Virus record (IMG/VR): IMGVR_UViG_3300037468_000493
Span: 1-64,000 of that record
Strand: one strand, 5' to 3'
Length of the DNA: 64,000 nt
Source: a virus
Shown here: piece after piece, positions 1 through 64,000 of the stretch
Layout of the letters: each line of letters opens with the position of its first letter
Position numbering within the stretch: position 1 is the stretch's first letter
Program-made: the position numbers and the translations under genes
The notes under the pieces: model-generated
The model's database searches: none
Seen by the model: only the letters and a program-made list of their open reading frames with translations
Told to the model about the DNA's origin: nothing

Positions 1-181
1 GATGCGCACTTACCAACCTTGGCAACGCGGAATGCTCCCATCAAGGCCAGCTAGCTTTTGCATAAAAAATCTCACAGCACACCCATGAGGCAGCCCCATA
101 AACCAACTAACACTCCCCGCCGCCGCCATTGCCGCCATCCAGGCCAACACCCCCTACGCCACGATTCGCCGGGATGCCTGC

Positions 182-352
182 ATGAGACTGGCTCAGCGAA
201 TCGCAGCTAACCCCGAGAACTACACAGTCGCCGACTTAGCCGATGCCCATGCGGTGCTTAGGCCCACGGTGATGGGGGAGGAGGTGGGGGCAACATACCA
301 CCCGCCGCTATCCCGCAACGATCTCAAAAAGAAATATGGCCAACCCTCTTGA
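182..352 (+). CDS. Small hypothetical protein (56 aa)
   Basis: Open frame ending in TGA at 350-352. The first ATG in frame is at 182. The same frame stays open upstream to about 89 and reads like protein there too, but has no ATG, GTG or TTG start, so the 5' end may be truncated or use a rare start. The product is basic at its C-terminus (NDLKKKYGQPS). No family recognised. Its stop overlaps the -35 box of the next promoter. Confidence 0.45.
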   Translation: MRLAQRIAANPENYTVADLADAHAVLRPTVMGEEVGATYHPPLSRNDLKKKYGQPS

Positions 353-377
353 CATCACTAGCGCTAGTGATTAATAT
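349..377 (+). promoter_or_regulatory. Promoter with an 18-bp palindromic operator in its spacer
   Basis: TTGACA at 349-354 and TAATAT at 372-377 are separated by exactly 17 bp. A perfect palindrome, ATCACTAGCGCTAGTGAT (354-371), fills the spacer. A protein bound there would block RNA polymerase, the usual arrangement for a repressor-controlled promoter. A half-site GCTAGTGAT recurs at 747-755 inside a downstream gene. It probably drives the 403-1087 cluster. The repressor is not identified. Confidence 0.8.
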
Positions 378-402
378 AGAGGAGTACTGAGGGAGCAAGG
401 CT

Positions 403-705
403 ATGATCACCAATCAATCGACAGCCGTCACCACCCTTTCTACCGCCGAGCAACGCCGCCGCGACTTGGCCGCGCAGTCGTGCGGGCTGTTGACTGAGCA
501 GTGGGAGAATGGCTACCTGTGGTCATTGGCTACCGCTGGCGGGGTGCATGTTTCTATCGTCAGCGGCAAGCGCCCTTACCGGGCAGTGTGGCAGACCAGC
601 GGCGATCGCATGGTCAAGGGTGCGTTAAGGGCTGTGGACTTTGAGCGCAGCCGGAGCTTTGGGAAGGTCGAATCGTTGTTTAAGTTTTTGAGGGAGATTG
701 AGTGA
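403..705 (+). CDS. Hypothetical protein (100 aa)
   Basis: First gene behind the palindrome-controlled promoter. A purine-rich ribosome site (GAGGGAG) precedes the ATG. No family recognised; the N-terminal third is basic (EQRRRD) and the rest looks like a small alpha/beta domain. The stop overlaps the ATG of the next gene (ATGA at 705), so the two are translationally coupled. Confidence 0.75.
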   Translation: MITNQSTAVTTLSTAEQRRRDLAAQSCGLLTEQWENGYLWSLATAGGVHVSIVSGKRPYRAVWQTSGDRMVKGALRAVDFERSRSFGKVESLFKFLREIE

Positions 706-881
706 TGAAAATAAATCAAGTTTGCCTGGAGGGGGCTTATTACTCCGCTAGTGATATGGGGCTAACTAGCCTCGATGTTGACGATGATTTTGAAATTGAC
801 GGTACTGAAGGTGCGGAGAGTTACACCGTTGATCGGATCGAAGACGGAATCGCGTACTGTGCTTTTATGGGGGCGGCATGA
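705..881 (+). CDS. Small acidic hypothetical protein (58 aa)
   Basis: Starts on the ATG overlapping the previous stop and ends with TGA overlapping the ATG of the next gene at 878. Tight overlaps on both sides support it as real despite its size. The product is acidic (DVDDDFEIDG). No function can be assigned. It contains a half-copy of the upstream operator palindrome at 747-755. Confidence 0.7.
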   Translation: MKINQVCLEGAYYSASDMGLTSLDVDDDFEIDGTEGAESYTVDRIEDGIAYCAFMGAA

Positions 882-1087
882 CCACCCCCGCCGCCCGCTA
901 CAGGCAAAACCACCCCGATCGCATAGCGACCACCAATTTCAACATTGCCCGCCGCACAATTAAACGGGCATCTGTGCGATTTATGGTGGGCCGGGACGAA
1001 GATGTGATGGCTTGGCTGGAGGCTACCTACGGGGCCAGCGGTGGCCCTGAGATATTGCAGGCTCTCAGAGATGCTCTAGCCCCCTAA
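878..1087 (+). CDS. Hypothetical protein (69 aa)
   Basis: Third gene of the 403-1087 cluster, coupled by a 4-bp overlap. The N-terminal half is basic and polar, the C-terminal half predicted helical. It could be a small nucleic-acid-binding protein, but no motif proves this. Confidence 0.65.
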   Translation: MTTPAARYRQNHPDRIATTNFNIARRTIKRASVRFMVGRDEDVMAWLEATYGASGGPEILQALRDALAP

Positions 1088-1189
1088 CTCTATGCCCTGT
1101 ACCAGATGAACTTGCCGCCATAATCAGCGCGGCAACGTCTATTAGTATTAATTCAGTCGAGGCAACCGCTACTAAGGAAGGCAAAGATT

Positions 1190-1480
1190 ATGACTATTGA
1201 AGAACTGAAAATTGCTGGATAGTACGAAGTTACCCAAGTTGGGTACGAGGATAATTGGTTTGAGGGGGAGCTATCAACCCCTAGTGGGAGCTACCTTTTT
1301 CATCCCTGTGTGAAGGGCAGTGATGGCTCTCCTATTAAGGAGTTGTTTGACTTCTTCTACGATGACATCGTAGAGCCCCTTGAGAAAAAGGGGTTGGTCG
1401 TAGACCTAGAAGATAGCTTTCCTCCTGCTTATCCCTTGCTCTTGGAAGAGCACTCTCCCGTTCTTACTGGGGATCTTTAG
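1190..1480 (+). pseudogene. Small gene interrupted by an in-frame amber codon
   Basis: An ATG at 1190, preceded by an AGGAAGGC-type ribosome site, opens a 96-codon frame. Codon 11 is TAG (1220-1222). Downstream the frame continues without interruption to TAG at 1478-1480 and reads like a normal acidic protein (YEVTQVGYEDNWFEGE). A single base change in a CAG, AAG, GAG or similar codon would explain the stop. TAG also serves as a normal terminator nearby, so wholesale recoding is unlikely. Nonsense mutation, suppression or sequencing error are all possible. Confidence 0.6.
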
Positions 1481-1705
1481 GTGCCTAACCTCCCATCCCA
1501 ACTTGCCCAGGCGATCACTAGCCTGGGCCTAACCACATCCACTGCCGCCCGCAAGATTGGCGGCGACATGGCGGGGTATAAGGCCGCCTACAAGCACCTG
1601 ACCCGACTCACTGAGCCTAACCCACCCGAGACTATAGCCCTGCTTGAGGCCGACCTTGAGGCACTGGGGCTAGAGATTACTATCACACCAAAACCCCGCC
1701 CCTAA
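1481..1705 (+). CDS. Small helical protein, possibly DNA-binding (74 aa)
   Basis: GTG start immediately after the TAG of the interrupted gene (TAG-GTG, no gap), implying translational coupling. The N-terminal 45 residues (LAQAITSLGLTTSTAARKIG) read like a short helix-turn-helix of the XRE type, but this is weak. Followed directly by a terminator. Confidence 0.65.
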   Translation: MPNLPSQLAQAITSLGLTTSTAARKIGGDMAGYKAAYKHLTRLTEPNPPETIALLEADLEALGLEITITPKPRP

Positions 1706-1720
1706 CCCGGCGGGGTTTTT
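1690..1720. terminator. Bidirectional rho-independent terminator
   Basis: AAAACCCCGCC pairs with GGCGGGGTTTT around an 8-nt loop, followed by T residues on the plus strand and preceded by A residues. It sits between convergent genes (1481-1705 plus, 1730-2056 minus). Confidence 0.8.
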
Positions 1721-1729
1721 CTTTGCGCC

Positions 1730-2056
1730 CTACACCACCCATTCCCGCGCCATCGCCAGCCGATCCCGCAATGCCGCCTCCCGGCTCGGGGTGTGAAACC
1801 GTTGCCGACGGAGCCAGGTTAGGGCATCCTGGCGGCCCTTGGCGTGATTGCAGGAGTAGCAGGCCCTGGCCCAGTTGATAGGATCGTCGGAGCCGCCCTT
1901 GTTGAGCGGGATCAGGTGGTCAATCGTCCCAGCACCCAATACCCCACAAAAAAGACACCGCCCGTCCCCAGAATGGAGCAGGCGGTGTCTTAAGGCTTTT
2001 TTGGCGCGGCGTGGATCTTGTTCGTCCAGGTGAATAAGTTCATCGTGGCGAGGCAT
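1730..2056 (-). CDS. HNH endonuclease (108 aa)
   Basis: Has the elements of a zinc-supported HNH nuclease in order: CLFC near residue 35, the catalytic IDHLIPLNKGG around residues 46-56, an Asn about ten residues on, then CYSCNHAKG near residues 67-75. Length fits free-standing phage or homing HNH nucleases. It is second in a minus-strand pair after a 57-aa gene. It could be a homing nuclease or a packaging-associated one; the terminase is about 53 kb away, which argues against a direct packaging role. Confidence 0.85.
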   Translation of the reverse strand: MPRHDELIHLDEQDPRRAKKALRHRLLHSGDGRCLFCGVLGAGTIDHLIPLNKGGSDDPINWARACYSCNHAKGRQDALTWLRRQRFHTPSREAALRDRLAMAREWVV

Positions 2057-2078
2057 GGCAAAGTCAAACGCGATGCCT

Positions 2079-2252
2079 CTATTCTACCCATCGGATCGCG
2101 GCCACCTGCACGTTGTCCCCAGTCGTGCCAACATCATGCACCGCCTGCGCCAACGCATCCTCGTAGGAGCCGTTTGCGATAAAGCCCCAGCAACAGCAGC
2201 CGACGTATACGGCCCATCGCGGGGGTGGGATGGTGATTCGGGCTGGGGTCAT
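2079..2252 (-). CDS. Small hypothetical protein (57 aa)
   Basis: The frame is open further upstream, but the ATG at 2252 has a good ribosome site (AGGAG, 7 nt before) and the extension would run through the divergent promoter. The product ends in DVGTTGDNVQVAAIRWVE. It lies 22 nt before the HNH gene, so they are likely co-transcribed. No family recognised. Confidence 0.6.
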   Translation of the reverse strand: MTPARITIPPPRWAVYVGCCCWGFIANGSYEDALAQAVHDVGTTGDNVQVAAIRWVE

Positions 2253-2292
2253 GGGGCTGCTCCTGGTTTTGTGCCAGTGGGGTGTGACACTA

Positions 2293-2336
2293 ATACTTAC
2301 AAAGTACTTGCAAAATACTTGCAGTGGCAGTATATT
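2293..2336 (+). promoter_or_regulatory. Promoter overlapping three 11-bp direct repeats
   Basis: ATACTTACAAA, GTACTTGCAAA and ATACTTGCAGT follow each other at an exact 11-bp period (2293, 2304, 2315). The second repeat contributes TTGCAA at 2308-2313, which is 17 bp from TATATT at 2331-2336. One-turn-spaced repeats across a promoter are typical of a cooperative regulator site. It would drive the gene at 2365. Confidence 0.55.
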
Positions 2337-2364
2337 AGAAGGGTAGAGCAAACGAGGCCACCCA

Positions 2365-2706
2365 ATGAACACTATCGCAATCGCCAACCACCTAAATGTA
2401 GCCGCCGACGCCATCGTTGAGGTTCAGGAATGGGCAAGGGTGTTGTGGGTTCGGGTTCGTGGCCTAGGTGCTCGGTTCGTTAGCAAAAAGGTAGGGCAAA
2501 AAATGGAAGCAACAGAAGCAACTGAAACAGTTTTAATGACAGCGGTTCGCATTGCCAAAAAGCAAAATGAGCTGATGGATTTGTGGAATCGGCAGGGAGA
2601 TGAAGCTGCATTTGGTCAATACCACGAACTCACTGATAGCCACGATAAAGCGTTTCGCCAACTCTCAAGAGAGGAACGCCGTGAATATATGCGGCTAGTT
2701 GACTAG
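2365..2706 (+). CDS. Hypothetical protein (113 aa)
   Basis: Follows the iterated promoter. The C-terminal half is rich in charged helix (LSREERREYMRLVD). An internal ATG at 2502 is a possible alternative start. No recognised domain. Confidence 0.7.
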   Translation: MNTIAIANHLNVAADAIVEVQEWARVLWVRVRGLGARFVSKKVGQKMEATEATETVLMTAVRIAKKQNELMDLWNRQGDEAAFGQYHELTDSHDKAFRQLSREERREYMRLVD

Positions 2707-2773
2707 ATCACCAGCGCACAGCCGGGAGTAGCGCCCCGGTATTCCGCCAAGAAAAACAACAAAGTAACCACCG

Positions 2774-2986
2774 ATGACTGTTAATGCAATAGAAATTTAC
2801 GAAGACCAGATCACTGCAAGCAACTGGCGAGTTGGATGCATTCTTGAGGATGTGCGTCACAACTCACCTACCTTGGGATGCCAGTTTGAGGTAATTGATC
2901 ACGACAACAATGGCAATGTAGAACTTCGCCAGCTTAGCGACGATGAATACGTTATCACTGGAGAGATCTTCGCCCGGATTCGTTAG
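2774..2986 (+). CDS. Small acidic hypothetical protein (70 aa)
   Basis: ATG preceded by an ACAAAGTAACCACCG leader with no strong ribosome site. The product looks like a small beta-rich domain (QFEVIDHDNNGNVELRQL). It lies just upstream of the csf operon in the same direction and might be co-transcribed, with a short hairpin between. Confidence 0.65.
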   Translation: MTVNAIEIYEDQITASNWRVGCILEDVRHNSPTLGCQFEVIDHDNNGNVELRQLSDDEYVITGEIFARIR

Positions 2987-3009
2987 CTACCCCCCACACA
3001 CAGCGCCTT

Positions 3010-3028
3010 GCCCGGTTCGCTACCGGGC
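3010..3028 (+). other. Short hairpin before the csf operon
   Basis: GCCCGG (3010-3015) and CCGGGC (3023-3028) form a 6-bp stem six nucleotides before the ATG at 3035. There is no T tract, so it may affect translation of the first operon gene rather than terminate. Confidence 0.35.
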
Positions 3029-3034
3029 CTAACC

Positions 3035-3313
3035 ATGCCTACCCCATCCCGCAATGTGCTTAGCTTATCGCTGAGCACAGAAGATCAAACCTTGCTGGTT
3101 GATGTCCTGGCCGAGGCTGGGTTCAGCAAGCCCACCCAGTTTTTGAGGAGTGTCGCCCGTCGCCAGATTGCGATCGGCCCTCCCAATAATGCAGGGTTGC
3201 AGCGGCAGATTAGCGCCCTGGCTGAGCAAGTTGAGATGCAGTCCAACGCCATCGATGAGCTACGCTGCCATGCTGCAGGGCAACCCCCGCGATCGCCCAC
3301 GGATCTACCATGA
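3035..3313 (+). CDS. Ribbon-helix-helix-like small protein, first gene of the csf operon (92 aa)
   Basis: The ATG at 3035 is preferred over the upstream TTG. Residues about 8-45 (VLSLSLSTEDQTLLVDVLAE) resemble a beta strand followed by two helices, as in ribbon-helix-helix DNA-binding proteins, and a coiled-coil-like helix follows (ISALAEQVEMQSNAIDEL). Its stop overlaps the ATG of csf1 (ATGA, 3310-3313), so it belongs to the operon. It may be an autoregulator. Because type IV effectors usually include a small helical subunit (Cas11) and no other candidate is present, it might fill that role; this is speculative. Confidence 0.7.
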   Translation: MPTPSRNVLSLSLSTEDQTLLVDVLAEAGFSKPTQFLRSVARRQIAIGPPNNAGLQRQISALAEQVEMQSNAIDELRCHAAGQPPRSPTDLP

Positions 3314-3975
3314 ACACACCTCAATTATTGTACGCATCTCCCCCCGCTGAAGGTGCGGCGGACGGCCATTGCTCAGTCTGTGGATGGCATGGGCCGACCT
3401 ATGCCAAGGCTCAGGTATTTAGCAAAAGTACCGGGGCCGTGTCGGTGCTGGCGACGGTGCCAACTGATCGCATCTGCGTCCATTGCGCTGCACTGTGGGG
3501 AGAACCTAAAGTTTTTGCCCGTGCAGTACTGGCCACACCGGAAGCAGTACTGTTCCCGACTATCGCCCCCGACCCAGCAGGGCAACGGCCCACCTGGGGG
3601 CAAGCGCTAGCCGCCCTAGACCCTACACGGCCTCGGGTGTGCATCCTCACCACTGACCCCAAAAAACGGGTATGGCCCTTTGCTCAGGTAAGCCAGGGCG
3701 ATCGACTCAGCATGTACGTCCACGACCCTAGCCGGGGCATCTCAGGCAATCGCGTAGTGAGCCTGTCGCTATTGCTGACTACGATCGCTGGTATTGAAGC
3801 CATCTACAATCTAGGTTTTAGCAAAACCGCCATTGAGCGGGGGTTGCTGGATGATTTAAAGCGCGCCAAAGCACTAGGCATCCCCGACACCGTTGCCCAT
3901 GAAAGATACTTGCAAAGTGTCCGTATACTCCCTGAATTTTTGACTTCCCTAATAGTCGCTCAAAAGGATCCCTAG
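3310..3975 (+). CDS. csf1: Csf1-like type IV CRISPR effector subunit (221 aa)
   Basis: Carries a four-cysteine zinc ribbon near the N-terminus (C21, C24, C56, C59), the hallmark of Csf1, the large-subunit equivalent of type IV CRISPR-Cas complexes. The remaining 160 residues are a mixed domain with a helical C-terminus, and overall size matches Csf1. Identification rests mainly on context: it directly precedes a Cas7-type gene, a PAPS-reductase-like gene and a Cas5-type gene, the set that defines subtype IV-B. It is coupled to the upstream gene by ATGA and lies 2 nt before csf2. Confidence 0.7.
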   Translation: MNTPQLLYASPPAEGAADGHCSVCGWHGPTYAKAQVFSKSTGAVSVLATVPTDRICVHCAALWGEPKVFARAVLATPEAVLFPTIAPDPAGQRPTWGQALAALDPTRPRVCILTTDPKKRVWPFAQVSQGDRLSMYVHDPSRGISGNRVVSLSLLLTTIAGIEAIYNLGFSKTAIERGLLDDLKRAKALGIPDTVAHERYLQSVRILPEFLTSLIVAQKDP

Positions 3976-3977
3976 TT

Positions 3978-5396
3978 ATGCCTGATCGCATTTTGCTCAA
4001 GCTCACTGCCCTAACCCCTGTAGCCCATGGTGAGGCCGGGGCCAACAGTACGGGGCCGAATAACACGACCCTCTTTAATCGCCAACTCCAGCGGCTCACT
4101 AAAGAAACAGTGGGGGTGGACGTGGAGGTCGCCAGAGACGCCATTGCAAACCTACTGACGGCCATGCCTATCGGTGCCGATACCTTTCCCCTGCTGGAGT
4201 CGCTGAAAGGATCTGAATTGGTGGCAGCTCTATTTGTGGCCCAGGTGCCAATCATGTTCCCCGGAGACGGTGAGGGGCTATTTACTGGAATGGAGCGCTA
4301 CCGAATGTTAAGCACCCGTTTAGCCGATGGGGCCAAGTGCTGCGCCACGTTGCCTGAGTTGTGGAGCTACCTTAGCCGGAAGCTAATGCTCCCCATGTTT
4401 CCCTCTTACGGGTTTGAGGTAATGCGGGCGTTTTTCGTCCTCCCCAAGGCCATTCAGGGGCAATCAATTCAGGCCATTAGCAAAGCCCTGGAACTTACGG
4501 TAATGGCCGCTCGGATGCTGGCAGAGAGCATCAAGGCCGAGCGCAAAAGTGCTAAAGACAATAATCCCAGCCTGTTTGCCGCGCAGGTCTACCAGGCCAG
4601 CCCTGAACAGTTAGCCGACCTCACCCGACCCAAGGCTGAGGCGATCGTAATGCCCGTCCCGAGTATTAGTGGTAACGCCCTGAGACACTGCCTAATCCGT
4701 GAACCCGGCGCAAATCGGCTGATTCAATCCCTAGGACTGGAACCCTACACCGACCGCGATGGGGATCACCTGGGCTTAGGCATCACTCGATTTTTGTACG
4801 GCGGTGGGCAGCTTGCCGCTAAAGCCAAAGCACCCAGCGCCAGTGACATTTACGAAGCCGAGGTTCGCAGCCGTTACCCCATTGTTGATGCCGTGGGTGG
4901 TAGCACTGATTCCTGGTTGATGGCCGAAAGCGCCTGCAAGGTCGCCGGATGGGTAGTCTGCGCAGAAAACAATGTGGCTACCCAATCGATCGCCGGGGTT
5001 GAGTCGAAGGTGAGCATTTTCGATTACCTCAGTGAAGAAACCAAGACCAGAACCGGCATTGGTGGCAAGGACAAAGAATCAGGGCAAATGATTTTCTCTT
5101 ACGAAACCCTAGCCGCTGGGCTACCCCTGATTGTTGAGGTATTGTTCAATCCCTTCACCCAACCCCTGACCATTGGCGCTGTGTGGCAAGCGGTGCATGA
5201 CTGGGCCAATGAAGGAGGCATCGTTGGGGGCCGTTCCCAGATTGGCCATAGCCGATTTGCGTTGGAGGTATTGCAAGGTGCATACGGGCTGGAAGGCAAA
5301 GCCTACCTTGATTACCTAGAGACAGAGCGTGATAATCTACGCCCTGGCTTACTCGATGCCACGATGGGGACTGGGGCAGTGCTATGTGCGGCTTGA
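3978..5396 (+). CDS. csf2: Csf2-like Cas7-family backbone subunit (472 aa)
   Basis: Cas7-type features are visible: an N-terminal strand with LTALTPVAHGE (the L-T-P-x-H-x-G pattern), a central VPSISGNALRHCL segment equivalent to the P-x-S-x-x-G-x-x-R motif of Csm3/Csf2, and a C-terminal glycine-rich GGIVGGRSQIGHSRF. In family members these proteins coat the guide RNA as a filament. At 472 residues it is longer than the Csf2 proteins I know of (about 330-370). Residues about 95-210 look like a helical insertion that could replace a separate small subunit. A 13-nt overlap couples it to the CysH-like gene. Confidence 0.75.
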   Translation: MPDRILLKLTALTPVAHGEAGANSTGPNNTTLFNRQLQRLTKETVGVDVEVARDAIANLLTAMPIGADTFPLLESLKGSELVAALFVAQVPIMFPGDGEGLFTGMERYRMLSTRLADGAKCCATLPELWSYLSRKLMLPMFPSYGFEVMRAFFVLPKAIQGQSIQAISKALELTVMAARMLAESIKAERKSAKDNNPSLFAAQVYQASPEQLADLTRPKAEAIVMPVPSISGNALRHCLIREPGANRLIQSLGLEPYTDRDGDHLGLGITRFLYGGGQLAAKAKAPSASDIYEAEVRSRYPIVDAVGGSTDSWLMAESACKVAGWVVCAENNVATQSIAGVESKVSIFDYLSEETKTRTGIGGKDKESGQMIFSYETLAAGLPLIVEVLFNPFTQPLTIGAVWQAVHDWANEGGIVGGRSQIGHSRFALEVLQGAYGLEGKAYLDYLETERDNLRPGLLDATMGTGAVLCAA

Positions 5397-6079
5397 TTCA
5401 TAGCCCACGGTTTCGGACTGGTGACCTTGAAGCATGGCGGCGGTTGGAATTAGCAGACCGCCTCTATGCCCAGCGATACCGGGCCAAACTACAGCGCATG
5501 GCCGATGAAGCACAGGCAACCATCGCTGCATTCCTAGAGGATGGCCCCGCCTATTGTTCGGTAAGTTGGGGCAAGGATTCTGTAGTGGTGGCTGACCTTT
5601 GCCGGGGGATGGATTTGCCCATGGGCTACATCAGGATTACGCCCTTCAACAATCCCGACTGTGATTTAGTGCGAGATGCCTTTGCCCCTGAGCACTACCA
5701 CGAGGCGATCGTAGTGCGGCCCGATGATGAAGAATGCTCTCACAGTAGCGGCGTTTTTGATGAAGGCGGGAAACTGCTAGAGGCTGAGTTCGACACCGAT
5801 CGCAGAATCACCGGAATCAGAAAAGATGAATCGCAGTCTAGGCGACTCAGGGGCAGTGCCAACACTAAGCGCAGTTGCGTCCCCATTGCCAAGTGGAGCA
5901 CTCAGGATGTTTTTGCCTATCTTGCACTTCACAATCTGCCCATCCATCCTGCCTACGCAATGAGCAACGGGGGGCAATTCCATCGCAATAATCTACGGGT
6001 TGCGTCAATCGGTGGGGTTCGTGGAACCCAATTTAATCGCCGCGAATGGGAAAACCTTTACTACCCAGAAATCCTATGA
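5384..6079 (+). CDS. CysH-like PAPS-reductase/ATP-pyrophosphatase family protein (231 aa)
   Basis: Contains a PP-loop nucleotide-binding motif, SVSWGKDSV, near residue 60, and the family's GIRKDESQSRR segment near residue 146, then a C-terminal W-STQDVFAYLALHNLP motif. The C-terminal ECGLH-type catalytic motif of true assimilatory PAPS reductases is not visible, so sulfate reduction is unlikely. A CysH-like gene next to csf1-3 is the recognised marker of type IV-B CRISPR-Cas loci, where its job is not firmly known. Here it sits between csf2 and csf3, overlapping both. Confidence 0.85.
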   Translation: MCGLIHSPRFRTGDLEAWRRLELADRLYAQRYRAKLQRMADEAQATIAAFLEDGPAYCSVSWGKDSVVVADLCRGMDLPMGYIRITPFNNPDCDLVRDAFAPEHYHEAIVVRPDDEECSHSSGVFDEGGKLLEAEFDTDRRITGIRKDESQSRRLRGSANTKRSCVPIAKWSTQDVFAYLALHNLPIHPAYAMSNGGQFHRNNLRVASIGGVRGTQFNRREWENLYYPEIL

Positions 6080-6771
6080 AAATCATCCACATCCCCGAAC
6101 TAGACGCTATGGGCACTCGCTTTGCATCCCTACCCATGGCCCCATTTTGCCTTACCCTACGCACCCTAAAGCCAGTAGCGGGCAACGACGCTTTGCACCT
6201 AGACGGTCTACTAGCTAAAGCGGTGGTGATTGAGGCCATGCGAGGCAAACCACTGGCCCCGACCGAGGATGCCTATTACATGCCCTTGCCATTGGGGCTA
6301 GAGCGGTTGCACCTGGGCTTACCCGTTTGGCAGTGCAATGATTTTGCCGCCGTTGACGCTGCCGTAGGCCATACCCATTATCACCAGCGCAGCGACTCCA
6401 ACCCTTACGACCCAGCCGCAACCGTAGCCACATTACCCCAGAAGAAACGCCGTAGAATGCCACCCACGACCGAAGGGCAATACATGAGCTACCGTGTCCC
6501 CTTGCAGTACACCGAGGCCGATTGCTGGCAATGCGAAGCCGTGGGCAATGCCGATGAGGTGCTGCGGCTGCTGAATGAGTACATCTCTTCTGTAGGCAAG
6601 AAAGGTAGCCATGGATGGGGGCGTGTATTGTCGTGGGCGGTTGAATCAATCAATCAATTTGAACTTTCGCGCCCAGTCCCCACTGCTGATACCTCACGGC
6701 CCTTCAATGCTCAGATCATGGGGTGGACGCCGCCCTATTGGCATCGCGGTCTATGGCGACTTTGCGGCTAG
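6076..6771 (+). CDS. csf3: Csf3-like Cas5-family subunit (231 aa)
   Basis: The ATG at 6076 overlaps the CysH-like stop (ATGA) and is preferred over one ten codons upstream. The LHLDGLLAKA motif near residue 42 and the glycine-rich loop VGKKGSHGWGRVLSW near residue 175 match the pattern of Csf3/Cas5-type RAMP proteins, which bind the 5' end of the guide RNA. It is the last gene of the operon; a strong terminator follows about 130 bp on. No CRISPR array, cas6, cas1/2, dinG or recD accompanies it, in line with subtype IV-B. Confidence 0.75.
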   Translation: MKIIHIPELDAMGTRFASLPMAPFCLTLRTLKPVAGNDALHLDGLLAKAVVIEAMRGKPLAPTEDAYYMPLPLGLERLHLGLPVWQCNDFAAVDAAVGHTHYHQRSDSNPYDPAATVATLPQKKRRRMPPTTEGQYMSYRVPLQYTEADCWQCEAVGNADEVLRLLNEYISSVGKKGSHGWGRVLSWAVESINQFELSRPVPTADTSRPFNAQIMGWTPPYWHRGLWRLCG

Positions 6772-6850
6772 CCCACGGATCGCCCCTAGCCCTGCCCTAG
6801 TTGACTTACTTGTGGCTAAATGCAATATTCAATTTAGGCAGAGCCTCTGA

Positions 6851-6867
6851 GGTTCCCGTAGGGAGCC
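6851..6867 (+). other. Short RNA hairpin downstream of csf3
   Basis: GGTTCCC (6851-6857), loop GTA, GGGAGCC (6861-6867) give a 7-bp stem with one G-U pair. A related GGTTCCCC lies 35 nt on, at 6886. The element lies between csf3 and the terminator and would be in the operon transcript. It resembles the stem of a processed CRISPR repeat only superficially; the 35-nt spacing is too short for a repeat-spacer unit. Confidence 0.35.
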
Positions 6868-6901
6868 GACACTTCTACTTTGCAGGGTTCCCCTAGCCCC
6901 A

Positions 6902-6953
6902 CCCCAACAGAAAGCCCCTGATCCAGCGATGGATCAGGGGCTTTCTGTTGGGG
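6902..6953. terminator. 24-bp perfect inverted repeat, bidirectional terminator
   Basis: Positions 6902-6925 and 6930-6953 are exact reverse complements around the tetraloop GCGA. CTTTCTGTT on the plus strand and its counterpart on the minus give modest T content. It separates the convergent csf operon and GIY-YIG gene. The stem is unusually long and perfect for a terminator. Confidence 0.75.
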
Positions 6954-7038
6954 ATATCCGGCTACTCGCTCAGCCACGTCCTGAGCAGGGCAACGGCTTC
7001 GGCTACCGTAGCGCCACTATGGTTACCGAGGGTGGGGG

Positions 7039-7614
7039 TTAGTCGGCCTTGAGGATATCAAGTTCCCTGTTCTCTCGCAACCTTGCGCAGTTATATCGAA
7101 ACCTGGCGACATCTTGCTCAGACCAAAGATCGTCCTCAAGCGCTACAGCCATATCCTCGTCGCCGTCGCAAATTTCCATCAGTTCTCCAAAGTCAAGCCG
7201 GATAGTTTCTTCTGTGGACATTGAGGCAAAGTCCGGGAATCCGACAAAAGTTTTTTCTGGATTTAGTCTTGGGTCTTTGTGCCTCGGGATTTGACGGCCA
7301 CGGGAGTAAATCGGGGCGTTGTTCAATGGTGGGCTGTAAAGCGCTATCAGCTCAGACTCTAATCGCTTCAGATCTACCCAAGGCTCAGTGACCAGGTAGG
7401 CCAATTGGATGCCGCCAATGCCAGAAAGGTCACTCCTTCTATGGTGACCGTTCCATCTACGACGAAGGCTTGTACTGGTTATCCCAATATAAAGAACCTG
7501 CCCCCGAAACATGGCGAAGTAAACCCCGGGAGTTTCGGGCAACTGCCCTCGTCGTTCTATTGGGACGGATGGGAGCAAGCTAGGCTCAATCGTCGCTGCC
7601 GTCATCTGGCTCAT
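7039..7614 (-). CDS. GIY-YIG nuclease domain protein (191 aa)
   Basis: Starting at the ATG at 7614, GVYFAMFRGQVLYIGIT near residue 31 is the GIY-YIG core, followed by an Arg-rich helix (SLRRRWNGH) and a downstream Glu (RLESELIALY), the expected catalytic layout. The C-terminal half is acidic and not recognised. The start overlaps the end of the upstream RHH-like gene by 29 nt. Likely a homing or accessory nuclease. Confidence 0.8.
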   Translation of the reverse strand: MSQMTAATIEPSLLPSVPIERRGQLPETPGVYFAMFRGQVLYIGITSTSLRRRWNGHHRRSDLSGIGGIQLAYLVTEPWVDLKRLESELIALYSPPLNNAPIYSRGRQIPRHKDPRLNPEKTFVGFPDFASMSTEETIRLDFGELMEICDGDEDMAVALEDDLWSEQDVARFRYNCARLRENRELDILKAD

Positions 7615-7864
7615 AGTTGTTCTTCTCCAGTGCCTTGCGCTTCCATTCCTCAACCGTCACGCCCTGGCCTTCGGCTAACTCAGCAGCCATCTGATCTATC
7701 TGCTCAGCATTGGCTTCTACCCTGGCCTGCACCACGTTCTGCCACATTCCGGCAATCGTCTGGCCTTTGGCCTCAGCCCACCAAATAAACCGCTTCATGT
7801 GCCACGCAGGCAGCCGTACAGAGTATCGCTTCATGTTTCGCCGGGGTGACATCGCTAATCTCAT
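7586..7864 (-). CDS. Small RHH/Arc-like protein (up to 92 aa)
   Basis: The sequence KRYSVRLPAWHMKRFIWWAE followed by helices and an acidic tail fits a ribbon-helix-helix DNA-binding protein of the kind that controls its own operon. Several in-frame ATGs near the 5' end leave the start uncertain. It overlaps the GIY-YIG gene downstream, so the two are coupled. Confidence 0.65.
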   Translation of the reverse strand: MRLAMSPRRNMKRYSVRLPAWHMKRFIWWAEAKGQTIAGMWQNVVQARVEANAEQIDQMAAELAEGQGVTVEEWKRKALEKNNYEPDDGSDD

Positions 7865-8069
7865 AACACCACCAAAAGTGTATGGGCTAAGTCGATTCTA
7901 GTCTATTTTGCTGGACAGGTGTTGCATAGGTGCATCACAGTGTGCTACAACAGTCTCATGAAAGCCCGATGAAAGGTCATGAAAGGTCGTGAAAACTTTT
8001 ACAGCCCCTCCAACAATCGCCAGAAGCACCGCACTGCGGCAGCTTTCGGCTATTCGGTATCCAGGGGGC

Positions 8070-8339
8070 ATGAAAACAATCTCGATTCCGACCATGTGGC
8101 GCTGGTGCAAACTAGCGGGCATTGAATCAGGCCTTAGGGAGTTCACGGAGTCTCAGTGTTTTCGCCTTGCCCAAATCGCCCAATGGCTGCGGCAGGGGCA
8201 TTCAGTCGAACAAATCCAACTATTTCTAGGAGTGCAGACCAATGACACAAGCAACCGAACGCAACAACAGCAGCAATCCCAGCCGGGGGCAGGGGTTTGG
8301 GGGGCAGACAGCAACCCCTGGGGCGCATTCTGGGGCTAG
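8070..8339 (+). CDS. MerR-like helix-turn-helix protein (89 aa)
   Basis: ATG at 8070 has an AGGGGG ribosome site; a longer version could start at GTG 7989. Residues TISIPTMWRWCKLAGIE and REFTESQCFRLAQIAQWLRQ resemble a MerR-type winged helix. A glutamine-rich C-terminal tail overlaps the next gene by about 98 nt. First gene of a block leading into the membrane-protein/ATPase genes and possibly their regulator. Confidence 0.55.
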   Translation: MKTISIPTMWRWCKLAGIESGLREFTESQCFRLAQIAQWLRQGHSVEQIQLFLGVQTNDTSNRTQQQQQSQPGAGVWGADSNPWGAFWG

Positions 8340-8679
8340 TCCTCAGGCCCAGGTAGCTGTCGAGATATCGCAGCTACGAGATCAGGTAAATCAGTCTCTA
8401 GGCGGTGCCACGGCAAGCATTAGCGCGATCGTGGATGAGTACCAAAAACAGGCCCAACCCCTTGCGGATGAGGCCTCCACACTGATTTACGACATGCTCA
8501 GCAACCGCACATTCTTCAACCAGGTTGGGCGCAATGTGGCCCAACTAATGACTCAGCACCCCATGGGTGCTCGGCATGAATTGGGAAAGCCGACATTGAA
8601 GCGCTTGTCGTTCGAGCCCTTGAAACCGGGGACTCAACAGAGCTACTTAACCAGTGCCGTAGACACAACGGAGGGTTAG
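8242..8679 (+). CDS. Hypothetical protein (145 aa)
   Basis: ATG follows a CTAGGAG ribosome site inside the end of the previous gene. The first 45 residues are low-complexity (Asn, Gly, Ser, Gln); residues 45-100 look helical (DEYQKQAQPLADEASTLIYD). No family recognised. It ends just before the TTTGACA repeat region. Confidence 0.65.
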   Translation: MTQATERNNSSNPSRGQGFGGQTATPGAHSGASPQAQVAVEISQLRDQVNQSLGGATASISAIVDEYQKQAQPLADEASTLIYDMLSNRTFFNQVGRNVAQLMTQHPMGARHELGKPTLKRLSFEPLKPGTQQSYLTSAVDTTEG

Positions 8680-8698
8680 TTCTAGCCCTGTTAGATGC

Positions 8699-8886
8699 TT
8701 TGACACACCCTTTGACAAAGGCTTTGACACACTCCCATTTTCTGAACCCTGTCAAAGCCTTTGTAAATCTGTCAAACGACCATATATCAACAGTTCAGAG
8801 CTTTGGCTATTCTTCTGAATCTGAAGCTTTGAAACCTGTTCAAAGCCCCCTAGGGCACCTTCTCCCCGTTCAAAAAAGTTGTCAAA
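8699..8886. repeat. TTTGACA iteron-like region with a 15-bp inverted repeat
   Basis: TTTGACA occurs at 8699, 8711 and 8723, exactly 12 bp apart, and inverted as TGTCAAA at 8750, 8770 and 8880. ACAAAGGCTTTGACA (8715-8729) and TGTCAAAGCCTTTGT (8750-8764) are exact reverse complements. A frame is open through it, but its translation is low-complexity and the ATG at 8892 is a better start. This could be an operator array or a replication-initiator binding region. Confidence 0.55.
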
Positions 8887-8891
8887 AACCA

Positions 8892-9407
8892 ATGACCTTT
8901 ATCTCTGCCCCCTCACGATTCTGGCCCCGAATGAGTGTCCTAGGTGCCCTTGGCCTATTGGCTCTAGTGGGCTTTGCTGGGGCCGTCAACACGGTGGGGG
9001 TGTGGAACGGGAGTAAGGCTGAAGAATTAGCCCAGTCCGCCGAGATGGCCGATGCAGTGGCCGCAATTAAGGCGAAGGAAGCTGAGGTTAAGGCCCAGAC
9101 TGATCTAGCTGCCAGCTACTCAGAACTAGGGCTGGCCCAGGCTACTTGCGCGGACACCTTGGCTCAGTTCTATTTCCAGCCGGGGGTGTCTCTGGCCCAG
9201 CAGTTGCAACAATGGGGGTTTGACTTTGGGGCACCTCGCTACAACGCAGACCAATGGGTGCCGCTATTTGATAGCGCTGGGCTGTTGTCCGGAGCCGTGC
9301 GTCGTGATCCTGCGACGGGGCATCAAGTTTTTGTCCAGGCCGACGAACAGACGCTAGATCAGGCTGCAATCTGTAATTCCAATCAGCTTACGAAGGAGAC
9401 CCTATGA
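8892..9407 (+). CDS. Single-pass membrane protein (171 aa)
   Basis: ATG at 8892 is chosen because the upstream extension covers the repeat region. A hydrophobic segment at about residues 15-37 (GALGLLALVGFAGAVNTVGV) is a membrane anchor, followed by a coiled-coil-like stretch rich in Ala, Glu and Lys and a domain with two Cys. Overlaps the next gene by ATGA. Likely part of a membrane assembly with the two downstream genes. Confidence 0.65.
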   Translation: MTFISAPSRFWPRMSVLGALGLLALVGFAGAVNTVGVWNGSKAEELAQSAEMADAVAAIKAKEAEVKAQTDLAASYSELGLAQATCADTLAQFYFQPGVSLAQQLQQWGFDFGAPRYNADQWVPLFDSAGLLSGAVRRDPATGHQVFVQADEQTLDQAAICNSNQLTKETL

Positions 9408-10168
9408 CTATGAAATCAGCAGCACCTAGACCTATTGGGGCACATATCCTATCGCCCTTTGAGTGGGGGGCCAAGTCTGTAGCTTGGTTAACTAACCCTG
9501 CAAAGAAGGGAGGATTTCGGTTTATCGCCTATGGCTTTGCCGTGGGCTGTATGTTGATTCAGGTTGAAACGATTTACTCAGGCATGGACCAGAGCCCAGC
9601 GGCTCAGCATGCTGGGGTAGAGAACCCGAAAGTGCTGCCTAAGCCGGGTTTCCCTGATGGGGCCAACATTGGATATTTGATGCCTCCGTTTTGGAACCCC
9701 ATCAAAAGCACCATCAACTTTGCCACATCGTGGCTACCATTCCGCACTGAGTTCAAGCCCGTTTATCGGTTCTCTGTATGGGGCGACCCCAACTGGTATG
9801 TCGCTTGGCTGATTGGTCTTTCCATTGGCGGCATTGAGGCCATGGCCATTCGCAAGATTGGCGACTGGGGGCAAAAGATGTCCAAGTTCCAGAAGCTAAA
9901 TGGGCGTGTAATTCCAGACCTGAATCCTCAAGCGATCGCCGCTACCAAACTGGCCAAAATTGAGCTTCAGGCTGATGGCCTGGGTGATTACTTGTGGATG
10001 GCAATATTAATCGTCACGGTTTACGGGATTGAATTTTACGCCTTTGTTCGTAGCGTGACTGGGTTGCAGATGCCCATGTTCACCCTGGTTGTCTATGCCC
10101 TGATCAACGTGTTTGGGTTTGAGGCGTTTTGGTCACTGGCTGATCGCGCTGGCGAAGAAAAAGAGTAA
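9404..10168 (+). CDS. Multi-pass membrane protein (254 aa)
   Basis: Hydrophobic segments lie at about residues 37-55, 127-145, 196-215 and 222-243, so about four membrane passes. The intervening part includes a basic stretch. Coupled to the upstream gene (ATGA) and 9 nt before the ATPase gene. This small membrane protein / membrane protein / ATPase order recalls transport or DNA-transfer modules; no specific family could be named. Confidence 0.7.
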   Translation: MTMKSAAPRPIGAHILSPFEWGAKSVAWLTNPAKKGGFRFIAYGFAVGCMLIQVETIYSGMDQSPAAQHAGVENPKVLPKPGFPDGANIGYLMPPFWNPIKSTINFATSWLPFRTEFKPVYRFSVWGDPNWYVAWLIGLSIGGIEAMAIRKIGDWGQKMSKFQKLNGRVIPDLNPQAIAATKLAKIELQADGLGDYLWMAILIVTVYGIEFYAFVRSVTGLQMPMFTLVVYALINVFGFEAFWSLADRAGEEKE

Positions 10169-10177
10169 AGGTATCCC

Positions 10178-12058
10178 ATGGAAAGCATCATCTACAGCGA
10201 CACCTACAACGCCTTGCTCGACTACCATACCCACCTTGATAGCGAGGCTCAGCAGTCACAGGCGTTCACTGGCCTGTATAAGCTCACCAGCCTGGTGGGC
10301 CTGAGCCTGGGAGGGATGACATTGGCCACCCTCACTGGTTGGGGTGCGTTGGTGGTAGCTGGTGCTGGGCTGGGGTATATCGGTACTCTGATCTCAGAGG
10401 GCCGTAAGACCGGGAAGGTAATGCCACTGCCGTTCATCCCTGTGGGCCTTGATGCTGTAGCCCGTGGCGTGGCTCAGGTAGGGGGTGGCGATGATTCCGA
10501 TGAGGTGATCCCTTACCACTACTTGAGCAGCCACCAAAAAAGCGATTACGCTTTGCTGTCTGTGCTGCTGCCTGAGATTGCAGTGGCCCTTGACGAATTG
10601 CCCACCAATACCGCTAAGAAGGTGGCGTGGTCGCGCATGTCCCGGCGATTCCATCAGCACTATTCCAGGCACATTAAAGACAATCCAGACCTGATCGCCA
10701 TGGGTGCAGACCGGGATAAGTTGGCTCAGTTGGTTTTAGCCACCCCTGACGAATTGCGGCAAATTGCCATGCAGCCTACGGCCACGGCATTGCCAGCCGT
10801 GGAACCGCCCCCCGCCATTGGCCCTACCACCCAACTCACTGCGGTAGATGTTGCAGCGGTAGCTGTAGAGCCTGACCCATGGGTGAGCACTCCAGAACCG
10901 TCCATGCCTGTGGAAGTCTACGCAGCCCAGGTGCCTGTGGTTAAACAGCCGCTAGCCGCTACCCTGTCGGTAGCCAAGACGGCTCTAGAGCAGATTAAAC
11001 AGTCACCCTATAAGTCGAGGATTTTCTTTGGGGCACAACGATCGGGTAAGTCGATGCTGGTTGCCATTGCCTCAAAGCAATTGGCCGATCGGGGCGTGAA
11101 AGTCTACCACCTTAACCTGCTGAGCTATGCCAAGGATGGCCTAGACGAAGATGCCAAGTACACCCAGCACTGCGTCAAGTCGGTGCGCGGCGACATCTCA
11201 AAGATGAGTGACCAAGAAGTTACTTGGCTCGTGACCCAGTCGATCGCCCTGGTGAATGAATGGTGGGCACAGGATAACGCGATCCTGATTGTTGATGAAT
11301 GGGCCTACCTAGCTGCTAAAGATTGCCAATTTGCTTTGATGATTCAGCCATTGGTGGGGCTTATTGCAGGGAAGATGTCAGCACTCAACAGCAGCGGCAT
11401 GAAGCGTACTCTAGCGGTGTGGGCCGTCGCACCCAAGATGGTGGCTGGCAACCTCACTGAAAGCGGCAAGTCCATCAAGTCGATGGAGTGTGTCTACGTC
11501 ACCGTGCCCCCGGCTCAGACCGTAGATTGGCAGGGTCAAGGCGTTGGTTTTGACGAGCAGTTGTTCGACCAGGTCAGCAATAACTACGCCATCACCCGGC
11601 CTACTATTTCTGATTCGGCTAGCAGCCGGATTGCATTTGTCGGCGATCGCTGGCTGCCCCTAGGCACTACTCCAGACATGCTGGATGAGCCCTTAGCCCA
11701 CCCTCGCCAACTTGCTATTCCTACCATGCCCCAGTGCGCTGTAGCCGTAGCCGAGCCCCTGGTGCAGTCTGCCCCTATTTCGTTGTTTGATGAGCCTCGC
11801 TACCCAGAAATCAAGGCACTAATTCCTAAGTGCGATGAGGTTACGGCGGGGATCTTGAAATGGTTGGTCAAGCTGGGCAACGGAGCCAAGGTTACCACGT
11901 CAATCGCGGCGGTGGATGCTTGGGTTAAGACTGCCATTCGCCTGGGCAAAATCTCCAATGCCCAAGCCGAAAGCATTACCCCATTCTTGGCAAGACTTGA
12001 GGCCCTGAAGTACCTGGAATCTACTGGCGATAAAGCGTGGATTGTCAGACTGCGCTAA
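10178..12058 (+). CDS. Membrane-anchored P-loop ATPase (626 aa)
   Basis: N-terminal hydrophobic segments at about residues 30-70 (SLGGMTLATLTGWGALVVAG) are followed by a Pro/Val-rich linker, then a P-loop NTPase with Walker A GAQRSGKS near residue 286 and Walker B NAILIVDEW near residue 367. The C-terminal 90 residues look like a winged helix. The layout resembles plasmid coupling-type or Zot/FtsK-like ATPases, but a definite family is not recognisable. A role in DNA transfer, partition or virion morphogenesis is inferred only from membrane anchor plus ATPase. Start has an AAAGG ribosome site. Confidence 0.75.
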   Translation: MESIIYSDTYNALLDYHTHLDSEAQQSQAFTGLYKLTSLVGLSLGGMTLATLTGWGALVVAGAGLGYIGTLISEGRKTGKVMPLPFIPVGLDAVARGVAQVGGGDDSDEVIPYHYLSSHQKSDYALLSVLLPEIAVALDELPTNTAKKVAWSRMSRRFHQHYSRHIKDNPDLIAMGADRDKLAQLVLATPDELRQIAMQPTATALPAVEPPPAIGPTTQLTAVDVAAVAVEPDPWVSTPEPSMPVEVYAAQVPVVKQPLAATLSVAKTALEQIKQSPYKSRIFFGAQRSGKSMLVAIASKQLADRGVKVYHLNLLSYAKDGLDEDAKYTQHCVKSVRGDISKMSDQEVTWLVTQSIALVNEWWAQDNAILIVDEWAYLAAKDCQFALMIQPLVGLIAGKMSALNSSGMKRTLAVWAVAPKMVAGNLTESGKSIKSMECVYVTVPPAQTVDWQGQGVGFDEQLFDQVSNNYAITRPTISDSASSRIAFVGDRWLPLGTTPDMLDEPLAHPRQLAIPTMPQCAVAVAEPLVQSAPISLFDEPRYPEIKALIPKCDEVTAGILKWLVKLGNGAKVTTSIAAVDAWVKTAIRLGKISNAQAESITPFLARLEALKYLESTGDKAWIVRLR

Positions 12059-12136
12059 TCAACACCCAGTACTCTACGGGGTTCTGGCTGGTGGTTCGCT
12101 GCCGAGGTATTCAGATGTATTTACAGGAGGCACCTA

Positions 12137-12508
12137 ATGACTTACCGAAAATTCCCAAAATACGATGCACGAAAATACGCCTGCGCATTTTTTCCATTTC
12201 TCCAGGCGCGGCATATCCATCACACTATCTACAAAGGGCCAGAACGGCTGTACTGGGATATGTTGCCATTGTCGGTGCCTGCCCACTGGCTGATCCACGG
12301 TGTTGCTGGGGGCGTGCTCACGATGCCCAAGGCGGTGACTCGCCAGAACTGGATCGCCCGCCGGTTGCCCCTGACTTGGTTTTGGAAGTACCCCAACCCC
12401 ATGCAACGCCTACTTCATGCATGGTGCAGGGTTCCGGGGTTCCTAAGGATTGCTGGGATTCTGCTGGGGCTGTGGGTCTACATTGCGCCAGGATCGCTAG
12501 GGCTTTGA
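12137..12508 (+). CDS. Small basic protein with HNH-like residues (123 aa)
   Basis: AGGAGG six nucleotides before the ATG gives a strong ribosome site. Residues ARHIHHTIYKGPE and DMLPLSVPAHWLIH look like a degenerate HNH layout (His-His, Leu-Pro-Leu, spaced His), and the C-terminus is hydrophobic (AGILLGLWVYIAPG). Function unknown. Last gene before a terminator. Confidence 0.6.
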   Translation: MTYRKFPKYDARKYACAFFPFLQARHIHHTIYKGPERLYWDMLPLSVPAHWLIHGVAGGVLTMPKAVTRQNWIARRLPLTWFWKYPNPMQRLLHAWCRVPGFLRIAGILLGLWVYIAPGSLGL

Positions 12509-12527
12509 CCCCACACCACCCTAACAA

Positions 12528-12559
12528 AAAGCCCCCCGGTATCCACGCCGGGGGGCTTT
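12528..12559. terminator. Rho-independent terminator
   Basis: AAAGCCCCCCGG (12528-12539) and CCGGGGGGCTTT (12548-12559) are exact reverse complements around an 8-nt loop. Lies between convergent genes and can serve both. Confidence 0.8.
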
Positions 12560-12595
12560 GACTATGAGGACATACCACACTCTACATAGTGTATC

Positions 12596-13261
12596 TCACG
12601 GCCCAACCGTGACAGCCTTGACGAACACCCCGTCAACCATCGCCCCATTACGGCCCTCAATCTTTGCCAGGGCCAGGGCCAAGCACTCTGGGCCTGATAG
12701 TTCCAGTAAGATCCGCGCCTCGTCCTCGACGCACCGAGCAACTGTCCCGATTTCAGCAAAGAGTGATGTATTTGCTATGTTTAGCGATGCCGCGTAGTCA
12801 AAGCTGGTTTTCAGGCCAAGCGCCCAATCACCGACAAATTGCCAAGTGGAGAGTCGATGATTGGGCGCTTTTTGTCGGCATGAATCCAAGGTTACCCCGT
12901 GCATCGCCGCCAGGATAGTCAGCGTTACCAACACATCACCAAACTCTAGGGCAATGCGATCAAGGCGACGATCCAGTACGCCCTCGCCCTCAACAATCAG
13001 CCCCAATGGAAACAACTGCAAGCGCATGGCCTTAGACTTAGCCAATTTCCGCCGCTCTAATTCGGCCTCCCCAATCTCTTCCATGATCTTCTGGTACTGG
13101 CCCTGGGTAGTGCCCAGCAGGGGGCGGCCAGCAGGGGATATGATCCGGCGATGGGTGGCCCATGCCCTGATCTTGGGCTCTAGGGTGGCATAGGTGGGGA
13201 GGGTGCTGGATAAAGGCATGGGGCTACCGTGAGTTATGGGGGTTATTTTAGCTTGGGTCAT
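12596..13261 (-). CDS. MazG-like nucleotide pyrophosphohydrolase (221 aa)
   Basis: Shows the all-alpha NTP pyrophosphatase pattern: EEIGEAE near residue 61 and, after a helix, EFGDVLVTL near residue 107, equivalent to ExxE...ExxD metal-binding residues. Such enzymes hydrolyse NTPs or ppGpp-like nucleotides and are common in cyanophages. The ATG at 13261 overlaps the preceding gene by 14 nt; an upstream ATG at 13276 is possible. Third gene of an XRE-led operon. Confidence 0.65.
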   Translation of the reverse strand: MTQAKITPITHGSPMPLSSTLPTYATLEPKIRAWATHRRIISPAGRPLLGTTQGQYQKIMEEIGEAELERRKLAKSKAMRLQLFPLGLIVEGEGVLDRRLDRIALEFGDVLVTLTILAAMHGVTLDSCRQKAPNHRLSTWQFVGDWALGLKTSFDYAASLNIANTSLFAEIGTVARCVEDEARILLELSGPECLALALAKIEGRNGAMVDGVFVKAVTVGP

Positions 13262-13520
13262 TGTCGCCATCCTCATCTAAAATTTCACTGCACCAATCAC
13301 ACCAAGCCATGTGGGCCGCCCATGGCATCTCGTAATCGTACACCGTCAGCCCGCCGCCCGCATCGCGCTCAAGCTGCACCAAGATCCCCCGATTAACCAG
13401 GGCCTCTATCACCGCCTCATCCCACACACCAGGCGATCGGTGGTGCTCATCCATGGCGTGCCAGTTGGCGCATTGCTGCTGATCGGGGGTGAGGTTGGCG
13501 AAGTCTATGGGGGTGGTCAT
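13248..13520 (-). CDS. Hypothetical protein (90 aa)
   Basis: Overlaps both neighbours (ATGA with the XRE gene at 13517-13520, 14 nt with MazG-like), so clearly in an operon. Acidic, with a CDWC pair near the C-terminus. No domain recognised. Confidence 0.7.
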   Translation of the reverse strand: MTTPIDFANLTPDQQQCANWHAMDEHHRSPGVWDEAVIEALVNRGILVQLERDAGGGLTVYDYEMPWAAHMAWCDWCSEILDEDGDNDPS

Positions 13521-13747
13521 AGCTGGACCTCAGATCTTCCAACCTTGGCTGAATATGCCAAGTCAGTCACCGTCACTTCAAATGCTGACGCCACATCTCC
13601 AATTTTCCACAGTGGCACCTGGGGATCAGTGCGGCCCCGCTCCCAGTTGCGGTAGCTAGCAGGGGTAATGCCAAGCCTTTCGGCCATCTCGTCTTGCGAC
13701 AGCCCTATCGACTGCCGACGCATCTTGAACCAATCGCCTAACAACAT
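13517..13747 (-). CDS. XRE-family transcriptional regulator (76 aa)
   Basis: Classic Cro/C1-type helix-turn-helix: MRRQSIGLSQDEMAERLGIT then SYRNWERGRTDP (residues about 9-43). The length equals a single DNA-binding domain. First gene of the minus-strand operon and divergent from the GGDEF gene, so a likely regulator of the intervening AT-rich region. Confidence 0.85.
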   Translation of the reverse strand: MLLGDWFKMRRQSIGLSQDEMAERLGITPASYRNWERGRTDPQVPLWKIGDVASAFEVTVTDLAYSAKVGRSEVQL

Positions 13748-13805
13748 GATGCCTCAATGATTTACTGCACTTCCACTATATATCAAACTTCTTTATATAA
13801 ACAGC

Positions 13806-13835
13806 TTGACACTAGAGCGAACCAGGGGCTATCTT
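13806..13835 (+). promoter_or_regulatory. Promoter of the GGDEF gene
   Basis: TTGACA at 13806-13811 and TATCTT at 13830-13835, 18 bp apart. The neighbouring AT-rich stretch at 13750-13800 is shared with the divergent XRE gene and likely holds its promoter and operator. The leader (13845-13890) resembles that before 61201. Confidence 0.55.
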
Positions 13836-13890
13836 TGATTTATCGCCCACCACTTCACGGGGCCACCACAATACTCTGAGGACTCACATC

Positions 13891-14403
13891 ATGGCCGACT
13901 ACGAAGACCTAACCCGAGAGCAGTTAATTGAGGCCCTGGCCGCTGCCAATGCCCGCGTAGAGGCCATGCGGATCGACCCCACCTACAAGGTGCTGACCCG
14001 CGTGGCCCTTGACGCAGAGCCACCCCAGCACGGCGCAATCGTGTTCTGGGATGTTGACCACATGCACGAGCTTAATGAGCAATGGAGCTACGAGATTGTG
14101 GATGCTCGCATCCGGCTGGTTTGCCAGTCAATCAGAGAGCGGGAAGACTGCATCCTGGTGGCCCGGTGGTACTCCGGGGACGAGCTTATCTACTGCTGCC
14201 CCACTGCTGATGCCGCCCTCGCCGCTGAGCGCATCGTTGAGCTATTCCGGGCTCAGGGCATTGGTATCACTGCCGGGGTCGCCAACATTGGCCCCGACGG
14301 CTGGCAGGCTGCGGTCAGCGCGGCATCGTCGCTGGTGCAGTCTGCGAAGAAAGCGGGAGACAGGGGCCGTGTGCATTTTATACTTAAAGCCCCAAAAGTA
14401 TAA
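13891..14403 (+). CDS. Stand-alone GGDEF-domain (nucleotide cyclase-like) protein (170 aa)
   Basis: After a short helical lead, DPTYKVLTR near residue 30 stands for the D-x-L-T-x-L-x-N entry of GGDEF domains, IVFWDVDHMHELNEQ near residue 50 for the metal-binding D-x-D-x-F-K strand, and YSGDEL near residue 94 for the GG(D/E)EF loop, here SGDEL. The spacing and length equal one GGDEF/palm domain with no sensor. It may make c-di-GMP or another cyclic nucleotide, or be a minimal CRISPR-polymerase-like enzyme. The first Gly to Ser change could alter activity. Confidence 0.75.
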   Translation: MADYEDLTREQLIEALAAANARVEAMRIDPTYKVLTRVALDAEPPQHGAIVFWDVDHMHELNEQWSYEIVDARIRLVCQSIREREDCILVARWYSGDELIYCCPTADAALAAERIVELFRAQGIGITAGVANIGPDGWQAAVSAASSLVQSAKKAGDRGRVHFILKAPKV

Positions 14404-14437
14404 TTCTGGGGATTCAAATTGTACTTGAGTAGAAACA

Positions 14438-14653
14438 ATGAAAGCACTTTCAGATCTGCCCAACACTGAAGGATTCGAGTTTCAAGCCGTCTTGAAGGAT
14501 GGCACTACAACGCCTTGCAAAGTGGTTTTGCATCCTGATGGGTATCACACCACAGATTTACCGTTCAGTACGCTTAAAAGATGGTTTTATACGGCTGAGG
14601 CCCACGGCACAGAGAGGGCGTTTGCAAGTAATTTATTGAGGATAAACCCATGA
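14438..14653 (+). CDS. Hypothetical protein (71 aa)
   Basis: Small protein in the GGDEF transcription unit, 34 nt downstream. The sequence FEFQAVLKDGTTTPCKVVLH suggests a small beta barrel. Its stop overlaps the next ATG (14650-14653). Confidence 0.65.
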   Translation: MKALSDLPNTEGFEFQAVLKDGTTTPCKVVLHPDGYHTTDLPFSTLKRWFYTAEAHGTERAFASNLLRINP

Positions 14654-15057
14654 CCCACCCCAACGCAGAACCGTTGACCGAAGCCGAGCATGAGAGGGTG
14701 AATCAGTTGATTAATGAGCTGAATCAGTTGATTAATGATACGTACTTAAAACCCAGCGATTTCTTGTCCCACCCCTGGGACAGCGTTACTCAGAATAACG
14801 AGCACGAAAGGATTGCTCGAAACATAATGGTCATTCTGTCCCGCACGGGTAATAAATGGCGCTCAATCCAATGGGACGAGTACACCACTGAGCGGGCTAA
14901 GGATGGCAGCTTCAACGCGCTCAAAGAACGCCCTTGCTTTGAGCGCGTTGTGAGCTACTGCGCAAGCCCAGAAACGGCTAAATCTTTCTCGCCTGGATGG
15001 ATGCGCGATACAGACAAGTTAACGGCAGCTTATTTTGACACCCACGCCGCCGGGTAA
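14650..15057 (+). CDS. Hypothetical protein (135 aa)
   Basis: Coupled by ATGA to the previous gene. The N-terminus has an internal duplication, VNQLINELNQLIND. Helical and acidic overall. Overlaps the convergent 15030-15230 gene by 28 nt. No family recognised. Confidence 0.65.
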   Translation: MTHPNAEPLTEAEHERVNQLINELNQLINDTYLKPSDFLSHPWDSVTQNNEHERIARNIMVILSRTGNKWRSIQWDEYTTERAKDGSFNALKERPCFERVVSYCASPETAKSFSPGWMRDTDKLTAAYFDTHAAG

Positions 15058-15230
15058 AAGACCTGCACCAGGTCATCCCCCCGCCATACCCTGAGGTTGC
15101 CGTTGCTGCTGCGATCGAGACTATAGCCTGGCCAATCCTCAAGTGGCAAGGGCAAGATACAGGGGTCAGGCGGGGCCAGCATTAAGCGGTCGAAGACGTA
15201 GCTAACGACGGCGCGATCGGTGTTTTCCAT
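15030..15230 (-). CDS. Small hypothetical protein (66 aa)
   Basis: The minus-strand frame has protein-like composition (LPLEDWPGYSLDRSSNGNLR) and an ATG at 15230, whereas the plus strand beyond 15057 is closed. Overlap with the convergent gene is short. No function recognised. Confidence 0.5.
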   Translation of the reverse strand: MENTDRAVVSYVFDRLMLAPPDPCILPLPLEDWPGYSLDRSSNGNLRVWRGDDLVQVFYPAAWVSK

Positions 15231-15252
15231 GGCGGTGTGGCGGAGAGTATAA
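15224..15252 (+). promoter_or_regulatory. Promoter with perfect TATAAT
   Basis: TATAAT at 15247-15252 lies 17 bp after TTTCCA at 15224-15229. It precedes the small membrane protein gene, supporting a start downstream of 15260 rather than the GTG at 15237. Confidence 0.5.
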
Positions 15253-15278
15253 TTACGATTCTACCGCGAGAGGTCACC

Positions 15279-15464
15279 GTGACAAATGCCATGACCCGCC
15301 GTGTCCTTTACTGGACATTCCATCTTATTTTTGCAGTATTTTGGATAACCGTAGGTGCTCTGTGGGGATGGTCTCCGCTGGGAACAGCGCTATGGGTTGG
15401 GCTGATGGCTTTTCTCTGCGACATGGCGATCTATTCTTTGGCCAAGGCCATGGCTGGGCGGTAA
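15279..15464 (+). CDS. Small two-pass membrane protein (61 aa)
   Basis: GTG at 15279 has AGAGG five nucleotides upstream and lies just after a TATAAT promoter; ATG 15291 is the alternative. Two hydrophobic helices (LYWTFHLIFAVFWITVGALW and GTALWVGLMAFLCDMAIYSL) with little else. Could be a holin-type or host membrane-active protein; unproven. Confidence 0.55.
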   Translation: MTNAMTRRVLYWTFHLIFAVFWITVGALWGWSPLGTALWVGLMAFLCDMAIYSLAKAMAGR

Positions 15465-15566
15465 CATTCGCGGTAGTAGTATAAGACAATGGAGAGGCCC
15501 ACACCGTTAGAGCGGCTGGGCCATGGTGCAACTAAAGTCAGTAGTCACACAAGAGGATTCTAACCA

Positions 15567-16037
15567 ATGTCAAACCTAGATAGTCTGATTGCTCTGATTG
15601 GGGATCTTGAGGAAGGGGATCGTATTCCCCCTGGAGCCATTCAGTTAGCCAAAACAATAGGGGCCGCGATTATATTCGGATACTCCGATGATGGGGTAAT
15701 GGTTGAGGGGATAGTTAATGACCAGGGATCTGCCTACGACGGCAATACTCTTTGGCTTGATCGTCAGGGATTCTTGCCCATTAATGAAGACTTGACGCTG
15801 CAAGATGATGAACCCGGAACGATTGATGAATGCCGGAATATTGTTGCCCGGTTTGATTCAGCAGTAAAGCTCCGCGCTATTTGGGGGGGCTCCAGGGCTG
15901 CTTGGTGCTATGAGGTTTGTGTAGAGCATCGAACCTTTGACATCAAAGAAGACTCTAGCGACTACAATACCCCGGCGAATAATGTTTGGTGCCGGGGTAT
16001 TGTGTTCTTGTTGCCTGAAACACCTGTAACAGCGTGA
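15567..16037 (+). CDS. Hypothetical protein (156 aa)
   Basis: ATG preceded by AAGAGGA. Acidic globular protein, beta-rich. The last 25 codons contain a 13-bp inverted repeat (see next entry), so the transcript carries a hairpin inside the coding end. No family recognised. Confidence 0.65.
   Translation: MSNLDSLIALIGDLEEGDRIPPGAIQLAKTIGAAIIFGYSDDGVMVEGIVNDQGSAYDGNTLWLDRQGFLPINEDLTLQDDEPGTIDECRNIVARFDSAVKLRAIWGGSRAAWCYEVCVEHRTFDIKEDSSDYNTPANNVWCRGIVFLLPETPVTA
15964..16003 (+). terminator. Terminator-like hairpin inside a gene's 3' end
   Basis: ACAATACCCCGGC (15964-15976) and GCCGGGGTATTGT (15991-16003) are exact reverse complements with a 14-nt loop. It lies within the last codons of the 156-aa gene; only GTTCTTGTT follows, so termination would be partial. 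Confidence 0.45.
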
Positions 16038-16071
16038 CACTCGTGGCGCTCCCTTGCGCGAATCTCCTAGG

Positions 16072-16122
16072 CCCCCAGCACCATTGCAGGCTTCATGCCT
16101 CGTGTGCTGGGGGTTTTGTTTT
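16072..16122 (+). terminator. Rho-independent terminator
   Basis: CCCCCAGCAC (16072-16081) and GTGCTGGGGG (16104-16113) pair, followed by TTTTGTTTT. Ends plus-strand transcription before the minus-strand tail block. Confidence 0.75.
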
Positions 16123-16125
16123 GGG

Positions 16126-16269
16126 CTAAGGTTTCTTCGGCGACGGCATAACACGGCTCATAAACTCCTGCACCTGGGGCCAGCTATACCCTTTATCAAG
16201 CAACGCCTTGGCCGCTTCCTCATGGGTAATGTGCGCTCGGGGGAATGGGTTAAGAGGTATTTCAGGCAT
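16126..16269 (-). CDS. Small protein at the end of the tail-fibre operon (47 aa)
   Basis: ATG at 16269 is 15 nt after the stop of the 149-aa tail gene and the frame ends at TAG 16126-16128. The sequence (THEEAAKALLDKGYSWPQVQ) reads as a real helical domain. Last gene of the minus-strand structural block. Confidence 0.55.
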   Translation of the reverse strand: MPEIPLNPFPRAHITHEEAAKALLDKGYSWPQVQEFMSRVMPSPKKP

Positions 16270-16283
16270 AAAAAACGGCCACA

Positions 16284-16733
16284 CTATGCCACCTTGACTG
16301 ACTCCGCCCCAGCATAGCCTTGCTTGGCAACGACGAAATAGCCGTCGTAGTCGCCGCCCAGTAATGCCCTGTAAAACTCAGCCGATGCCGCTGGCCGAAT
16401 AGCCCAGGCATAGCCCAGCCGCACTGCATCAGCCGTTCCCAGCAGGGTTGCTAGGTTTGCTGCCGATAGTTGCATCGTTACGTCTGTCGCGGTAGCTGTG
16501 TTGAGCCCCCGAGCAAGGCCACTGCCCACTGATAGGGTCAGGGCTGGGGTAGCGCTGGCGGGAGTGCCTTTTTTATCCTGGGCAAAGATCCGCAGCTCAA
16601 TGGCCGCGTCGGTGTAGACCGTGGGGGTATAGGATCCGCTGGCAACGTCGCTGGCATTGCGCGTGAATGTGTAGCGCATTGGGGCCGAGGCCGCGCCAAG
16701 TAGAATTGTTGCCCCGTTCAGTGGATCAGTCAT
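16284..16733 (-). CDS. Phage tail accessory protein (149 aa)
   Basis: Beta-rich sequence with a pattern (GATILLGAASAPMRYTFTR, TDAAIELRIFAQDK) like the N-terminal domains of baseplate or fibre-accessory proteins, which bind to the fibre. Overlaps the upstream gene by 4 nt in the fibre operon. No strong family assignment. Confidence 0.6.
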   Translation of the reverse strand: MTDPLNGATILLGAASAPMRYTFTRNASDVASGSYTPTVYTDAAIELRIFAQDKKGTPASATPALTLSVGSGLARGLNTATATDVTMQLSAANLATLLGTADAVRLGYAWAIRPAASAEFYRALLGGDYDGYFVVAKQGYAGAESVKVA

Positions 16734-17014
16734 ACGCAGCTCCCAGAATCTACGCCAATTGTAGCCGCCAACTCTTGTACCGATACCCCAGCAACTAGGG
16801 CCACGACAGCAATCGCTGCCCCCAGGTCCTCCACCCTGATCGCCGCTGCCAATGCTGCTGACGATAGCGAGGGGGCCAGTGATGCCGCCGCGATAGTTGC
16901 ACCCAGTGCCGCGATGGTGACGCAGGGCAAGAACCGGAGGATAAAGAATACTGCCCGAGGGTTAAGCCCGAGGGGGTAGAGGTTGTTTTGCAACCCTAGG
17001 GGGTAAAGACTCAT
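16730..17014 (-). CDS. Hydrophobic small protein of the fibre operon (94 aa)
   Basis: N-terminus holds a duplicated YPLGL motif; the rest is rich in Ala, Val, Ile and Leu with possible membrane segments (FFILRFLPCVTIAALGATIAA). Overlaps neighbours by 4 nt on both sides. It could be a holin or a fibre chaperone; not decidable from sequence. Confidence 0.55.
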   Translation of the reverse strand: MSLYPLGLQNNLYPLGLNPRAVFFILRFLPCVTIAALGATIAAASLAPSLSSAALAAAIRVEDLGAAIAVVALVAGVSVQELAATIGVDSGSCV

Positions 17015-20000
17015 CGCGGCACCCTTTCTACTGCGGTTGCCCCAGTCGTTGCAGGATCGCCGTCGGCATCTACCAGATCAAATACCGTCCTCACGCTACC
17101 GTCAGCATTGTATTGGGTGGCGGTGCTGGCTGCGTAGTTGATTTTGTGGCGGCCAGAGGCTACTGCCCTAGCGGCTGCCTCTGCGGCGATTAGCGCATTG
17201 TGGCGATCGGTCGTGAAGCCCGCCGCCTGCACCTGGGCCAGGGTCGCCGCCGAGGTAATGGCCGTGGCCTGTGCTCCGCTGAGAGTGCGATCGCCTCCCG
17301 AGTACACCCAGACCTGAGCCGCTGTCAATGTGCTTAGCCCACTGGTTGCGGCTGTAATTGCCGCTTCCACAGCGCTTTGATCGGCTGGATCGCTGGGTAG
17401 GGTGTCCGTCTTGGCCTTGATCAATGCAATGTCGCCATTCGCCGGGGCTGTGTAACCTGCGGTGGCTAACCTGCTGCTGATGGCGGCATCAATCCGCCCG
17501 GTGACCGTTGGGGTCAAGCCTACGTCAGCCAGGGCCGTATCAACTTCGGCGTTGACCTGGGCCGTGCTGAGGTTATTGAGCCCTGCGATCGCCGTTGTGA
17601 CCGTCCCAACATCGCTGGTTAGCTCTGCCCGTGTCGGAGGGTCGTAGGCCGTCAGGGCCGCTGCTGCCGCCGCCTGGGTAGCTGTAGAGTCGAGGGGCGG
17701 TGTGGTGAGGCTATAGCCGGTTTTGTCGTTATTCGTGCCCACTGTCACGGCTCCGCTCGTGATGGTCAAGGCTGAGCCGATCCGAGACAGTAGGGTGGTC
17801 ACTCCGCTGGAGTCTGCGATCGCTGTCAATGTGCGAGTAGCCGCAGTCCACACAGCGTCGAATGCCCCCGCCGCAAACTTAGCGCTGGTGAATGCTCCAT
17901 CCTGAATCTTGGCAGGGGTGATCGCCCCGTCTGAAAGGCTATAGCCAGTTTTGTTGGTGACGGTGCCTACGGTTGTCACGTTGGCTACTGTGTCGGTAGC
18001 CGGGTCAAAGTAATCGGCAGCGGCCAGTGTTCGTGCTGTAATTTGAGCCGGGATTGTGGCGTCGGTATCTACCAGGATGGCATCAACTACGGTGTCGATC
18101 GCCCCTAGTTGAGTATCCAGATTGGCGCTGCCCAGACCCACTGCCGACCGTGTCCCCGCTGCGTCAAGGGGATTGTTTCGGGCCACTAGGGTGTCGAGGT
18201 CTGCATCCACACTGCCCGCAGAGGGTGAGCCTGCCGTTGGGGCCAGCTTGAGCGCATCGCGTACCTGTTGAGCCGTTAGCCCACCGCCCGAGGGTGCATT
18301 GACGAGGGCCGCTGTGCTAAATACTCCAGCCGTTTGCAATGTCGCAGCTAGATCAGCTAGGTCTTCAGCCTCGCCCGCCGTCAATCCACTGGTGCCTGAT
18401 TCAAATGTCAGTAGAGTGCCTAAGCTGAGCGCATTTGGGTTAATGCCACCGGTGCCGGGTTCGCCGGGGGCTACCAGGCTGCTCCCATCAGCGCTGGTGG
18501 CATTGCCCCCTACAATATTCAGCCGGGTTGAGCTAGTGTTGTCAATCTCAAAATTGGCAAACACAAAGTTATTTGCGGTAATAGCGACTGATGTATCGGC
18601 ATTAATTAGTCGAATCCCTGGGGCCGTTGAGGATACCCACACGCCCCAAATATAAATATCCTGCCATAGGCTTAGGCCGTCGGCATCAGAGGCGTTCACC
18701 TGAACTCTACCGCCGCCACCCTCTAGACCAAAACTGTAGGGGCCACTATTAGACGCATCAAGGGTACTGCCATCGTTAGCAGCAGTTAGCTCCGTGACCA
18801 CCGTACCGCTAGCGTTTTTGATCCGCCCCCCGATTTGCACGGAAGTTGAAGCAACAATATCTTCATGCACCTCATTTAATTCAATGGCCGGATTTACCAC
18901 CACAGGATCATTAATCCCTGCCGTTGTGCTCCACAAAAATTCTTGGATATATAGCGGGGTAGCTGTGGCAACCCCAGCACTACTAGCCCAGTAAATCGCC
19001 TTGCGAACAACCCTGTCTCCATTGGCCAGAGTTAAGGCAACACTGGCCCCGCTACCGCCACTAATCGTTGTATTAGTTAGTTGAGTTTCAGCGATCAATG
19101 TAAATATTGAGCCGCTGGCGTTTGTGCCTGCTGTGGATATTGTGATAGGTGTTCCAGCAATATCCGATTCCTTCACAAACAGCGTGATAGCCCCACTAGA
19201 AATGGTGGCATAGTAGCGCCCACCATCGACTATCTGCGGGCTAGTCGTGGGCAAAGTTGCCCCTGCTGTAGCTTGGATTTTGGCGTTTGTATAGGGGCTA
19301 CCCGTAGCAAATGCTGGGGGCTGGCTGTTGCTGTCGTTGCCTAGGGTAATAGTGTCTGGGCCAGTGTTGATGGCGCTGCTAGCGACCAGAAAAGATTGCT
19401 GGTGGGCTAGATATAGGCGAGTGCCATTGACTAGGCTGGCGGCGGTGTAGGCAACAACTGGCTCCTGAATCGTCACGCCCGCCCCTGCCGTGATGTTTGC
19501 CGCAGAACCGAGCGGAACTAACACGGTTGCCGTCCCACTTGTCACGTTGATCGTAGTTGTTGCCGCAAAGGTGCAATTTCTTAAATCTAAATTGGCCCCA
19601 CTGCGATCTGCATTAGGGAATACTTCTAAAGTTGAGCCATTCTGGAAAAAGAAATCTATTGTATAGGTCGCCTTTTTGCCTAGGCGAACGGTGGCCCCAG
19701 AGGCCACGGTAATGCCACTTGAGTTGGTGATATCTGCCGTGGCGGTCGTCAACCGTAGAGCTGATCCACTGCCAATAGTGCCCGAGTCGTCAAAGTCAAA
19801 TGTGTAGTTGAAAGCTAAAGTGAATGCAACCGGAGATACGCCCGCAGAGAAGTTGAAGTAATCCAGCGACGAGGTTAATTCCGCTAGGTTTGCAGCGGTG
19901 ATTAGCCTAATTGAAAGTGATACGGCTACGTTATTTAGATTATTGGGCAATAGCTGAGCCCCGGCAACATCAGTAATCTGAAAGAGGCTAACTCTAGCTG

Positions 20001-21165
20001 AGCTAACATCTGCCGTTGCAATCCACAGTATCCCATCTGTCGCTTGGAACTGAAATATTGACTGAGGGCCATTCCCAACGTTTTTTGTTATTAGCGTATT
20101 CGCTGTAATTGTGGCTTGGGACTGGACAATTCCGTCAGTCCCCGCAATTTGAAATAGACTGACTCTATTTGAACCATTATCGGCTGTCGCAATCCACCGG
20201 GTTCCATCTGTACCTTGAAGCTGAACGACTGAATAAGGGTTAGTCCCAACGGGTTTGGTTATTAAAGTATTCGCTGTAATTGTGGCTTGGGACTGGACAA
20301 TTCCGTCAGTCCCCGCAATCTGGAATAAACTGACTCTACTTGAAGTAAAATCGGCTGTTGCAATCCACCGGGTTCCATTTGTCGCTTGGAACTGAACGAC
20401 TGAAAAAGGGTTAGTCCCAACGGTTTTTGTTATTAAAGTATTAGACGTAATTGTGGCTTGGGACTGGACAATGCCATCAACGCCCGCAATTTGAAATAGA
20501 CTGACTCTATTTGAACTAAAATCGGCTGTTGCAATCCACCGGGTTCCATTTGTCGCTTGGAACTGAACGACTGAAAAAGGCGTAGCCCCGACGGTTTTTG
20601 TTATTAGCGTATTCGCTGTAATTGTGGCTTGGTCATCAACAATGCCATCAACGCCCGCAATCTGAAAGAGGCTAACTCTAGCTGAACTACTATCTGCTGT
20701 TGCAATCCACCGGGTTCCATCTGTACCTTGGAACTGAAATACTGAACGAGGCGAATTCCCAACGGTTTTGGTTATTAAAGTATTAGACGTAATTGTGGCT
20801 TGGTCATCAACAATGCCATCAACGCCCGCAATCTGGAATAAACTGACTCTACTTGAACTACTATCTGCCGTTGCAATCCACCGGGTTCCATCTGTCGCTT
20901 GGAACTGAAATACTGAGTAAGGGTTAGTCCCGACGGTTTTGGTTATCCGCGTATTAGACGTAATTGTTGCTTGGTCATCAACAATGCCATCAACGCCCGC
21001 AATCTGGAATAAACTAACTTGATTTGAAAAAAAATCGGCTGTTGCAATCCACAGGGCTCCATCAGTCGTTTGGAACTGAACGACTGACTGAGGGTTAGTC
21101 CCAACGGTCTTAATCCTCATGGGACGCAGATCCAGATCCAGCGCAAAGCGATAGTTAACCGCCAT
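17011..21165 (-). CDS. Large tail fibre / receptor-binding protein with seven-repeat propeller (1384 aa)
   Basis: Residues about 16-410 are seven tandem copies of a 57-residue unit centred on DGTRWIATAD and RVSLFQIAG, a pattern expected for a seven-bladed beta propeller. The middle region (about 410-930) is Thr/Ala/Gly-rich beta structure typical of fibres. The C-terminal third (LSTAQVNAEVDTALADVG and repeats) is the helical, trimeric fibre-shaft type seen in many phage tails. Role: adsorption to the host surface. First large gene after a 45-aa leader gene whose TAG abuts the ATG. Confidence 0.8.
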   Translation of the reverse strand: MAVNYRFALDLDLRPMRIKTVGTNPQSVVQFQTTDGALWIATADFFSNQVSLFQIAGVDGIVDDQATITSNTRITKTVGTNPYSVFQFQATDGTRWIATADSSSSRVSLFQIAGVDGIVDDQATITSNTLITKTVGNSPRSVFQFQGTDGTRWIATADSSSARVSLFQIAGVDGIVDDQATITANTLITKTVGATPFSVVQFQATNGTRWIATADFSSNRVSLFQIAGVDGIVQSQATITSNTLITKTVGTNPFSVVQFQATNGTRWIATADFTSSRVSLFQIAGTDGIVQSQATITANTLITKPVGTNPYSVVQLQGTDGTRWIATADNGSNRVSLFQIAGTDGIVQSQATITANTLITKNVGNGPQSIFQFQATDGILWIATADVSSARVSLFQITDVAGAQLLPNNLNNVAVSLSIRLITAANLAELTSSLDYFNFSAGVSPVAFTLAFNYTFDFDDSGTIGSGSALRLTTATADITNSSGITVASGATVRLGKKATYTIDFFFQNGSTLEVFPNADRSGANLDLRNCTFAATTTINVTSGTATVLVPLGSAANITAGAGVTIQEPVVAYTAASLVNGTRLYLAHQQSFLVASSAINTGPDTITLGNDSNSQPPAFATGSPYTNAKIQATAGATLPTTSPQIVDGGRYYATISSGAITLFVKESDIAGTPITISTAGTNASGSIFTLIAETQLTNTTISGGSGASVALTLANGDRVVRKAIYWASSAGVATATPLYIQEFLWSTTAGINDPVVVNPAIELNEVHEDIVASTSVQIGGRIKNASGTVVTELTAANDGSTLDASNSGPYSFGLEGGGGRVQVNASDADGLSLWQDIYIWGVWVSSTAPGIRLINADTSVAITANNFVFANFEIDNTSSTRLNIVGGNATSADGSSLVAPGEPGTGGINPNALSLGTLLTFESGTSGLTAGEAEDLADLAATLQTAGVFSTAALVNAPSGGGLTAQQVRDALKLAPTAGSPSAGSVDADLDTLVARNNPLDAAGTRSAVGLGSANLDTQLGAIDTVVDAILVDTDATIPAQITARTLAAADYFDPATDTVANVTTVGTVTNKTGYSLSDGAITPAKIQDGAFTSAKFAAGAFDAVWTAATRTLTAIADSSGVTTLLSRIGSALTITSGAVTVGTNNDKTGYSLTTPPLDSTATQAAAAAALTAYDPPTRAELTSDVGTVTTAIAGLNNLSTAQVNAEVDTALADVGLTPTVTGRIDAAISSRLATAGYTAPANGDIALIKAKTDTLPSDPADQSAVEAAITAATSGLSTLTAAQVWVYSGGDRTLSGAQATAITSAATLAQVQAAGFTTDRHNALIAAEAAARAVASGRHKINYAASTATQYNADGSVRTVFDLVDADGDPATTGATAVERVPR
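19960..21120 (-). repeat. Seven 171-bp tandem repeats
   Basis: The seven repeats differ by only a few codons and long stretches of DNA are nearly identical between copies. They encode the propeller blades of the fibre. Near-identity implies recent expansion or ongoing recombination. Confidence 0.85.
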
Positions 21166-21303
21166 CTACCGCGCCCTCCCCAGCCATTGCACCGCCCGAT
21201 CGCGCCATGCCCCAGCAACCCGCGCCAGGTGCCACCGCCAGCCAGTGTGGCGGAGTGTGTGGGCCTTTTCGTCGGGGGTGGGTCGGCCTGGGGTATAGCT
21301 CAT
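21166..21303 (-). CDS. Small basic protein before the fibre gene (45 aa)
   Basis: Open frame from ATG 21303 (AGGG ribosome site) to TAG 21166-21168, directly abutting the fibre ATG. Strongly basic (TLRHTGWRWHLARVAGAWRD). The tight junction suggests translational coupling or a leader gene for the fibre. Function unknown. Confidence 0.5.
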   Translation of the reverse strand: MSYTPGRPTPDEKAHTLRHTGWRWHLARVAGAWRDRAVQWLGRAR

Positions 21304-21307
21304 GTCC

Positions 21308-21338
21308 CTAGGCTATGGTGGCCCAGCCCATAGCCTAG
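21308..21338. promoter_or_regulatory. Inverted repeat upstream of the fibre operon
   Basis: CTAGGCTATGG (21308-21318) and CCATAGCCTAG (21328-21338) are perfect reverse complements, 9 nt apart, just upstream of the 45-aa gene start. Likely an operator or RNA hairpin in the leader. Confidence 0.5.
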
Positions 21339-21346
21339 TAAATTCG

Positions 21347-21382
21347 GCTCTTTTGGCAGGCAGATTTAGCAAATAATCAGCG
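21347..21382 (+). repeat. 36-bp intergenic repeat, copy 1
   Basis: Shares 34 of 36 bases with 33012-33047 on the opposite strand (core CTTTTGGCAGGCAGATTT). It precedes an AGGAG and a 17-codon Trp-rich mini-ORF at 21401. Probably a regulator-binding or promoter element used twice. Confidence 0.6.
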
Positions 21383-21483
21383 CTTGTCAGGAGTGGTGAG
21401 CATGGGGTATAGCTCATGGCATTACCGCGCTATCCCCTGGCCTAGCCCATGGTAAATTTATTGAAACGTGGTATGGAGCGAGC

Positions 21484-21777
21484 ATGGACATTAACCTAGC
21501 CATCTATGGCGGTGCAGTCTGCACGGGAGCCCTGGCGGCAGTGACCGCGCAATGGGTCTACAACGAATGGTTGTGGCGGCTCGATCGCAGTACAGTGATG
21601 ACGCCCAGCATCAAAGACCCCCTGGCCCAAATGGCCGCGCTCAATACTTTGCTGGAGGCGATCCGAGATGAGGATGCGCGGGAGGCTGGGCCTGTGCGTC
21701 AACCACCGATGCCCTATCCAGACCTGGATGAGTGGGGAGTGATGCAGGACTACGAGGGGGAGGAGGGGCTTAGTTAG
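21484..21777 (+). CDS. Small membrane-anchored protein (97 aa)
   Basis: ATG preceded by ATGGAGCGAGC. The first 30 residues are hydrophobic (IYGGAVCTGALAAVTAQWVY) and may be a membrane anchor; the rest is acidic and Pro-rich. It is the only plus-strand gene inside the minus-strand tail block. Function unknown. Confidence 0.6.
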   Translation: MDINLAIYGGAVCTGALAAVTAQWVYNEWLWRLDRSTVMTPSIKDPLAQMAALNTLLEAIRDEDAREAGPVRQPPMPYPDLDEWGVMQDYEGEEGLS

Positions 21778-21806
21778 GGTAGGTAGGTGATGCCCTCAAT
21801 GGTGCT

Positions 21807-23333
21807 TTAACCAAAGCTAGGCGGAAGAATTAGAGGGATAGACATCAGTATCTCGGTTGTCGCTGGAGCCGATGCAACACCAGCAGCGGGCAGCGCTACT
21901 TCAACGCTGAAGCTATCAATCGCGCCGCCAATGACGCAATTAAATCCCCGATAGACGTACACATTATAGATGTCATTAAACTCGCTGTTGGCCGCCGTTA
22001 CCGTTACCGTCCCTGTTACCGGCTCAGATCCCAGCAGCGGCCCAGAGAAGCTGATTACAGCCTTAAATCCATTGCCAATTAGTATTCTATCCACTAGCAA
22101 CGAACCACCAACACAGGCGTTTAATGTGCCTGTGACATTCGTTTCTGTACTTACTTGAGTGAAGGTTCGTAATAGGTGGGTCAGCGGGTATCGCCAATCT
22201 GGGTAGGCATCGTTTTGATGCACTTTGAAAAAGGGTGAAGAGTTCAAGCCTGATGATAGTGGTATCTCAATGTTATTGCCAAGAGAACTCCCGCTCGACA
22301 ATGGTGAAACCGGGACAGAGGAAATATTGCCTCCAGCATTTAACTGTATGTATTCGTAGTCGGTAAAAATCTGAGTTTCTACGTTATAGGCGTGTTTAAT
22401 GAAAAAGAAAACGTTCCTTTCGTGTCCTGAAATGTAGGCATTTGCAAATTCAGGGCGATACATTCCAGGCTCAGTTTCAGGATCTGGAATGTTCGCAGAG
22501 CCATCGTGGGCGAGTGCCCATGACTTGGATTGAGGAGGTGCGATACCCTTCACAGCAAAGCGATTCATAAAACCGCCACCCTTCACGTAATACATTTGCC
22601 CAGCAGGAATCGCGGCAGGCACTGGATCAGCATAGGGCACTACTGCATACATCAAATGTATTCTCGCAGAACTGCGCCGAACGTAAACTCTACGGGTGCC
22701 ATCGTAGCGGGCTCTGTATAAATCAGATTTCACGTAACCTTTAGCGGCCACTTCAGGCGGTATGTTCCCCTGATCCCATTCAAACTGAGATATTGTGTAG
22801 CCAGTGTACTCATAGACTTCATCAATGCTGACGACCGTTCGCCTGCTAGTTCCACTGGATGGGATCGGGGTATCATTCCCAAAAGTTTCCCCCTGTAATG
22901 GAGCAAAAACAAGATGAGCAGTACGACCTGAAGCAATTTTCCCCTCCGTAAAAAACTGGCCAGTAAATTCTGACACTAGAGGAATCGCTGGTGTTGGGAA
23001 TAGGCGAATCCCCCATGTAAATGATTGATTGTCCGACAGTGTAGGGTAAATGTCATCAAAAGGATTAATTAAAGTTGTATCAAAATAGCCCTCTTCACCA
23101 GGGGTCTTGAATGTATAGTTTATATCTGCGGCCCAAATTATTAACTTGAAACCTGGAGGGATTTGGTCAGGTGGAGCAGGATCAAAGTATCTGGCAGGGA
23201 GCGTGTAAACAAGTTTGTCGTAGCCGTTGCTGACTACCCAAAATTCGGATCGATCTTCGTATTCTGAACGGTACAAGATAGCCGCCACCCCGGCCCCACC
23301 CCCATACCAAATAAAACTGCCTAGCCCCATCAC
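21807..23333 (-). CDS. Phage structural protein (508 aa)
   Basis: Large beta-rich protein without recognisable motifs, in the tail-fibre operon and overlapping the next upstream gene by 4 nt. The N-terminus is glycine-rich and hydrophobic (MMGLGSFIWYGGGAGVAAIL). By position, a fibre or tail-tip component. Confidence 0.6.
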   Translation of the reverse strand: MMGLGSFIWYGGGAGVAAILYRSEYEDRSEFWVVSNGYDKLVYTLPARYFDPAPPDQIPPGFKLIIWAADINYTFKTPGEEGYFDTTLINPFDDIYPTLSDNQSFTWGIRLFPTPAIPLVSEFTGQFFTEGKIASGRTAHLVFAPLQGETFGNDTPIPSSGTSRRTVVSIDEVYEYTGYTISQFEWDQGNIPPEVAAKGYVKSDLYRARYDGTRRVYVRRSSARIHLMYAVVPYADPVPAAIPAGQMYYVKGGGFMNRFAVKGIAPPQSKSWALAHDGSANIPDPETEPGMYRPEFANAYISGHERNVFFFIKHAYNVETQIFTDYEYIQLNAGGNISSVPVSPLSSGSSLGNNIEIPLSSGLNSSPFFKVHQNDAYPDWRYPLTHLLRTFTQVSTETNVTGTLNACVGGSLLVDRILIGNGFKAVISFSGPLLGSEPVTGTVTVTAANSEFNDIYNVYVYRGFNCVIGGAIDSFSVEVALPAAGVASAPATTEILMSIPLILPPSFG

Positions 23334-23890
23334 CCACCCCTGACCACGACCGTGGCGTAATAGATCCCCGTCCCTACGTCATCGACCCGGACTCCTACAA
23401 AGTCAGCAGGCTCAATCACCGTCACCCCGAGAGTCACAGCATTACCATTCACTAAAAGCGTCCCGGTGCCTGCTGTGGCGGCCTCTCCCGTCTCTGTGCG
23501 GTTTGAGATAGTGAAGCTCACGGCCACATACTGAGCTTCGGCCCGAGGGATGATGCCGTAAACATTGTTGACCACTGGCCCCGGTATGCCGATCGCCCGT
23601 TCGGTGGTCTCCGCTGCAATATCAGGCAACCGCCCTTGGATAGGTGGCACAGACGCGATCGTGATAATGCCGATTGGGTTACCGGGGATAAACGCAACCG
23701 CCGCATCCAGCCGAGGTTGAGAATCTCCAATCACCCGGCCCTGCGCTCGTCGGCCCTGGGGGTCTTCCACGTTGCCGACCTGGCCCTCTTGCCCCTTGAC
23801 CCAGCCCTTCCAATACCAAACAGCACCCTCGGGCTTTAGCGGGGCGATTCGTTGGGCGGCGGCGGTGTTGTACTGGCTAGGGGAGGGCAT
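23330..23890 (-). CDS. Phage structural protein (186 aa)
   Basis: Beta-rich, with an immunoglobulin-like C-terminal half (YVAVSFTISNRTETGEAATA). In the tail operon, 2 nt from the next gene. Likely fibre-associated. Confidence 0.6.
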   Translation of the reverse strand: MPSPSQYNTAAAQRIAPLKPEGAVWYWKGWVKGQEGQVGNVEDPQGRRAQGRVIGDSQPRLDAAVAFIPGNPIGIITIASVPPIQGRLPDIAAETTERAIGIPGPVVNNVYGIIPRAEAQYVAVSFTISNRTETGEAATAGTGTLLVNGNAVTLGVTVIEPADFVGVRVDDVGTGIYYATVVVRGG

Positions 23891-23892
23891 AG

Positions 23893-24672
23893 CTAGGCGG
23901 CAGGGTCATCGGCGGCATAGAGCGGATAGTTGAGCTGCCCGGTAGCGCTGGCAGCAACGATGGTCTGGGTTGAATCAAACCTAAAAAACTGGGCCACGGT
24001 GCCTGTGGTGTTCCCCGGCGTGGCACTGCCCCCCCTGATGATGGCACAGCCGCTATAGGTGATGTTGGCCCCATTGGTATTATCGAGCAGAATAGGCACC
24101 GTCAGAACGGCATAGTGCGATCGAGTAGCCAGGGCCGCGTCTGGCTCTACCAGGATAGAGGGGCTGGCGGGGCTAACGGTGGGCCGATTGCTGGTACTGC
24201 CTGCGGTGGTAGGGTAGGCCGCGATTTCGTAGCGCTCCAGGTTTGCCACGCTTAAGAATAGGTTGTACTGGCTCCCGGTGATGATTGCGCCGGGGGTGAC
24301 CTCGACGGCGGTGTGGGTGCCACTACCCTGGGTGGTAAGGTCGATCGCACTACCGATCGCCCCCGCTGTGGTCAAGGTCGCCACGGTGATCTGAGTAGTG
24401 CTCGCAACGGAGGCCACATAGTAGGCGGTCTCTGCTACCAAGGGGGCCGGGAGCACCCCGGTGGTTTCAAACCGGAGACAGGTGCCCACGGCATAGTCAC
24501 TGCTGGGCACCGTGACTACATTGGTGCTGGTGTTGACATCCGTTGTGGCAAAGGTGCGGCTGGCCCCGGTTGCAGCCATATTCATCAACATTAGGTGAAA
24601 GCTATCGCCATTGCTTTTGTAGAGCAGGTTGAGGTGACGGGTTAGCTCGGATAGGGGTGTGATTGAGGCCAT
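23893..24672 (-). CDS. Phage structural protein (259 aa)
   Basis: Thr/Ala/Val-rich; residues about 40-125 contain a small beta domain pattern (ETAYYVASVASTTQITVATL) common in phage virion proteins. Starts with a helical SELTRHLNLLYKSNGD that may mediate assembly. Exact role unclear. Confidence 0.6.
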   Translation of the reverse strand: MASITPLSELTRHLNLLYKSNGDSFHLMLMNMAATGASRTFATTDVNTSTNVVTVPSSDYAVGTCLRFETTGVLPAPLVAETAYYVASVASTTQITVATLTTAGAIGSAIDLTTQGSGTHTAVEVTPGAIITGSQYNLFLSVANLERYEIAAYPTTAGSTSNRPTVSPASPSILVEPDAALATRSHYAVLTVPILLDNTNGANITYSGCAIIRGGSATPGNTTGTVAQFFRFDSTQTIVAASATGQLNYPLYAADDPAA

Positions 24673-24704
24673 GGGTTTGCATCCTTTGGTCTATTGTGGC
24701 AGAT

Positions 24705-25376
24705 TCATGAGATGACAGGCTCCGGCATCTTAGGATGGGTAATCGCCCAGTCTCCGGCTTCCAGTGATGGGTTCCACTGGGGCCGCAGTTCAACTTCAGG
24801 GAACCCATCTGCGTTTAACCAAGGCAAAGGGCAGTATCCAAGTTTACTCAGGTGATAGCCAATAACTGAGTCTTCACTTACCTGATCCCCCTTGTAGAAA
24901 AAGTTTTGCCTTTCGCTGGATGGCAGTCTCTCTAGGTAGGCTGCAAGGCGGATTAGCAGTAATCGAGAAAAAGCCACCCCAGCCCCAGTTGTAGATAGGA
25001 TACGTGCTTCAGGCTGATAGAACACTTGCCCGATCCAGTCAGTACAGGGGTCAGGCATGAAGGCTTGGCGGCGAATCTCCGAATCTGGATCGACTTGGAT
25101 CAAAGTCGGCGCGGTTGTTGCAGATAGCGACTGGGAGAAACCACGAATCAAATGGTCTTCGCATCGTCCCGGCAATTTTAAGCGTTCAGGATTGCAGATT
25201 GCAGTAATCCCTATCATGGCGTTTAGCTGCGAAACTAGCTCAGTATCAACCGGGCCATCCGATGTTGCCACAATTCTGGATTCACTGTACCATCTGCGAA
25301 TCATCCCGACTAGATTCAGGACAAGGTGTTGATCCCCTTCCCAGAAAAAAAAGAAAAAATCTACTCCTTTACTCAT
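24705..25376 (-). CDS. GT-A-like glycosyltransferase (223 aa)
   Basis: Begins MSKGVDFFFFFWEGDQ; ATG at 25376 overlaps the preceding gene by 8 nt. LIQVDPDSEIRRQAF near residue 110 resembles the DxD metal/sugar-nucleotide motif of GT-A glycosyltransferases. Adjacent to a clear GT-B enzyme. Would transfer a sugar to a virion protein or a host glycan. The Phe run is encoded by A/T homopolymers and is prone to slippage. Confidence 0.55.
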   Translation of the reverse strand: MSKGVDFFFFFWEGDQHLVLNLVGMIRRWYSESRIVATSDGPVDTELVSQLNAMIGITAICNPERLKLPGRCEDHLIRGFSQSLSATTAPTLIQVDPDSEIRRQAFMPDPCTDWIGQVFYQPEARILSTTGAGVAFSRLLLIRLAAYLERLPSSERQNFFYKGDQVSEDSVIGYHLSKLGYCPLPWLNADGFPEVELRPQWNPSLEAGDWAITHPKMPEPVIS

Positions 25377-26292
25377 TCCGCCCCCTGGCAGAATCCTCAA
25401 GGATTTTGACTAACTTTTCTGCTACAGCTACATGTCCGTATGGCTCAGCCATCGATAGGGCTTTGTCATAGTGCAATGGTCGACGGTTAAGCACTGCGCT
25501 GGCAAATCGATCTGGGCTACCGTCGATTAGGTAGGGGGTGCCTGCCAATGTTTCATCTGGGCCTCCACTGCCCCTAACTGCGATTGGGGTGCAGCCGTGG
25601 GCCAGTGATTCAACCACAGGCATCCCAAAGGGTTCATGAGGGCACGGAGCAATAAGCCATTTTGCTTTCAAATAGTAGGGTTTTGGGTCTTTTTGTCTAG
25701 CATACAAAACCTGGTCATGAATCCACCTTGCGTTAATGTCTCCCCAAACATCACGAGATGATGGGCCGACAATTGTTAATCGAAACTCTGGAGTTCTAGG
25801 CAAATCTGCCATCATGTTAAGCAAAAGGGAAAGCCCTTTACTGCGCTCTACCCTGCCCACAAATAGCAACCCTTGCCTTGATTTTGGATCTACAGCATTA
25901 ACTTCGCTTGCTTCAGGCAAGATGATTGCCTCAGGCAAGACCGCCGCCCCAGTAAAGCTATTTTGTGTATTTGCCCGCATGTGCTCAGCGGTAACTATCC
26001 ATTGATGCACTCCACTTTCTAAAACGAATGGTTCTGGCCGGGTAACGGGGTTTTGCCTAATCCATGCAACCCGTTTAGCTACTGGAACACACTTGAGTAA
26101 GTCAAGATTTTCCAGACACGTTACTGCGTACCACTTAGACGGAGAAAAAAGCTTAAATCGAATCCAATTTGTGCAATCAAGCGCAATTGCAGGTTTGCCG
26201 ATTGCATTGAGTCCAGCAATCAAGTTTGCCGTGCTTACGGCCTTGCCCGACCAGGGTTCTTCCCTAGTCAAGAACGTTATAAAACGGCCCAT
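25369..26292 (-). CDS. GT4-family glycosyltransferase (307 aa)
   Basis: The C-terminal Rossmann half shows the GT4 signature: GRVERSKGLSLLLNM near residue 146 and the nucleotide-sugar site CPHEPFGMPVVESLAHGCTP near residue 217. N-terminal half is the acceptor domain. GT-B retaining enzymes use NDP-sugars. Its location inside the tail operon, overlapping a fibre gene by 16 nt, suggests it glycosylates tail fibres or modifies the host surface. Confidence 0.85.
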   Translation of the reverse strand: MGRFITFLTREEPWSGKAVSTANLIAGLNAIGKPAIALDCTNWIRFKLFSPSKWYAVTCLENLDLLKCVPVAKRVAWIRQNPVTRPEPFVLESGVHQWIVTAEHMRANTQNSFTGAAVLPEAIILPEASEVNAVDPKSRQGLLFVGRVERSKGLSLLLNMMADLPRTPEFRLTIVGPSSRDVWGDINARWIHDQVLYARQKDPKPYYLKAKWLIAPCPHEPFGMPVVESLAHGCTPIAVRGSGGPDETLAGTPYLIDGSPDRFASAVLNRRPLHYDKALSMAEPYGHVAVAEKLVKILEDSARGRNE

Positions 26293-27227
26293 CGATTGCC
26301 CCCAGTCGTGCCAGCGACATAGGCCGTGACAGTTACAGCCCCGTAGCCGCCCGAAACCAGTGCGTAATAGAGCTGGCCTTGATAGTCAGCCGTCACTGAG
26401 TTATCAGGCGATCCGCTGCTGGAGCTAATCAAAGGGGTGCCGCTGACAACTACCCATCCTGATGATGCTGTAGTTGATGCTCTCCACATTGTTCTTGAGC
26501 TTAAGGAAGTTCGGCTTTGAATAACAATTTCGCCCAAGAAGGCTGGCGTCCTGGAATTTAATGGGCTAGTGCTTATTTCGGTAAAAGCTGTACTGCTACT
26601 GCTAGCAAGACTCAACGTCCAGCTAGCGATCGTGCCACTGCCTCCGGCCAGGTCTGAGGTAAACACCAGCGTCGTGGACGAATAGCTAGTGATCACCCCT
26701 TCCATATAGTTAGCAGGAGTTGCACTGCTAGCGAGTCGAATCCTTGATCCCACCACATAGGCCAGCCCCGCCTGTGTGGTGACGCTGATTGAGCCACTAG
26801 AAGCAATCGTGCGAGACGTGGTTGAAGTCCCCCCGTAGCCTGCCCCTGCCGCCCCCCGATCGCCTGCCAGGCTGAGGTTCCAACTAGCAAACGTGCCACT
26901 GCCTCCGGCTACATCCGAGGTAAACACCAGGGTCGTGGACGAATAACTGGTAACAACCCCTTCCATGTAGTTAGCAGGGCTGGCGCTACTGGCAAGCCTT
27001 ACCCGGCTACCCACGACGTATGCTAAACCAGACTGAGTGCTGACGGTGATTGATCCACTAGAGGCGATCGCCCGAGATGTCGTCGAAGTGCCCTTGTATC
27101 CAGGCACTAAGTTTTGAGCCGTCACAAAATGATCAAGGCTAGATCCAGCCCTTGCTACCAGAAAACGATCTGTTGAATTTAGCGTTGTTATTTCGTCGGT
27201 AAAACTACTCAGTTTTTTGTTAGGCAT
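26277..27227 (-). CDS. Tail fibre protein with two internal repeats (316 aa)
   Basis: Two tandem copies of an ~80-residue module (GTSTTSR through FTSD, GGSGT, ASW, LSLA) at residues about 45-210, at high DNA identity, followed by a C-terminal domain ending YAVVSGG-like strands. N-terminus resembles tail-attachment segments ([20 protein letters not shown]). Receptor-binding or adaptor fibre. Confidence 0.7.
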
Positions 27228-27639
27228 CGCTTTCCAGTATCAATAAATCGCCGGACTCTATTAAGAAACTGCCTTCAGATTCTAAGTCTAAAACATCTAC
27301 AAGTTGCTGTTCAAAAGATGGTATCCCGCCCATCAACATCCCCCCCAGCACCCTAGGCACAAATTGATAATGGGGCGGGGCCAGGGGCACCGCTGCTACC
27401 GTCACCAAAAACGAATCAGTGGAGGTTGCCGGGGTCGGGGTAGCGCTATCCTGAACGCCCCAGACCAGGGCCGTAGCCGTCTGTAGCGTCGTCGGGGTGC
27501 CTGTGATTAACCCCGTGCTGGCGTTCAGGCTAAGCCCAGCCGGGAGCCCTGAGGCAATGCTGTAGACGTAGGGCGGTGTCCCCCCGCTGGCGATTAGCTG
27601 GATTGAGGCAGGTAGGCCGGTGATGAGGGATGATGTCAT
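27220..27639 (-). CDS. Virion protein with putative Ig (He_PIG-type) domain (139 aa)
   Basis: Residues about 15-90 match the putative immunoglobulin domain pattern: [18 protein letters not shown] followed by [10 protein letters not shown]. Such domains decorate virions and bind glycans weakly. Overlaps both neighbours; C-terminus acidic. Confidence 0.75.
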
Positions 27640-29609
27640 ACCAAATCCCCCATCGGCCCAGCTTGCAGACCGCCAGTTGTATTAATGGGCCGTTTGGGCA
27701 CCGTCACCGCAGACCCTAGCCTGCCAGCCTCCCGCCCGGTGTAGCCAAAGACTATGCGCCGGGGGGCAAACTCTAGGTACTCAGCATCGCGGATCAATGC
27801 CCGATCTCCAACGTGCTCCATCCTGGCTGGGGTCAAGGATTCGCCCGATACTACAGCCCTCTCCACATCAAACGAGAGCTGCCCGGTCTGCTTCAGGGCC
27901 AATATCATCCTGGCGATCGCTGTCGCGTGTTGCCCGTCGGTGCCCCAGGCCCGTTGTATCGTCACACTGCGGCGTTTGCCGAGGTTGCTGGCTACAGCCT
28001 CATCTCGGCTCCGTACATCAAGGGCGACGGGTTCTGTCGCAGGGCGAATGCTGGGGGGCTTTGGTGCCGCGTCAATGGTTCTGGCGACGGGTTTTTGGTT
28101 AGGGTCACGGACTAGGCCAGTATCGTCACTCCTGCCAGTGATCGACATCTTTGCGATCGAGTAGCCTACAATCTGCTCATACCGCCCATCGGGCTTATAG
28201 GTGTTGCGCTCTAGCTCACGGCTGAGCAACCGCACCGCTGTCACACTGGTTTCGGCTTGGCCTGGTTCATCAGTCAGAGATAAGCTGACCAACGTCCCGT
28301 AAGTATCCAGCACCCGTTCAATGGGTACGCCCCTGGTGTCGTAGGTAAATTGCTCCCGAGTGCCCTGCCCGCCGACCAGTGTAGTATCTCCGTAGTACGT
28401 TGAGGTTTTGGAGAGCCGGGTTTTTGGAACCCCGTTATCTATTTCAATCCCACGGGATATCGCCATCACATCGTTATTCGTCAATGGCAGTCCTAGGCCA
28501 TTGAAGGTTCGGGAAATCTCACCCTGACAGACCGTCACCCAAGCCGTGTTGCCCGCCTGAGTTGCCGGGAATAGCCAGAATTGTTGAGCTCTAATTTCGT
28601 AGTCTTGGCTCCATGATGTGCTCCCATCCCTGGGCTCATCTTCAATCCGCTCACAGACTACAATGTCTGCCCCCGTCCCCGGCGATGGCGCGGCGGCTAG
28701 GGCGATGGTGATAGGGTAGGTCTGCATATCCTCCTCGTCCCCGCCGTCCTCTGTAGGCCGAGCAATGGTCGTTGAGAATACGGTAGCCGTCACCGCCTCT
28801 ACTGCCTCGTCCAGGGGCTGCACAGAGGGCTCAATCTGGGCTAATTGCTCCAAGGCCCACCGGCCTGCAAGGGTCGCTTCGTCAGGGAGTGTCGGGTACT
28901 TCTGCACCTTGATGATTTCGTTGGCCGGGTCGCAGTAGAGCAGGTAACCTCGGGCAGATGCAATGCTGGCGGCGTTGATGTAGGGGTTGCTGCCACGCTT
29001 TTGAGCCGCGATGAACCCATCAGGGCGAAGGCTGCCGCCGTAGAATGTCGCGGCCAAGTCGGTGTTCACCCCCGAGAAGTCAATGTCTGCATCAACCAGG
29101 TAGGCTACGTTGCTGGCATCTTTGGGGGCTGTGAGTTCTGACTTTATCTGGTCAGTCCAGACTGAAAAACTGACGCTAGTTAAAGTGGAGGTTCGAGTAT
29201 TGGTTCGGCTCCGGGTAGTGCTGATCCGTCGCGTCGGCTGGGCTGGGAAGTCCCGGTTCACCATGCCTAACTTGCAGGTCACCTCAATCTCAGTCTGCGA
29301 TGCGGCCAAGGCCGAATCCCATTGACTAACTACGGCCTTGGCTACCCGCCAGTACCAGGTATTTCCATTGGCCTGTACCTCGATCTGGTTGCCGGGGTTA
29401 AAGTCTGCGTTTGTGGTCGGGTCGAGGTCAACCAGGGTGAGGCCATCGATAGCCAGCGTAATGCCACCCTGCCAGAGTTTACCAAGGGGGTTCTCGCTGT
29501 CGATGAGGGTTGATTCGATGCGGCCATGGGTTAGGTAGGCAGTGTAGTCTGTGCCGTCAATCAAGACGGTAACGTCAGCCGTGAGATCGACAAAGCCTTT
29601 CCATACCAT
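27636..29609 (-). CDS. Tail tip / baseplate hub protein (657 aa)
   Basis: First gene of the minus-strand tail-tip operon. N-terminal [20 protein letters not shown] is a typical siphophage distal-tail or hub beginning; the body alternates beta domains and includes [12 protein letters not shown]. Size and place (start of the fibre operon) fit a hub or Tal-like protein. No protease or lysozyme motif is evident. Confidence 0.65.
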
Positions 29610-29693
29610 GGGCCTATTCTACCCTGGGTATCCGGCTATGCAGCGGGCATAGCTCACGGTACTTTTATGGGCTGTAGTGCTAACTTCTTAGCG

Positions 29694-29828
29694 CCTGTAC
29701 AGGGTGTGCAGGCCATGCAGGCTCTCGTTGAAATTATTTGGGTGTGTGTGCGGCGAAATTTTTTCGGAAACACACATCACTTTCACGCTAGGAAACAGGG
29801 GTGTTTGCCCTGCACGGCCTGCACAGTG
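29694..29828. repeat. Dispersed ~135-bp structured repeat, copy 1
   Basis: Begins CCTGTACAGGGTGTGCAGG and ends TGCACGGCCTGCACAG, imperfect inverted ends. The interior has a nested palindrome TGTGTGTG...CGAAATTTTTTCG...ACACACA. Two more copies lie at 43184-43316 and 43349-43481. The flanks TGCTAACTTCTTAGCGCC (29677-29694) and TGCTAATAAGTTAGCGCC (29827-29844) form a near-direct repeat like a target duplication. Confidence 0.8.
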
Positions 29829-29832
29829 CTAA

Positions 29833-29881
29833 TAAGTTAGCGCCCCTGGCAGACTCGCCATCTACCAGGGGCGCTAACTTA
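29833..29881. terminator. 17-bp perfect hairpin
   Basis: TAAGTTAGCGCCCCTGG (29833-29849) and CCAGGGGCGCTAACTTA (29865-29881) pair perfectly with a 15-nt loop. With the next element it forms a double block between the 29967 gene and the hub gene. Confidence 0.6.
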
Positions 29882-29895
29882 TCGCGGTAATCCCC

Positions 29896-29954
29896 GGCCT
29901 AACCGCCGGGGCAGCTGTCAAGGATTCCTTGACAGCTGCCCCAGCGGTTAGGCC
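29896..29954. repeat. 59-bp near-perfect palindrome
   Basis: Two 29-nt arms (29896-29924 and 29926-29954) are reverse complements except for one mismatch, with a single-base centre. It would form a cruciform in DNA or a 29-bp RNA stem. Could be a terminator, a protein-binding site or a replication/recombination structure. Confidence 0.7.
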
Positions 29955-29966
29955 AGCCTCTTACGG

Positions 29967-30179
29967 TCATGCCGTGGCTTCACTGATTAACTCTAATTGC
30001 TCTATGGGCCAGTGAGCTGTATGCGTGGCAGGCGGCGGCGGTTGCAGCCTAGCCGATTGGCATTCGTAAGGGGTGCCCTCATCGTGAGTGATGATCTCAA
30101 TCACGGTGTAGGTGTCATAGGTGCAATCTTCGGCGGCTACCAATTCCCCGCCGTACTTCATCGTGGCTGCGTGTTTCAT
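29967..30179 (-). CDS. Small hypothetical protein (70 aa)
   Basis: Acidic beta-rich product (YDTYTVIEIITHDEGTPYEC). Has its own upstream promoter (30247-30275) and is followed by the hairpin pair. No family recognised. Confidence 0.6.
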   Translation of the reverse strand: MKHAATMKYGGELVAAEDCTYDTYTVIEIITHDEGTPYECQSARLQPPPPATHTAHWPIEQLELISEATA

Positions 30180-30246
30180 AATTAGGTGTGCCTACTTGGT
30201 TAGGGTACTGCCCATGGGCGCGTCAACGCCGCGACGGGCTACCACC

Positions 30247-30275
30247 ATAATACTCCCATGAGTCGCCGTTGTCAG
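30247..30275 (-). promoter_or_regulatory. Minus-strand promoter
   Basis: On the minus strand CTGACA (30275-30270), 17 bp, then TATTAT (30252-30247). Drives the 70-aa gene. Confidence 0.45.
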
Positions 30276-30306
30276 GTCATTGCAGATAGAATATCGCCAT
30301 CACATA

Positions 30307-30465
30307 TCACTGACCCCACCGCCACTTCATACCGCAGGGCCTATCGTTGATGCTACAGAACTCTATCGGCTGTAGCTTTGCCCCCTGCCACGCCTGCCAG
30401 CCCATCACCGACGCGATCGCCACCAATGCCGCTACTCCAACCCCAGCCGCTACTTTGTAAAACAT
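30307..30465 (-). CDS. Small membrane or secreted protein (52 aa)
   Basis: ATG at 30465, TGA at 30307. N-terminus is a hydrophobic helix (VAAGVGVAALVAIASVMGW), then a short domain with two Cys that could form a disulfide. Its start codon lies one base from the divergent ATG at 30467. Possibly a spanin/inhibitor-type protein; unproven. Confidence 0.5.
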   Translation of the reverse strand: MFYKVAAGVGVAALVAIASVMGWQAWQGAKLQPIEFCSINDRPCGMKWRWGQ

Positions 30466-30466
30466 A

Positions 30467-31219
30467 ATGGATATCTCTAAAATTACTGCCCAGGCTACCC
30501 GCTACCGGGCCAGCATCGGGGCTAACTACCGGGCGGTGCGGTACAACGGCACCCAACTCAACGTTAACCCAACGATTGATCATATGGGGCTAGACCTGGC
30601 CTTCCTCGCCACCGATGCAGTCCGCAACTCGATTGAGCGCTGGAAGTGCTACTTATCCAAAGAAATCTTGGCCGAGTCCAAGATCCCCGCTACTGCCTTG
30701 GCTGATTACGACTTTGGAGCCTGGGAGATTTTTGAGGATGGAGCCTGGCTCAAAGTCTTTATCCAGGATGTACCCAAACAACAGACCGGGCGCTGGGAAG
30801 TCACCTTTGCCCGTGGACTGGTCGAGGTGACAATGACCGTGACCTACCGGGTGGGCTCTGGCAGCTTCACCACAGACGCTGCCACGGGCAACCCCATTGA
30901 GGCCAGCACCGCCGCTACCTATTACGCCGTGGTATCCCAGGGCAGGGGCAGGGCCGCCGCCGTGGAGGTCGCAGGGTTACCAGCGGGGCGGCTATTCCTC
31001 GAAGGCCACTTCAGCACCGCTACCGGGGAACCAGCACTCATGCCCGCTAACCTACAAATTCAAAAGCCATGGCCTGCTGTGCTAGCGGTCGGCAATGGCC
31101 TAGAGGTCGAGGGTACATTCTCCGTAGCCCTGTCCGGGGCCAGCCCCTGGAATGCTGCTGAAGTAGGGCGCGGTGGTAAGCTGCAAGGAAACTTTATTAG
31201 CGCTGGGAGTGGCCGGTAA
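30467..31219 (+). CDS. Phage structural-type hypothetical protein (250 aa)
   Basis: ATG directly back-to-back with the divergent 52-aa gene. N-terminal 120 residues mixed; C-terminal half Ala/Gly/Thr-rich beta (LFLEGHFSTATGEPA). Overlaps the next gene by one base (TAATG). May be a virion or host-binding protein. Confidence 0.6.
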   Translation: MDISKITAQATRYRASIGANYRAVRYNGTQLNVNPTIDHMGLDLAFLATDAVRNSIERWKCYLSKEILAESKIPATALADYDFGAWEIFEDGAWLKVFIQDVPKQQTGRWEVTFARGLVEVTMTVTYRVGSGSFTTDAATGNPIEASTAATYYAVVSQGRGRAAAVEVAGLPAGRLFLEGHFSTATGEPALMPANLQIQKPWPAVLAVGNGLEVEGTFSVALSGASPWNAAEVGRGGKLQGNFISAGSGR

Positions 31220-31506
31220 TGTCTGATGAGTTAGTCGAAAGGTTAATCATGCCAAAGCAAAAACCAATCCCTGAAGCGATAGCCGAAACCCATTATGCAA
31301 ACGAAGCGATCGCCGCTAAATTCAGCGAAGTAGAAATGCTAGAGCCTGAGTTTACCCCGGTTGAAATCTCGGTAAATTCTCAGGGGTGGAAGTATTTTGT
31401 CGGGCTTACCCCTGGCCAATGTGTCTCCGTCGAGGAGGCTACCTACCAGGGGATCCCGATCGTCATTGATAGGGCTCAGATTGAGCCTGTGGTGCTTGTG
31501 CCTTAG
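31219..31506 (+). CDS. Hypothetical protein (95 aa)
   Basis: Coupled by TAATG to the upstream gene, followed at once by a terminator. Acidic, with a beta-rich C-terminus. Function unknown. Confidence 0.6.
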   Translation: MSDELVERLIMPKQKPIPEAIAETHYANEAIAAKFSEVEMLEPEFTPVEISVNSQGWKYFVGLTPGQCVSVEEATYQGIPIVIDRAQIEPVVLVP

Positions 31507-31533
31507 CGCTGGGAGAGGCGTTAGGGCAGTAAA

Positions 31534-31560
31534 AACCCCTCGGGGGAGGGGCGAGGGGTT
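31534..31560 (+). terminator. Rho-independent terminator
   Basis: AACCCCTCG (31534-31542) pairs with CGAGGGGTT (31552-31560). Ends the 30467-31506 operon. Confidence 0.65.
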
Positions 31561-31593
31561 GAGACTGGGTTAGTCACCTCCCCATGGTTTGGT

Positions 31594-31731
31594 TTAGCAC
31601 AAAGCCTTGAGCATTTCTTCTTTGAGCAGGTGCTTACCCTTGCCGTGGGCATTTCGCCAGGCGATACCCCTTATGGAGCATTCGCGGCGCAACTCTGCAT
31701 TGCTCATCTTGGCCCAGTCAGGTGTGGGCAC
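31594..31731 (-). CDS. Small SAP-like domain protein (about 45 aa)
   Basis: Frame ending TAA 31594-31596; possible starts are GTG 31731 or ATG 31707. The C-terminal ~35 residues (ELRREC, RGIAWRNAHGKGKHLL) are almost identical to the C-terminus of the protein at 61201-61620 and have the helix-extended-helix look of a SAP DNA-binding motif. About 55 bases at the 3' end are identical between the two genes, pointing to recent duplication. Confidence 0.65.
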   Translation of the reverse strand: MPTPDWAKMSNAELRRECSIRGIAWRNAHGKGKHLLKEEMLKALC

Positions 31732-31760
31732 CTTCCCCCTCTGCTCCAACTGGCGGGGGT

Positions 31761-31973
31761 TTAGGCAAGTGCACAGGATATCGCCATGGCGCTTACTTGA
31801 TTGCTTTCAATAGCCGCCTTAACCCATGCGTAGGCATTCCGCAAATCTACTTCTTCGTTAACCAAATATCGTTGCGTGTCGGGGAATACGCCAGCATCAA
31901 TGACGGTTTTTAGCTGCTTAGCGTTGTAGATGCCGTGATACTTTAGTGCCTGCTTAGCTTCTGATCTAGTCAT
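31761..31973 (-). CDS. Small protein under an early-type promoter (70 aa)
   Basis: ATG at 31973 follows the leader ATACCACCGCAAAGAGGCAC, the same leader as at 60880. Product basic then helical (SEAKQALKYHGIYNAKQLKT). Upstream frame extension runs through the promoter and is rejected. Confidence 0.65.
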   Translation of the reverse strand: MTRSEAKQALKYHGIYNAKQLKTVIDAGVFPDTQRYLVNEEVDLRNAYAWVKAAIESNQVSAMAISCALA

Positions 31974-32004
31974 CGGTGGTGCCTCTTTGCGGTGGTATGT
32001 AACC

Positions 32005-32033
32005 ACTATAACCCCGCTTGACTGTTGCGTCAA
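32005..32033 (-). promoter_or_regulatory. Early-type promoter, variant
   Basis: Minus strand: TTGACG (32033-32028), 17 bp, TATAGT (32010-32005). The -10 and leader match the conserved early promoter family, the spacer does not. Confidence 0.6.
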
Positions 32034-32054
32034 TAGGCAAAGTGAAAAGTGAAA

Positions 32055-32312
32055 TTAGTTTTCACCTTTCCCTTCCCTCTTGCGATCCCTGGCCTCATTG
32101 CCGGTTTTGCCCGTGCGCTTGCGACTGGCCCTAGATCGATCGGTGCTACTGGTGCCCCCATCGGTGCCGTGCCTGTAGCCGCCATGGGTAGCCCCTGACT
32201 TGGCTACCTGCTTGCGGCATTGGGGACACCGCCAGCGATCGCCGTTAGAGTGCATCGGTGCATGTCCACAATGGGGACAGGTTGGTGCGGTGGGGTTGGG
32301 TTTGTGTGTCAT
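32055..32312 (-). CDS. InsA-like zinc-ribbon protein (85 aa)
   Basis: N-terminal CPHCGHAPMHSNGDRWRCPQC is a four-Cys zinc ribbon like that of IS1-type InsA and cyanobacterial small regulators; the C-terminal 45 residues are highly basic and low-complexity (RDRKREGKGEN). A paralogue lies at 61713-61922. Preceded by a long structured leader with its own promoter. Confidence 0.75.
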   Translation of the reverse strand: MTHKPNPTAPTCPHCGHAPMHSNGDRWRCPQCRKQVAKSGATHGGYRHGTDGGTSSTDRSRASRKRTGKTGNEARDRKREGKGEN

Positions 32313-32336
32313 GGTTGAGTTTCCTATGAAAACACC

Positions 32337-32555
32337 TCCGGCGGAAGGCTACGCAGAGCAGCAACCCCAGGGAATCGGACTAGGCGTTCACCACATTGAC
32401 CGCCCCTGCCGTTTGTAGCCGATAGTGGGAATCCCCTCTAGGGGGCACCGTCGCTAGGGCCATTGTTCACTCCCCGACAGGATCTTTAAGCGGTGTAGCT
32501 GGTTTCAGCGTTGGCCGATGTAGGATCCATGCTCTGCGTATCACCCCCCGCCGGA
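32337..32555 (-). ncRNA. Candidate structured leader RNA
   Basis: Between the promoter at 32604-32632 and the zinc-ribbon ATG lies about 285 nt without a gene. TACGCAGAGC (32350-32359) pairs with GCTCTGCGTA (32531-32540) and TCCGGCGG (32337-32344) with CCGCCGGA (32548-32555), a two-part long-range stem closing a ~170-nt domain. The closing stem abuts GGAGGTG, a ribosome-binding sequence, so folding could gate translation. It does not match a riboswitch class I can name. Confidence 0.5.
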
Positions 32556-32603
32556 AGCTTTGACTACGGGTGTGCATCCCGGTGGGCTTTTAGCCGATAC
32601 CTA

Positions 32604-32632
32604 ATATTAACCCCTTTTGAGTGTTGCGTCAA
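32604..32632 (-). promoter_or_regulatory. Promoter of the leader RNA
   Basis: Minus strand TTGACG (32632-32627), 17 bp, TAATAT (32609-32604). It lies in the second copy of a 34-40-bp repeat (32025-32065 and 32624-32657) that ends in GTGAAATTAGTTTTCAC, an operator-like inverted repeat. Confidence 0.6.
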
Positions 32633-32653
32633 TAGGCAAAGTGAAATTAGTTT

Positions 32654-33007
32654 TCACAGTGTGACTTGATCCCCCATCACCAGTAGATAAAGCTGCTGAA
32701 AACTGAGCCCCAATGCAGCCCGCCGCGATTCAAACCGTCGGCGGGTTTCTGCTATGGTCAGCCCGGTCTTTTCAGCTAATGGCGCAAAGGTACTCCCGTC
32801 AAATTCTTCGGCCCACAGGCAGAACAGTTGAGCCGGTGGAATTTGCCAGTCATGGGCCAGGGCGATTAGATCGTCGACGGCCCACGCGACTAGCCCCGAT
32901 TCTCGCTTTGAATATTGGTGTAGGGTCAGGGCTGTTTGTGCTCGGTACGCGGCATCGACCGTTGGGTAGCCCAGAGATCGCCGGACTTCCCTAAACGCTG
33001 CCACCAT
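32654..33007 (-). CDS. Helix-turn-helix-like regulator (117 aa)
   Basis: The ATG at 33007 is preferred because the extension to 33079 is made of a 36-bp intergenic repeat shared with 21347. Residues about 15-60 (ALTLHQYSKRESGLVAWAVD, LIALAHDWQIPPAQLF) resemble an XRE-type fold. Divergent from the tail operon at 33091; may regulate it. Confidence 0.55.
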   Translation of the reverse strand: MVAAFREVRRSLGYPTVDAAYRAQTALTLHQYSKRESGLVAWAVDDLIALAHDWQIPPAQLFCLWAEEFDGSTFAPLAEKTGLTIAETRRRFESRRAALGLSFQQLYLLVMGDQVTL

Positions 33008-33011
33008 CCGC

Positions 33012-33047
33012 CGCCGATTATTTGCCAAATCTGCCTGCCAAAAGAGC
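33012..33047 (-). repeat. 36-bp intergenic repeat, copy 2
   Basis: Reverse-strand copy of 21347-21382 with two differences. Lies immediately upstream of the regulator gene and next to the start of the plus-strand tail operon. Confidence 0.6.
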
Positions 33048-33090
33048 GTAATCCCCGCCCCTATAGTAACCCAGCCCATAGTCTAGGGGC

Positions 33091-33483
33091 ATGGCTACAC
33101 TTCGATGGAATCCCCCTAAGCTCACCTCACACACGGCCCGCTATGAGTGGGGCGTTCCCTATGCCGCCGCCCAGCATGAGGGGGCAACCCTGCGCAATGG
33201 TGGCACCATCCCGCCCCGCCCCTGGACTGAGTACCCGCTCGAGAATGGTCTGCGCCTGGATCAGGATTTAGCAGGCAACTACCGGCGATCGCAAAATCTA
33301 GACGCGGCATTCAAAGCCACTGCCACCGCCTACAACCGGGCCATGCAGGAAGCGATCGCGTCTCCGGTGTGGAACTGGCCCCGCCGCACCGTAAGGAGTG
33401 ACGGCAGCATAGCTGGAAGCCCAAGGTCGATCGTGGACACTGGCGACTTGCTCAATTCCCAGAAACTGAGTTTTGAGCGATGA
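33091..33483 (+). CDS. Head-tail joining / tail completion protein (130 aa)
   Basis: First gene of the plus-strand tail module. The C-terminal SIVDTGDLLNSQ is the typical ending of HK97 gp10-like tail-completion proteins. Overlaps the next gene by 4 nt. Position directly before the tail terminator and tube genes agrees. Confidence 0.7.
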   Translation: MATLRWNPPKLTSHTARYEWGVPYAAAQHEGATLRNGGTIPPRPWTEYPLENGLRLDQDLAGNYRRSQNLDAAFKATATAYNRAMQEAIASPVWNWPRRTVRSDGSIAGSPRSIVDTGDLLNSQKLSFER

Positions 33484-33866
33484 CCAAGTTTGCCACCGTC
33501 TCAGACCTACGCGGTTCCCTGGCTACCTTGCTCAATGCTGAGCTAGGCACCTTTGAGAACGGGATCAAGCGCATCTGGGTACGGCCCCCAGACCCACCTG
33601 CGGGGGCCGCCGAGGGGCTAGAGTGCATCATCCAGCGCATCCCCGCTGGTGCTGTCCGGGGTAGCAGCGGGGGGCAACGAAAAGACCTCCGGCGCTGGGT
33701 GGTGACCCTCACCAACTATGCCGAGGATGGGGCCATGGCCACCGCCACTGACAAGATCAAAGCCACCTATACCCTAGCCACGGCCCCCCGCTATGTGCCC
33801 CCCACTGACAAAAACTACGAAAGCATAAGCTTCCAAATTTTCGATCCCACCCTCATTAATCCTTAG
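33480..33866 (+). CDS. Tail terminator-like protein (128 aa)
   Basis: Size, alpha/beta pattern and position between completion protein and tube protein fit a tail terminator (gpU-like). Contains DKIKATYTLATAPRYVP. Not proven by a motif. Confidence 0.6.
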   Translation: MTKFATVSDLRGSLATLLNAELGTFENGIKRIWVRPPDPPAGAAEGLECIIQRIPAGAVRGSSGGQRKDLRRWVVTLTNYAEDGAMATATDKIKATYTLATAPRYVPPTDKNYESISFQIFDPTLINP

Positions 33867-33874
33867 GAGTCACC

Positions 33875-34828
33875 ATGGGTTTCCCCTCTGCGCTATCTGC
33901 CTCAACTAATCCCCGTGTCTACGTTGCCCGCATCCCAACCGGTAACAGCCTGCCGACCTTGTACGGTTTTGCCAGCAACGATGCTGAAGCGGCGGGTAGC
34001 ACCACTATCACCCTCGACCTAATCACCGTTGACGGGGGCGCGGCGTCAGGGTCTATTGAACTAGAGCACGATCAACCCATCCTATTCCCCGCCGACGCCG
34101 TAGCGAACCCCGTACTCGTCAAGGGCGTTGGCACCTTGGGCAGCCACACGATCATTGTAGATAGCGGTACTGCACTGCCTACCAATAGCGTAGCTGTCGG
34201 AGACTACATCACCTTTGCTGGTGATGCCCAGCTATACCGCATCACAGCCAGGACTGCCGCCTCTACTGATTACACCATCCGGGTATTCCCTGCCCTCAAG
34301 TCTGCCCCCGCCGACAATGCCGTGGTGACGGTCTACAACCTGCTACGCCTCAACCTGGCCTCCGGCGTCCAGTTTGTGACCATCACCACCTCTGGTGTAT
34401 CAGTGCCTGTGACCGGCTGTACCTACAGCATGGCTGCTACTGCCGCCTCTCTAGCCACCCCTGCCTACAAGCAATTGCTGGGCATCGAGTCGTCTAGCCC
34501 AACCACCTCAGTTGAAACCGCTGACGTAACCACCAACACCCTGGTCACCACCCTTAGAGGTACCGTCGGCTTTGAGCTGGCCGTGGAGGGCATCGGTATC
34601 CCTGGCGATGCAGCCTTCCGTGAGATTATCCAGCCATTCCTGCTGGACAAAGATCGGGCCGCTGAATCCCTCTACACCCGCTATGAATCTTCAAGCGGCG
34701 CAAAGGTCTACCAAGGCCCAGGCTCATTGACCGAGGCCGACGCCGGGGAAACCGTCAACGAAGCTGATACCTACTCGGTCACCATGTCAATCTCAATAGG
34801 TTCTGACTTTGGTTACTGGATCCGTTAA
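33875..34828 (+). CDS. Major tail (tube) protein (317 aa)
   Basis: Beta-rich protein with N-terminal NPRVYVARIPTGN and a C-terminal strand-rich half; located between tail terminator and chaperones, where the tube protein always lies in siphophages. An insert near residues 95-155 (GDYITFAGDAQLYRIT) resembles an insert in the coat protein here, suggesting a shared add-on domain. Confidence 0.75.
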   Translation: MGFPSALSASTNPRVYVARIPTGNSLPTLYGFASNDAEAAGSTTITLDLITVDGGAASGSIELEHDQPILFPADAVANPVLVKGVGTLGSHTIIVDSGTALPTNSVAVGDYITFAGDAQLYRITARTAASTDYTIRVFPALKSAPADNAVVTVYNLLRLNLASGVQFVTITTSGVSVPVTGCTYSMAATAASLATPAYKQLLGIESSSPTTSVETADVTTNTLVTTLRGTVGFELAVEGIGIPGDAAFREIIQPFLLDKDRAAESLYTRYESSSGAKVYQGPGSLTEADAGETVNEADTYSVTMSISIGSDFGYWIR

Positions 34829-35063
34829 GTACCTCAGTTCTAGCCGCCTACACTGCATCGACTGTCAGGTCGTTGGTGGGCGGCTAGAGGCTGGCTGGGT
34901 CTACAGCGATGGCTATTTGATGCCCGTCGAGACCCTCACCGATGGCCATGGCTTTGAGGTAAAGGTCGCCATCCCTGAAGACATCCAAGCCCTACAGCAA
35001 CCCTCTACTTTCTCATTCGCTAACGAACCCGTGGAGTTCTATCTTGCCCATGAAAGTACTTGA
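34809..35063 (+). CDS. Small tail-module protein (about 84 aa)
   Basis: Frame from TTG 34809, overlapping the tube gene by 20 nt, to 35063, overlapping the next gene. The sequence (GGRLEAGWVYSDGYLMPVET) reads as real protein; no better start exists. Function unknown. Confidence 0.55.
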   Translation: MVTGSVKYLSSSRLHCIDCQVVGGRLEAGWVYSDGYLMPVETLTDGHGFEVKVAIPEDIQALQQPSTFSFANEPVEFYLAHEST

Positions 35064-35757
35064 TTTAGTGGCTGCCCTGCCAAAGTTAGGGGGCTTTAAT
35101 CGCCTAGAGAAGGAGGAATACTACCGCCTATTCCTGCAAAGCTCAGAGGATACCGTAGCCCTGCTGACCATCGCCGCCGAGATTGCCGCCGACAAGGGCT
35201 GGAGCCAGGAAGAAGCGATCACCCGGCTCCAAAACATGGAGACGGGTAGCCCTGAAGATTTATTGGCGCTATCCGACCATCTCCCCCGCATCCTAGAGTT
35301 TGACCAGGCTAAGAAGCGGGCCAAAATCATGGAAGGGTTTGCCCTCGCCCAACTCATACTCATTTCGCGTTTGCCCGTGGCGTGGATTCGGGGCCAGTCT
35401 GAGGCCCTCACCGCCTACGGCATAGAGATTGACTGCGATGCCCTAGGCGAGATTCCCCGCCGTGATTGGTTATCCAGTGAAGTGCGCCGGGGGGCGATCG
35501 CCCAAATAGTCGACCTATTGCCCGAACAGTTTATCCGGCCCCTCGAAGACTTTGCCATTGCAGAATTAAACGAAGGCCGCACCGACTATGTTTCATCTGA
35601 GGATAGGGACGAAACCCCTTTAGTCGTGCCCAGCGAATCCTTAGCGAATGCCGCACCGCCTGCGACAGAGAGCGTGAGTTCTGGGATAAATGCTACTTCC
35701 GAATCCAGAGCGCTGGTGTTCAAGACCCCTGTTACCACTGGCAAGAAATCGGCCTAA
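35050..35757 (+). CDS. Tail assembly chaperone, short form (gpG-like, 235 aa)
   Basis: ATG at 35050 is chosen over an upstream TTG. Helical, acidic protein directly before the tape-measure gene. A slippery CCCTTTA at 35616-35622 lets a share of ribosomes shift -1 into the 35619-36056 frame, as in lambda gpG/gpGT. Chaperones bind the tape measure during tail assembly. Confidence 0.8.
   Translation: MKVLDLVAALPKLGGFNRLEKEEYYRLFLQSSEDTVALLTIAAEIAADKGWSQEEAITRLQNMETGSPEDLLALSDHLPRILEFDQAKKRAKIMEGFALAQLILISRLPVAWIRGQSEALTAYGIEIDCDALGEIPRRDWLSSEVRRGAIAQIVDLLPEQFIRPLEDFAIAELNEGRTDYVSSEDRDETPLVVPSESLANAAPPATESVSSGINATSESRALVFKTPVTTGKKSA
35616..35622 (+). other. -1 frameshift slippery site CCCTTTA
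   Basis: Reads C-CCT-TTA in the gpG frame, a canonical X-XXY-YYZ heptamer. In the -1 frame there is a TAG just upstream and then an open, protein-like frame to 36056, so the shift must occur at or after this site. Confidence 0.75.
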
Positions 35758-36056
35758 CCCCTATCTGGCGAGTCCGGCAAATGGTATCGACGCTGATTGA
35801 GCAAGACGAACTAAAGGCCAGGGCTGGCAGCTATGCGATCGCCCGATTTGCCCTGACTCAAATCAGCCGCAAGGGCACCAAGATATCCATTGAAGACTTC
35901 ATGCCCTACAGCGATCCCAACGCCGCGCAGAAGCAGGGTGAAGGTATCCCGGCAAAGACCGTGGCAATCATGCGGCAATTGGTCAAGGGGCGAGCGTTAC
36001 CAGCACGGGTGGAGGCGGCAGCAATACGGGCATTAGGAGGAATGGGCGATGGCTGA
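35619..36056 (+). CDS. T extension of the tail assembly chaperone (gpGT frameshift product)
   Basis: The -1 frame encodes 145 residues beyond the slip (ILSECRTACDREREFWDKCY, WQEIGLTPIWRVRQM and on). The fused protein would be about 335 aa. The ATG at 35781 is probably not a real start. Ends 8 nt into the tape-measure gene. Confidence 0.75.
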   Translation, partial: FSRAQRILSECRTACDREREFWDKCYFRIQSAGVQDPCYHWQEIGLTPIWRVRQMVSTLIEQDELKARAGSYAIARFALTQISRKGTKISIEDFMPYSDPNAAQKQGEGIPAKTVAIMRQLVKGRALPARVEAAAIRALGGMGDG

Positions 36057-39000
36057 CTTAGGAGAATTAGTCCTCAGGCTTAGGGTTGATGACAGTCAGT
36101 ACGCCCGAGACCTACTCAGGGCCAAGGCCCAGGCTGCTGCGCTCAAAGATATCCGGGTTGGCCTCCGGGTTGACAATAGCCAGTACACCCGAGACCTACT
36201 CAAAGCCAGGGCAGAAGCTCAGTCGCTCAAAGATATCCGGGTTGGTCTACAGCTTGACAGCAGCCAATACACCCGCGACTTACTCAGCGCCAGGGCACAG
36301 GCTGAAGCGCTCAAAGATATCCGGGTTAATCTCCGGGCTGATGGACTGGGGGGCGTTGATGCTGGCCTACAGAGAGTCGGAACCAGTACCCGTGATGTGA
36401 GGACATCGTTCTCTGTCTTGCAGGGGGCGATCCAGGGCGCAGCCCAGGCCATCACCCAAAGCCTGATTCAGATCGGCGGGTCATTGCTAAAGCTCCCTCT
36501 CAACATTGTGGGTGGGTCGCTTAACAGCTTTGCAGAATTAGAGACAGAGTTGGTAAACTTAGGCGCAAAGACTACCCTGGGCAGAGAGGGCATACAACCC
36601 ATCGCTGATGAAATCCAGAGGCTTGGCCAAGAATCAACAAAAACATCAGTAGAAGTCGCCCAGGCCGCAAATACTTTATCTCAGCTAGGCGTAGCGCCTG
36701 ATGAGATTCAAAAGCAACTTGCAGGGGTGGTGAAACTATCTGAAGCTACAGGGGCAGGCTTGGTGGAGGCCGCTAAGCTTAGTACAGGTGCCGCTAAGAC
36801 TTTTGGATTTTCAGCTGACGAAATCGCCGATCGATTGGCATCTTTAGCTATTGACACCGCTGCGGATGTTGGAGACGTTCAACAGCTTTTACAACAAACT
36901 AGCGGTATTTTTAATCAGTTAGGAGATTCAGCAGATCCCGACGAACTATTAGCTTTTTTTGCTACACTCATCGATGCAAACATAAACCCAGAAGTGGCGG
37001 CTACAGGTTTAAGGTCAGTAATTGAAACATTAGTAGACCCCAAAAAAGCTGACGAATTAAAAGAGCTAGGAGTTGACGCATTCGACGCAACAGGAAATTT
37101 CCTAGGGTTTGACACTGTACTCAGGCAATTGGCAGCAACGCAAAAAACCTTGAACCCTCAAGATTTCACAGGTAAACTTCTTAGCGCTTTTGGGGCTGGA
37201 GGTATTTCAGCAATTACAGGAGGACTAGGCGGTTTAGATAAAAACTTTAATAAAACACTTGATGGACTAGAAAACTCTACTGGCAAAACTGATGTAATTA
37301 AAGAAGAGCTACAAAAAGGACTTCCAGCCGCTATAGAACAATTTGGCGGATCCCTGAACACGCTTGATGTTGCATTTGGCGCATCAATCGCCCCCATTCA
37401 AGAAGGGATATTACGACTAGGGACAACGTTGCTTAATACCTTAAGCAAGTCCGACATTTTTGATCAGCTTACTACCGCGTCAAATGGTTTCTTTAAGGCA
37501 CTGCAAAGCAATGAAGGGTTTGTTGCAGAGCTAGGCAAAACCCTCGTTTCCACATTTGGATCAGTCCTTAACGCCATTGCATCCGTCGTCACTCGAATCA
37601 CAAACGAATTTATAGCTAACCCTGAAGAGATCCTGGCCCGTGTTCAAGGTTTTGTGACTCAAGCTGGAGTCGTGATCACCAACGCCATTCTTGGGGCCGG
37701 TGCTGCCTTTCAGTTTATCGTCCAAAACTTTGATGAAATCGTCGCCGGGGTGCAGGCCCTGGGGGTTGTCATTGCCGCCGCGCTGGCAGGCAATGTCATT
37801 GCCGGGGTAGTCTCGTTTGGGGCGACCCTAGTCAGCATTGCCTCCACCGTCCTCCCGGTTGTCATCGGCGCATTTACCGCGCTATCAGGCACCGTCTCCG
37901 GGCTACTGCTGGCATTCCAGGCGGGGGGCATCGCCGGGGTAGTGTCTAGCCTTGGCGCTACCTTCTCCCTGTTCGCGGCATCGTTGGCCCCGCTACTGCC
38001 CATCATTGCCGCCGTGGCTGGGGCGATCGCATTAATCGTCGTCGCGTTCAAGGCATTGCGGTCGGAGCGGGGCCAGGAAGTTCTAAGTGCGATCGGGGCC
38101 ACGGCCAAAGAATTGTTTGACTCATTCCGCAATAGTGAACCCGTGAAGGCGTTCTTAAATCTGCTGGATTCAATCAGGGATCTGGGAGTTGCGCTCATCC
38201 CAGTTATCCAAAATGTAGTCGGGGAAATGATTCGATTTGGCGGCGTTGGGATTGAAAATATAAAGTCAGCTTTTGCCTCAACGGGAATTAGCGTCAATGA
38301 TATTTATAAAACATTTTTACTCTTAAATCCTGTTTTTGCCGGTGCAATTGCCCTTTCCAAAACATTGCTTTCAATCGTTACTGACATTCTCAATCAGACC
38401 GCCACTGTCATTGACAACCTCACCGCTGCTATCAGTGGGCCGAAGACACTTGAAGTATCAGGAGTCGATGGGCTAGGCGACTCGCTGAGGGAGGGGGCCA
38501 ATGCTCTAGGGACAGCAGGGAAAAACATAGCGGATGTCGCCAAGCCCCCCGCAGCAACCCCCGCAGCAACCCCCGCAGAACCTCCCGCTGGCCCCACCCG
38601 TGACCTTGCTGCTGAGCAAAAAGCTGCCGCCGATGCCCTTGCCGCTGCTGAGCAAAAAGCTGCCGCCGATGCCCTTGCCGCTGCTGAGAAAAAGGCCGAG
38701 GACGACAAGAACGCCCGACAGACCGCCTTTGACAATGCCCGCATTGCCCGTGACATCGCCGCCGAAGATGCCAAACTAGCCCGTCAACAAGCCTTCGAGG
38801 ATACCAAACGCGCCAATGCCCTTGCCTTAGAATCTGAGATTGAAAGCCGCAAGATAGCGACCGAGCAGGCGATCGAGGCCATCAAAGAAGAGGGCCGCCG
38901 CCGGGAGGAAGAATTTAACGCCCGCCAAAATGCTGACAAGCTAGCCTTCGAGGATGACCTGGCTAAGCGTAAAAACGCCGCTGAGCGCCAGTTTGCCCTA

Positions 39001-39777
39001 GACGAAGCTGAAACACTGGACGAGCGGAACAAGCTGGTTGAGGGCTTCGCCGCCGAAGATCGCAAGGCCGCTGTTCTGGCCCCCTTCGAGCAAGAACAGC
39101 GAGACTTTGAGGCACAGCAGTTAGAAGATAAGCGCATCTTTGAAGAACAGCAACGCGCCCTTGATGCCGAAGCTGAAGAACTTAAGCGCCAGTCTGAGCT
39201 AGAAATCAACGCCCTCAACCTTGAAGCCAAAAATCAAGAGATTGCCCTAGAGCGTGACTTCCAAAACAATGAACGCACCCTTGATCGCCAAGCCAAAGAA
39301 CAGGAGCGGGCTAGGGAGGCATCTTTTAACGCCACCGAGCGCAGGCTAGATGAAGAATCTGCCCGAAGGATTGAGGCGCTCAAGTCCGGCAACGACGCCG
39401 CCGCCGTCACTGCCTTCCGTCGGGGTGGCACCTTCGCCGCTGGCCAAAACATTCTCGCTGGGGAGGCTGGCCCAGAACTGCTCAAAGTCGGCGGTAAGCA
39501 AGCCCTGGTCACCGAACCCAGCCTCATGCGCTTTGACTCCCCTGGCCGCGTCACTTCCGCACCCTCCACCCGGCGCAAGCTATCCCAGGGGCAACTAGCC
39601 AGGGCAGGGGCTGGGGGTGAGCTCAAGGCCATGCGCAAGGCTCTGGAGCGATCGCTAGCTAGGCCCCCCGCCGACATCAACACCACAGTCCAGGTGCAAG
39701 GGCTCAGTGCCGATCAGGTACGGCGACAATTGGCTATGCACCAGTCCGACTTATACCGCAGCCTAGGGGGCCTCTGA
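36049..39777 (+). CDS. Tail tape measure protein (1242 aa)
   Basis: N-terminus has three 28-residue repeats (SQYTRDLLKARAEAQSLKDI type). Residues about 165-360 are the TP901-type tape-measure core (NLGAKTTLGREGI, VEVAQAANTLSQLGV). Several hydrophobic segments lie at about 560-680, and the C-terminal third (about 850-1130) is a long charged coiled coil. Family rule of about 1.5 Angstrom per residue gives a tail near 185 nm, so a siphovirus. Start overlaps the chaperone end. Confidence 0.92.
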   Translation: MADLGELVLRLRVDDSQYARDLLRAKAQAAALKDIRVGLRVDNSQYTRDLLKARAEAQSLKDIRVGLQLDSSQYTRDLLSARAQAEALKDIRVNLRADGLGGVDAGLQRVGTSTRDVRTSFSVLQGAIQGAAQAITQSLIQIGGSLLKLPLNIVGGSLNSFAELETELVNLGAKTTLGREGIQPIADEIQRLGQESTKTSVEVAQAANTLSQLGVAPDEIQKQLAGVVKLSEATGAGLVEAAKLSTGAAKTFGFSADEIADRLASLAIDTAADVGDVQQLLQQTSGIFNQLGDSADPDELLAFFATLIDANINPEVAATGLRSVIETLVDPKKADELKELGVDAFDATGNFLGFDTVLRQLAATQKTLNPQDFTGKLLSAFGAGGISAITGGLGGLDKNFNKTLDGLENSTGKTDVIKEELQKGLPAAIEQFGGSLNTLDVAFGASIAPIQEGILRLGTTLLNTLSKSDIFDQLTTASNGFFKALQSNEGFVAELGKTLVSTFGSVLNAIASVVTRITNEFIANPEEILARVQGFVTQAGVVITNAILGAGAAFQFIVQNFDEIVAGVQALGVVIAAALAGNVIAGVVSFGATLVSIASTVLPVVIGAFTALSGTVSGLLLAFQAGGIAGVVSSLGATFSLFAASLAPLLPIIAAVAGAIALIVVAFKALRSERGQEVLSAIGATAKELFDSFRNSEPVKAFLNLLDSIRDLGVALIPVIQNVVGEMIRFGGVGIENIKSAFASTGISVNDIYKTFLLLNPVFAGAIALSKTLLSIVTDILNQTATVIDNLTAAISGPKTLEVSGVDGLGDSLREGANALGTAGKNIADVAKPPAATPAATPAEPPAGPTRDLAAEQKAAADALAAAEQKAAADALAAAEKKAEDDKNARQTAFDNARIARDIAAEDAKLARQQAFEDTKRANALALESEIESRKIATEQAIEAIKEEGRRREEEFNARQNADKLAFEDDLAKRKNAAERQFALDEAETLDERNKLVEGFAAEDRKAAVLAPFEQEQRDFEAQQLEDKRIFEEQQRALDAEAEELKRQSELEINALNLEAKNQEIALERDFQNNERTLDRQAKEQERAREASFNATERRLDEESARRIEALKSGNDAAAVTAFRRGGTFAAGQNILAGEAGPELLKVGGKQALVTEPSLMRFDSPGRVTSAPSTRRKLSQGQLARAGAGGELKAMRKALERSLARPPADINTTVQVQGLSADQVRRQLAMHQSDLYRSLGGL

Positions 39778-40253
39778 TGTCCAATAAATTTACGCTGATT
39801 CTTGCAGGGCAGACCAGCATCGTCCTTACCCATTCCGCCGGTCAGTTATTTGCCCCCGCGCAGCTAGGATTCACCAGCGTAGGCGACACCAATCTTCGAG
39901 GCATCTCCCTAGTCGGCGCTACCCCGGTGCAACCGCTCGACCTGGTCTTCGACGCGGCTTTGACCAATGCACAATTCTGTACCTTCCAGCAGTTTGCCTA
40001 CCAGCAAGAGGTGGGGGGCCAGAAGGGCGATATCGTGCTTAGGAATGAATGGTACAGAATCAACGCTAACTGGGCTGCCGTCAATAATCGATCAACCGTG
40101 GGCAGCGCTGTCACTACCGCAGGCATCTCCCAGAGCTACGTTCAGTATCCTGTGCTTCTACTGTTGCCAGAGGATTGGTTTGAGCCCCTGGGCCAGAACA
40201 GCGGGGGGCAGTGGTGGTCGGTGAAGTTTACGGCGAAAGAGTTGACGGCTTAG
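39777..40253 (+). CDS. Minor tail / distal tail protein (158 aa)
   Basis: Directly follows the tape measure (TGATG), where distal tail proteins lie. Beta-rich, with PVQPLDLVFDAALTN. The rest of the tail-tip genes are on the other strand 10 kb away. Overlaps the convergent gene by 4 nt. Confidence 0.65.
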   Translation: MSNKFTLILAGQTSIVLTHSAGQLFAPAQLGFTSVGDTNLRGISLVGATPVQPLDLVFDAALTNAQFCTFQQFAYQQEVGGQKGDIVLRNEWYRINANWAAVNNRSTVGSAVTTAGISQSYVQYPVLLLLPEDWFEPLGQNSGGQWWSVKFTAKELTA

Positions 40254-40405
40254 CGCCGCGACACCAATAGCCGCGCTCTCATATCCACGTCAACCCACCA
40301 GGTTCTACACTGTCGGCAGAAGTCAGCGTCTAGGCCTGGGATCTGCATTGGGTGGTTGCATCGGCCTGTATTGGGGCGTTCAACAGATGGCGTCAGTTCA
40401 AACAT
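40250..40405 (-). CDS. Small zinc-finger-like protein (51 aa)
   Basis: ATG at 40405, TAA at 40250; contains RCNHPMQIPG and DFCRQCRTWW, a C-H...C-x-x-C layout that could bind zinc. Overlaps the upstream 52-aa gene by 13 nt, so it is in the 42.6 kb operon. Confidence 0.55.
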   Translation of the reverse strand: MFELTPSVERPNTGRCNHPMQIPGLDADFCRQCRTWWVDVDMRARLLVSRR

Positions 40406-40551
40406 AGCCGGGACGCATAAATGTAGGCGTTGACCAAGGTGCCAACGTGTTGCTTTTGATCCGGGGTAAGCCCGGAGTCAACCAGGGCGGCAAGGGCTTC
40501 ACTGGCTAGGGCGGTGCAGTCTGCGATCGTGGCCGGGGGTTGGGTGGTCAT
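40393..40551 (-). CDS. Small helical protein (52 aa)
   Basis: ATG at 40551 overlaps the stop of the 692-aa gene (ATGA) and the stop overlaps the next gene. Composition (DCTALASEALAALVDSGLTP) supports a real helical protein. Confidence 0.6.
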   Translation of the reverse strand: MTTQPPATIADCTALASEALAALVDSGLTPDQKQHVGTLVNAYIYASRLCLN

Positions 40552-42626
40552 GGGGCATCTAGAACACGGTTCAATAGCGGAAAGTCATATTCTTCTAAAC
40601 TTTGCTGATATGCAGTAAAGTACGTTTGAACCTTAATCCTTTCTTTCTCATCATGATTAAGCTTTTGGTTAAGGTTTGATTCAATTAGCCATGTACTTAA
40701 TTTTCCAGCCCGGTTGACCTGGAAATTATGATCAACTTGCCCTAACGGCTTGCCATCTTTGCCATCTAATAAAGCTGGATCGCCTGTCCTCGGGTCTTCC
40801 CCTACTATCTTTGCGTTTGTTACAGGACAGTGACCGTGGTAGCGAAAATGAACAAAGCGAACATGAAGATCTCTGACCTTTTCACTCACCCTGTCACGTT
40901 TGTTCCGAAGTTCTTCTCCTAGCTGTTGACGGATCTCCTCAACAGAGCCGCCAATGCTAGCCATCCCATTTTCTAGATTGTTTATCTTTGCCAGCCATTC
41001 AACAGATTCTTGATATCCTGTAGGCTCCCAATGCTCTAGATTATTGATTGTTGACTGAAGTTTGAGTATGGTAGCTTCAATGCGATCGAATCCCTTTTTA
41101 TTCTCATCCTGGCCTCGAACAATCAGGGCTGTAACCTTCTCAAACTCTGCCTTTAACTCTGGAATGAATTGAGATGGCAGCGCTGCATTTATCCCGTTGT
41201 TACCAACAGCAGGATCTTCTAGGCGAGATGCTTCCGAGTTTAGCTGCCGTTCTAGCCCCCGGTCTTTGATGCCCTTGACTTGCGAAGCCAGCTTATTATT
41301 GTATCGAGCATCGCCCAGGTAATCCAAAGCCAGCCAAGCTGGAACCAGGTGCTTCTCTGATGGTTTCAGGATAAACCCATGATTGGCCAAGGCGTGGCGC
41401 AGTGTGCCTTCGTCTCGGTTTCGCCCACCTGCTTTGATCCCGATCGCAAGCCGGTGATCGGTAGCACCTTCTACCCGGTAAAACTCCACGCCGCTGTACT
41501 CAGCCAATGCCGATAGCTCCAGGGGAAGTCCGGTAGTCGATTTCAAATCGACTACCGGAATCAAAATCTGCTTGTCGGCTAATGCAAAGCTATCCACAAA
41601 GTCTTTTGGCCTTGACTCGCCTGTCTTAAACAGGCTCAGCGTGGAAGCACGATAAAGCGGGATACCCATAAACTCTACATCGGGTGCTGGCAGCTTACCA
41701 TCAGCTACAGCCGCCGCAAACTCTGCAAGGGTAGGGGCGATGTTGGGGTCTATGCCGTGGCTCGCCTCTCTGTGCTCTGGCTGAAGTGCAGAGCGTGGCG
41801 TGTTGACGATAGCCCTGGAGTCTTGGTCTATGCCGTGGCTCGGTTCGCTGCTCGCTGGCTGAATAGCTTCGGTAACCTGGGCTTTGATTGGACTTGATCT
41901 ACGGGCTTTGGTCTGTGGAGGGGCATTGACAATAGGCGACACAGCGATCGCATCATCCCAATCAAAGACTCTGCCCCTGTATTTTGAAAACGCCTCAATC
42001 AACTGGCGGCTGTAGTAGGTGTTGGCTCCGCAACGCTTGTACCACTTGCCACCCCCAGAGGGATCTAAGTATTTTATGCGAAATTCTCTTTTACAAGCCA
42101 GGATTGAGGCGTTACAAGAGTCGCAGGGATCTTCCCCGCCATATCCGAACCCAGCCGCAACCGCGTCAACCCGCAACCACTCCGTCGGCTCAACATTAGC
42201 AGGGAAAAACGCTGATATATCATCTTGAGCCTGAGCACTGGTGAGAGGCTTCTGCTCAACTGGGGATGGGGTGCTCACCCGTGGCTCAGGCTCTATCCAT
42301 CCATCCCGTTCGGCCTGCCACCTGGTAACCTGATCAGCGTAATCCTTCTTCTCTTTTGGAATAAACGGCGTCAATTCTGGCAACGGCGTCAATTCTGGCT
42401 CGGCCATGAGCGCAAACAATGGCAACGGCTCAGCAGTGCTGCGGTTGTGGCCTGGCGGAAAGTCACGAGCAGCCCACTTGCAATTACTGCACTCATACCT
42501 AAACCCGTTCTTCTTTTTGTCACGTCGCGTCGTGTTGTGCCCGCAGTTTTCGCACCTTCTAACGTGCAGACCAGTAACCGACACTACCCATTTTTCAGTT
42601 AATCCGGACGCACTCAATCCACTCAT
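40548..42626 (-). CDS. Large zinc-finger and HNH-like protein of unknown function (692 aa)
   Basis: N-terminal zinc ribbon CENCGHN...YECSNCKW (residues about 25-52), a central CDSCNAS, a long Pro/Ser linker, a domain at about 300-420 (LLALADKQILIPVVDLK-like region), a coiled-coil at about 480-590 and a C-terminal HGHCPVTNAKI...QVDHNFQVNRAG with following Asn residues that looks like an HNH nuclease core. It could be a nuclease of replication or defence, placed between tail and head modules. No overall homologue recognised. Confidence 0.7.
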   Translation of the reverse strand: MSGLSASGLTEKWVVSVTGLHVRRCENCGHNTTRRDKKKNGFRYECSNCKWAARDFPPGHNRSTAEPLPLFALMAEPELTPLPELTPFIPKEKKDYADQVTRWQAERDGWIEPEPRVSTPSPVEQKPLTSAQAQDDISAFFPANVEPTEWLRVDAVAAGFGYGGEDPCDSCNASILACKREFRIKYLDPSGGGKWYKRCGANTYYSRQLIEAFSKYRGRVFDWDDAIAVSPIVNAPPQTKARRSSPIKAQVTEAIQPASSEPSHGIDQDSRAIVNTPRSALQPEHREASHGIDPNIAPTLAEFAAAVADGKLPAPDVEFMGIPLYRASTLSLFKTGESRPKDFVDSFALADKQILIPVVDLKSTTGLPLELSALAEYSGVEFYRVEGATDHRLAIGIKAGGRNRDEGTLRHALANHGFILKPSEKHLVPAWLALDYLGDARYNNKLASQVKGIKDRGLERQLNSEASRLEDPAVGNNGINAALPSQFIPELKAEFEKVTALIVRGQDENKKGFDRIEATILKLQSTINNLEHWEPTGYQESVEWLAKINNLENGMASIGGSVEEIRQQLGEELRNKRDRVSEKVRDLHVRFVHFRYHGHCPVTNAKIVGEDPRTGDPALLDGKDGKPLGQVDHNFQVNRAGKLSTWLIESNLNQKLNHDEKERIKVQTYFTAYQQSLEEYDFPLLNRVLDAP

Positions 42627-42907
42627 GTCGCAACCGTGAGATTACCACGATTCTACCATAACGGCCACACGGCCCCCCCCACCCCCCCCGGCCTGCCACC
42701 ACTCGACGCAACAAACCCCCGCCATTGCTGACGGGGGTTTTGTTTGGGTGAGCCAACTTGCCAAACTCAACCCATGAGCTTCTCGAACTCTCTCCATAAT
42801 ACCAAAACAAAACCCCTTCGCTAGGCCAGGGGTTTCTCATCGGGGCAAGCATACCTCTCGAGGGTGAAACCCTTGATTTACTTGGGGCTGGGGGTAATCA
42901 GCAAGCA
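42627..42907. other. Intergenic region with hairpins and C tracts
   Basis: Holds a C8-A-C8 tract at about 42672-42689, a terminator hairpin AAACCCCCG/CGGGGGTTT at 42713-42740 and a weaker one, AAACCCCT/AGGGGTTT, near 42813-42838. Both probably end transcription of the 42908-43129 gene (minus). Frames here translate through the hairpins and are not convincing. Confidence 0.55.
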
Positions 42908-43129
42908 TCACCCCTCGTCCATCCACAGCAGCCCTATCCACGGGGTATTCACCTCAGCCTCGCGCCGTACCCAGTCCAGGGCCACCCCAGGCCGCGCATC
43001 CTCGCTCCACCACTGACACACCGGGCGGAACGTGATCGACACCTCGCCCAACTGCCAGCAGTCTGCCACCTTCACCCCGCAAGTGTAGTAGCGGAGCCAG
43101 GGGTAAAAGGTTCGCAGTAGGGGCGGCAT
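42908..43129 (-). CDS. Hypothetical protein (73 aa)
   Basis: Trp-rich (LRTFYPWLRYYTCGVKVADC, WWSEDARPG), compact globular. Followed by terminators. Function unknown. Confidence 0.6.
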   Translation of the reverse strand: MPPLLRTFYPWLRYYTCGVKVADCWQLGEVSITFRPVCQWWSEDARPGVALDWVRREAEVNTPWIGLLWMDEG

Positions 43130-43183
43130 GGCGGGGGGACTTGTGGGGCTACCGTGATTCTACCGCAGGTCACCCTCACCCTA

Positions 43184-43316
43184 CCTGTACAGGGTGTGCA
43201 GGCCATGCAGGCTCTCGTTCAAATTATTTGGCTGTGTGTGCGGCGGAATTTTTTAGGAAACACACACAGCTTCTGCGCTAAGAAACGGGGGTGTTTGGGG
43301 TGCACGGCCTGCACAG
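43184..43316. repeat. Dispersed ~135-bp structured repeat, copy 2
   Basis: Same element as at 29694, with CCTGTACAGGGTGTGCAGG at one end and CACGGCCTGCACAG at the other. Forms a tandem pair with copy 3, period 165 bp including a shared TAGCGCGAT flank. Confidence 0.85.
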
Positions 43317-43348
43317 CCCTAGCGCGATTGCTCAAAACCCTTCTGTAC

Positions 43349-43481
43349 CCTGTACAGGGTGTGCAGGCCATGCAGGCTCTCGTTCAAATTATTTGGCTGT
43401 GTGTGCGGCGAAATTTTTTCGGAAACACACATCACTTTCACGCTAAGAAACGGGGGTGTTTGGGGTGCATGGCCTGTACAG
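43349..43481. repeat. Dispersed ~135-bp structured repeat, copy 3
   Basis: Nearly identical to copy 2 and, in its middle, to copy 1 (GCGGCGAAATTTTTTCGG). A plus-strand frame runs through copies 2 and 3 (43154-43573), but its protein is just the repeat translated twice and is not credible. Confidence 0.85.
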
Positions 43482-43731
43482 CCTTAGCGCGATCGCCTAA
43501 AACCCCTGTTCTCTCGTTGCGGCCATCATTGCCTGGCTCATTACTACAGGAGGCACAGGGCACTATTACCTAATCTTTTCTTATATACTTTTACTGTGTA
43601 TAGACAGCACAAAACAGACCACGTTGCCGGGGTCTTTTCAAAATTGTAGCACCTTGCACAGCCCTGAACGATGCCGCCAACCCCGACCCGGCGCGGCCTA
43701 GGGTGGTGCACTACACAGTAGAGAGAGCACC
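43482..43731. other. Non-coding stretch downstream of repeats
   Basis: About 250 bp without a convincing gene. TATATACTTTTACTGTG near 43580 is AT-rich and GTGGTGCACTACACAGTAG at about 43704-43722 leads to the 43732 start. No clear promoter. Confidence 0.4.
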
Positions 43732-43917
43732 ATGACCCTAGACCCTGGCGATCGCTGCTACTACCGCACTGCCAATTCCCTGTACCCTGCCGTCGTCGTG
43801 GGGTGCCCCATGGACGTGCTGGTGCTCCGGGTAGACTGGGGCGATCGCTGCACTGACCTGGGCCTAGAGTGGGCACCGGGTAGCGAGGAGTGGGGCAGGA
43901 TTGCGCCACCGTTCTGA
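43732..43917 (+). CDS. Small hypothetical protein (61 aa)
   Basis: ATG preceded by AGAGAGAGCACC. Compact beta-like protein (GDRCYYRTANSLYPAVVVG). Followed 21 nt later by a strong terminator. No function known. Confidence 0.6.
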   Translation: MTLDPGDRCYYRTANSLYPAVVVGCPMDVLVLRVDWGDRCTDLGLEWAPGSEEWGRIAPPF

Positions 43918-43938
43918 GCCCTGGGGACAGGCACTAAA

Positions 43939-43966
43939 AAACCCCCCGGCGCTGGCCGGGGGGTTT
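43939..43966. terminator. Rho-independent terminator
   Basis: AAACCCCCCGGC (43939-43950) and GCCGGGGGGTTT (43955-43966) pair perfectly with a 4-nt loop; convergent genes on both sides. Confidence 0.8.
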
Positions 43967-43982
43967 GCTTTGGCCTCGTGGC

Positions 43983-44183
43983 CTAGCGCTTGAGCGCTGT
44001 AGCTGCAATCTGTAGCGCGGCGGCTACGCTTGCGTCGAAGTCCATCTCGCGTAGCCTAGCCTCGTTGTGCCGTTCCTTGATGGCGGCCATCCGTGAGCGG
44101 TGGGCTCTCAGCGCCCCCTGTAGTTGCCCTTGGATGTATTGGGCGTCGGTGGCGATTGCGTCGATCATTGTTTGGTTTTCCAT
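43983..44183 (-). CDS. Small helical protein (66 aa)
   Basis: ATG at 44183 with GCAAGGCACCACC before it, a leader resembling the early promoter family, and TATAGT at 44214-44209 upstream. Helical, charged (LQGALRAHRSRMAAIKERHN). Confidence 0.6.
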   Translation of the reverse strand: MENQTMIDAIATDAQYIQGQLQGALRAHRSRMAAIKERHNEARLREMDFDASVAAALQIAATALKR

Positions 44184-44219
44184 GGTGGTGCCTTGCGTAC
44201 TACTCCTCAACTATAGCCG

Positions 44220-44743
44220 CGCAATAGCCCACAGCCAAAACCCTTGCACCTAGGGCGTTTCAGACCCCAGCACCGGCAAAACTCTCAGAAAATACCCCTA
44301 AATCTGGCCCTGGGATCGCTGTTTTTGAGGCTACCTAGTACAAACGGTCATAAAGGTTTTGCAAAGCAAATGGCGTATCTTTATAAAGCCAAGTTAAAGC
44401 ACCCTGACAAATGTACTACCCTTACCAGAACCCTTGCGGGGTGGGGCTTTGGGGCGTCAACAGGCTTTACGCAGTCTTTATATAAAGGTTGAGGATTGGG
44501 CTCAAACCCTTGCGGGGCGTGGCTTTGAAAACTTCACAGTAGGGCAGGCTTCACGGTGGGTTTGTGTGGCTGGGAGAAGGCGCGACCTGGGCCATAGCCA
44601 TTCGCCATAGGTCTTCCCGTCCACGCCAACTGTACCGGGGTTCTGATTGACAAGGCCATAGTTGGCAGCCCTACCCTGCGGTGTTGCAAAGGCTATGGCA
44701 CAGATCGCCCTACCATTCTACCAAGCGACCCCCAGCAGTTAGG
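44220..44743. other. 520-bp non-coding region with short repeats
   Basis: No credible gene. AACCCTTGCGGGGTGGGGCTTTG (from about 44429) recurs in similar form (CCCTTGCGGGGCGTGGCTTTG) about 77 bp later. TTTATAAAG and TTTATATAAAG motifs are present. Could contain an origin, a small RNA or regulatory sites. Confidence 0.45.
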
Positions 44744-45079
44744 CTAGAGAAGTGGGCCAGGCTGGAGCGCATAGCGGGGCAGGGAGGAGTATTGAACAAA
44801 AAAAGGCACCCCTGCCAATAGGTCTACGCCATCAAAAACATCAGAGGCTAGCCCCTCCGGCTTTACCAATGCCCATCCCTCGATACACTCAATTGGTTCG
44901 CACCAGGTAGTAGTACGAGGGGCGCTCGGATCTAGTTCACCTGTGGCGGCATTTCGCCCAATCAGCCCAGCCTCATCAATTGCTGCTGGATTGTAGTCCG
45001 TGATTGCAGCACGAATATTGCCATCAATGACGGATTGGGCGGATTGGGCGTCTTCAAGAGTTTGAAACAATAAGTACAT
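44744..45079 (-). CDS. Tail-fibre-associated hypothetical protein (111 aa)
   Basis: Downstream partner of the SGNH-hydrolase gene, 17 nt apart. N-terminus YLLFQTLEDAQSAQSVIDGN resembles small fibre-assembly or cap proteins found after fibre genes. End of the minus-strand head/fibre block. Confidence 0.6.
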   Translation of the reverse strand: MYLLFQTLEDAQSAQSVIDGNIRAAITDYNPAAIDEAGLIGRNAATGELDPSAPRTTTWCEPIECIEGWALVKPEGLASDVFDGVDLLAGVPFFVQYSSLPRYALQPGPLL

Positions 45080-45096
45080 AATTCACCTAGCGTGAT

Positions 45097-46473
45097 CTAC
45101 GGCACATTAGGAGCGGTTAGCCCCCATTTAATAGCTAACTTTTTGGCGAGTAGCTGATTCCAGTAGGCGGTGACTTCGCCCTGGCAAAATCCGATCTCAC
45201 CAATTCTGCCACGCAAGCGCCAAGCATCTAGTACAGGGGCACCCACATAAAGCACCGTTGCGGCTACCTGTGTGGTTGAGTTTAAACTACCAGTAGACCC
45301 CCACACTCCATTCTTCAAAACAGATGTTCGAGGTAAAGCATTAGTTCTAATTCTGTAATTAGCTCCCAGGACATTAGGATTAAGATCCATTGCACTCGCA
45401 TTCAAAGCGCTACCCCCATTTATTGGGTCACTAAACCTTAATACCGCAGCGGGTTCGGATTTAAGATTAACATTGTTATCCCAGGAATCAGTGGGGTGCA
45501 TCCCCCAAATAAAGCCAGTAGTAGTGGTAAAGTCGTCTGACTGTAAAACCACCCAAGAGGCCATAGGTTTACAGTCGAATGTAAAGCCAGTTAGTTTCAG
45601 GAAATCGCGTCTATTGGCTCCATCGAAAAGAATTGCATTCTTGCTATTAATGCCTGTTGCCGTGAATAAAGGCTGACTAGCACCCGTCGCCTGCACTAAG
45701 TTACGACTACCCGCAGATGCCCATGATGAGACTCTGCTGCTTGCCAGAGTAATTGTGGCCGTTGCCTGGGCATCCCAATGATCCCAGTAGTTCGGTAGTT
45801 GTGAATACTGAAAATTGTTAAAGAAGTCTGCATAAAGCTGGTCGTAAACAATGCGGGCCATTTGGTCACAGGCATTGACCGTGGGGTGAATTTGGTCAGA
45901 GTACCAGTACGTTTCACCTGCTGCGCCGCTATACCCGATCTCGTAATTAAGATGGAACCCAGCTATTTTGTACCCATAGGTTGCTGAACCTGTAATCAAT
46001 AAACTGTTGTAACTTGATCGATTGACCTCTGAATAATTCTGTCGGGGCAACATAGTACAAACTATGATGTTTGCTGGTAAAACACCACGAGCCAAGATTA
46101 AATTCAGGCAAACTTCAAAATCTGCAAACTCTTGGGCTGGTGTTTTTGCCCCTAGAACTAAGCCATTAGTGCCAGCAAACATCACAACCTTAGAAACCGA
46201 ACTAAAGCTATTTATGCTTGCTGTCAGAAGAGCATTGATTGTTCCAGTACTGGAATGGTCGTAATTCCAAGATGCACCACCAGCACCGATTCTAGTCAGG
46301 TTTACTGCTGACGCTTGCCGGGTAGCAATTAGGTCTTTCAGGGCTAGGGAAAAGAACCCAGGATCAGGATAATTATTTATAATGCTGTCCCCGACCATTA
46401 AAAGGTCTATCGTGGCAGCCGCCCCCGCCCCCCCCGATCGCCCCAACCCCAACCCGAGTCCCATGCTTGGCAT
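45097..46473 (-). CDS. SGNH/GDSL hydrolase tail fibre with lectin-like domain (458 aa)
   Basis: SGNH-type blocks are in order: MVGDSIINNY near residue 27 (nucleophile Ser), a Gly block near 67, VMFAGTNG near residue 98 (Asn), and SDQIHPT near residue 190 (Asp and His). The second half contains an ILFDGANRRDFLKLTG-type strand typical of concanavalin/LamG domains. Likely an esterase that deacylates host surface polysaccharide. Overlaps the upstream gene by 1 nt. Confidence 0.85.
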   Translation of the reverse strand: MPSMGLGLGLGRSGGAGAAATIDLLMVGDSIINNYPDPGFFSLALKDLIATRQASAVNLTRIGAGGASWNYDHSSTGTINALLTASINSFSSVSKVVMFAGTNGLVLGAKTPAQEFADFEVCLNLILARGVLPANIIVCTMLPRQNYSEVNRSSYNSLLITGSATYGYKIAGFHLNYEIGYSGAAGETYWYSDQIHPTVNACDQMARIVYDQLYADFFNNFQYSQLPNYWDHWDAQATATITLASSRVSSWASAGSRNLVQATGASQPLFTATGINSKNAILFDGANRRDFLKLTGFTFDCKPMASWVVLQSDDFTTTTGFIWGMHPTDSWDNNVNLKSEPAAVLRFSDPINGGSALNASAMDLNPNVLGANYRIRTNALPRTSVLKNGVWGSTGSLNSTTQVAATVLYVGAPVLDAWRLRGRIGEIGFCQGEVTAYWNQLLAKKLAIKWGLTAPNVP

Positions 46474-46730
46474 TAGCCCACCCTATAACCAGTACATTGT
46501 CCAGCCGATAGCGTCACCGTTGCCGCCAATTTATCGCCAAACGTCTGTACTTGCCCTGCTGCTAGGGCATAGCCGCTGTAATTGGTGGGCAGGCCAGTGG
46601 TGCTAAATGTGCAGCCGTTAGCGCTCGCCTGGATGGCGCTGAATGGCCCCGTTGTAGAGGCTGTGGTTGTGATAGGGATTGGTGTTCCCCCGATTAATTT
46701 TTGATTGGCATTGGTGATAGTATTTTTCAC
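46473..46730 (-). CDS. Small virion protein (85 aa)
   Basis: Thr/Ala/Gly-rich beta protein (GTPIPITTTASTTGPFSAIQ) of the head/fibre operon; may be a decoration protein. Function uncertain. Confidence 0.6.
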   Translation of the reverse strand: MKNTITNANQKLIGGTPIPITTTASTTGPFSAIQASANGCTFSTTGLPTNYSGYALAAGQVQTFGDKLAATVTLSAGQCTGYRVG

Positions 46731-46732
46731 AA

Positions 46733-46957
46733 CTATTTGCCCCCTTTCAACTCGCTACTCAGCTTTACAATACGATTGGTTTTGCCGTCTTGCTTGATTA
46801 CAACAGCGGGGTTTTCTTTGCTGCCATTGCGAACGATGGTAGAGTCGCCAGACTTGATTTCAACGCGCCCTGTACTCACTCGGGTAACAGTGCCAGTGCC
46901 TGTGCCAGTGCCATAATTCCAGGTAACGGTACTGCCTTTTTTAGGGGTTGCCATCAC
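46733..46957 (-). CDS. HVA1/TUDOR-like (DUF2945) protein (74 aa)
   Basis: KGSTVTWNYGTGTGTGTVTR, then TIVRNGSKENPAVVIKQDGK and the LSSEL ending match the DUF2945 'hypervirulence associated protein TUDOR domain' pattern. Such small proteins are common in phage head operons; role unknown. Contains a GTG/GTA microsatellite. Confidence 0.75.
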   Translation of the reverse strand: MMATPKKGSTVTWNYGTGTGTGTVTRVSTGRVEIKSGDSTIVRNGSKENPAVVIKQDGKTNRIVKLSSELKGGK

Positions 46958-47283
46958 TTTTTCTCCTGCCGCTTTACGAAGGCTGCCGCCGACTTGATCG
47001 CAGCCTTGCCACCCCAGCCCATGACGGCTTGGATAGCCTTGGAGTCAGCGGCAGTCTTGCCCTGGGCGGCGGCTTTATCAGCGGCGGGGATATGGCGGGC
47101 AAATGCAGCAACACGCTTAGCAGTCTCTAGTGTCATCGGTTCCCCGCTGGCGAATTGAGCGGCGCGCTTAACCCCGGTGGGCGTCATGGCGCGGCGGCTA
47201 GGCGGTAGCTCTTGCCGTAGCTCCAGCACACGCTTTGCCTGGGTCTGTGCTGATTTTGGGGGTATCCATTTCGGGGTTGTCAT
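46954..47283 (-). CDS. Phage-associated small basic protein (109 aa)
   Basis: Basic with SGEPMTLETAKRVAAFARHI and AIQAVMGWGGKAA, resembling the cassette 'ARA..LASGEP.S..T..RM..F..RH' of a conserved phage protein family often encoded near the portal and coat. Function unknown. Confidence 0.6.
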   Translation of the reverse strand: MTTPKWIPPKSAQTQAKRVLELRQELPPSRRAMTPTGVKRAAQFASGEPMTLETAKRVAAFARHIPAADKAAAQGKTAADSKAIQAVMGWGGKAAIKSAAAFVKRQEKK

Positions 47284-47285
47284 CG

Positions 47286-47690
47286 CTATTCCTCTGGGCT
47301 GGTGTAAATTTCCTCAGCCTCGCTTTGCCCGTACTCGGCAACCAGGATAGGTAGCACCGCTTCATCCCAGCCGCTAACAGGACGGGCAATGCCGTGGCCT
47401 TCTGCGATCGCTTTCAGGGTACGCCAGTTGCCATCCTCGGCTAGTCCCTGGAGCTCGGATAAGCGGGCATCAATGGAGGGCCGGTCTACTTGCCTTTGGG
47501 TGGTTTCTTCGGCTTGCCCTTGGGCTTCATTGGCTTCATTTTGTATGGCATCGTTGTCAATGGGTAAAGGGGTAAGGGCAGGGGTGGCAGCATCTTCCCA
47601 CGGTGCATCTACACCAGGGCGATAGTCTGATTGATTAATGATCAGCCGATGGCCGCCGCGATTGATTTCAATGGTGGGAAGAGTCGCCAT
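47286..47690 (-). CDS. Hypothetical head-operon protein (134 aa)
   Basis: Acidic, with a Gln/Glu-rich linker (NEAQGQAEETTQRQVDRPS) separating a short N-terminal strand region from a helical C-terminal domain. Located in the coat operon. Function unknown. Confidence 0.6.
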   Translation of the reverse strand: MATLPTIEINRGGHRLIINQSDYRPGVDAPWEDAATPALTPLPIDNDAIQNEANEAQGQAEETTQRQVDRPSIDARLSELQGLAEDGNWRTLKAIAEGHGIARPVSGWDEAVLPILVAEYGQSEAEEIYTSPEE

Positions 47691-47692
47691 AA

Positions 47693-48091
47693 TTATGCCG
47701 CGTGAGTAATTGCACCAGAAATCGCCAGTTGCCCGGATTGCATCACCAGCACCAGGTGGCTAGTCAATGCCCCAGATTCGGTAATGCTGATGTCCGCCCT
47801 ACCGCTGGAGTTGGTCACTAGGTAACCTGCCAGTTTGGCCACTGAGGATATTAGCAAACCCCTGGAGTTAGCGATCGCCACGGCTCCACTAGCCGCGTGA
47901 CCGATGGTTAATCCAGTAGCCGCCCCTGCAATGTACCAAGGCACCATTACTGATTTAGTCAGCGGGGTGCCTTCGCGGTCGAGGAGCTGGATTTCGGTGA
48001 TGATTGCATTAGTAGCTTCAGCGCCTACGGTGAACTGTGCCCCATAGGGTTGGGCCTCAAGTTCTGCCCAGTTTGTGATTAGTTCAGTCAT
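47693..48091 (-). CDS. Head decoration/fibre-type protein (132 aa)
   Basis: Right after the coat gene. Beta-rich with Gly/Ala turns (VGAEATNAIITEIQLLDREG), as in head decoration proteins. Assigned by position and composition. Confidence 0.6.
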   Translation of the reverse strand: MTELITNWAELEAQPYGAQFTVGAEATNAIITEIQLLDREGTPLTKSVMVPWYIAGAATGLTIGHAASGAVAIANSRGLLISSVAKLAGYLVTNSSGRADISITESGALTSHLVLVMQSGQLAISGAITHAA

Positions 48092-48148
48092 TGGTTTTCA
48101 CCAGATAAAGGATAGGGGCCATTGCTGACCCCATCAAACTAAGCAGGT

Positions 48149-49294
48149 TTAGCCAGCGATCCGCACCGCCAATTGAGGACGGACGGCTCGAACCCCGTAT
48201 AGACAATCAATCGAAAACACAGTGCGCTTCCATTCCCGTTGGATTTCAAAACGCATTGCCAGTCCCGACACATCATCCACTAAGGGCTGAATGAGTGAGC
48301 CTGGAGTTTCCAAGTCCATCATCGGTCGGCTGGCAAACGCAAACGCCTCCCGATGAAAGGCTAGGTTTGTCGTATGAGATGCAACAAACGTCACCACAGC
48401 ACCATCAGTCACGTTAGCCGCCAGTGCAGGGCTAATGCCCACGGTGGTTTCGTTCGCGGTTGGCGCATCGGCGGTCACGCTGGTGACTACATACTGCTGG
48501 GTATTGCCTGCAATCGTGAACACATCGCCCACCACAGGCAGGGTAGCTAGGTCAGCCCCAGAGGCGTTGTCCAGCACCAGGGAGACGGCCCCGGCGGTAG
48601 CGTTAGCGTCGATCGCAGCCGTCGCGGGAGCCCCCAGTGTATGGGTCGGAACTTGCTGGTCTTGATACCAGTCAAAGCCCAGGGCTCGGGTAATGGTGCC
48701 ATCACGCAGCGCTTCAGAATCGCCAGATTCGTTGACCTTCTGCAACACCGAAAGGCCGAGGGCGTTGGCATAGCCAAATGGGTCTAGCACCATGCGCCGC
48801 TCGTCCATGGGGGCCAAGGCACTGTTGAGGACTCGGGCAGCTTGCTGTGCCTCTAGGGTGGAGGTACCGAAGGGGTTAACGCCAGCGGTGCCCACAACGT
48901 TGTAGACCTCTTTGTAGAGAGCAAAGATTTCAGAGTTGATCTTATTGGCCAGGGCCTTAACAGCTTTCTCAATGGCTCGGGGCCGGGTGCCTTCTTGCAC
49001 CTCTTTGATTTCCTTGTCAGTCATCACAAAAGTAGCAGCCTGGAATTTGTTTAGGACTAGCTGCTTTTTGGTGCTGGCCACATCAGAGATGATGTTGCTC
49101 GCTGGGGTAGCGCCGGGGGTGACATCAAACGCCGTCATATCGTTAAGGTCGTTAATGTCAATGGTGCTGCCCTGGGCGGCTGCATCGGAACTGTAGTTAT
49201 TGTTGACCAGGTTGGGGAGCACACAAGTTTCTCGCAATACTGAAAGGATATTGGCGAGAATTTGAGGCGTTAAATTTTCGATTGCGTTAGCCAT
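48149..49294 (-). CDS. Major capsid protein, P22 coat-like (381 aa)
   Basis: Pattern of the P22 coat family: N-terminal helix, an extended MTDKEIKEV segment, a central insertion-domain-like region (residues about 225-300, GDVFTIAGNTQQYVVTSVTA) and C-terminal NLAFHREAFAFASRPM then MRFEIQREWKRTVFSIDCLYG. Follows scaffold on the same strand. HK97 fold by family. The insert resembles one in the tube protein at 33875. Confidence 0.85.
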   Translation of the reverse strand: MANAIENLTPQILANILSVLRETCVLPNLVNNNYSSDAAAQGSTIDINDLNDMTAFDVTPGATPASNIISDVASTKKQLVLNKFQAATFVMTDKEIKEVQEGTRPRAIEKAVKALANKINSEIFALYKEVYNVVGTAGVNPFGTSTLEAQQAARVLNSALAPMDERRMVLDPFGYANALGLSVLQKVNESGDSEALRDGTITRALGFDWYQDQQVPTHTLGAPATAAIDANATAGAVSLVLDNASGADLATLPVVGDVFTIAGNTQQYVVTSVTADAPTANETTVGISPALAANVTDGAVVTFVASHTTNLAFHREAFAFASRPMMDLETPGSLIQPLVDDVSGLAMRFEIQREWKRTVFSIDCLYGVRAVRPQLAVRIAG

Positions 49295-49378
49295 GATCGT
49301 TCCACATTGAATAGGGCAAAGAGGTTTGTAGCGTCTCTACCTGCATCGCAGTGGATACCCATCGGGCGTCCGGCGCTG

Positions 49379-49410
49379 AAAAAGGGGTGATGGTCATCGA
49401 CCATCACCCC
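49379..49410 (-). terminator. Hairpin between scaffold and coat genes
   Basis: Minus strand: GGGGTGATGGTC (49410-49399) pairs with GACCATCACCCC (49395-49384), followed by TTTTT. A partial terminator or RNA-stability element that could set the ratio of scaffold to coat transcripts. Confidence 0.65.
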
Positions 49411-49461
49411 CCAATAGTACCCAATTTTTCGCAGTTGTGCTAAGGGATTACCGCAAGAGTA

Positions 49462-50337
49462 TCATGGGCGAATGTTAACGCGCTGCTTCCCGCTTGCGAT
49501 CGCCTTGAGTTCTGCCGGGGACATGCTGCCCATATTGGTCAGGTCGTCCCGCGACATGATTATGTCACCGCCTCGGCCATTGCCTCCGACCACGCCAGCG
49601 CCCGAGGATTTGTTGTAGGCGGCGACCATAGTCTGCAAGACAGATCCATACCGGCCTTGTTGTATTTGGCGGATAAAGTCTCGCAAGTCGGCCTTCTTCA
49701 CCTCGCCTGGTGCACTGGGATCATCGACAAAACCCAGGGGCTTTCCATCGGGGCCAGTGATCGACTTCACCTCAGACCGATAGCTCACCACAGTCTCGCC
49801 ACGCATGACAGGTATGTAGTCAAAGTCGACGTGGGACGTGATAAAAGATTCAAACATACCGGACTCTGCCTCATTGGCGGGTGAGAATCCAGCCTGCTGG
49901 CCGATGGCAGTAATGGTCTGCGATCGGGCTGTTTCCTGAAGGCTTTGGGTGAGTAGGTTGATCCGTTGGTCGTAGGCCTGTTTCAATTCAGCCTTTTCCC
50001 GCTCCGTCTGCAATCGCACTTCAGCTTCTTTTTTTTGCCGTTGCTCTTCCTCAACCTCTTGCCGCTCCAACTGAGCTAACTTTTGGCGCAATTCGGCAGG
50101 GTCAGCACCACCCAAAAGTTCATCAAATAAATCTGCCTTCTTAGCCTTACTCTTGAGATCTTGATTATCTGCCTTGATTCGTTCAAGGGCAGATTTCAGC
50201 GCAGCCACGTCGCTAGCTGGAATCATCCCAGACTCATCAGGGATATCGCGGATTCCTACAGAATCATTGGAAGGGATCACTGTACTGGCATCGCCAGCCG
50301 CCGCCACGTCGGGGGCGTTTGTGAGGTCATCAGCCAT
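49462..50337 (-). CDS. Capsid scaffolding protein (291 aa)
   Basis: Acidic N-terminus, a long coiled coil at residues about 42-130 (LERQEVEEEQRQKKEAEVRL), and a flexible Gly-rich C-terminus ending in basic KQRVNIRP. This layout and its place just before the coat gene identify a scaffold. Confidence 0.8.
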   Translation of the reverse strand: MADDLTNAPDVAAAGDASTVIPSNDSVGIRDIPDESGMIPASDVAALKSALERIKADNQDLKSKAKKADLFDELLGGADPAELRQKLAQLERQEVEEEQRQKKEAEVRLQTEREKAELKQAYDQRINLLTQSLQETARSQTITAIGQQAGFSPANEAESGMFESFITSHVDFDYIPVMRGETVVSYRSEVKSITGPDGKPLGFVDDPSAPGEVKKADLRDFIRQIQQGRYGSVLQTMVAAYNKSSGAGVVGGNGRGGDIIMSRDDLTNMGSMSPAELKAIASGKQRVNIRP

Positions 50338-50369
50338 TTGGAATACTCGTAATCGGTACGACTACAAGT

Positions 50370-51197
50370 TTAGCCGATAGGTAGGCGATCGCTCAAAGTA
50401 GCCATGCGATACTCAACCCGACAACGGCAACGGCCCCTACACCGGCAGGCCACACCCACCGGGGTTACCTCCGCAGCCGGTATCCAATCAGGACGGGCAA
50501 GGCCAGGACAGTCGGGGCAGTGGTCGGCGGCAGGGTCAAGCATTCGTCTCGCCATCCACCGACCATCGAGGTGGCTTTGGTGCTGGGCATCAAAGAAACT
50601 GGCCCCAGCGCTGTAGCCATACCGCCCCGCCCGGTATCGTGCCATCTTCTCTGATATCTCGCCGTCGGCAATACCCTGGGCCAGATTAGCTAGTCCATCA
50701 AGGTCCGCCACTATCTGCCGTCGCAATCGTTCTAGATGTTCTGGGGTGAGCTGCCCCGCTGTACCGGCCCCGGACTGGGCCATCCGAAAATGCGATCGCA
50801 CAATATCCCGGCCCATGGCCCGTTGCCATTGCTCCAGGCTCACGTCTCCGGCCACCATGCGATCGGTGAGTCGTTGCATCCGGGCTTGGTTCTGGGCCTG
50901 TTCTGTCAGTACCCGGCGTTGGAGGTCTGTGGTCGTCAGCGGCGATCGCCCTTGGTAGTATCGCCCATCCCGCGCACTGTAGGCCAAGCCCCTGGGGGTG
51001 AAGTTAGGGATCAGGGCCAGCAGTAGGGCCGCCACCAATAGCTCCTCAAGGGCGTTGCTGGATTCCCGGTTGGATTCATCAATGAGGGTTTGCAGTTCAG
51101 CCGTATCGTAAGGCGGCTCAAGGGCGTCTGTCCCTACCAGTGCCTCAAGTTCGGCTAGGGGGTAGGCAGTGCCGTTGATAGTGAGGGTTTCTACCAT
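50370..51197 (-). CDS. Minor head protein, SPP1 gp7-like (275 aa)
   Basis: ATG at 51197 is chosen over TTG 51206. Central GQLTPEHLERLRRQIVADLDG and C-terminal DHCPDCPGLA...W-P...GVACRCRGRCRC match the Cys-containing C-terminus of phage Mu F/SPP1 gp7-type head morphogenesis proteins. Lies between portal and scaffold as expected. Confidence 0.75.
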   Translation of the reverse strand: MVETLTINGTAYPLAELEALVGTDALEPPYDTAELQTLIDESNRESSNALEELLVAALLLALIPNFTPRGLAYSARDGRYYQGRSPLTTTDLQRRVLTEQAQNQARMQRLTDRMVAGDVSLEQWQRAMGRDIVRSHFRMAQSGAGTAGQLTPEHLERLRRQIVADLDGLANLAQGIADGEISEKMARYRAGRYGYSAGASFFDAQHQSHLDGRWMARRMLDPAADHCPDCPGLARPDWIPAAEVTPVGVACRCRGRCRCRVEYRMATLSDRLPIG

Positions 51198-51219
51198 GGG
51201 CCTCAAGGAAAAACGGGAA

Positions 51220-51237
51220 GCCCCTCGGGTGAGGGGC
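51220..51237 (-). terminator. Weak hairpin terminator
   Basis: GCCCCTC (51220-51226) and GAGGGGC (51231-51237) pair; on the minus strand TTCCCGTTTTT follows. Lies after the 79-aa gene. Confidence 0.45.
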
Positions 51238-51257
51238 GGGGGTTAGGTGAGGGTGGT

Positions 51258-51497
51258 TTAGGCTGCTTTTGCAGTCCTAATTGTCAAGCTTCTGTGATGC
51301 CAGTCTGCGCTTACTGCACCTTCACTGGCAAGCCACTTAGCTGATTTAAGTGCGTTTTCCCTGCCCTTAGTTTTGGCTGGGAAGAATTTTTGAACACCTC
51401 CGTCAGCGATGCCCCGTCCATTTTTGATTTGGATGGTGCCAATTTTTATCCATTCGCCACTGGCGGATTGTGCAGCGATTTGAAAAGTAGTAGCCAT
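51258..51497 (-). CDS. Small protein under an early promoter, inserted in the head operon (79 aa)
   Basis: Separated from the head genes by its own promoter (51530-51559) and a terminator, so it behaves as a moron. Compact basic protein (GEWIKIGTIQIKNGRGIADG) that could bind nucleic acid or a host protein. Confidence 0.7.
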   Translation of the reverse strand: MATTFQIAAQSASGEWIKIGTIQIKNGRGIADGGVQKFFPAKTKGRENALKSAKWLASEGAVSADWHHRSLTIRTAKAA

Positions 51498-51529
51498 GTA
51501 AGTGCCCTCCCAGGCGGTGGTATGTATCC

Positions 51530-51559
51530 ACTATAACCCACACCTTTTGTGACTGTCAA
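51530..51559 (-). promoter_or_regulatory. Conserved early promoter, copy in the head operon
   Basis: Minus strand TTGACA (51559-51554), 18 bp GTCACAAAAGGTGTGGGT, TATAGT (51535-51530). The homology with 60846-60875 continues both upstream (AAAGTAGTACAGAA) and into the leader (CATACCACCGC). Confidence 0.85.
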
Positions 51560-51614
51560 CCATCATTCTGTACTACTTTGGACTGGTACTGGTGAAGGCC
51601 ATAGCCTTGATCCC

Positions 51615-52031
51615 CTAAAACAAAATATTCCCGCCCTCGGTCACCGCCCCCAACACATCCTGCGGGTCGATCAAGTCTTTCAGCTTGGCCTTAAGTGCTG
51701 CCAGCTTATTGGTGTAGGCGGTACTCTCCTGCACCCCAGAGGGCGATCGAGTAATAGACAACTCCCCGGGGATCGACACACTGGAAATACCATCGTTGGC
51801 CGTCAACCCCAGGTCTAAATCTTCATCGGGGTCTCCGTACAGGGCCACCTGTAGCGCCTCAATCCGTTCCAGCAACCGCTGCACTTGGGCCACCACGGCG
51901 TCGCCATACTGCGCATCAAAAACTTCAACATCGCGTAACAACGTTTGGAGCCGGGATGACTCAGTACGCTGGTGTCGCTCCAGGTTCAAGGCTTCGGCGA
52001 TGGCAATACGGTTCGCGGTGGTGAATGGCAT
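51615..52031 (-). CDS. Hypothetical head protein after the portal (138 aa)
   Basis: Overlaps the portal gene end by one base. Helical first half (LERHQRTESSRLQTLLRDVE) and mixed second half. Possibly a head-completion or portal-associated protein. Confidence 0.6.
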   Translation of the reverse strand: MPFTTANRIAIAEALNLERHQRTESSRLQTLLRDVEVFDAQYGDAVVAQVQRLLERIEALQVALYGDPDEDLDLGLTANDGISSVSIPGELSITRSPSGVQESTAYTNKLAALKAKLKDLIDPQDVLGAVTEGGNILF

Positions 52032-53557
52032 TACTGCACCCCCATGGTAGGTTGGCCAGGTGTAGCCGCAGATAGCCCCAGTGTACCACCAACCAACGGC
52101 TCACCCTGGCCTGCTACCGCTTCCATCTCTTCAGTATAAACGCCCAATTCTTTGCGTTTCACATCGTATTCAGCTTTGTTCAAAGCCCCTGCCAAGAACT
52201 CAGACTGCCAGAACATCAACTCTTGGGCCGTCGGCGGGGTTGATAGCACTGATTCAGATATTGTGATGCCACCCACAGGATTTTCAGGGCTCCAGTCAGG
52301 GTTGCTGAATCGTTCCCACAGGTCAAAAACTGACTGCACTGCTGATTCCTTACGGCGAGCAATATTGCGCAGACCTAACCGGGATTGGATAGTTTCGATC
52401 TCAGCCTCGGTCGCAGTTCTGGCGACCGTGCCATTGCTCAAAAAAGCCTGGGCCATATCATCCATCGCCGCTAACCGATCCCGTTGCCCTTCCCGAGTGG
52501 AGGCGATCGCAGTGCCCGCAGGCTCCAGCAGGTTGAGCGATGCCCCACCCGCTAACGTAATCACCCGACCACTCCCGGCTAGGTCTGGTTCCTTCTCCGG
52601 GGCCGCGCCAGGGTACGTTTTCACCAGCATGGCGTAGTTGCAACGGTCTTCAGCCGTGTTTAGGCTGCTGTGCTTGTTAAAAAACTCTAGGTTGAAATCA
52701 ACCAGGGGCATATACTCAGGAGTCCCGCCCCGGTCATTGTCATTGTCCACGCCAGCAAATAACAGCGGATCCCCATAGGGCGAATACCATACCAATGGCA
52801 CTCGGGCCAGGGGACGGCCAGCAGCGTCAAAGATGGGGCTAGGAGGCTTAGTCTGCATCAACTCACTGCCCAGCCCCTTTGCAGCCCTGGGAACATCTTC
52901 CCATTCTTCGTACAGGCATTGGTAGCGCTGTTCAGCCCCACCGGGTAGCCGGATAGGGGTGCCTAGCTGCTCCAGCGAAAATACCCAATACCGATTTCGC
53001 ACGGTGTAGCCAAACCGGCCCTCTGGCACCGACACAGACCGCCGGATACTGATTAGCGATATCTCTAAATGGCCGTTAACCAGCATGGTCTGCGGGGCAC
53101 ACACATCCCGCAAGTTGATCGGGATAAACCGGGGTCGTCGTGTCTGGCGTTGCTCGTCGCTGCTCTCCGCTTGTGGAGTATCGACCAGGCCCAGAACGCC
53201 GTTATAAAGCAAGGCCTCAATGTCCCAGTCCAACAATACTGACTCCAGACTATTCCCCTGGCCGTCGAAGTCGTCTCGGGCATCTAGCACCGTCTGGGGT
53301 ACATCGTCATCGAGGACAAATTCACTGAGCAAACCAGAGTGTGCCTTGACGGCGGGACTAAGTTTATTGGCAAAGGCCACTGATTCGATCCGGGCCTCAT
53401 AAACCTTGTCGTGTTCGCCCAACTGCTGCCGCAGGTAACGACGCTTTAATTCGTCAGTGTGAAGGCCATGGTAAACGTCCCCTAGCCGGAGCCATAGGGG
53501 GCTTAAATATGTTTGCCAATACGAGGGCCGCCAGTCTGGCGTGTCTGTTTTTGCCAT
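52031..53557 (-). CDS. Portal protein, DUF4055-like (508 aa)
   Basis: Follows the terminase directly. The central VPLVWYSPYGDPL...DFNLEFFNKHSSLNTAEDR and later MDDMAQAFLSNGTVARTATE motifs match portal proteins of the DUF4055 type; the C-terminus is a helical crown. Twelve copies form the DNA-entry ring. Confidence 0.8.
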   Translation of the reverse strand: MAKTDTPDWRPSYWQTYLSPLWLRLGDVYHGLHTDELKRRYLRQQLGEHDKVYEARIESVAFANKLSPAVKAHSGLLSEFVLDDDVPQTVLDARDDFDGQGNSLESVLLDWDIEALLYNGVLGLVDTPQAESSDEQRQTRRPRFIPINLRDVCAPQTMLVNGHLEISLISIRRSVSVPEGRFGYTVRNRYWVFSLEQLGTPIRLPGGAEQRYQCLYEEWEDVPRAAKGLGSELMQTKPPSPIFDAAGRPLARVPLVWYSPYGDPLLFAGVDNDNDRGGTPEYMPLVDFNLEFFNKHSSLNTAEDRCNYAMLVKTYPGAAPEKEPDLAGSGRVITLAGGASLNLLEPAGTAIASTREGQRDRLAAMDDMAQAFLSNGTVARTATEAEIETIQSRLGLRNIARRKESAVQSVFDLWERFSNPDWSPENPVGGITISESVLSTPPTAQELMFWQSEFLAGALNKAEYDVKRKELGVYTEEMEAVAGQGEPLVGGTLGLSAATPGQPTMGVQ

Positions 53558-53574
53558 GGCCGTATTCTAGCCCA

Positions 53575-55032
53575 TCACCACATCGCGGGAGCACCGAGAG
53601 AGATCCTGCCCTCGACAATAGAATCCATCACCGCAAATGCCATCGCCATCGCCATTACTCGGTCATCATGGCCTGTTTCTGCCTCCCGTTCCCGCAACGA
53701 AAATGCCTTCATTTCTCGGATGCCCTCCCAGTCGGCGGGGTAGATGGCCTCACCCCGTTCCACAGCGATCGCAATGCGGTCGGTGTTGGTCACCTTAGAT
53801 ACCCGGCTGGTGTTGATGTTCTCAAACCGGGTAAAGGGTCGGCGCTTGCTCAGGTTCTCTAGTACCACCTTCCCGCCGCTATTGCCCTCCACGGCTACAA
53901 TCTGGGGTTTGTAGCGATCGCAGTAATCCATCACAGCTACCATGCTCAACTCCACCGACCGCTGGCCCTCAGCGTACTCTGCCACCAAACTAGGGCACCC
54001 ATCAGTGATATCCCACACCTGGGCCACGAACCTATCATCGCCGCCGAAGTTGGGGTCAACTCCCATGACATACCGGTGCCCTGCTGCTGGCTCTGCCCAG
54101 GCTCCTATGGCCTGCCCGTCAACCGACTGCGCGTGGAACAATGCCCCGCCGGTGCTGTCGTCAAAGGATATGTTAAATTCTCGTTGGGTCTGGGCTTCGG
54201 TGATCCGTTGTTTCTCCCGAACCTCAATCAAGTAATTGTCATTCTGCCCATGCAGCGGGTGAGCCCGCCAATGGATGATCGCCTTACCCCAGCCCTGTTC
54301 ATCGACCCATTCTTGGTAGGGCTCAATCAGTTCTTCCCGCATCTGGCGGCAAATATCTAGGGCATCCACATCACCATTGTTTTCGGTGAAGGTTTCGTAG
54401 TACAACCCTGTTTTGGCGTTAGGGGTGCTCAGCAAAATAGTGTGAGCCTGGCCTTGTTGCTCCGGCACCGACTGCGCCGGAGTGCTAGCCCCAAACAGCT
54501 CCTCAAACCCCGACACAAAGGCGCACTCATCAAATAAAATATCCCAGATTGATTCCAGTCCACGCCCACTGTTCTGGCTAGCGGTGCGAAACACAATCCG
54601 CCCCCCGCCCTCCACGGCGATATCCTTCACGTTGTTGCTAGATAGCGGGATTCCGGCGCTGGCTGCCATCAACCGCACCCGTCGGGCAATGTTGGCCGTA
54701 TCGTCCTGGCCCTTACTGAATACCGCTGCAAAGTAGGTCGGATAAAGACAGGCCTTGTGCAAAAACTTACTGGCGACCATCTCAGTCAAGCCATGTTGTC
54801 GGGGCTTGACGATGACCACACCCCGGCATCGGTCTATCAGGGTGCTGATGTTTGTCTGAAAGAAGTAAGGGTCAAACGGCACCATCTGAGTTCCCGACCG
54901 AATACGGGTCAGTCGGGCAAAGCTGGGCCAGTCTCTAGGGATATGAACCAGGTGTTGCGGCACGGCCTGGAGCGATCGCCGCCGTCGCAGTTCTAGCTCT
55001 GCCCGAGCCCTGGTCGCAAGGTCAACCGCCAT
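53575..55032 (-). CDS. terL: Terminase large subunit (485 aa)
   Basis: ATPase: Walker A-like VKPRQHGLTE near residue 75, Walker B with catalytic Glu IWDILFDECAF near residue 163. Nuclease: YVMGVDPNFGGDD near residue 315, VAVEGNSGG near residue 375 and GHDDRVMAMAMA near residue 459 supply the acidic metal ligands. Length is typical. Packages DNA through the portal; overlaps the small subunit by 11 nt. Confidence 0.92.
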   Translation of the reverse strand: MAVDLATRARAELELRRRRSLQAVPQHLVHIPRDWPSFARLTRIRSGTQMVPFDPYFFQTNISTLIDRCRGVVIVKPRQHGLTEMVASKFLHKACLYPTYFAAVFSKGQDDTANIARRVRLMAASAGIPLSSNNVKDIAVEGGGRIVFRTASQNSGRGLESIWDILFDECAFVSGFEELFGASTPAQSVPEQQGQAHTILLSTPNAKTGLYYETFTENNGDVDALDICRQMREELIEPYQEWVDEQGWGKAIIHWRAHPLHGQNDNYLIEVREKQRITEAQTQREFNISFDDSTGGALFHAQSVDGQAIGAWAEPAAGHRYVMGVDPNFGGDDRFVAQVWDITDGCPSLVAEYAEGQRSVELSMVAVMDYCDRYKPQIVAVEGNSGGKVVLENLSKRRPFTRFENINTSRVSKVTNTDRIAIAVERGEAIYPADWEGIREMKAFSLREREAETGHDDRVMAMAMAFAVMDSIVEGRISLGAPAMW

Positions 55033-55498
55033 TGGCTAATTTCTCCAGCGCAGAGTCCGACAGGGTGCTGATGTCGATCACTTCCTGGCGTTCGGTTGCG
55101 AGTCCTTCGGTCATGCGTTCTGCATCGATCGCCCACTTGAGCCACGCCAATGCTTCCGCAGGCTTCAGCGTAGTTGGGTCGGTGGCTTGCATCGCCAGTA
55201 TCGCCTTCTGCCCTGCCAACCTTGCGGCCTTCATGTGGCGGGTCAGCATCTCGGCGGCATCGATAATTTTCTCGACCTGGGCGGCGGTAGCCTGAACGTC
55301 AGGTACAGTCCCGGTCAGTGTACCTAGATTCTCTCTGTACCGCTTCCGCTGATCCGGCCAATCCTCTTGACTGGCACGGTTTCTAAGGCTTGAGTACGCA
55401 GGTGCTCCAGTGTACTTTGACAGCCGTTTATAGTCCAGGTCATCAGGCCCCTGAACAAACTGATCGCGCCAAATCTTCCAGTTAACTCTTGTACCCAT
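55022..55498 (-). CDS. Terminase small subunit-like (158 aa)
   Basis: Precedes and overlaps terL. Starts with a short helical DNA-binding-like region (KRLSKYTGAPAYSSLRNRAS) then long helices (AEMLTRHMKAARLAGQKAIL). Assigned by position and helical content. Confidence 0.7.
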   Translation of the reverse strand: MGTRVNWKIWRDQFVQGPDDLDYKRLSKYTGAPAYSSLRNRASQEDWPDQRKRYRENLGTLTGTVPDVQATAAQVEKIIDAAEMLTRHMKAARLAGQKAILAMQATDPTTLKPAEALAWLKWAIDAERMTEGLATERQEVIDISTLSDSALEKLANGG

Positions 55499-55530
55499 CG
55501 CTCAATAATAACAACCCTCCACCGCAAGCG

Positions 55531-55749
55531 TTAGGCTGGCTCAGATTGCAGTAACAGAGTCGCCCCATACCCCGGCCCCAATACCACATCAGCGATCGCG
55601 GCCTTTAGCTCCGGGGACATGGCCTTGGGCAAGGCTTCGGCTATGGCTTCTGAGGTGGCTTCGCCTTTGTAGTTATCCGAGAAATCAGAGGCCCAGTCAA
55701 AGGCATCGTCAGATAGTTCGCCGTTTACCAGCCAATTTGAATAGTCCAT
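55531..55749 (-). CDS. Small acidic protein (72 aa)
   Basis: 32 nt upstream of the small terminase. Acidic helical (YSNWLVNGELSDDAFDWASD). Function unknown. Confidence 0.6.
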   Translation of the reverse strand: MDYSNWLVNGELSDDAFDWASDFSDNYKGEATSEAIAEALPKAMSPELKAAIADVVLGPGYGATLLLQSEPA

Positions 55750-55787
55750 GGTTTACCTGCTTCTCCTACCTTCTGCGATTCCGACTC

Positions 55788-55853
55788 TCAAGGCGTCTCT
55801 AGTGGATGATGCGTGGGCCTATAGTACAAGGTGAGGGATTGCTTGTCTGGCAT
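55788..55853 (-). pseudogene. Truncated copy of a gene start (21 codons)
   Basis: ATG CCA GAC AAG CAA ... encodes MPDKQSLTLYY, then runs to a stop. The same start occurs at 58815 (HNH-AP2 gene) and, more diverged, at 58050 (radical-SAM gene). Probably a remnant of recombination between these loci. Confidence 0.55.
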
Positions 55854-55856
55854 ATG

Positions 55857-56693
55857 TTACCTAATCGTCAGCATATACCTTGCGCTAGTCAGTCCGGGTG
55901 GGGTTACGCCCTGCTTTGCGTTAGTTTTGTCCCGATCTGTAGCCCCTGCCCTGAGATCATATTTGTTGTCGGACGATCCACTAACTAACCACTTATTGAA
56001 TTGAGCGGGTGTAACCCTATCCCCTATCGCAGACCTTAGTTCATGGATGGGGATGCTATCGCCCGGTTTTTTGCCAGCAAGTCGGCTAGAAATGGCCCGA
56101 TTAAATCCTGCCTGAGAATTAATAACCTCCCCGCTTTTAGTGCCTCTCCGAGCCTCTACAGCAGATTGCACCCTATTAGTCCCAGCGGAAGCTAAAGGCT
56201 TGATGCTGCTCCTCGTAAGGCCGCCCATATTAAAATCGGCTCTGCTATTAGCGTAGGAAAGATTTTTTTCAGATCCGAATTGAACTTTGTCATTTTGCAT
56301 CGCTTGCCGTAACTGGCTGCTAAATTTAGCATCTGTAAGCCCAGGGTGCTCAGATTGCATCCTGGCTTTCAAGTCGGCGATGGTTATAGGGGTGGTGCTT
56401 GCGACTCCCTGAGGAACCTGCTCTAGGCGTATTTGTTCAATATGCTGGAGCGCTAAATCTTCAAAATCTGCCTGGCTTTTAATATCGCCCAATGGGGATG
56501 CAGACGGATTCGCTTTCTCGGCCCCATCCATCACACCGCCACCACCGCCACCGCCGCCACCGCCGCCCTTCTGGCTAGCATGGTTCCCTGCCTTTACAGC
56601 GGCCCCGCCGTTGCCTGTCTGTCGATGGCCTATAAGTATGGCAATATCGCCGTTACCATCTTGGCAATGGTTGGTGCGGGTTGCGTTAGTCAT
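55857..56693 (-). CDS. Hypothetical protein with poly-Gly tract, early promoter (278 aa)
   Basis: ATG at 56693, behind an early-type promoter. Residues about 44-54 are eleven consecutive Gly, coded by a trinucleotide repeat. The C-terminal half has two related winged-helix-like segments (TIADLKARMQSEHPGLTDAK and PIHELRSAIGDRVTPAQFNK). No family recognised. Confidence 0.7.
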   Translation of the reverse strand: MTNATRTNHCQDGNGDIAILIGHRQTGNGGAAVKAGNHASQKGGGGGGGGGGGVMDGAEKANPSASPLGDIKSQADFEDLALQHIEQIRLEQVPQGVASTTPITIADLKARMQSEHPGLTDAKFSSQLRQAMQNDKVQFGSEKNLSYANSRADFNMGGLTRSSIKPLASAGTNRVQSAVEARRGTKSGEVINSQAGFNRAISSRLAGKKPGDSIPIHELRSAIGDRVTPAQFNKWLVSGSSDNKYDLRAGATDRDKTNAKQGVTPPGLTSARYMLTIR

Positions 56694-56725
56694 CGGTCGG
56701 TTCCTCTCTTGCGGTGTATGTACCT

Positions 56726-56755
56726 ACTATAACCCACACCTTTTGCAACTGTCAA
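56726..56755 (-). promoter_or_regulatory. Conserved early promoter
   Basis: Minus strand TTGACA (56755-56750), 18-bp spacer containing AAAAGGTGTGGG, TATAGT (56731-56726), followed by a CATACACCGC-type leader. Confidence 0.8.
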
Positions 56756-56782
56756 CTCCACTCAGAAATCTTTTGGCCATCG

Positions 56783-58050
56783 CTATAAATTCTGCTGTGA
56801 CCATAATTCGCTAGACTCCGGCGTGAATACCAAGATGGGGCGTTGATTGCTGTCGAGCCACTGTGACCACCCCATAGTTCCATCAGCTTGTTTTTCGTAG
56901 TCCCCGGCCCAGGCAAAGCAGGCAACATTGACAGGGCAGTAGACAGACTCCTTATACCCCCAAATATAGCCTAACAATTGCTCGTAGGACATCTTATTAG
57001 TAATGCCCTCGTGCCTGGCCGCGCTCCAAAATCTCGGCCCTGCGACGGCCCCGATATGTTGCCCAATAGGCCATACGCCATCTGGGAGCCAGGGCAATAC
57101 CTGATCCCGCCAGGTTTCGTAGTAGATCAAGTCGCCATCGGCTAGGGTATCCCAGGCCCAGTTAACAAAATCTTGCATCAAGGGATAGCGCTGGGGATAG
57201 ACCTGCTTGTAGGGCTCAAAGTAATCAGATCGTTCACCTTGCTGGGAGTCGTAGGCTGCGATACCCTCCACGGCGGCATAGTGCCTGAGGGCGGCTATGG
57301 TTTCGGCAATGGCAGGGTATTTGGCATGGTTGCGGGGGATGGCCTGGTCAAGGATCTCTGGCCCCAGCTTGGCCTTATCCCTGTCAGGCATCTTGGCAAT
57401 TTGCTTATGGCTGAGATGCAATGCCTGCACCCAAATGCCCTCCACCCCGAGCGCGGCCAGAGTCTTGACCATGGCCTGTGGGTCGGGTATCCATTGAGGC
57501 ACGACGGGGTTGACGCCAACGCAGACCCGGTGACCCCTAGCTATGACCTCAGCTATCATCTCTAGCCGCTGGGTGGGCCTAGGCGCACCGGGGGCACTGA
57601 TAGCCCCTATGCCATCGTCGAGGGTTTCCAGGCTGACGTAGAAGACCGTGGGTCTACCCTCAATCATGTCCAGTGCTGAGGGGTAGGTCTTGAATGGTTT
57701 CAGTAGGCCGTGGCCCCCCTTGGTCTGTAGGGACATCGGTATCCCCATTTTGACCATGGCCTTGATGAGGGGCAGGCTGTAGGCTAGGTTGCTACCGGCA
57801 AAGGGGTCAACGTGATTGGAGAAAACTACGGGGTATTTGGTCTTCAGGAGGTGCCCTTCGAGGGTATCGGCCCAGTAGCGATTCCTGAGCATTCGCAAAG
57901 CCTGTTTTGGGTAGGCTTTGCGAACGGGCTCGTTCAGGTTCGCAAAGCAAAAGGACATGAATGGCTACATACATTTAGAGACAGGTTGAGGGGGAAGCAG
58001 GCATTCAGCAAGAACCCGCCGTGATATAAAGTAAGACTTTGTTTTTCCAT
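56783..58050 (-). CDS. Radical SAM protein, frameshifted in its iron-sulfur motif
   Basis: From ATG 58050 the frame reads MEKQSLTLYHGGF ... NVCSHSCPF and then shifts: TGT-CCT-TTT-GC at 57949-57952 has four T where five would keep frame, after which CFANLNEP continues 391 codons to 56783. Joined, the motif is C-SHS-C-PF-C, the CxxxCxxC cluster of radical SAM enzymes, followed by a barrel (FSNHVDPFAG, FYVSLETLDDG). So the gene is inactive, sequenced wrongly, or uses -1 slippage on TTTT. An isolated start at 57958 would lack the cluster. Confidence 0.75.
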
Positions 58051-58815
58051 CTATGCCACTCCCTTTTCTAGGCTAGCTGAACCGATCCGAACATATCTTG
58101 ACTCAACTAAATCATACACCCATTCATTTGGATAGTTGAAAACAGCAAACTTACCATGGTGTTCAGCCGCTAAATCGTCATATCGTCTAGCGGCAGATTC
58201 TGCACTGCGAAACCCAGACTCAGCAATAGATGTACTGTATTGAATTTGAACCCTAAATGTATCAACAGCCTGGCTAACACCCTTTAGGCTGGAAACCCTA
58301 GGATCCTTGCGTGCGTGCGGCCTAATGTTGTACGCATTCTCAGCCTTTGTAGCCAGTCTTAGATTAGACCTTCGGTTGTTCAACTTGTTCCAATCAATAT
58401 GATCACAATGCTCACCCTTGACCACCAATCGACCAAGCATTCTTTCAAGAATAAGAGGTGCCAGGTAAATGGTAACGTTAGGGAAAACACTATGACTTCG
58501 GCTTACGTTCCTAGTGAAATAAGAATTTGACTGACAATACCAAGAATAATCAGCAAGATCTCTGTCGCACAAATCAACGAAGCAAGATATGCCGTTTGCT
58601 GCGATGATTTCTATGCAATCACCATGCTCCACCCACTTAGGCTCAACCCTTTTGAAGCGAGACTTAAGCAAATCAGTCTGATAAGCAATAATATCCATGA
58701 TCAAAATTGAAACCGCGACTACACCTCTAATTATAGCATTTGCAATTGCACTTGCACTTGTGACATTTGGCAAGAACCCGCCATAGTACAGGGTGAGGCT
58801 TTGCTTGTCTGGCAT
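58051..58815 (-). CDS. HNH homing endonuclease with AP2-type domain (254 aa)
   Basis: Core CDHIDWNKLNNRRSNLRLAT near residue 145 is the HNH_3 nuclease motif, followed by an AP2-like DNA-binding segment (SLKGVS...FRVQIQ, FRSAESAARRYDDLA). The first 17 codons (MPDKQSLTLYYGGFLPN) duplicate the start of the downstream radical-SAM gene; the nuclease proper may start at ATG 58698, which has a TATAAT upstream. Its TAG abuts the next ATG. Looks like a homing insertion at a gene's 5' end. Confidence 0.85.
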   Translation of the reverse strand: MPDKQSLTLYYGGFLPNVTSASAIANAIIRGVVAVSILIMDIIAYQTDLLKSRFKRVEPKWVEHGDCIEIIAANGISCFVDLCDRDLADYSWYCQSNSYFTRNVSRSHSVFPNVTIYLAPLILERMLGRLVVKGEHCDHIDWNKLNNRRSNLRLATKAENAYNIRPHARKDPRVSSLKGVSQAVDTFRVQIQYSTSIAESGFRSAESAARRYDDLAAEHHGKFAVFNYPNEWVYDLVESRYVRIGSASLEKGVA

Positions 58816-58849
58816 GACTGCTCGCGGTAAATACTGGGCAGAATAATCC

Positions 58850-58879
58850 TTGACAGTTACGAAAGGTGTTTGCTATAGT
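58850..58879 (+). promoter_or_regulatory. Conserved early promoter
   Basis: TTGACA (58850-58855), 18 bp GTTACGAAAGGTGTTTGC, TATAGT (58874-58879). Shares the AAAGGTGT core of the family; the leader differs. Confidence 0.8.
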
Positions 58880-58918
58880 GTTTATAGACAAGCAAACAAC
58901 CACACAGAGGCAAAACCA

Positions 58919-59152
58919 ATGACTGCACCCAATTCAACCAATCTAGTCGGCAAAGCTCTAAAAGGCAAAGGCAAGCTCACATGGACAATTGCCAAGAGAG
59001 AAGTTAGGGCTAAGTACATTGCTTGTTTTGGCAAGCCCCCCGCTGATTGCTACCTGCTAGAGCCTTCCAACACTTCAATGCGATCCGAATGGATCACTGT
59101 TGAGCAGCTTAAGAGAGATGTTCAGCTTGGCATTACCAAGTTTTCAAAATAA
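58919..59152 (+). CDS. Small basic protein (77 aa)
   Basis: ATG at 58919 after ACAGAGGCAAAACCA; the longer frame runs into the promoter. Lys-rich N-terminus (VGKALKGKGKLTWTIAKREV). Early gene of unknown role. Confidence 0.7.
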   Translation: MTAPNSTNLVGKALKGKGKLTWTIAKREVRAKYIACFGKPPADCYLLEPSNTSMRSEWITVEQLKRDVQLGITKFSK

Positions 59153-59194
59153 CCCTCAGAGCCAGCAAACAACCACCGCAAGGAACCTCAATCC

Positions 59195-59452
59195 ATGAAC
59201 ACTCCCATCCAGACTTCGCTAGGCACCTACCACCACTCCACGATGGCTCCTGAGTTTTCCATCTTTGCAGCACCCAAAACCAGCAAGCCCCGCAAGGCAT
59301 CTAAGCGCATCTCGATTGGTGCTTCTGTTCTCTTTTATGGCAAGCCTGCAACCGTCATTGCTAAGCACTCTACTAAGGGCTGGTGGACTGTTCAGTTTGA
59401 AGATGGTCGCACTGCATCCGGCGACCGCAAAGCCTGCATTACCTTTCCCTAG
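59195..59452 (+). CDS. Small basic protein (85 aa)
   Basis: AAGGAACC ribosome site. Contains a small SH3-like stretch (GASVLFYGKPATVIAKH, WWTVQFEDGRT). Co-transcribed with the previous gene. Confidence 0.7.
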   Translation: MNTPIQTSLGTYHHSTMAPEFSIFAAPKTSKPRKASKRISIGASVLFYGKPATVIAKHSTKGWWTVQFEDGRTASGDRKACITFP

Positions 59453-59472
59453 AACTAATCATACTGGAGCGT

Positions 59473-60165
59473 CTAGGTCGGTACTGCCCCGCCGCCCTGC
59501 CCCTGGTCGGGGTGGTTGCCTTTGTCAGACGCACGTTTAGGATATGGTTTCCGCAATGGCTCTATCTTAGCCCGCATCTCTGGTGTGAGTGGGTAGAGGT
59601 ATTTGTGTTTGCCGTCCACCACCCTGCAAGGCAAACCCTTTACAGATTTAGCCCCACCGCTGCCAAACGGGCTATAACTGGCCTCTCTGCTGTGCACCCA
59701 CTTCCCATCCTTAAAATATTCTCTCGTCTTATCACCTTTGCCTACATATATCCAGTTTGAAGCCTGGTAAACCCCTCCGTGGTGCCCTTGTGCTGGATCT
59801 GCATAGCTGATCACCAATTCAACGCCAGCACTTTGTCTTTGTAAGAATTTAAGCGCCAGTGCGATACATTTTGAGACACTGACCTTATGCTCTCTCATGG
59901 CAATGCGCACCAGTTCACAGAACCCAGTCGCGCTACACCCATAAGCTTTGCCAGCCAAGTGATTAGCACCTCTGGCGAAGATCACAGCGCCTATAAAATT
60001 ACCATCCTCCCAAATGCCAATTTTTACCAATTTGCCTAGGGGCATCTTTTTGGAATAGTGCCAGTTCATAACAGCGTATTTTGATGCTTTTGCACTGCAC
60101 CAATCGAGCCGCAATTCTGGCTTAGTACTGCTTGATAAATTGGTGGCCACAGTTGGGGCAGACAC
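59473..60165 (-). CDS. Mom-like DNA-modification protein (230 aa)
   Basis: GNAT-like architecture of phage Mu Mom proteins: NWHYSKKMPLGK near residue 34, FIGAVIFARGANHLAG, ELVRIAMREH, a helix SKCIALALKFL, then VISYADPAQGHHGGVYQASN. Mom adds a carbamoylmethyl-type group to adenine to evade restriction. The C-terminal 70 residues are basic. Overlaps the ParB-like gene by 44 nt, so both act together. Confidence 0.8.
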   Translation of the reverse strand: MSAPTVATNLSSSTKPELRLDWCSAKASKYAVMNWHYSKKMPLGKLVKIGIWEDGNFIGAVIFARGANHLAGKAYGCSATGFCELVRIAMREHKVSVSKCIALALKFLQRQSAGVELVISYADPAQGHHGGVYQASNWIYVGKGDKTREYFKDGKWVHSREASYSPFGSGGAKSVKGLPCRVVDGKHKYLYPLTPEMRAKIEPLRKPYPKRASDKGNHPDQGQGGGAVPT

Positions 60166-60673
60166 AATCGATCTCCTTTGGTTCTATCTGATCTAATCGG
60201 CCTTGCTCATCCTCGCCAACGGGTTCAAAGTCTGGCACCTCCTCACCCCATCCCTCAATCTCATCCGCCGTGAACCATGGCGTCAGGTCAATGTCTTCGC
60301 CCAATTCTGCTAGCGCATCGGTATCCCACGATAGGTTAACCTCGCCCACGCGATTATCAGCCAGGGCCAGTTCACGGCCTGCGGGGCTATCCAGCTCAAT
60401 GTCCGTGCGTTGCACCGCGACGAGTTGTTTGCCGTCGGTCTGCACCACAATCACATCTTCTAGGCCCAACTCCCCAAACTTGGCATGGGTCTTGTTTCCT
60501 GCAATGACACGGCCATGCTTATCCAAAAGGATTGAGCGGCCCGCCCCGAACTTTTCCAGGCTCTGGGTCAGCATGAAGTTCCCCCTCTCGGTGCCCTGGT
60601 TGGCATTGCGATCGTCGGGGATGAGGTCTGAGACTTTGCGGGCTGTAACCCGGTCGTAGATGTCGTCAGCCAT
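60122..60673 (-). CDS. ParB-like (ParB/Srx nuclease-fold) protein (183 aa)
   Basis: N-terminal DLIPDDRNANQGTERG then LDKHGRVIAGNKTHAKFGEL are ParB-type motifs as found in phage proteins partnered with methylases; LALADNRVGEVNLSWD follows. C-terminal CPNCGHQF is a half zinc ribbon. Probably guides DNA modification rather than partition. Confidence 0.8.
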   Translation of the reverse strand: MADDIYDRVTARKVSDLIPDDRNANQGTERGNFMLTQSLEKFGAGRSILLDKHGRVIAGNKTHAKFGELGLEDVIVVQTDGKQLVAVQRTDIELDSPAGRELALADNRVGEVNLSWDTDALAELGEDIDLTPWFTADEIEGWGEEVPDFEPVGEDEQGRLDQIEPKEIDCVCPNCGHQFIKQY

Positions 60674-60845
60674 GGGCTACCTAAGAATAAAGGCCCTGAG
60701 TACGCAGGGCCAGAGTGATCTTGTCCGTCGCTCTGGGGTCTGACTCCAGAAACAACGACTCCATTCTATCAGCCAGAATCTCGCAGTACTACTGTAGGGA
60801 TTCCAGCCCCCCGATACACCAGTACAAAGTAGTACAGAACAGTAG

Positions 60846-60875
60846 TTGACAGTCACAAAAGGTGTGGGTTACAGT
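60846..60875 (+). promoter_or_regulatory. Conserved early promoter
   Basis: TTGACA (60846-60851), 18 bp GTCACAAAAGGTGTGGGT, TACAGT (60870-60875), leader CATACCACCGCAAAGAGGCA. Upstream AAAGTAGTACAGAA also conserved with the 51.5 kb copy. Confidence 0.85.
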
Positions 60876-60906
60876 GGATGCATACCACCGCAAAGAGGCA
60901 CCACCG

Positions 60907-61104
60907 ATGACTACCGCAATGCGCCAAACCATTTCTAGCAACAACAGCGCCACCATAACCGCCGCTGCATCGACCGAAAAATTCAGCATTCGCCTAGAAG
61001 ACAAGCTAGTAGGCGAGACTCACACCGTCACTATTTTTGACGCAGCAGAAGCCCGACGCCTAGCCGCCGCTCTATTGCTATGGGCCGACAACGCTGACGC
61101 CTAG
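60907..61104 (+). CDS. Small early protein (65 aa)
   Basis: ATG at 60907 follows the conserved leader. Product: Thr/Ser-rich N-terminus, then beta strands (KFSIRLEDKLVGETHTVTIF) and a helix. Function unknown. Confidence 0.7.
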   Translation: MTTAMRQTISSNNSATITAAASTEKFSIRLEDKLVGETHTVTIFDAAEARRLAAALLLWADNADA

Positions 61105-61110
61105 CATCAC

Positions 61111-61150
61111 GCCAGTTGGAGTAAAGGGGGTTCGATTCCCCCTCCTGGCC
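61111..61150 (+). other. tRNA 3'-end-like element (possible att core)
   Basis: GGGGG-TTCGATT-CCCCC (61126-61142) is a perfect T-arm with the standard TTCGA loop, followed by TCCTGGC-C like an acceptor strand. There is no 5' half, so not a tRNA gene; GCCAG (61111-61115) and CTGGC (61145-61149) can also pair. Temperate phages often carry a tRNA 3' end as attP. No integrase is seen nearby. Confidence 0.5.
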
Positions 61151-61200
61151 TGAGCCCCACCCACTACACGGGGCCATTCACCACATTGAGGATTCACACC

Positions 61201-61620
61201 ATGACCGCATTCGAGATTTTCATGTACGCCGCTGCAATCCTGACCGTGCTCTGGCTCCGTGCCGAGCCCCAGGCCCCCACCCCGATCGCCGTCGCGCCAG
61301 CGGTGCAACCAGTTGATGACCTTCCCGCCCTCCCGGTGCTGCTAGCCCAGTCCGAGAAGCTGACCGCGCCGCCGGTGGTGACTTCGCGCACGGTAGCCGC
61401 CGATATGGTTGAACCGGTAGCGATCGCCCGAATTGAGGATGCCTGGATTGCTGAGCTAGAAGTAGAGCCACCCTCGCCCACGGCGGCAGCAGATTATTTG
61501 GAAACCTGGAGCGCCCAGGAGCTACGCCGCGAATGCAGCCGCCGGGGTATTGCCTGGCGTAATGCCCACGGCAAGGGTAAGCACCTGCTCAAAGAAGAAA
61601 TGCTCAAGGCTTTGTGCTAG
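61201..61620 (+). CDS. Membrane-anchored protein with C-terminal SAP-like domain (139 aa)
   Basis: N-terminal hydrophobic helix (AFEIFMYAAAILTVLWLRAE), a Pro/Val/Ala linker, and a SAP-like C-terminus (ELRRECSRRGIAWRNAHGKG) nearly identical to the small gene at 31594. The 5' leader resembles that of the GGDEF gene at 13891. A membrane-tethered DNA-binding protein is suggested. Confidence 0.65.
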   Translation: MTAFEIFMYAAAILTVLWLRAEPQAPTPIAVAPAVQPVDDLPALPVLLAQSEKLTAPPVVTSRTVAADMVEPVAIARIEDAWIAELEVEPPSPTAAADYLETWSAQELRRECSRRGIAWRNAHGKGKHLLKEEMLKALC

Positions 61621-61712
61621 GCATGAACTGGGGAGGTGACTAACCCAGGCACAACTACACCCCGCACCTCCCCCGATGGGCACCCACCACCACCCCTACC
61701 AGGACGCCACCC

Positions 61713-61922
61713 ATGACTACCTGCCCCCACTGCCACTACAGCCCCTGCCACCGCCACGACAAGACCAGGGCAGGCACTCAGCGGTGGATGTGCCCCCAAT
61801 GCCTCAAGGCCCACAGCGAGAGCGGCCTAAAGGGGCGGCCTAGCATTGGCGATCGCCCCATGACCGACGCTGAGCGAATGCGGCGGAGCAGGAAGAAAAA
61901 GAGAAGCACGGGACTACCGTAG
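61713..61922 (+). CDS. InsA-like zinc-ribbon protein (69 aa)
   Basis: CPHC near residue 4 and RWMCPQCLKAH near residue 24 form a zinc ribbon; basic tail ends RRSRKKKRSTGLP. Paralogue of 32055-32312. Converges on the methyltransferase with a 9-nt overlap. Confidence 0.7.
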   Translation: MTTCPHCHYSPCHRHDKTRAGTQRWMCPQCLKAHSESGLKGRPSIGDRPMTDAERMRRSRKKKRSTGLP

Positions 61923-62939
61923 CGACTCCAGCACCCGCAGCGACTCCAGCACCCGCTGCATCATCAGGCATGGGATACCGTTGCCGATGATCTTGGTGGT
62001 TGCCCCCTGATACCAATCGGGCATGGTTTGGATGCGGCCAAAGGCTTGGGTATTGAATGCCACTACCCTGCCGCCCACCTGCGCCCGTATGCTGCGCTTA
62101 GCCTGAGTCGCTGAAACAGTAAACATGGGTTCGGCATCGGCTCGGATGGTCAAACCCCGCTTGCCCTTTTCGTCCGGAGCGCCGTTGTACTGATCATCAA
62201 TGACGAAGGCTTTAATCAAATTGCCGCCCTGATTAGTCGTCAGGGTGAACGATGGTCTGTCCCATGGCACAACCGGCATGGTTCGTTGGTCGGTGGGGTG
62301 AACCATGAAGGACTTGTTTAGCTGTGCGGGCAGCCGCTCCAACTGCCATAGTGCAAACTGGCTATCCGGCAACCCAGGGATCAAATCCTCAATGGCCTCA
62401 TACCACCCCCGCCACTTCACCGGCTGAGGTAATGGCCCAACGAACCCGCCTTTGACCGCCCGCAGGATTAACCGGCGGCGGGTCTGGGGTACTCCAAAAT
62501 CTGCTGAATTGAGCACATCCACATTGACCCAATACCCAGCCCCCCAGAGATGATCCACAATGCGCTGGAACCCTGGGGCCTTGCGGTAGCCCTCCACGTT
62601 CTCCAGGGTGACGGTGCTGGGCTTTAGCACCCGTAGCGCCTCAATACAGGCACTGGCTAACCCATCGTTGTCATTGCCCACCTTGCCGCGGGTCTTGGCC
62701 ACGCTGAAATCTTGGCAGGGCGGCGACATGTGCAAATGGTCGGGGCTCTCCACACTGGCCCAGTCAAACCCGATCACCGAGGCTGTATGTACCGTGTCCC
62801 GGTGGGGGAGGTTGGCATTTGCAACGGAAGCAATATCCGGCTCTAGCTCAACACCCCAAAGCAACTCATACCCCGACTGCATGGCCCCGATGTCGGCCAG
62901 CCCCCCGCCGGTGAATAACGAAGCGAATGTTTTTGGCAT
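61914..62939 (-). CDS. DNA (cytosine-5) methyltransferase (341 aa)
   Basis: C5-MTase motifs in order: I FTGGGLADIGA (residues 8-18), IV SPPCQDFS near residue 72 with the catalytic Cys, VI LENVEGY near residue 112, VIII PQTRRRLIL near residue 149, a target-recognition region, and IX-X KIIGNGIPCLM near residue 318. C-terminus ends in a duplicated RVLESL. Protects phage DNA or marks it with the Mom-like system. Confidence 0.9.
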   Translation of the reverse strand: MPKTFASLFTGGGLADIGAMQSGYELLWGVELEPDIASVANANLPHRDTVHTASVIGFDWASVESPDHLHMSPPCQDFSVAKTRGKVGNDNDGLASACIEALRVLKPSTVTLENVEGYRKAPGFQRIVDHLWGAGYWVNVDVLNSADFGVPQTRRRLILRAVKGGFVGPLPQPVKWRGWYEAIEDLIPGLPDSQFALWQLERLPAQLNKSFMVHPTDQRTMPVVPWDRPSFTLTTNQGGNLIKAFVIDDQYNGAPDEKGKRGLTIRADAEPMFTVSATQAKRSIRAQVGGRVVAFNTQAFGRIQTMPDWYQGATTKIIGNGIPCLMMQRVLESLRVLESLR

Positions 62940-63083
62940 AAAATATCCTTGTGGTTCAGGTGATTGAACTACCGCGCCCCGGCTGCTACAACAGCGTGGG
63001 GCATTACCATTTTACCTTACAAATCTCACAGTAGAATCATAGGAGCATCTACGCCCTACCCTTGCCCTGCCCTGAGATGCCCT

Positions 63084-63884
63084 GTGAGTCAGCCTACCCC
63101 CTTATCTTTGGTCTTCGGCCCTGACTTTGGGGTTTCACATCGCCATCCTGATGGAGAAGTACGGTATTGGCGCGATCGGCTCGCAGGCCACATCCGAGTA
63201 TTTAAACCGGTAGTCGGCGGGGTTGAGCGCAATATGTTTGAGCTGGGCCGTCACCCTAGCTGCTGGCTGCGGATTGGCTGGGAATCTGTCTCCGGCCATG
63301 AGCGGCAACGCACCAATGAGGCTGGTTACCCACTATTTGGGGCTATCAGCCGGGTGATGGTCACCATTGCCTGGGCCAGTGAAACAGACTACCCCTGGAT
63401 CAGCCATAGCAAATGGCTGGTGATGCCTGGGGGCGTGTACGTGGGCAAAGATGGCCACCGCGAATCTAGCACTGCCCGCAATGGCGTTTACCTCAATGGC
63501 CACAGGCTCAGCGATGGCGACAACCCCGAGTCCCTATTTGAGCCAGGGCAACACGAGGCTTATTTGTCCCTGGGCAAAACCGGGCGAATCATTATCGTCG
63601 ACGGCTCCCTGGATGAACACAGCACCGGCTGGCCCACTCAGGTCTGGACTGGGGCCAATTGGCCTGATGGTGAGGCTGACGAACCTAGCACCGACCTATC
63701 CCCGCAACGACTCCAAGTAGAGGGCCAGGTGGCAGCGGCAAAGACCGGCGCTGATGTAACCGGGCGAACCATGGCAGACCTGGCCGCGATTGTGCTGTAC
63801 GGCCCGGAGGGCGTGGATGCTCGCCTCTGGTGGGCATTCTGCGGCCTCCTTGGGGCTGTAGTGTTGTGGATTTTGGAACGATAA
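63084..63884 (+). CDS. FHA-like domain protein with C-terminal membrane helix (266 aa)
   Basis: GTG at 63084 is the most likely start; a TTG at 62964 would add an unlikely extension. The STARNGVYLNGHRLSDGD segment near residue 130 is the FHA signature (S-x-x-N-G-x-x-L-N-G), suggesting phosphothreonine binding. A C-terminal membrane helix (LWWAFCGLLGAVVLWILE) anchors it. Overlaps the EAL gene by one base, so probably a signalling pair. Confidence 0.65.
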   Translation: MSQPTPLSLVFGPDFGVSHRHPDGEVRYWRDRLAGHIRVFKPVVGGVERNMFELGRHPSCWLRIGWESVSGHERQRTNEAGYPLFGAISRVMVTIAWASETDYPWISHSKWLVMPGGVYVGKDGHRESSTARNGVYLNGHRLSDGDNPESLFEPGQHEAYLSLGKTGRIIIVDGSLDEHSTGWPTQVWTGANWPDGEADEPSTDLSPQRLQVEGQVAAAKTGADVTGRTMADLAAIVLYGPEGVDARLWWAFCGLLGAVVLWILER

Positions 63885-64000
63885 TGTCTCACTCGTACCC
63901 TTCCGTAAAAACGGCGATCCTCACCGGGGCGATCGGGCTGCATTATCAGCCAATCCACAACTTGAGCGATAGACGGCTGCTAGGCTATGAAGCGCTGGCC
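63884..64000 (+). CDS. EAL-domain protein, 5' end only
   Basis: ATG overlapping the previous stop (TAATG). The first 39 residues include LHYQPIHNLSDRRLLGYEAL, the start of an EAL phosphodiesterase domain (Y-Q-P-I ... E-A-L), which hydrolyses c-di-GMP. Runs off the window, so length and catalytic residues cannot be judged. Confidence 0.8.
   Translation, partial: MSHSYPSVKTAILTGAIGLHYQPIHNLSDRRLLGYEALA

Follow-up and report, generated by a model that had tools for sequence, protein, structure and literature searches.

A family of near-identical predicted promoters ahead of exchangeable genes in a cyanophage lineage

Why would a phage place nearly the same promoter-like block ahead of genes that are unrelated to each other? 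The question arises at positions 51530-51559 of the IMG/VR record IMGVR_UViG_3300037468_000493 (G000), where such a block lies inside the head operon, as an earlier note on this DNA had observed. That note saw in it one member of an early regulon of moron-like genes. We analysed the first 64,000 bases of the record (the window), and, where indicated, its full length of 79,753 bases.

At the end of both G000 and its relative G001 (IMGVR_UViG_3300042561_001378, 78,143 bases), 127 bases of the start recur as a direct repeat, so that both look complete. The closest matches to the G000 TerL are found in Cylindrospermopsis and Nodularia phages, and cellular relatives occur in Calothrix, Brasilonema, Symploca and Scytonema. 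Moreover, 35 copies of GCGATCGC, an octamer characteristic of many cyanobacteria, are present, against 1.4 expected from base composition. On these grounds G000 is a cyanophage, its host being a cyanobacterium. The coat protein matches the P22 coat family. Neither a tyrosine integrase (PF00589) nor a sigma-70 region 2 (PF04542) was detected in the phage. An EAL-domain gene (c-di-GMP phosphodiesterase type, by family match) lies at 63830-64609 (plus strand) of the genome. A repeat of about 133 bp with inverted ends (CTGTACAGGGTGTGCAGGCC...) occurs in five copies, at 29694, 43184 and 43349 (plus) in the window and at 74579 and 76121 (minus) in the genome, four of the five having counterparts at matching places in G001.

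The block at 51530 belongs to a family that we call type I. All four near-identical 30-bp blocks named by the earlier note were recovered, each with an 18-bp spacer and the core AAAGGTGT:

51530 to 51559, minus strand: type I block TTGACAGTCACAAAAGGTGTGGGTTATAGT, inside the head operon
56726 to 56755, minus strand: type I block TTGACAGTTGCAAAAGGTGTGGGTTATAGT, ahead of the packaging/head operon
58850 to 58879, plus strand: type I block TTGACAGTTACGAAAGGTGTTTGCTATAGT, TT haplotype with extended -10 (TGN-TATAGT)
60846 to 60875, plus strand: type I block TTGACAGTCACAAAAGGTGTGGGTTACAGT, with TACAGT

Their consensus is TTGACAGT-N2-C-N-AAAGGTGT-N2-G-N-TAYAGT. The first three carry TTGACA-N18-TATAGT, a pairing expected 0.02 times per shuffled window, and the fourth has TACAGT in place of TATAGT. 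When the whole of G000 was scanned with a matrix built from eleven sites (see below), the four blocks scored 49-52 bits and the next candidate 3.5. Over all sequences scanned, family members reached 41-53 bits, one relative in the contig G004 reached 26 bits and everything else stayed at or below 12, with a gap of about 30 bits between the family and anything else in the two complete genomes. Chance similarity is ruled out by these hexamer-pair counts and scores. A generic promoter scan of the 44.5-64 kb region returned 13 promoter-like sites against 13.0 in shuffles, hence no excess, and the four type I blocks were its top four. Another promoter, at 349-377 (plus), has a perfect 18-bp palindromic spacer resembling an operator (TTGAC-ATCACTAGCGCTAGTGAT-TAATAT); in a comparable place of G001 (66548, plus) there is a different palindrome, CTAATCGGTTGATTAG, as if the specificity of a regulator differed.

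Across the eleven sites, nearly all -35 positions and 12 of the 18 spacer positions are invariant, the spacer core reading GT..C.AAAGGTGT..G. The hexamers match at 10-11 of 12 positions, and the distance to the ATG is conserved, the block standing 30-70 nt upstream. The best reading is that the blocks are strong host-type (sigma-A/sigma-70) promoters forming one phage-specific family. They are not a coding repeat, as the reading frame through the block varies among copies relative to the start codon. Two promoter haplotypes can be distinguished, one with A12 and GG21-22, the other with G12, TT21-22 and an extended -10; the site at G004 3150 is an exception to this pairing. Because no phage sigma factor was detected, transcription from these promoters would probably rely on the RNA polymerase of the host.

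The family has a common leader, TRCATAC(CA)CCGC followed by a Shine-Dalgarno sequence, and several copies have a common terminator, CCCCTCnCCCGAGGGG plus a T run. Partial conservation of leader and upstream sequence had been proposed before, and it holds for some of the sites only: the leader CATACCACCGC is found at 51530, 60846 and at a further promoter at 32005, is shortened to CATACACCGC at 56726 and is absent at 58850, and the upstream sequence AAAGTAGTACAGAA precedes 51530 and 60846 alone.

We then asked where else the block occurs. It is not widespread in host genes: the strict pattern has no match in the genomes of 84,980 bacterial and archaeal species (GTDB), and none was found with up to three mismatches in 390 Cyanobacteriia genomes, which also rules out a host promoter acquired from one of these genomes. 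In IMG/VR, matches are confined to four related contigs, G001 (4 sites), G002, G003 and G004. A looser pattern, TTGACAGTNNCNAAAGGTGT, also matched unrelated coding sequences in viral contigs (L016-L022), which were excluded for having no -10 and no leader. The block is thus best described as a predicted lineage-specific phage promoter. Eleven sites in four phages, ahead of about nine unrelated payloads, could be compared; the comparison set consists of four related phages, one of them a 5.7-kb fragment, so that gain and loss are unpolarised at some loci. Core genes diverge by 7-9% between phages sharing the family. A further virus (L039/G009), with a TerL 63% identical, has no other tested head gene in common and no type I promoter.

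Comparison with these relatives delimits the unit at 51530:

51207 to 51614, minus strand: whole unit (promoter, leader, 79-aa ORF, terminator), from genome comparison
51258 to 51497, minus strand: 79-aa payload ORF, GC 47.1% against 54.3% for the genome
51221 to 51236, minus strand: intrinsic terminator stem CCCCTCACCCGAGGGG, then CTTCCCGTTTTT (fold -15.1 kcal/mol, z -4.2)
51566 to 51582, minus strand: upstream module TCCAAAGTAGTACAGAA, also at 60846, G001 43812 and G004 3150

The unit fits exactly from the stop codon to the start codon of its neighbours, a gene in the MuF position (50370-51206) and the gene preceding it (51615-52031). G001 and G002 do not have it, and there the flanking head genes overlap in TGATGG (G001 37487/37497); identity to the relative phage without the unit is 91-93%. 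One gene further on, between the next two head genes, G001 and G002 carry an antisense unit made of a promoter, a 49-aa ORF and the terminator stem of the 51530 unit, the stem that ends the G001 36006 unit. This antisense unit is missing from G000 together with a neighbouring ParB-like extension, so that gain and loss look alike at this locus. No homologue of the 79-aa protein was detected in Pfam, PHROGs or by tblastn against phage genomes.

Two blocks on the plus strand precede further small genes:

58919 to 59152, plus strand: 77-aa payload ORF behind 58850, GC 45.3%
60823 to 60839, plus strand: upstream module TACAAAGTAGTACAGAA
60907 to 61104, plus strand: 65-aa payload ORF behind 60846, with an 86% identical G001 orthologue in the same place

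The 77-aa protein likewise gave no detectable homologue in Pfam, PHROGs or tblastn against phage genomes, and none of the small payload proteins had an informative match in Pfam or PHROGs. The roles in host takeover or anti-defence that the earlier note had suggested for them thus gain no support here. The ORFs at 51258, 58919 and 31761 have a GC content of 45-47%, against 54.3% for the genome (5th percentile 45.0); the 65-aa ORF is at 54.5%. The payloads are not paralogues, as they share no similarity except for one orthologous pair. Terminators are present in the 51530 unit, G001 36006, G001 45165 and both G004 units, and no clear terminator of their own was seen behind 58850 and 60846 of G000. 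Directly 3' of the 65-aa gene, at 61107-61150 (plus), lies a hairpin resembling a tRNA T-arm (GGGGGTTCGATTCCCCC...CTGGC), kept in G001 and partly near 31750. Beside the 58850 cassette, a Mom-type DNA modification gene (Pfam 1e-44; 59473-60165, minus) overlaps a ParB-like gene (60122-60673, minus); G001 has only a ParB-like gene at this place.

The fourth block serves a different kind of gene:

56640 to 56792, minus strand: approximate insert relative to G002 (promoter, leader, start codon)
55857 to 56693, minus strand: 278-aa ORF, first in the packaging/head operon, starting in the inserted segment

This segment of about 150 bases is absent from G002, where both flanks join directly. In G000 it supplies the start of the 278-aa ORF, fused in frame to a poly-glycine ORF. 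The statement that each promoter precedes a different small gene thus applies to 51530, 58850 and 60846 (79, 77 and 65 aa) and fails at 56726; since that copy serves a 278-aa ORF, the family is not restricted to small accessory genes. The block at 56726 is predicted to feed this large ORF and possibly also the packaging operon.

At 32.0 kb, where a variant of the block had been suspected, the sequence keeps the type I leader (TTACATACCACCGC) but has a different core, a 17-bp spacer and no AAAGGTGT. We call this promoter type II. It has a sister that the earlier note had missed:

32005 to 32033, minus strand: type II promoter TTGACGCAACAGTCAAGCGGGGTTATAGT, ahead of a 70-aa ORF (31761-31973)
32604 to 32632, minus strand: type II promoter TTGACGCAACACTCAAAAGGGGTTAATAT, ahead of a structured-RNA candidate
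32331 to 32609, minus strand: non-coding RNA candidate with a long closing stem
31536 to 31551, minus strand: terminator stem CCCCTCCCCCGAGGGG plus TTTTT, end of the 31.5-32.6 kb unit

Both type II promoters have AAAACTAATTTC upstream. The RNA candidate has 5' hairpins with compensatory changes and is 90% identical to G004 1980-2259; it matched no known family in Rfam and nothing in phage or plasmid records, and among viral contigs it was found in G004 only. The G004 copy sits behind a type I-like promoter, the similarity to G000 beginning at the -10 hexamer.

Changes of this sort recur among the relatives. At 60846, the upstream flank, TACAAAGTAGTACAGAA and the promoter are common to G000, G001 and G004, and the G004 gene is unrelated from the start codon on. 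Conversely, G001 36006 and G002 12998 have an identical gene behind different promoters, with 10 differences in 40 positions of the promoter block against 5 in 295 around it (p = 4e-7). G001 45165 carries a promoter, an 86-aa ORF and a terminator (CCACCCTCACCACCCCGGCGAGGGTGG-TTTTTT) where G000 has a cytosine methyltransferase gene. In G004, one complete unit follows another in tandem and a third promoter is present as well; there a compound of terminator, AAAACTAATTTC and promoter, about 70 bases long, is repeated almost exactly. One terminator stem is found in different units. All together, genomes that are nearly identical differ in whether they carry a given unit of promoter and gene, in some cases with a terminator, and the genes that follow the promoters are mutually unrelated, so that the description as moron-like is well supported. 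At the level of sequence, these comparisons demonstrate that exchangeable payloads are framed by a common kit of promoter, leader and terminator and that the breakpoints fall at this kit.

We consider it likely that these units are moron-like cassettes whose host-type (sigma-A) promoter is specific to the lineage, that recombination at the control sequences they have in common shuffles them, and that they work in the manner of PeSLs (see below). The promoter and common leader, with the common terminator in several copies, would form a small self-contained expression cassette. Such cassettes would drop between phage genes or antisense to them, and host RNA polymerase would transcribe them whatever the surrounding operon does. 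As the control sequences are nearly alike throughout, the promoter, the leader or the terminator could each be a site of homologous or short-homology recombination, which would swap payloads and promoters among related phages and chain cassettes in tandem. Recombination as the mechanism is something that we infer, since the insertions bear no mark of an integrase, a transposase or a target-site duplication; the payloads would presumably benefit the phage. Activity from the start of infection ("early") is suggested by the resemblance of the consensus to host promoters and by the failure to detect a phage sigma factor. Two of the four sites, however, are located within the head operon or immediately ahead of it, and this argues against a purely early role.

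That the spacer core is invariant points to an additional constraint, possibly a regulator. The core GT..C.AAAGGTGT..G might be bound by a repressor or activator of the phage, one candidate being the XRE-type helix-turn-helix protein at 65.6-66.1 kb. All cassettes would then be switched on together, a possibility that we regard as tentative and that is compatible with shuffled cassettes. Twelve invariant spacer positions in eleven sites are indeed far beyond the needs of sigma-A, and an HTH_3 protein is encoded by both complete phages. However, the core is not palindromic, type II promoters retain the leader and upstream module without AAAGGTGT, no copy of the block precedes the HTH gene and nothing ties its product to the site. 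Recent copying could also give the conservation. Taken alone, the latter would mean that one promoter was lately duplicated, with a functionless spacer and no special mobility, and the great similarity of the copies within G000, the spacers of 51530 and 60846 being identical, fits such an origin. It is nevertheless unlikely: phages with 7-9% divergence in their core genes share the family, its payloads are unrelated, the variable block positions differ strongly even beside an identical gene while the core is fixed, and terminators and leaders travel along with the promoter. Finally, copies scattered in both orientations and their presence or absence between relatives might recall a transposable or MITE-like element that bears a promoter, the block being one of its ends. 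We find this highly improbable, given the clear promoter anatomy, the lack of an inverted partner of the block and the unit at 51207-51614, whose ends differ and which fits exactly from stop to start with no target duplication seen.

The promoter swap before an unchanged gene and the gene swap behind an unchanged promoter display modular phage evolution at base resolution. The tag TTGACAGT..C.AAAGGTGT..G.TA can serve to find accessory genes of this cyanophage lineage, including those too small or odd to annotate. More speculatively, and with a rather small chance of being right, the kit could be a built-in docking system: any ORF or structured RNA placed between two copies would become an immediately expressed, exchangeable cassette, also antisense in late operons, and the AAAGGTGT spacer would tie all of them to one phage regulator. 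In that case, the pool behind the promoters could be searched as a catalogue of cyanophage host-interaction genes. An unrelated isolate, Cylindrospermopsis phage Cr-LKS4 (OQ625504.1), has a different family of mutually alike TTGACA promoters before scattered small genes (for example at 24238, 51478, 52273, 73372 and 77898; an inverted duplication within the genome doubles some copies). It offers a culture in which the cassette principle can be tested.

Several known systems share features with this one. The 17-bp repeats of cluster O mycobacteriophages (PMC4351075) are also intergenic, with signs of recombination between copies; however, they are palindromic, number more than 30 and are mostly not at promoters. 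In cluster K mycobacteriophages, the start-associated sequences (SAS/ESAS), for which a role in translation initiation is proposed (PMC3203893), are likewise short conserved blocks ahead of many unrelated small genes and absent from hosts. They consist of a 13-bp block resembling GGGATAGGAGCCC that directly precedes the start codon and has inverted repeats upstream, whereas the block described here is a predicted -35/-10 promoter 30-70 nt before the ATG, without GGGATAGGAGCCC-like sequence. Single units have the main features of morons, as defined in lambdoid phages (PMC1524935, PMC6316719): insertion between genes that adjoin each other in related genomes, an ORF with its own promoter, and small proteins with no assigned function. 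A terminator behind the ORF and a low GC content, also named for morons, are seen here in some of the units. In contrast to morons, many unrelated units here have almost the same promoter and leader and in part the same terminator; other copies are without a terminator or would feed an operon already in place.

The promoter-early stem-loop cassettes (PeSLs) of T4-like myoviruses (Arbiol 2010; Comeau 2014, as described in PMC4503421) also resemble our units. In that account, they combine a terminator stem-loop with a host-type early promoter between genes and are associated with shuffling of small ORFs. Such a compound occurs twice in G004, and the presence or absence of units and the swaps of payloads and promoters among our phages correspond to the shuffling; the same article judges PeSLs unlikely to explain ORF gain in the T4-like cyanophage S-PM2. 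Measured against this description, the window differs in that a unit has its promoter at one end and its terminator at the other, the sequences are other ones, the density is lower (4-6 per genome) and cassettes also stand antisense in the head operon. Moreover, the phage is not T4-like (its TerL is near those of cyanobacterial siphophages and its coat has a P22-like fold), and we therefore do not class the units as PeSLs. They extend the shuffling of promoters and terminators, known from T4-like phages, to another group of cyanobacterial phages.
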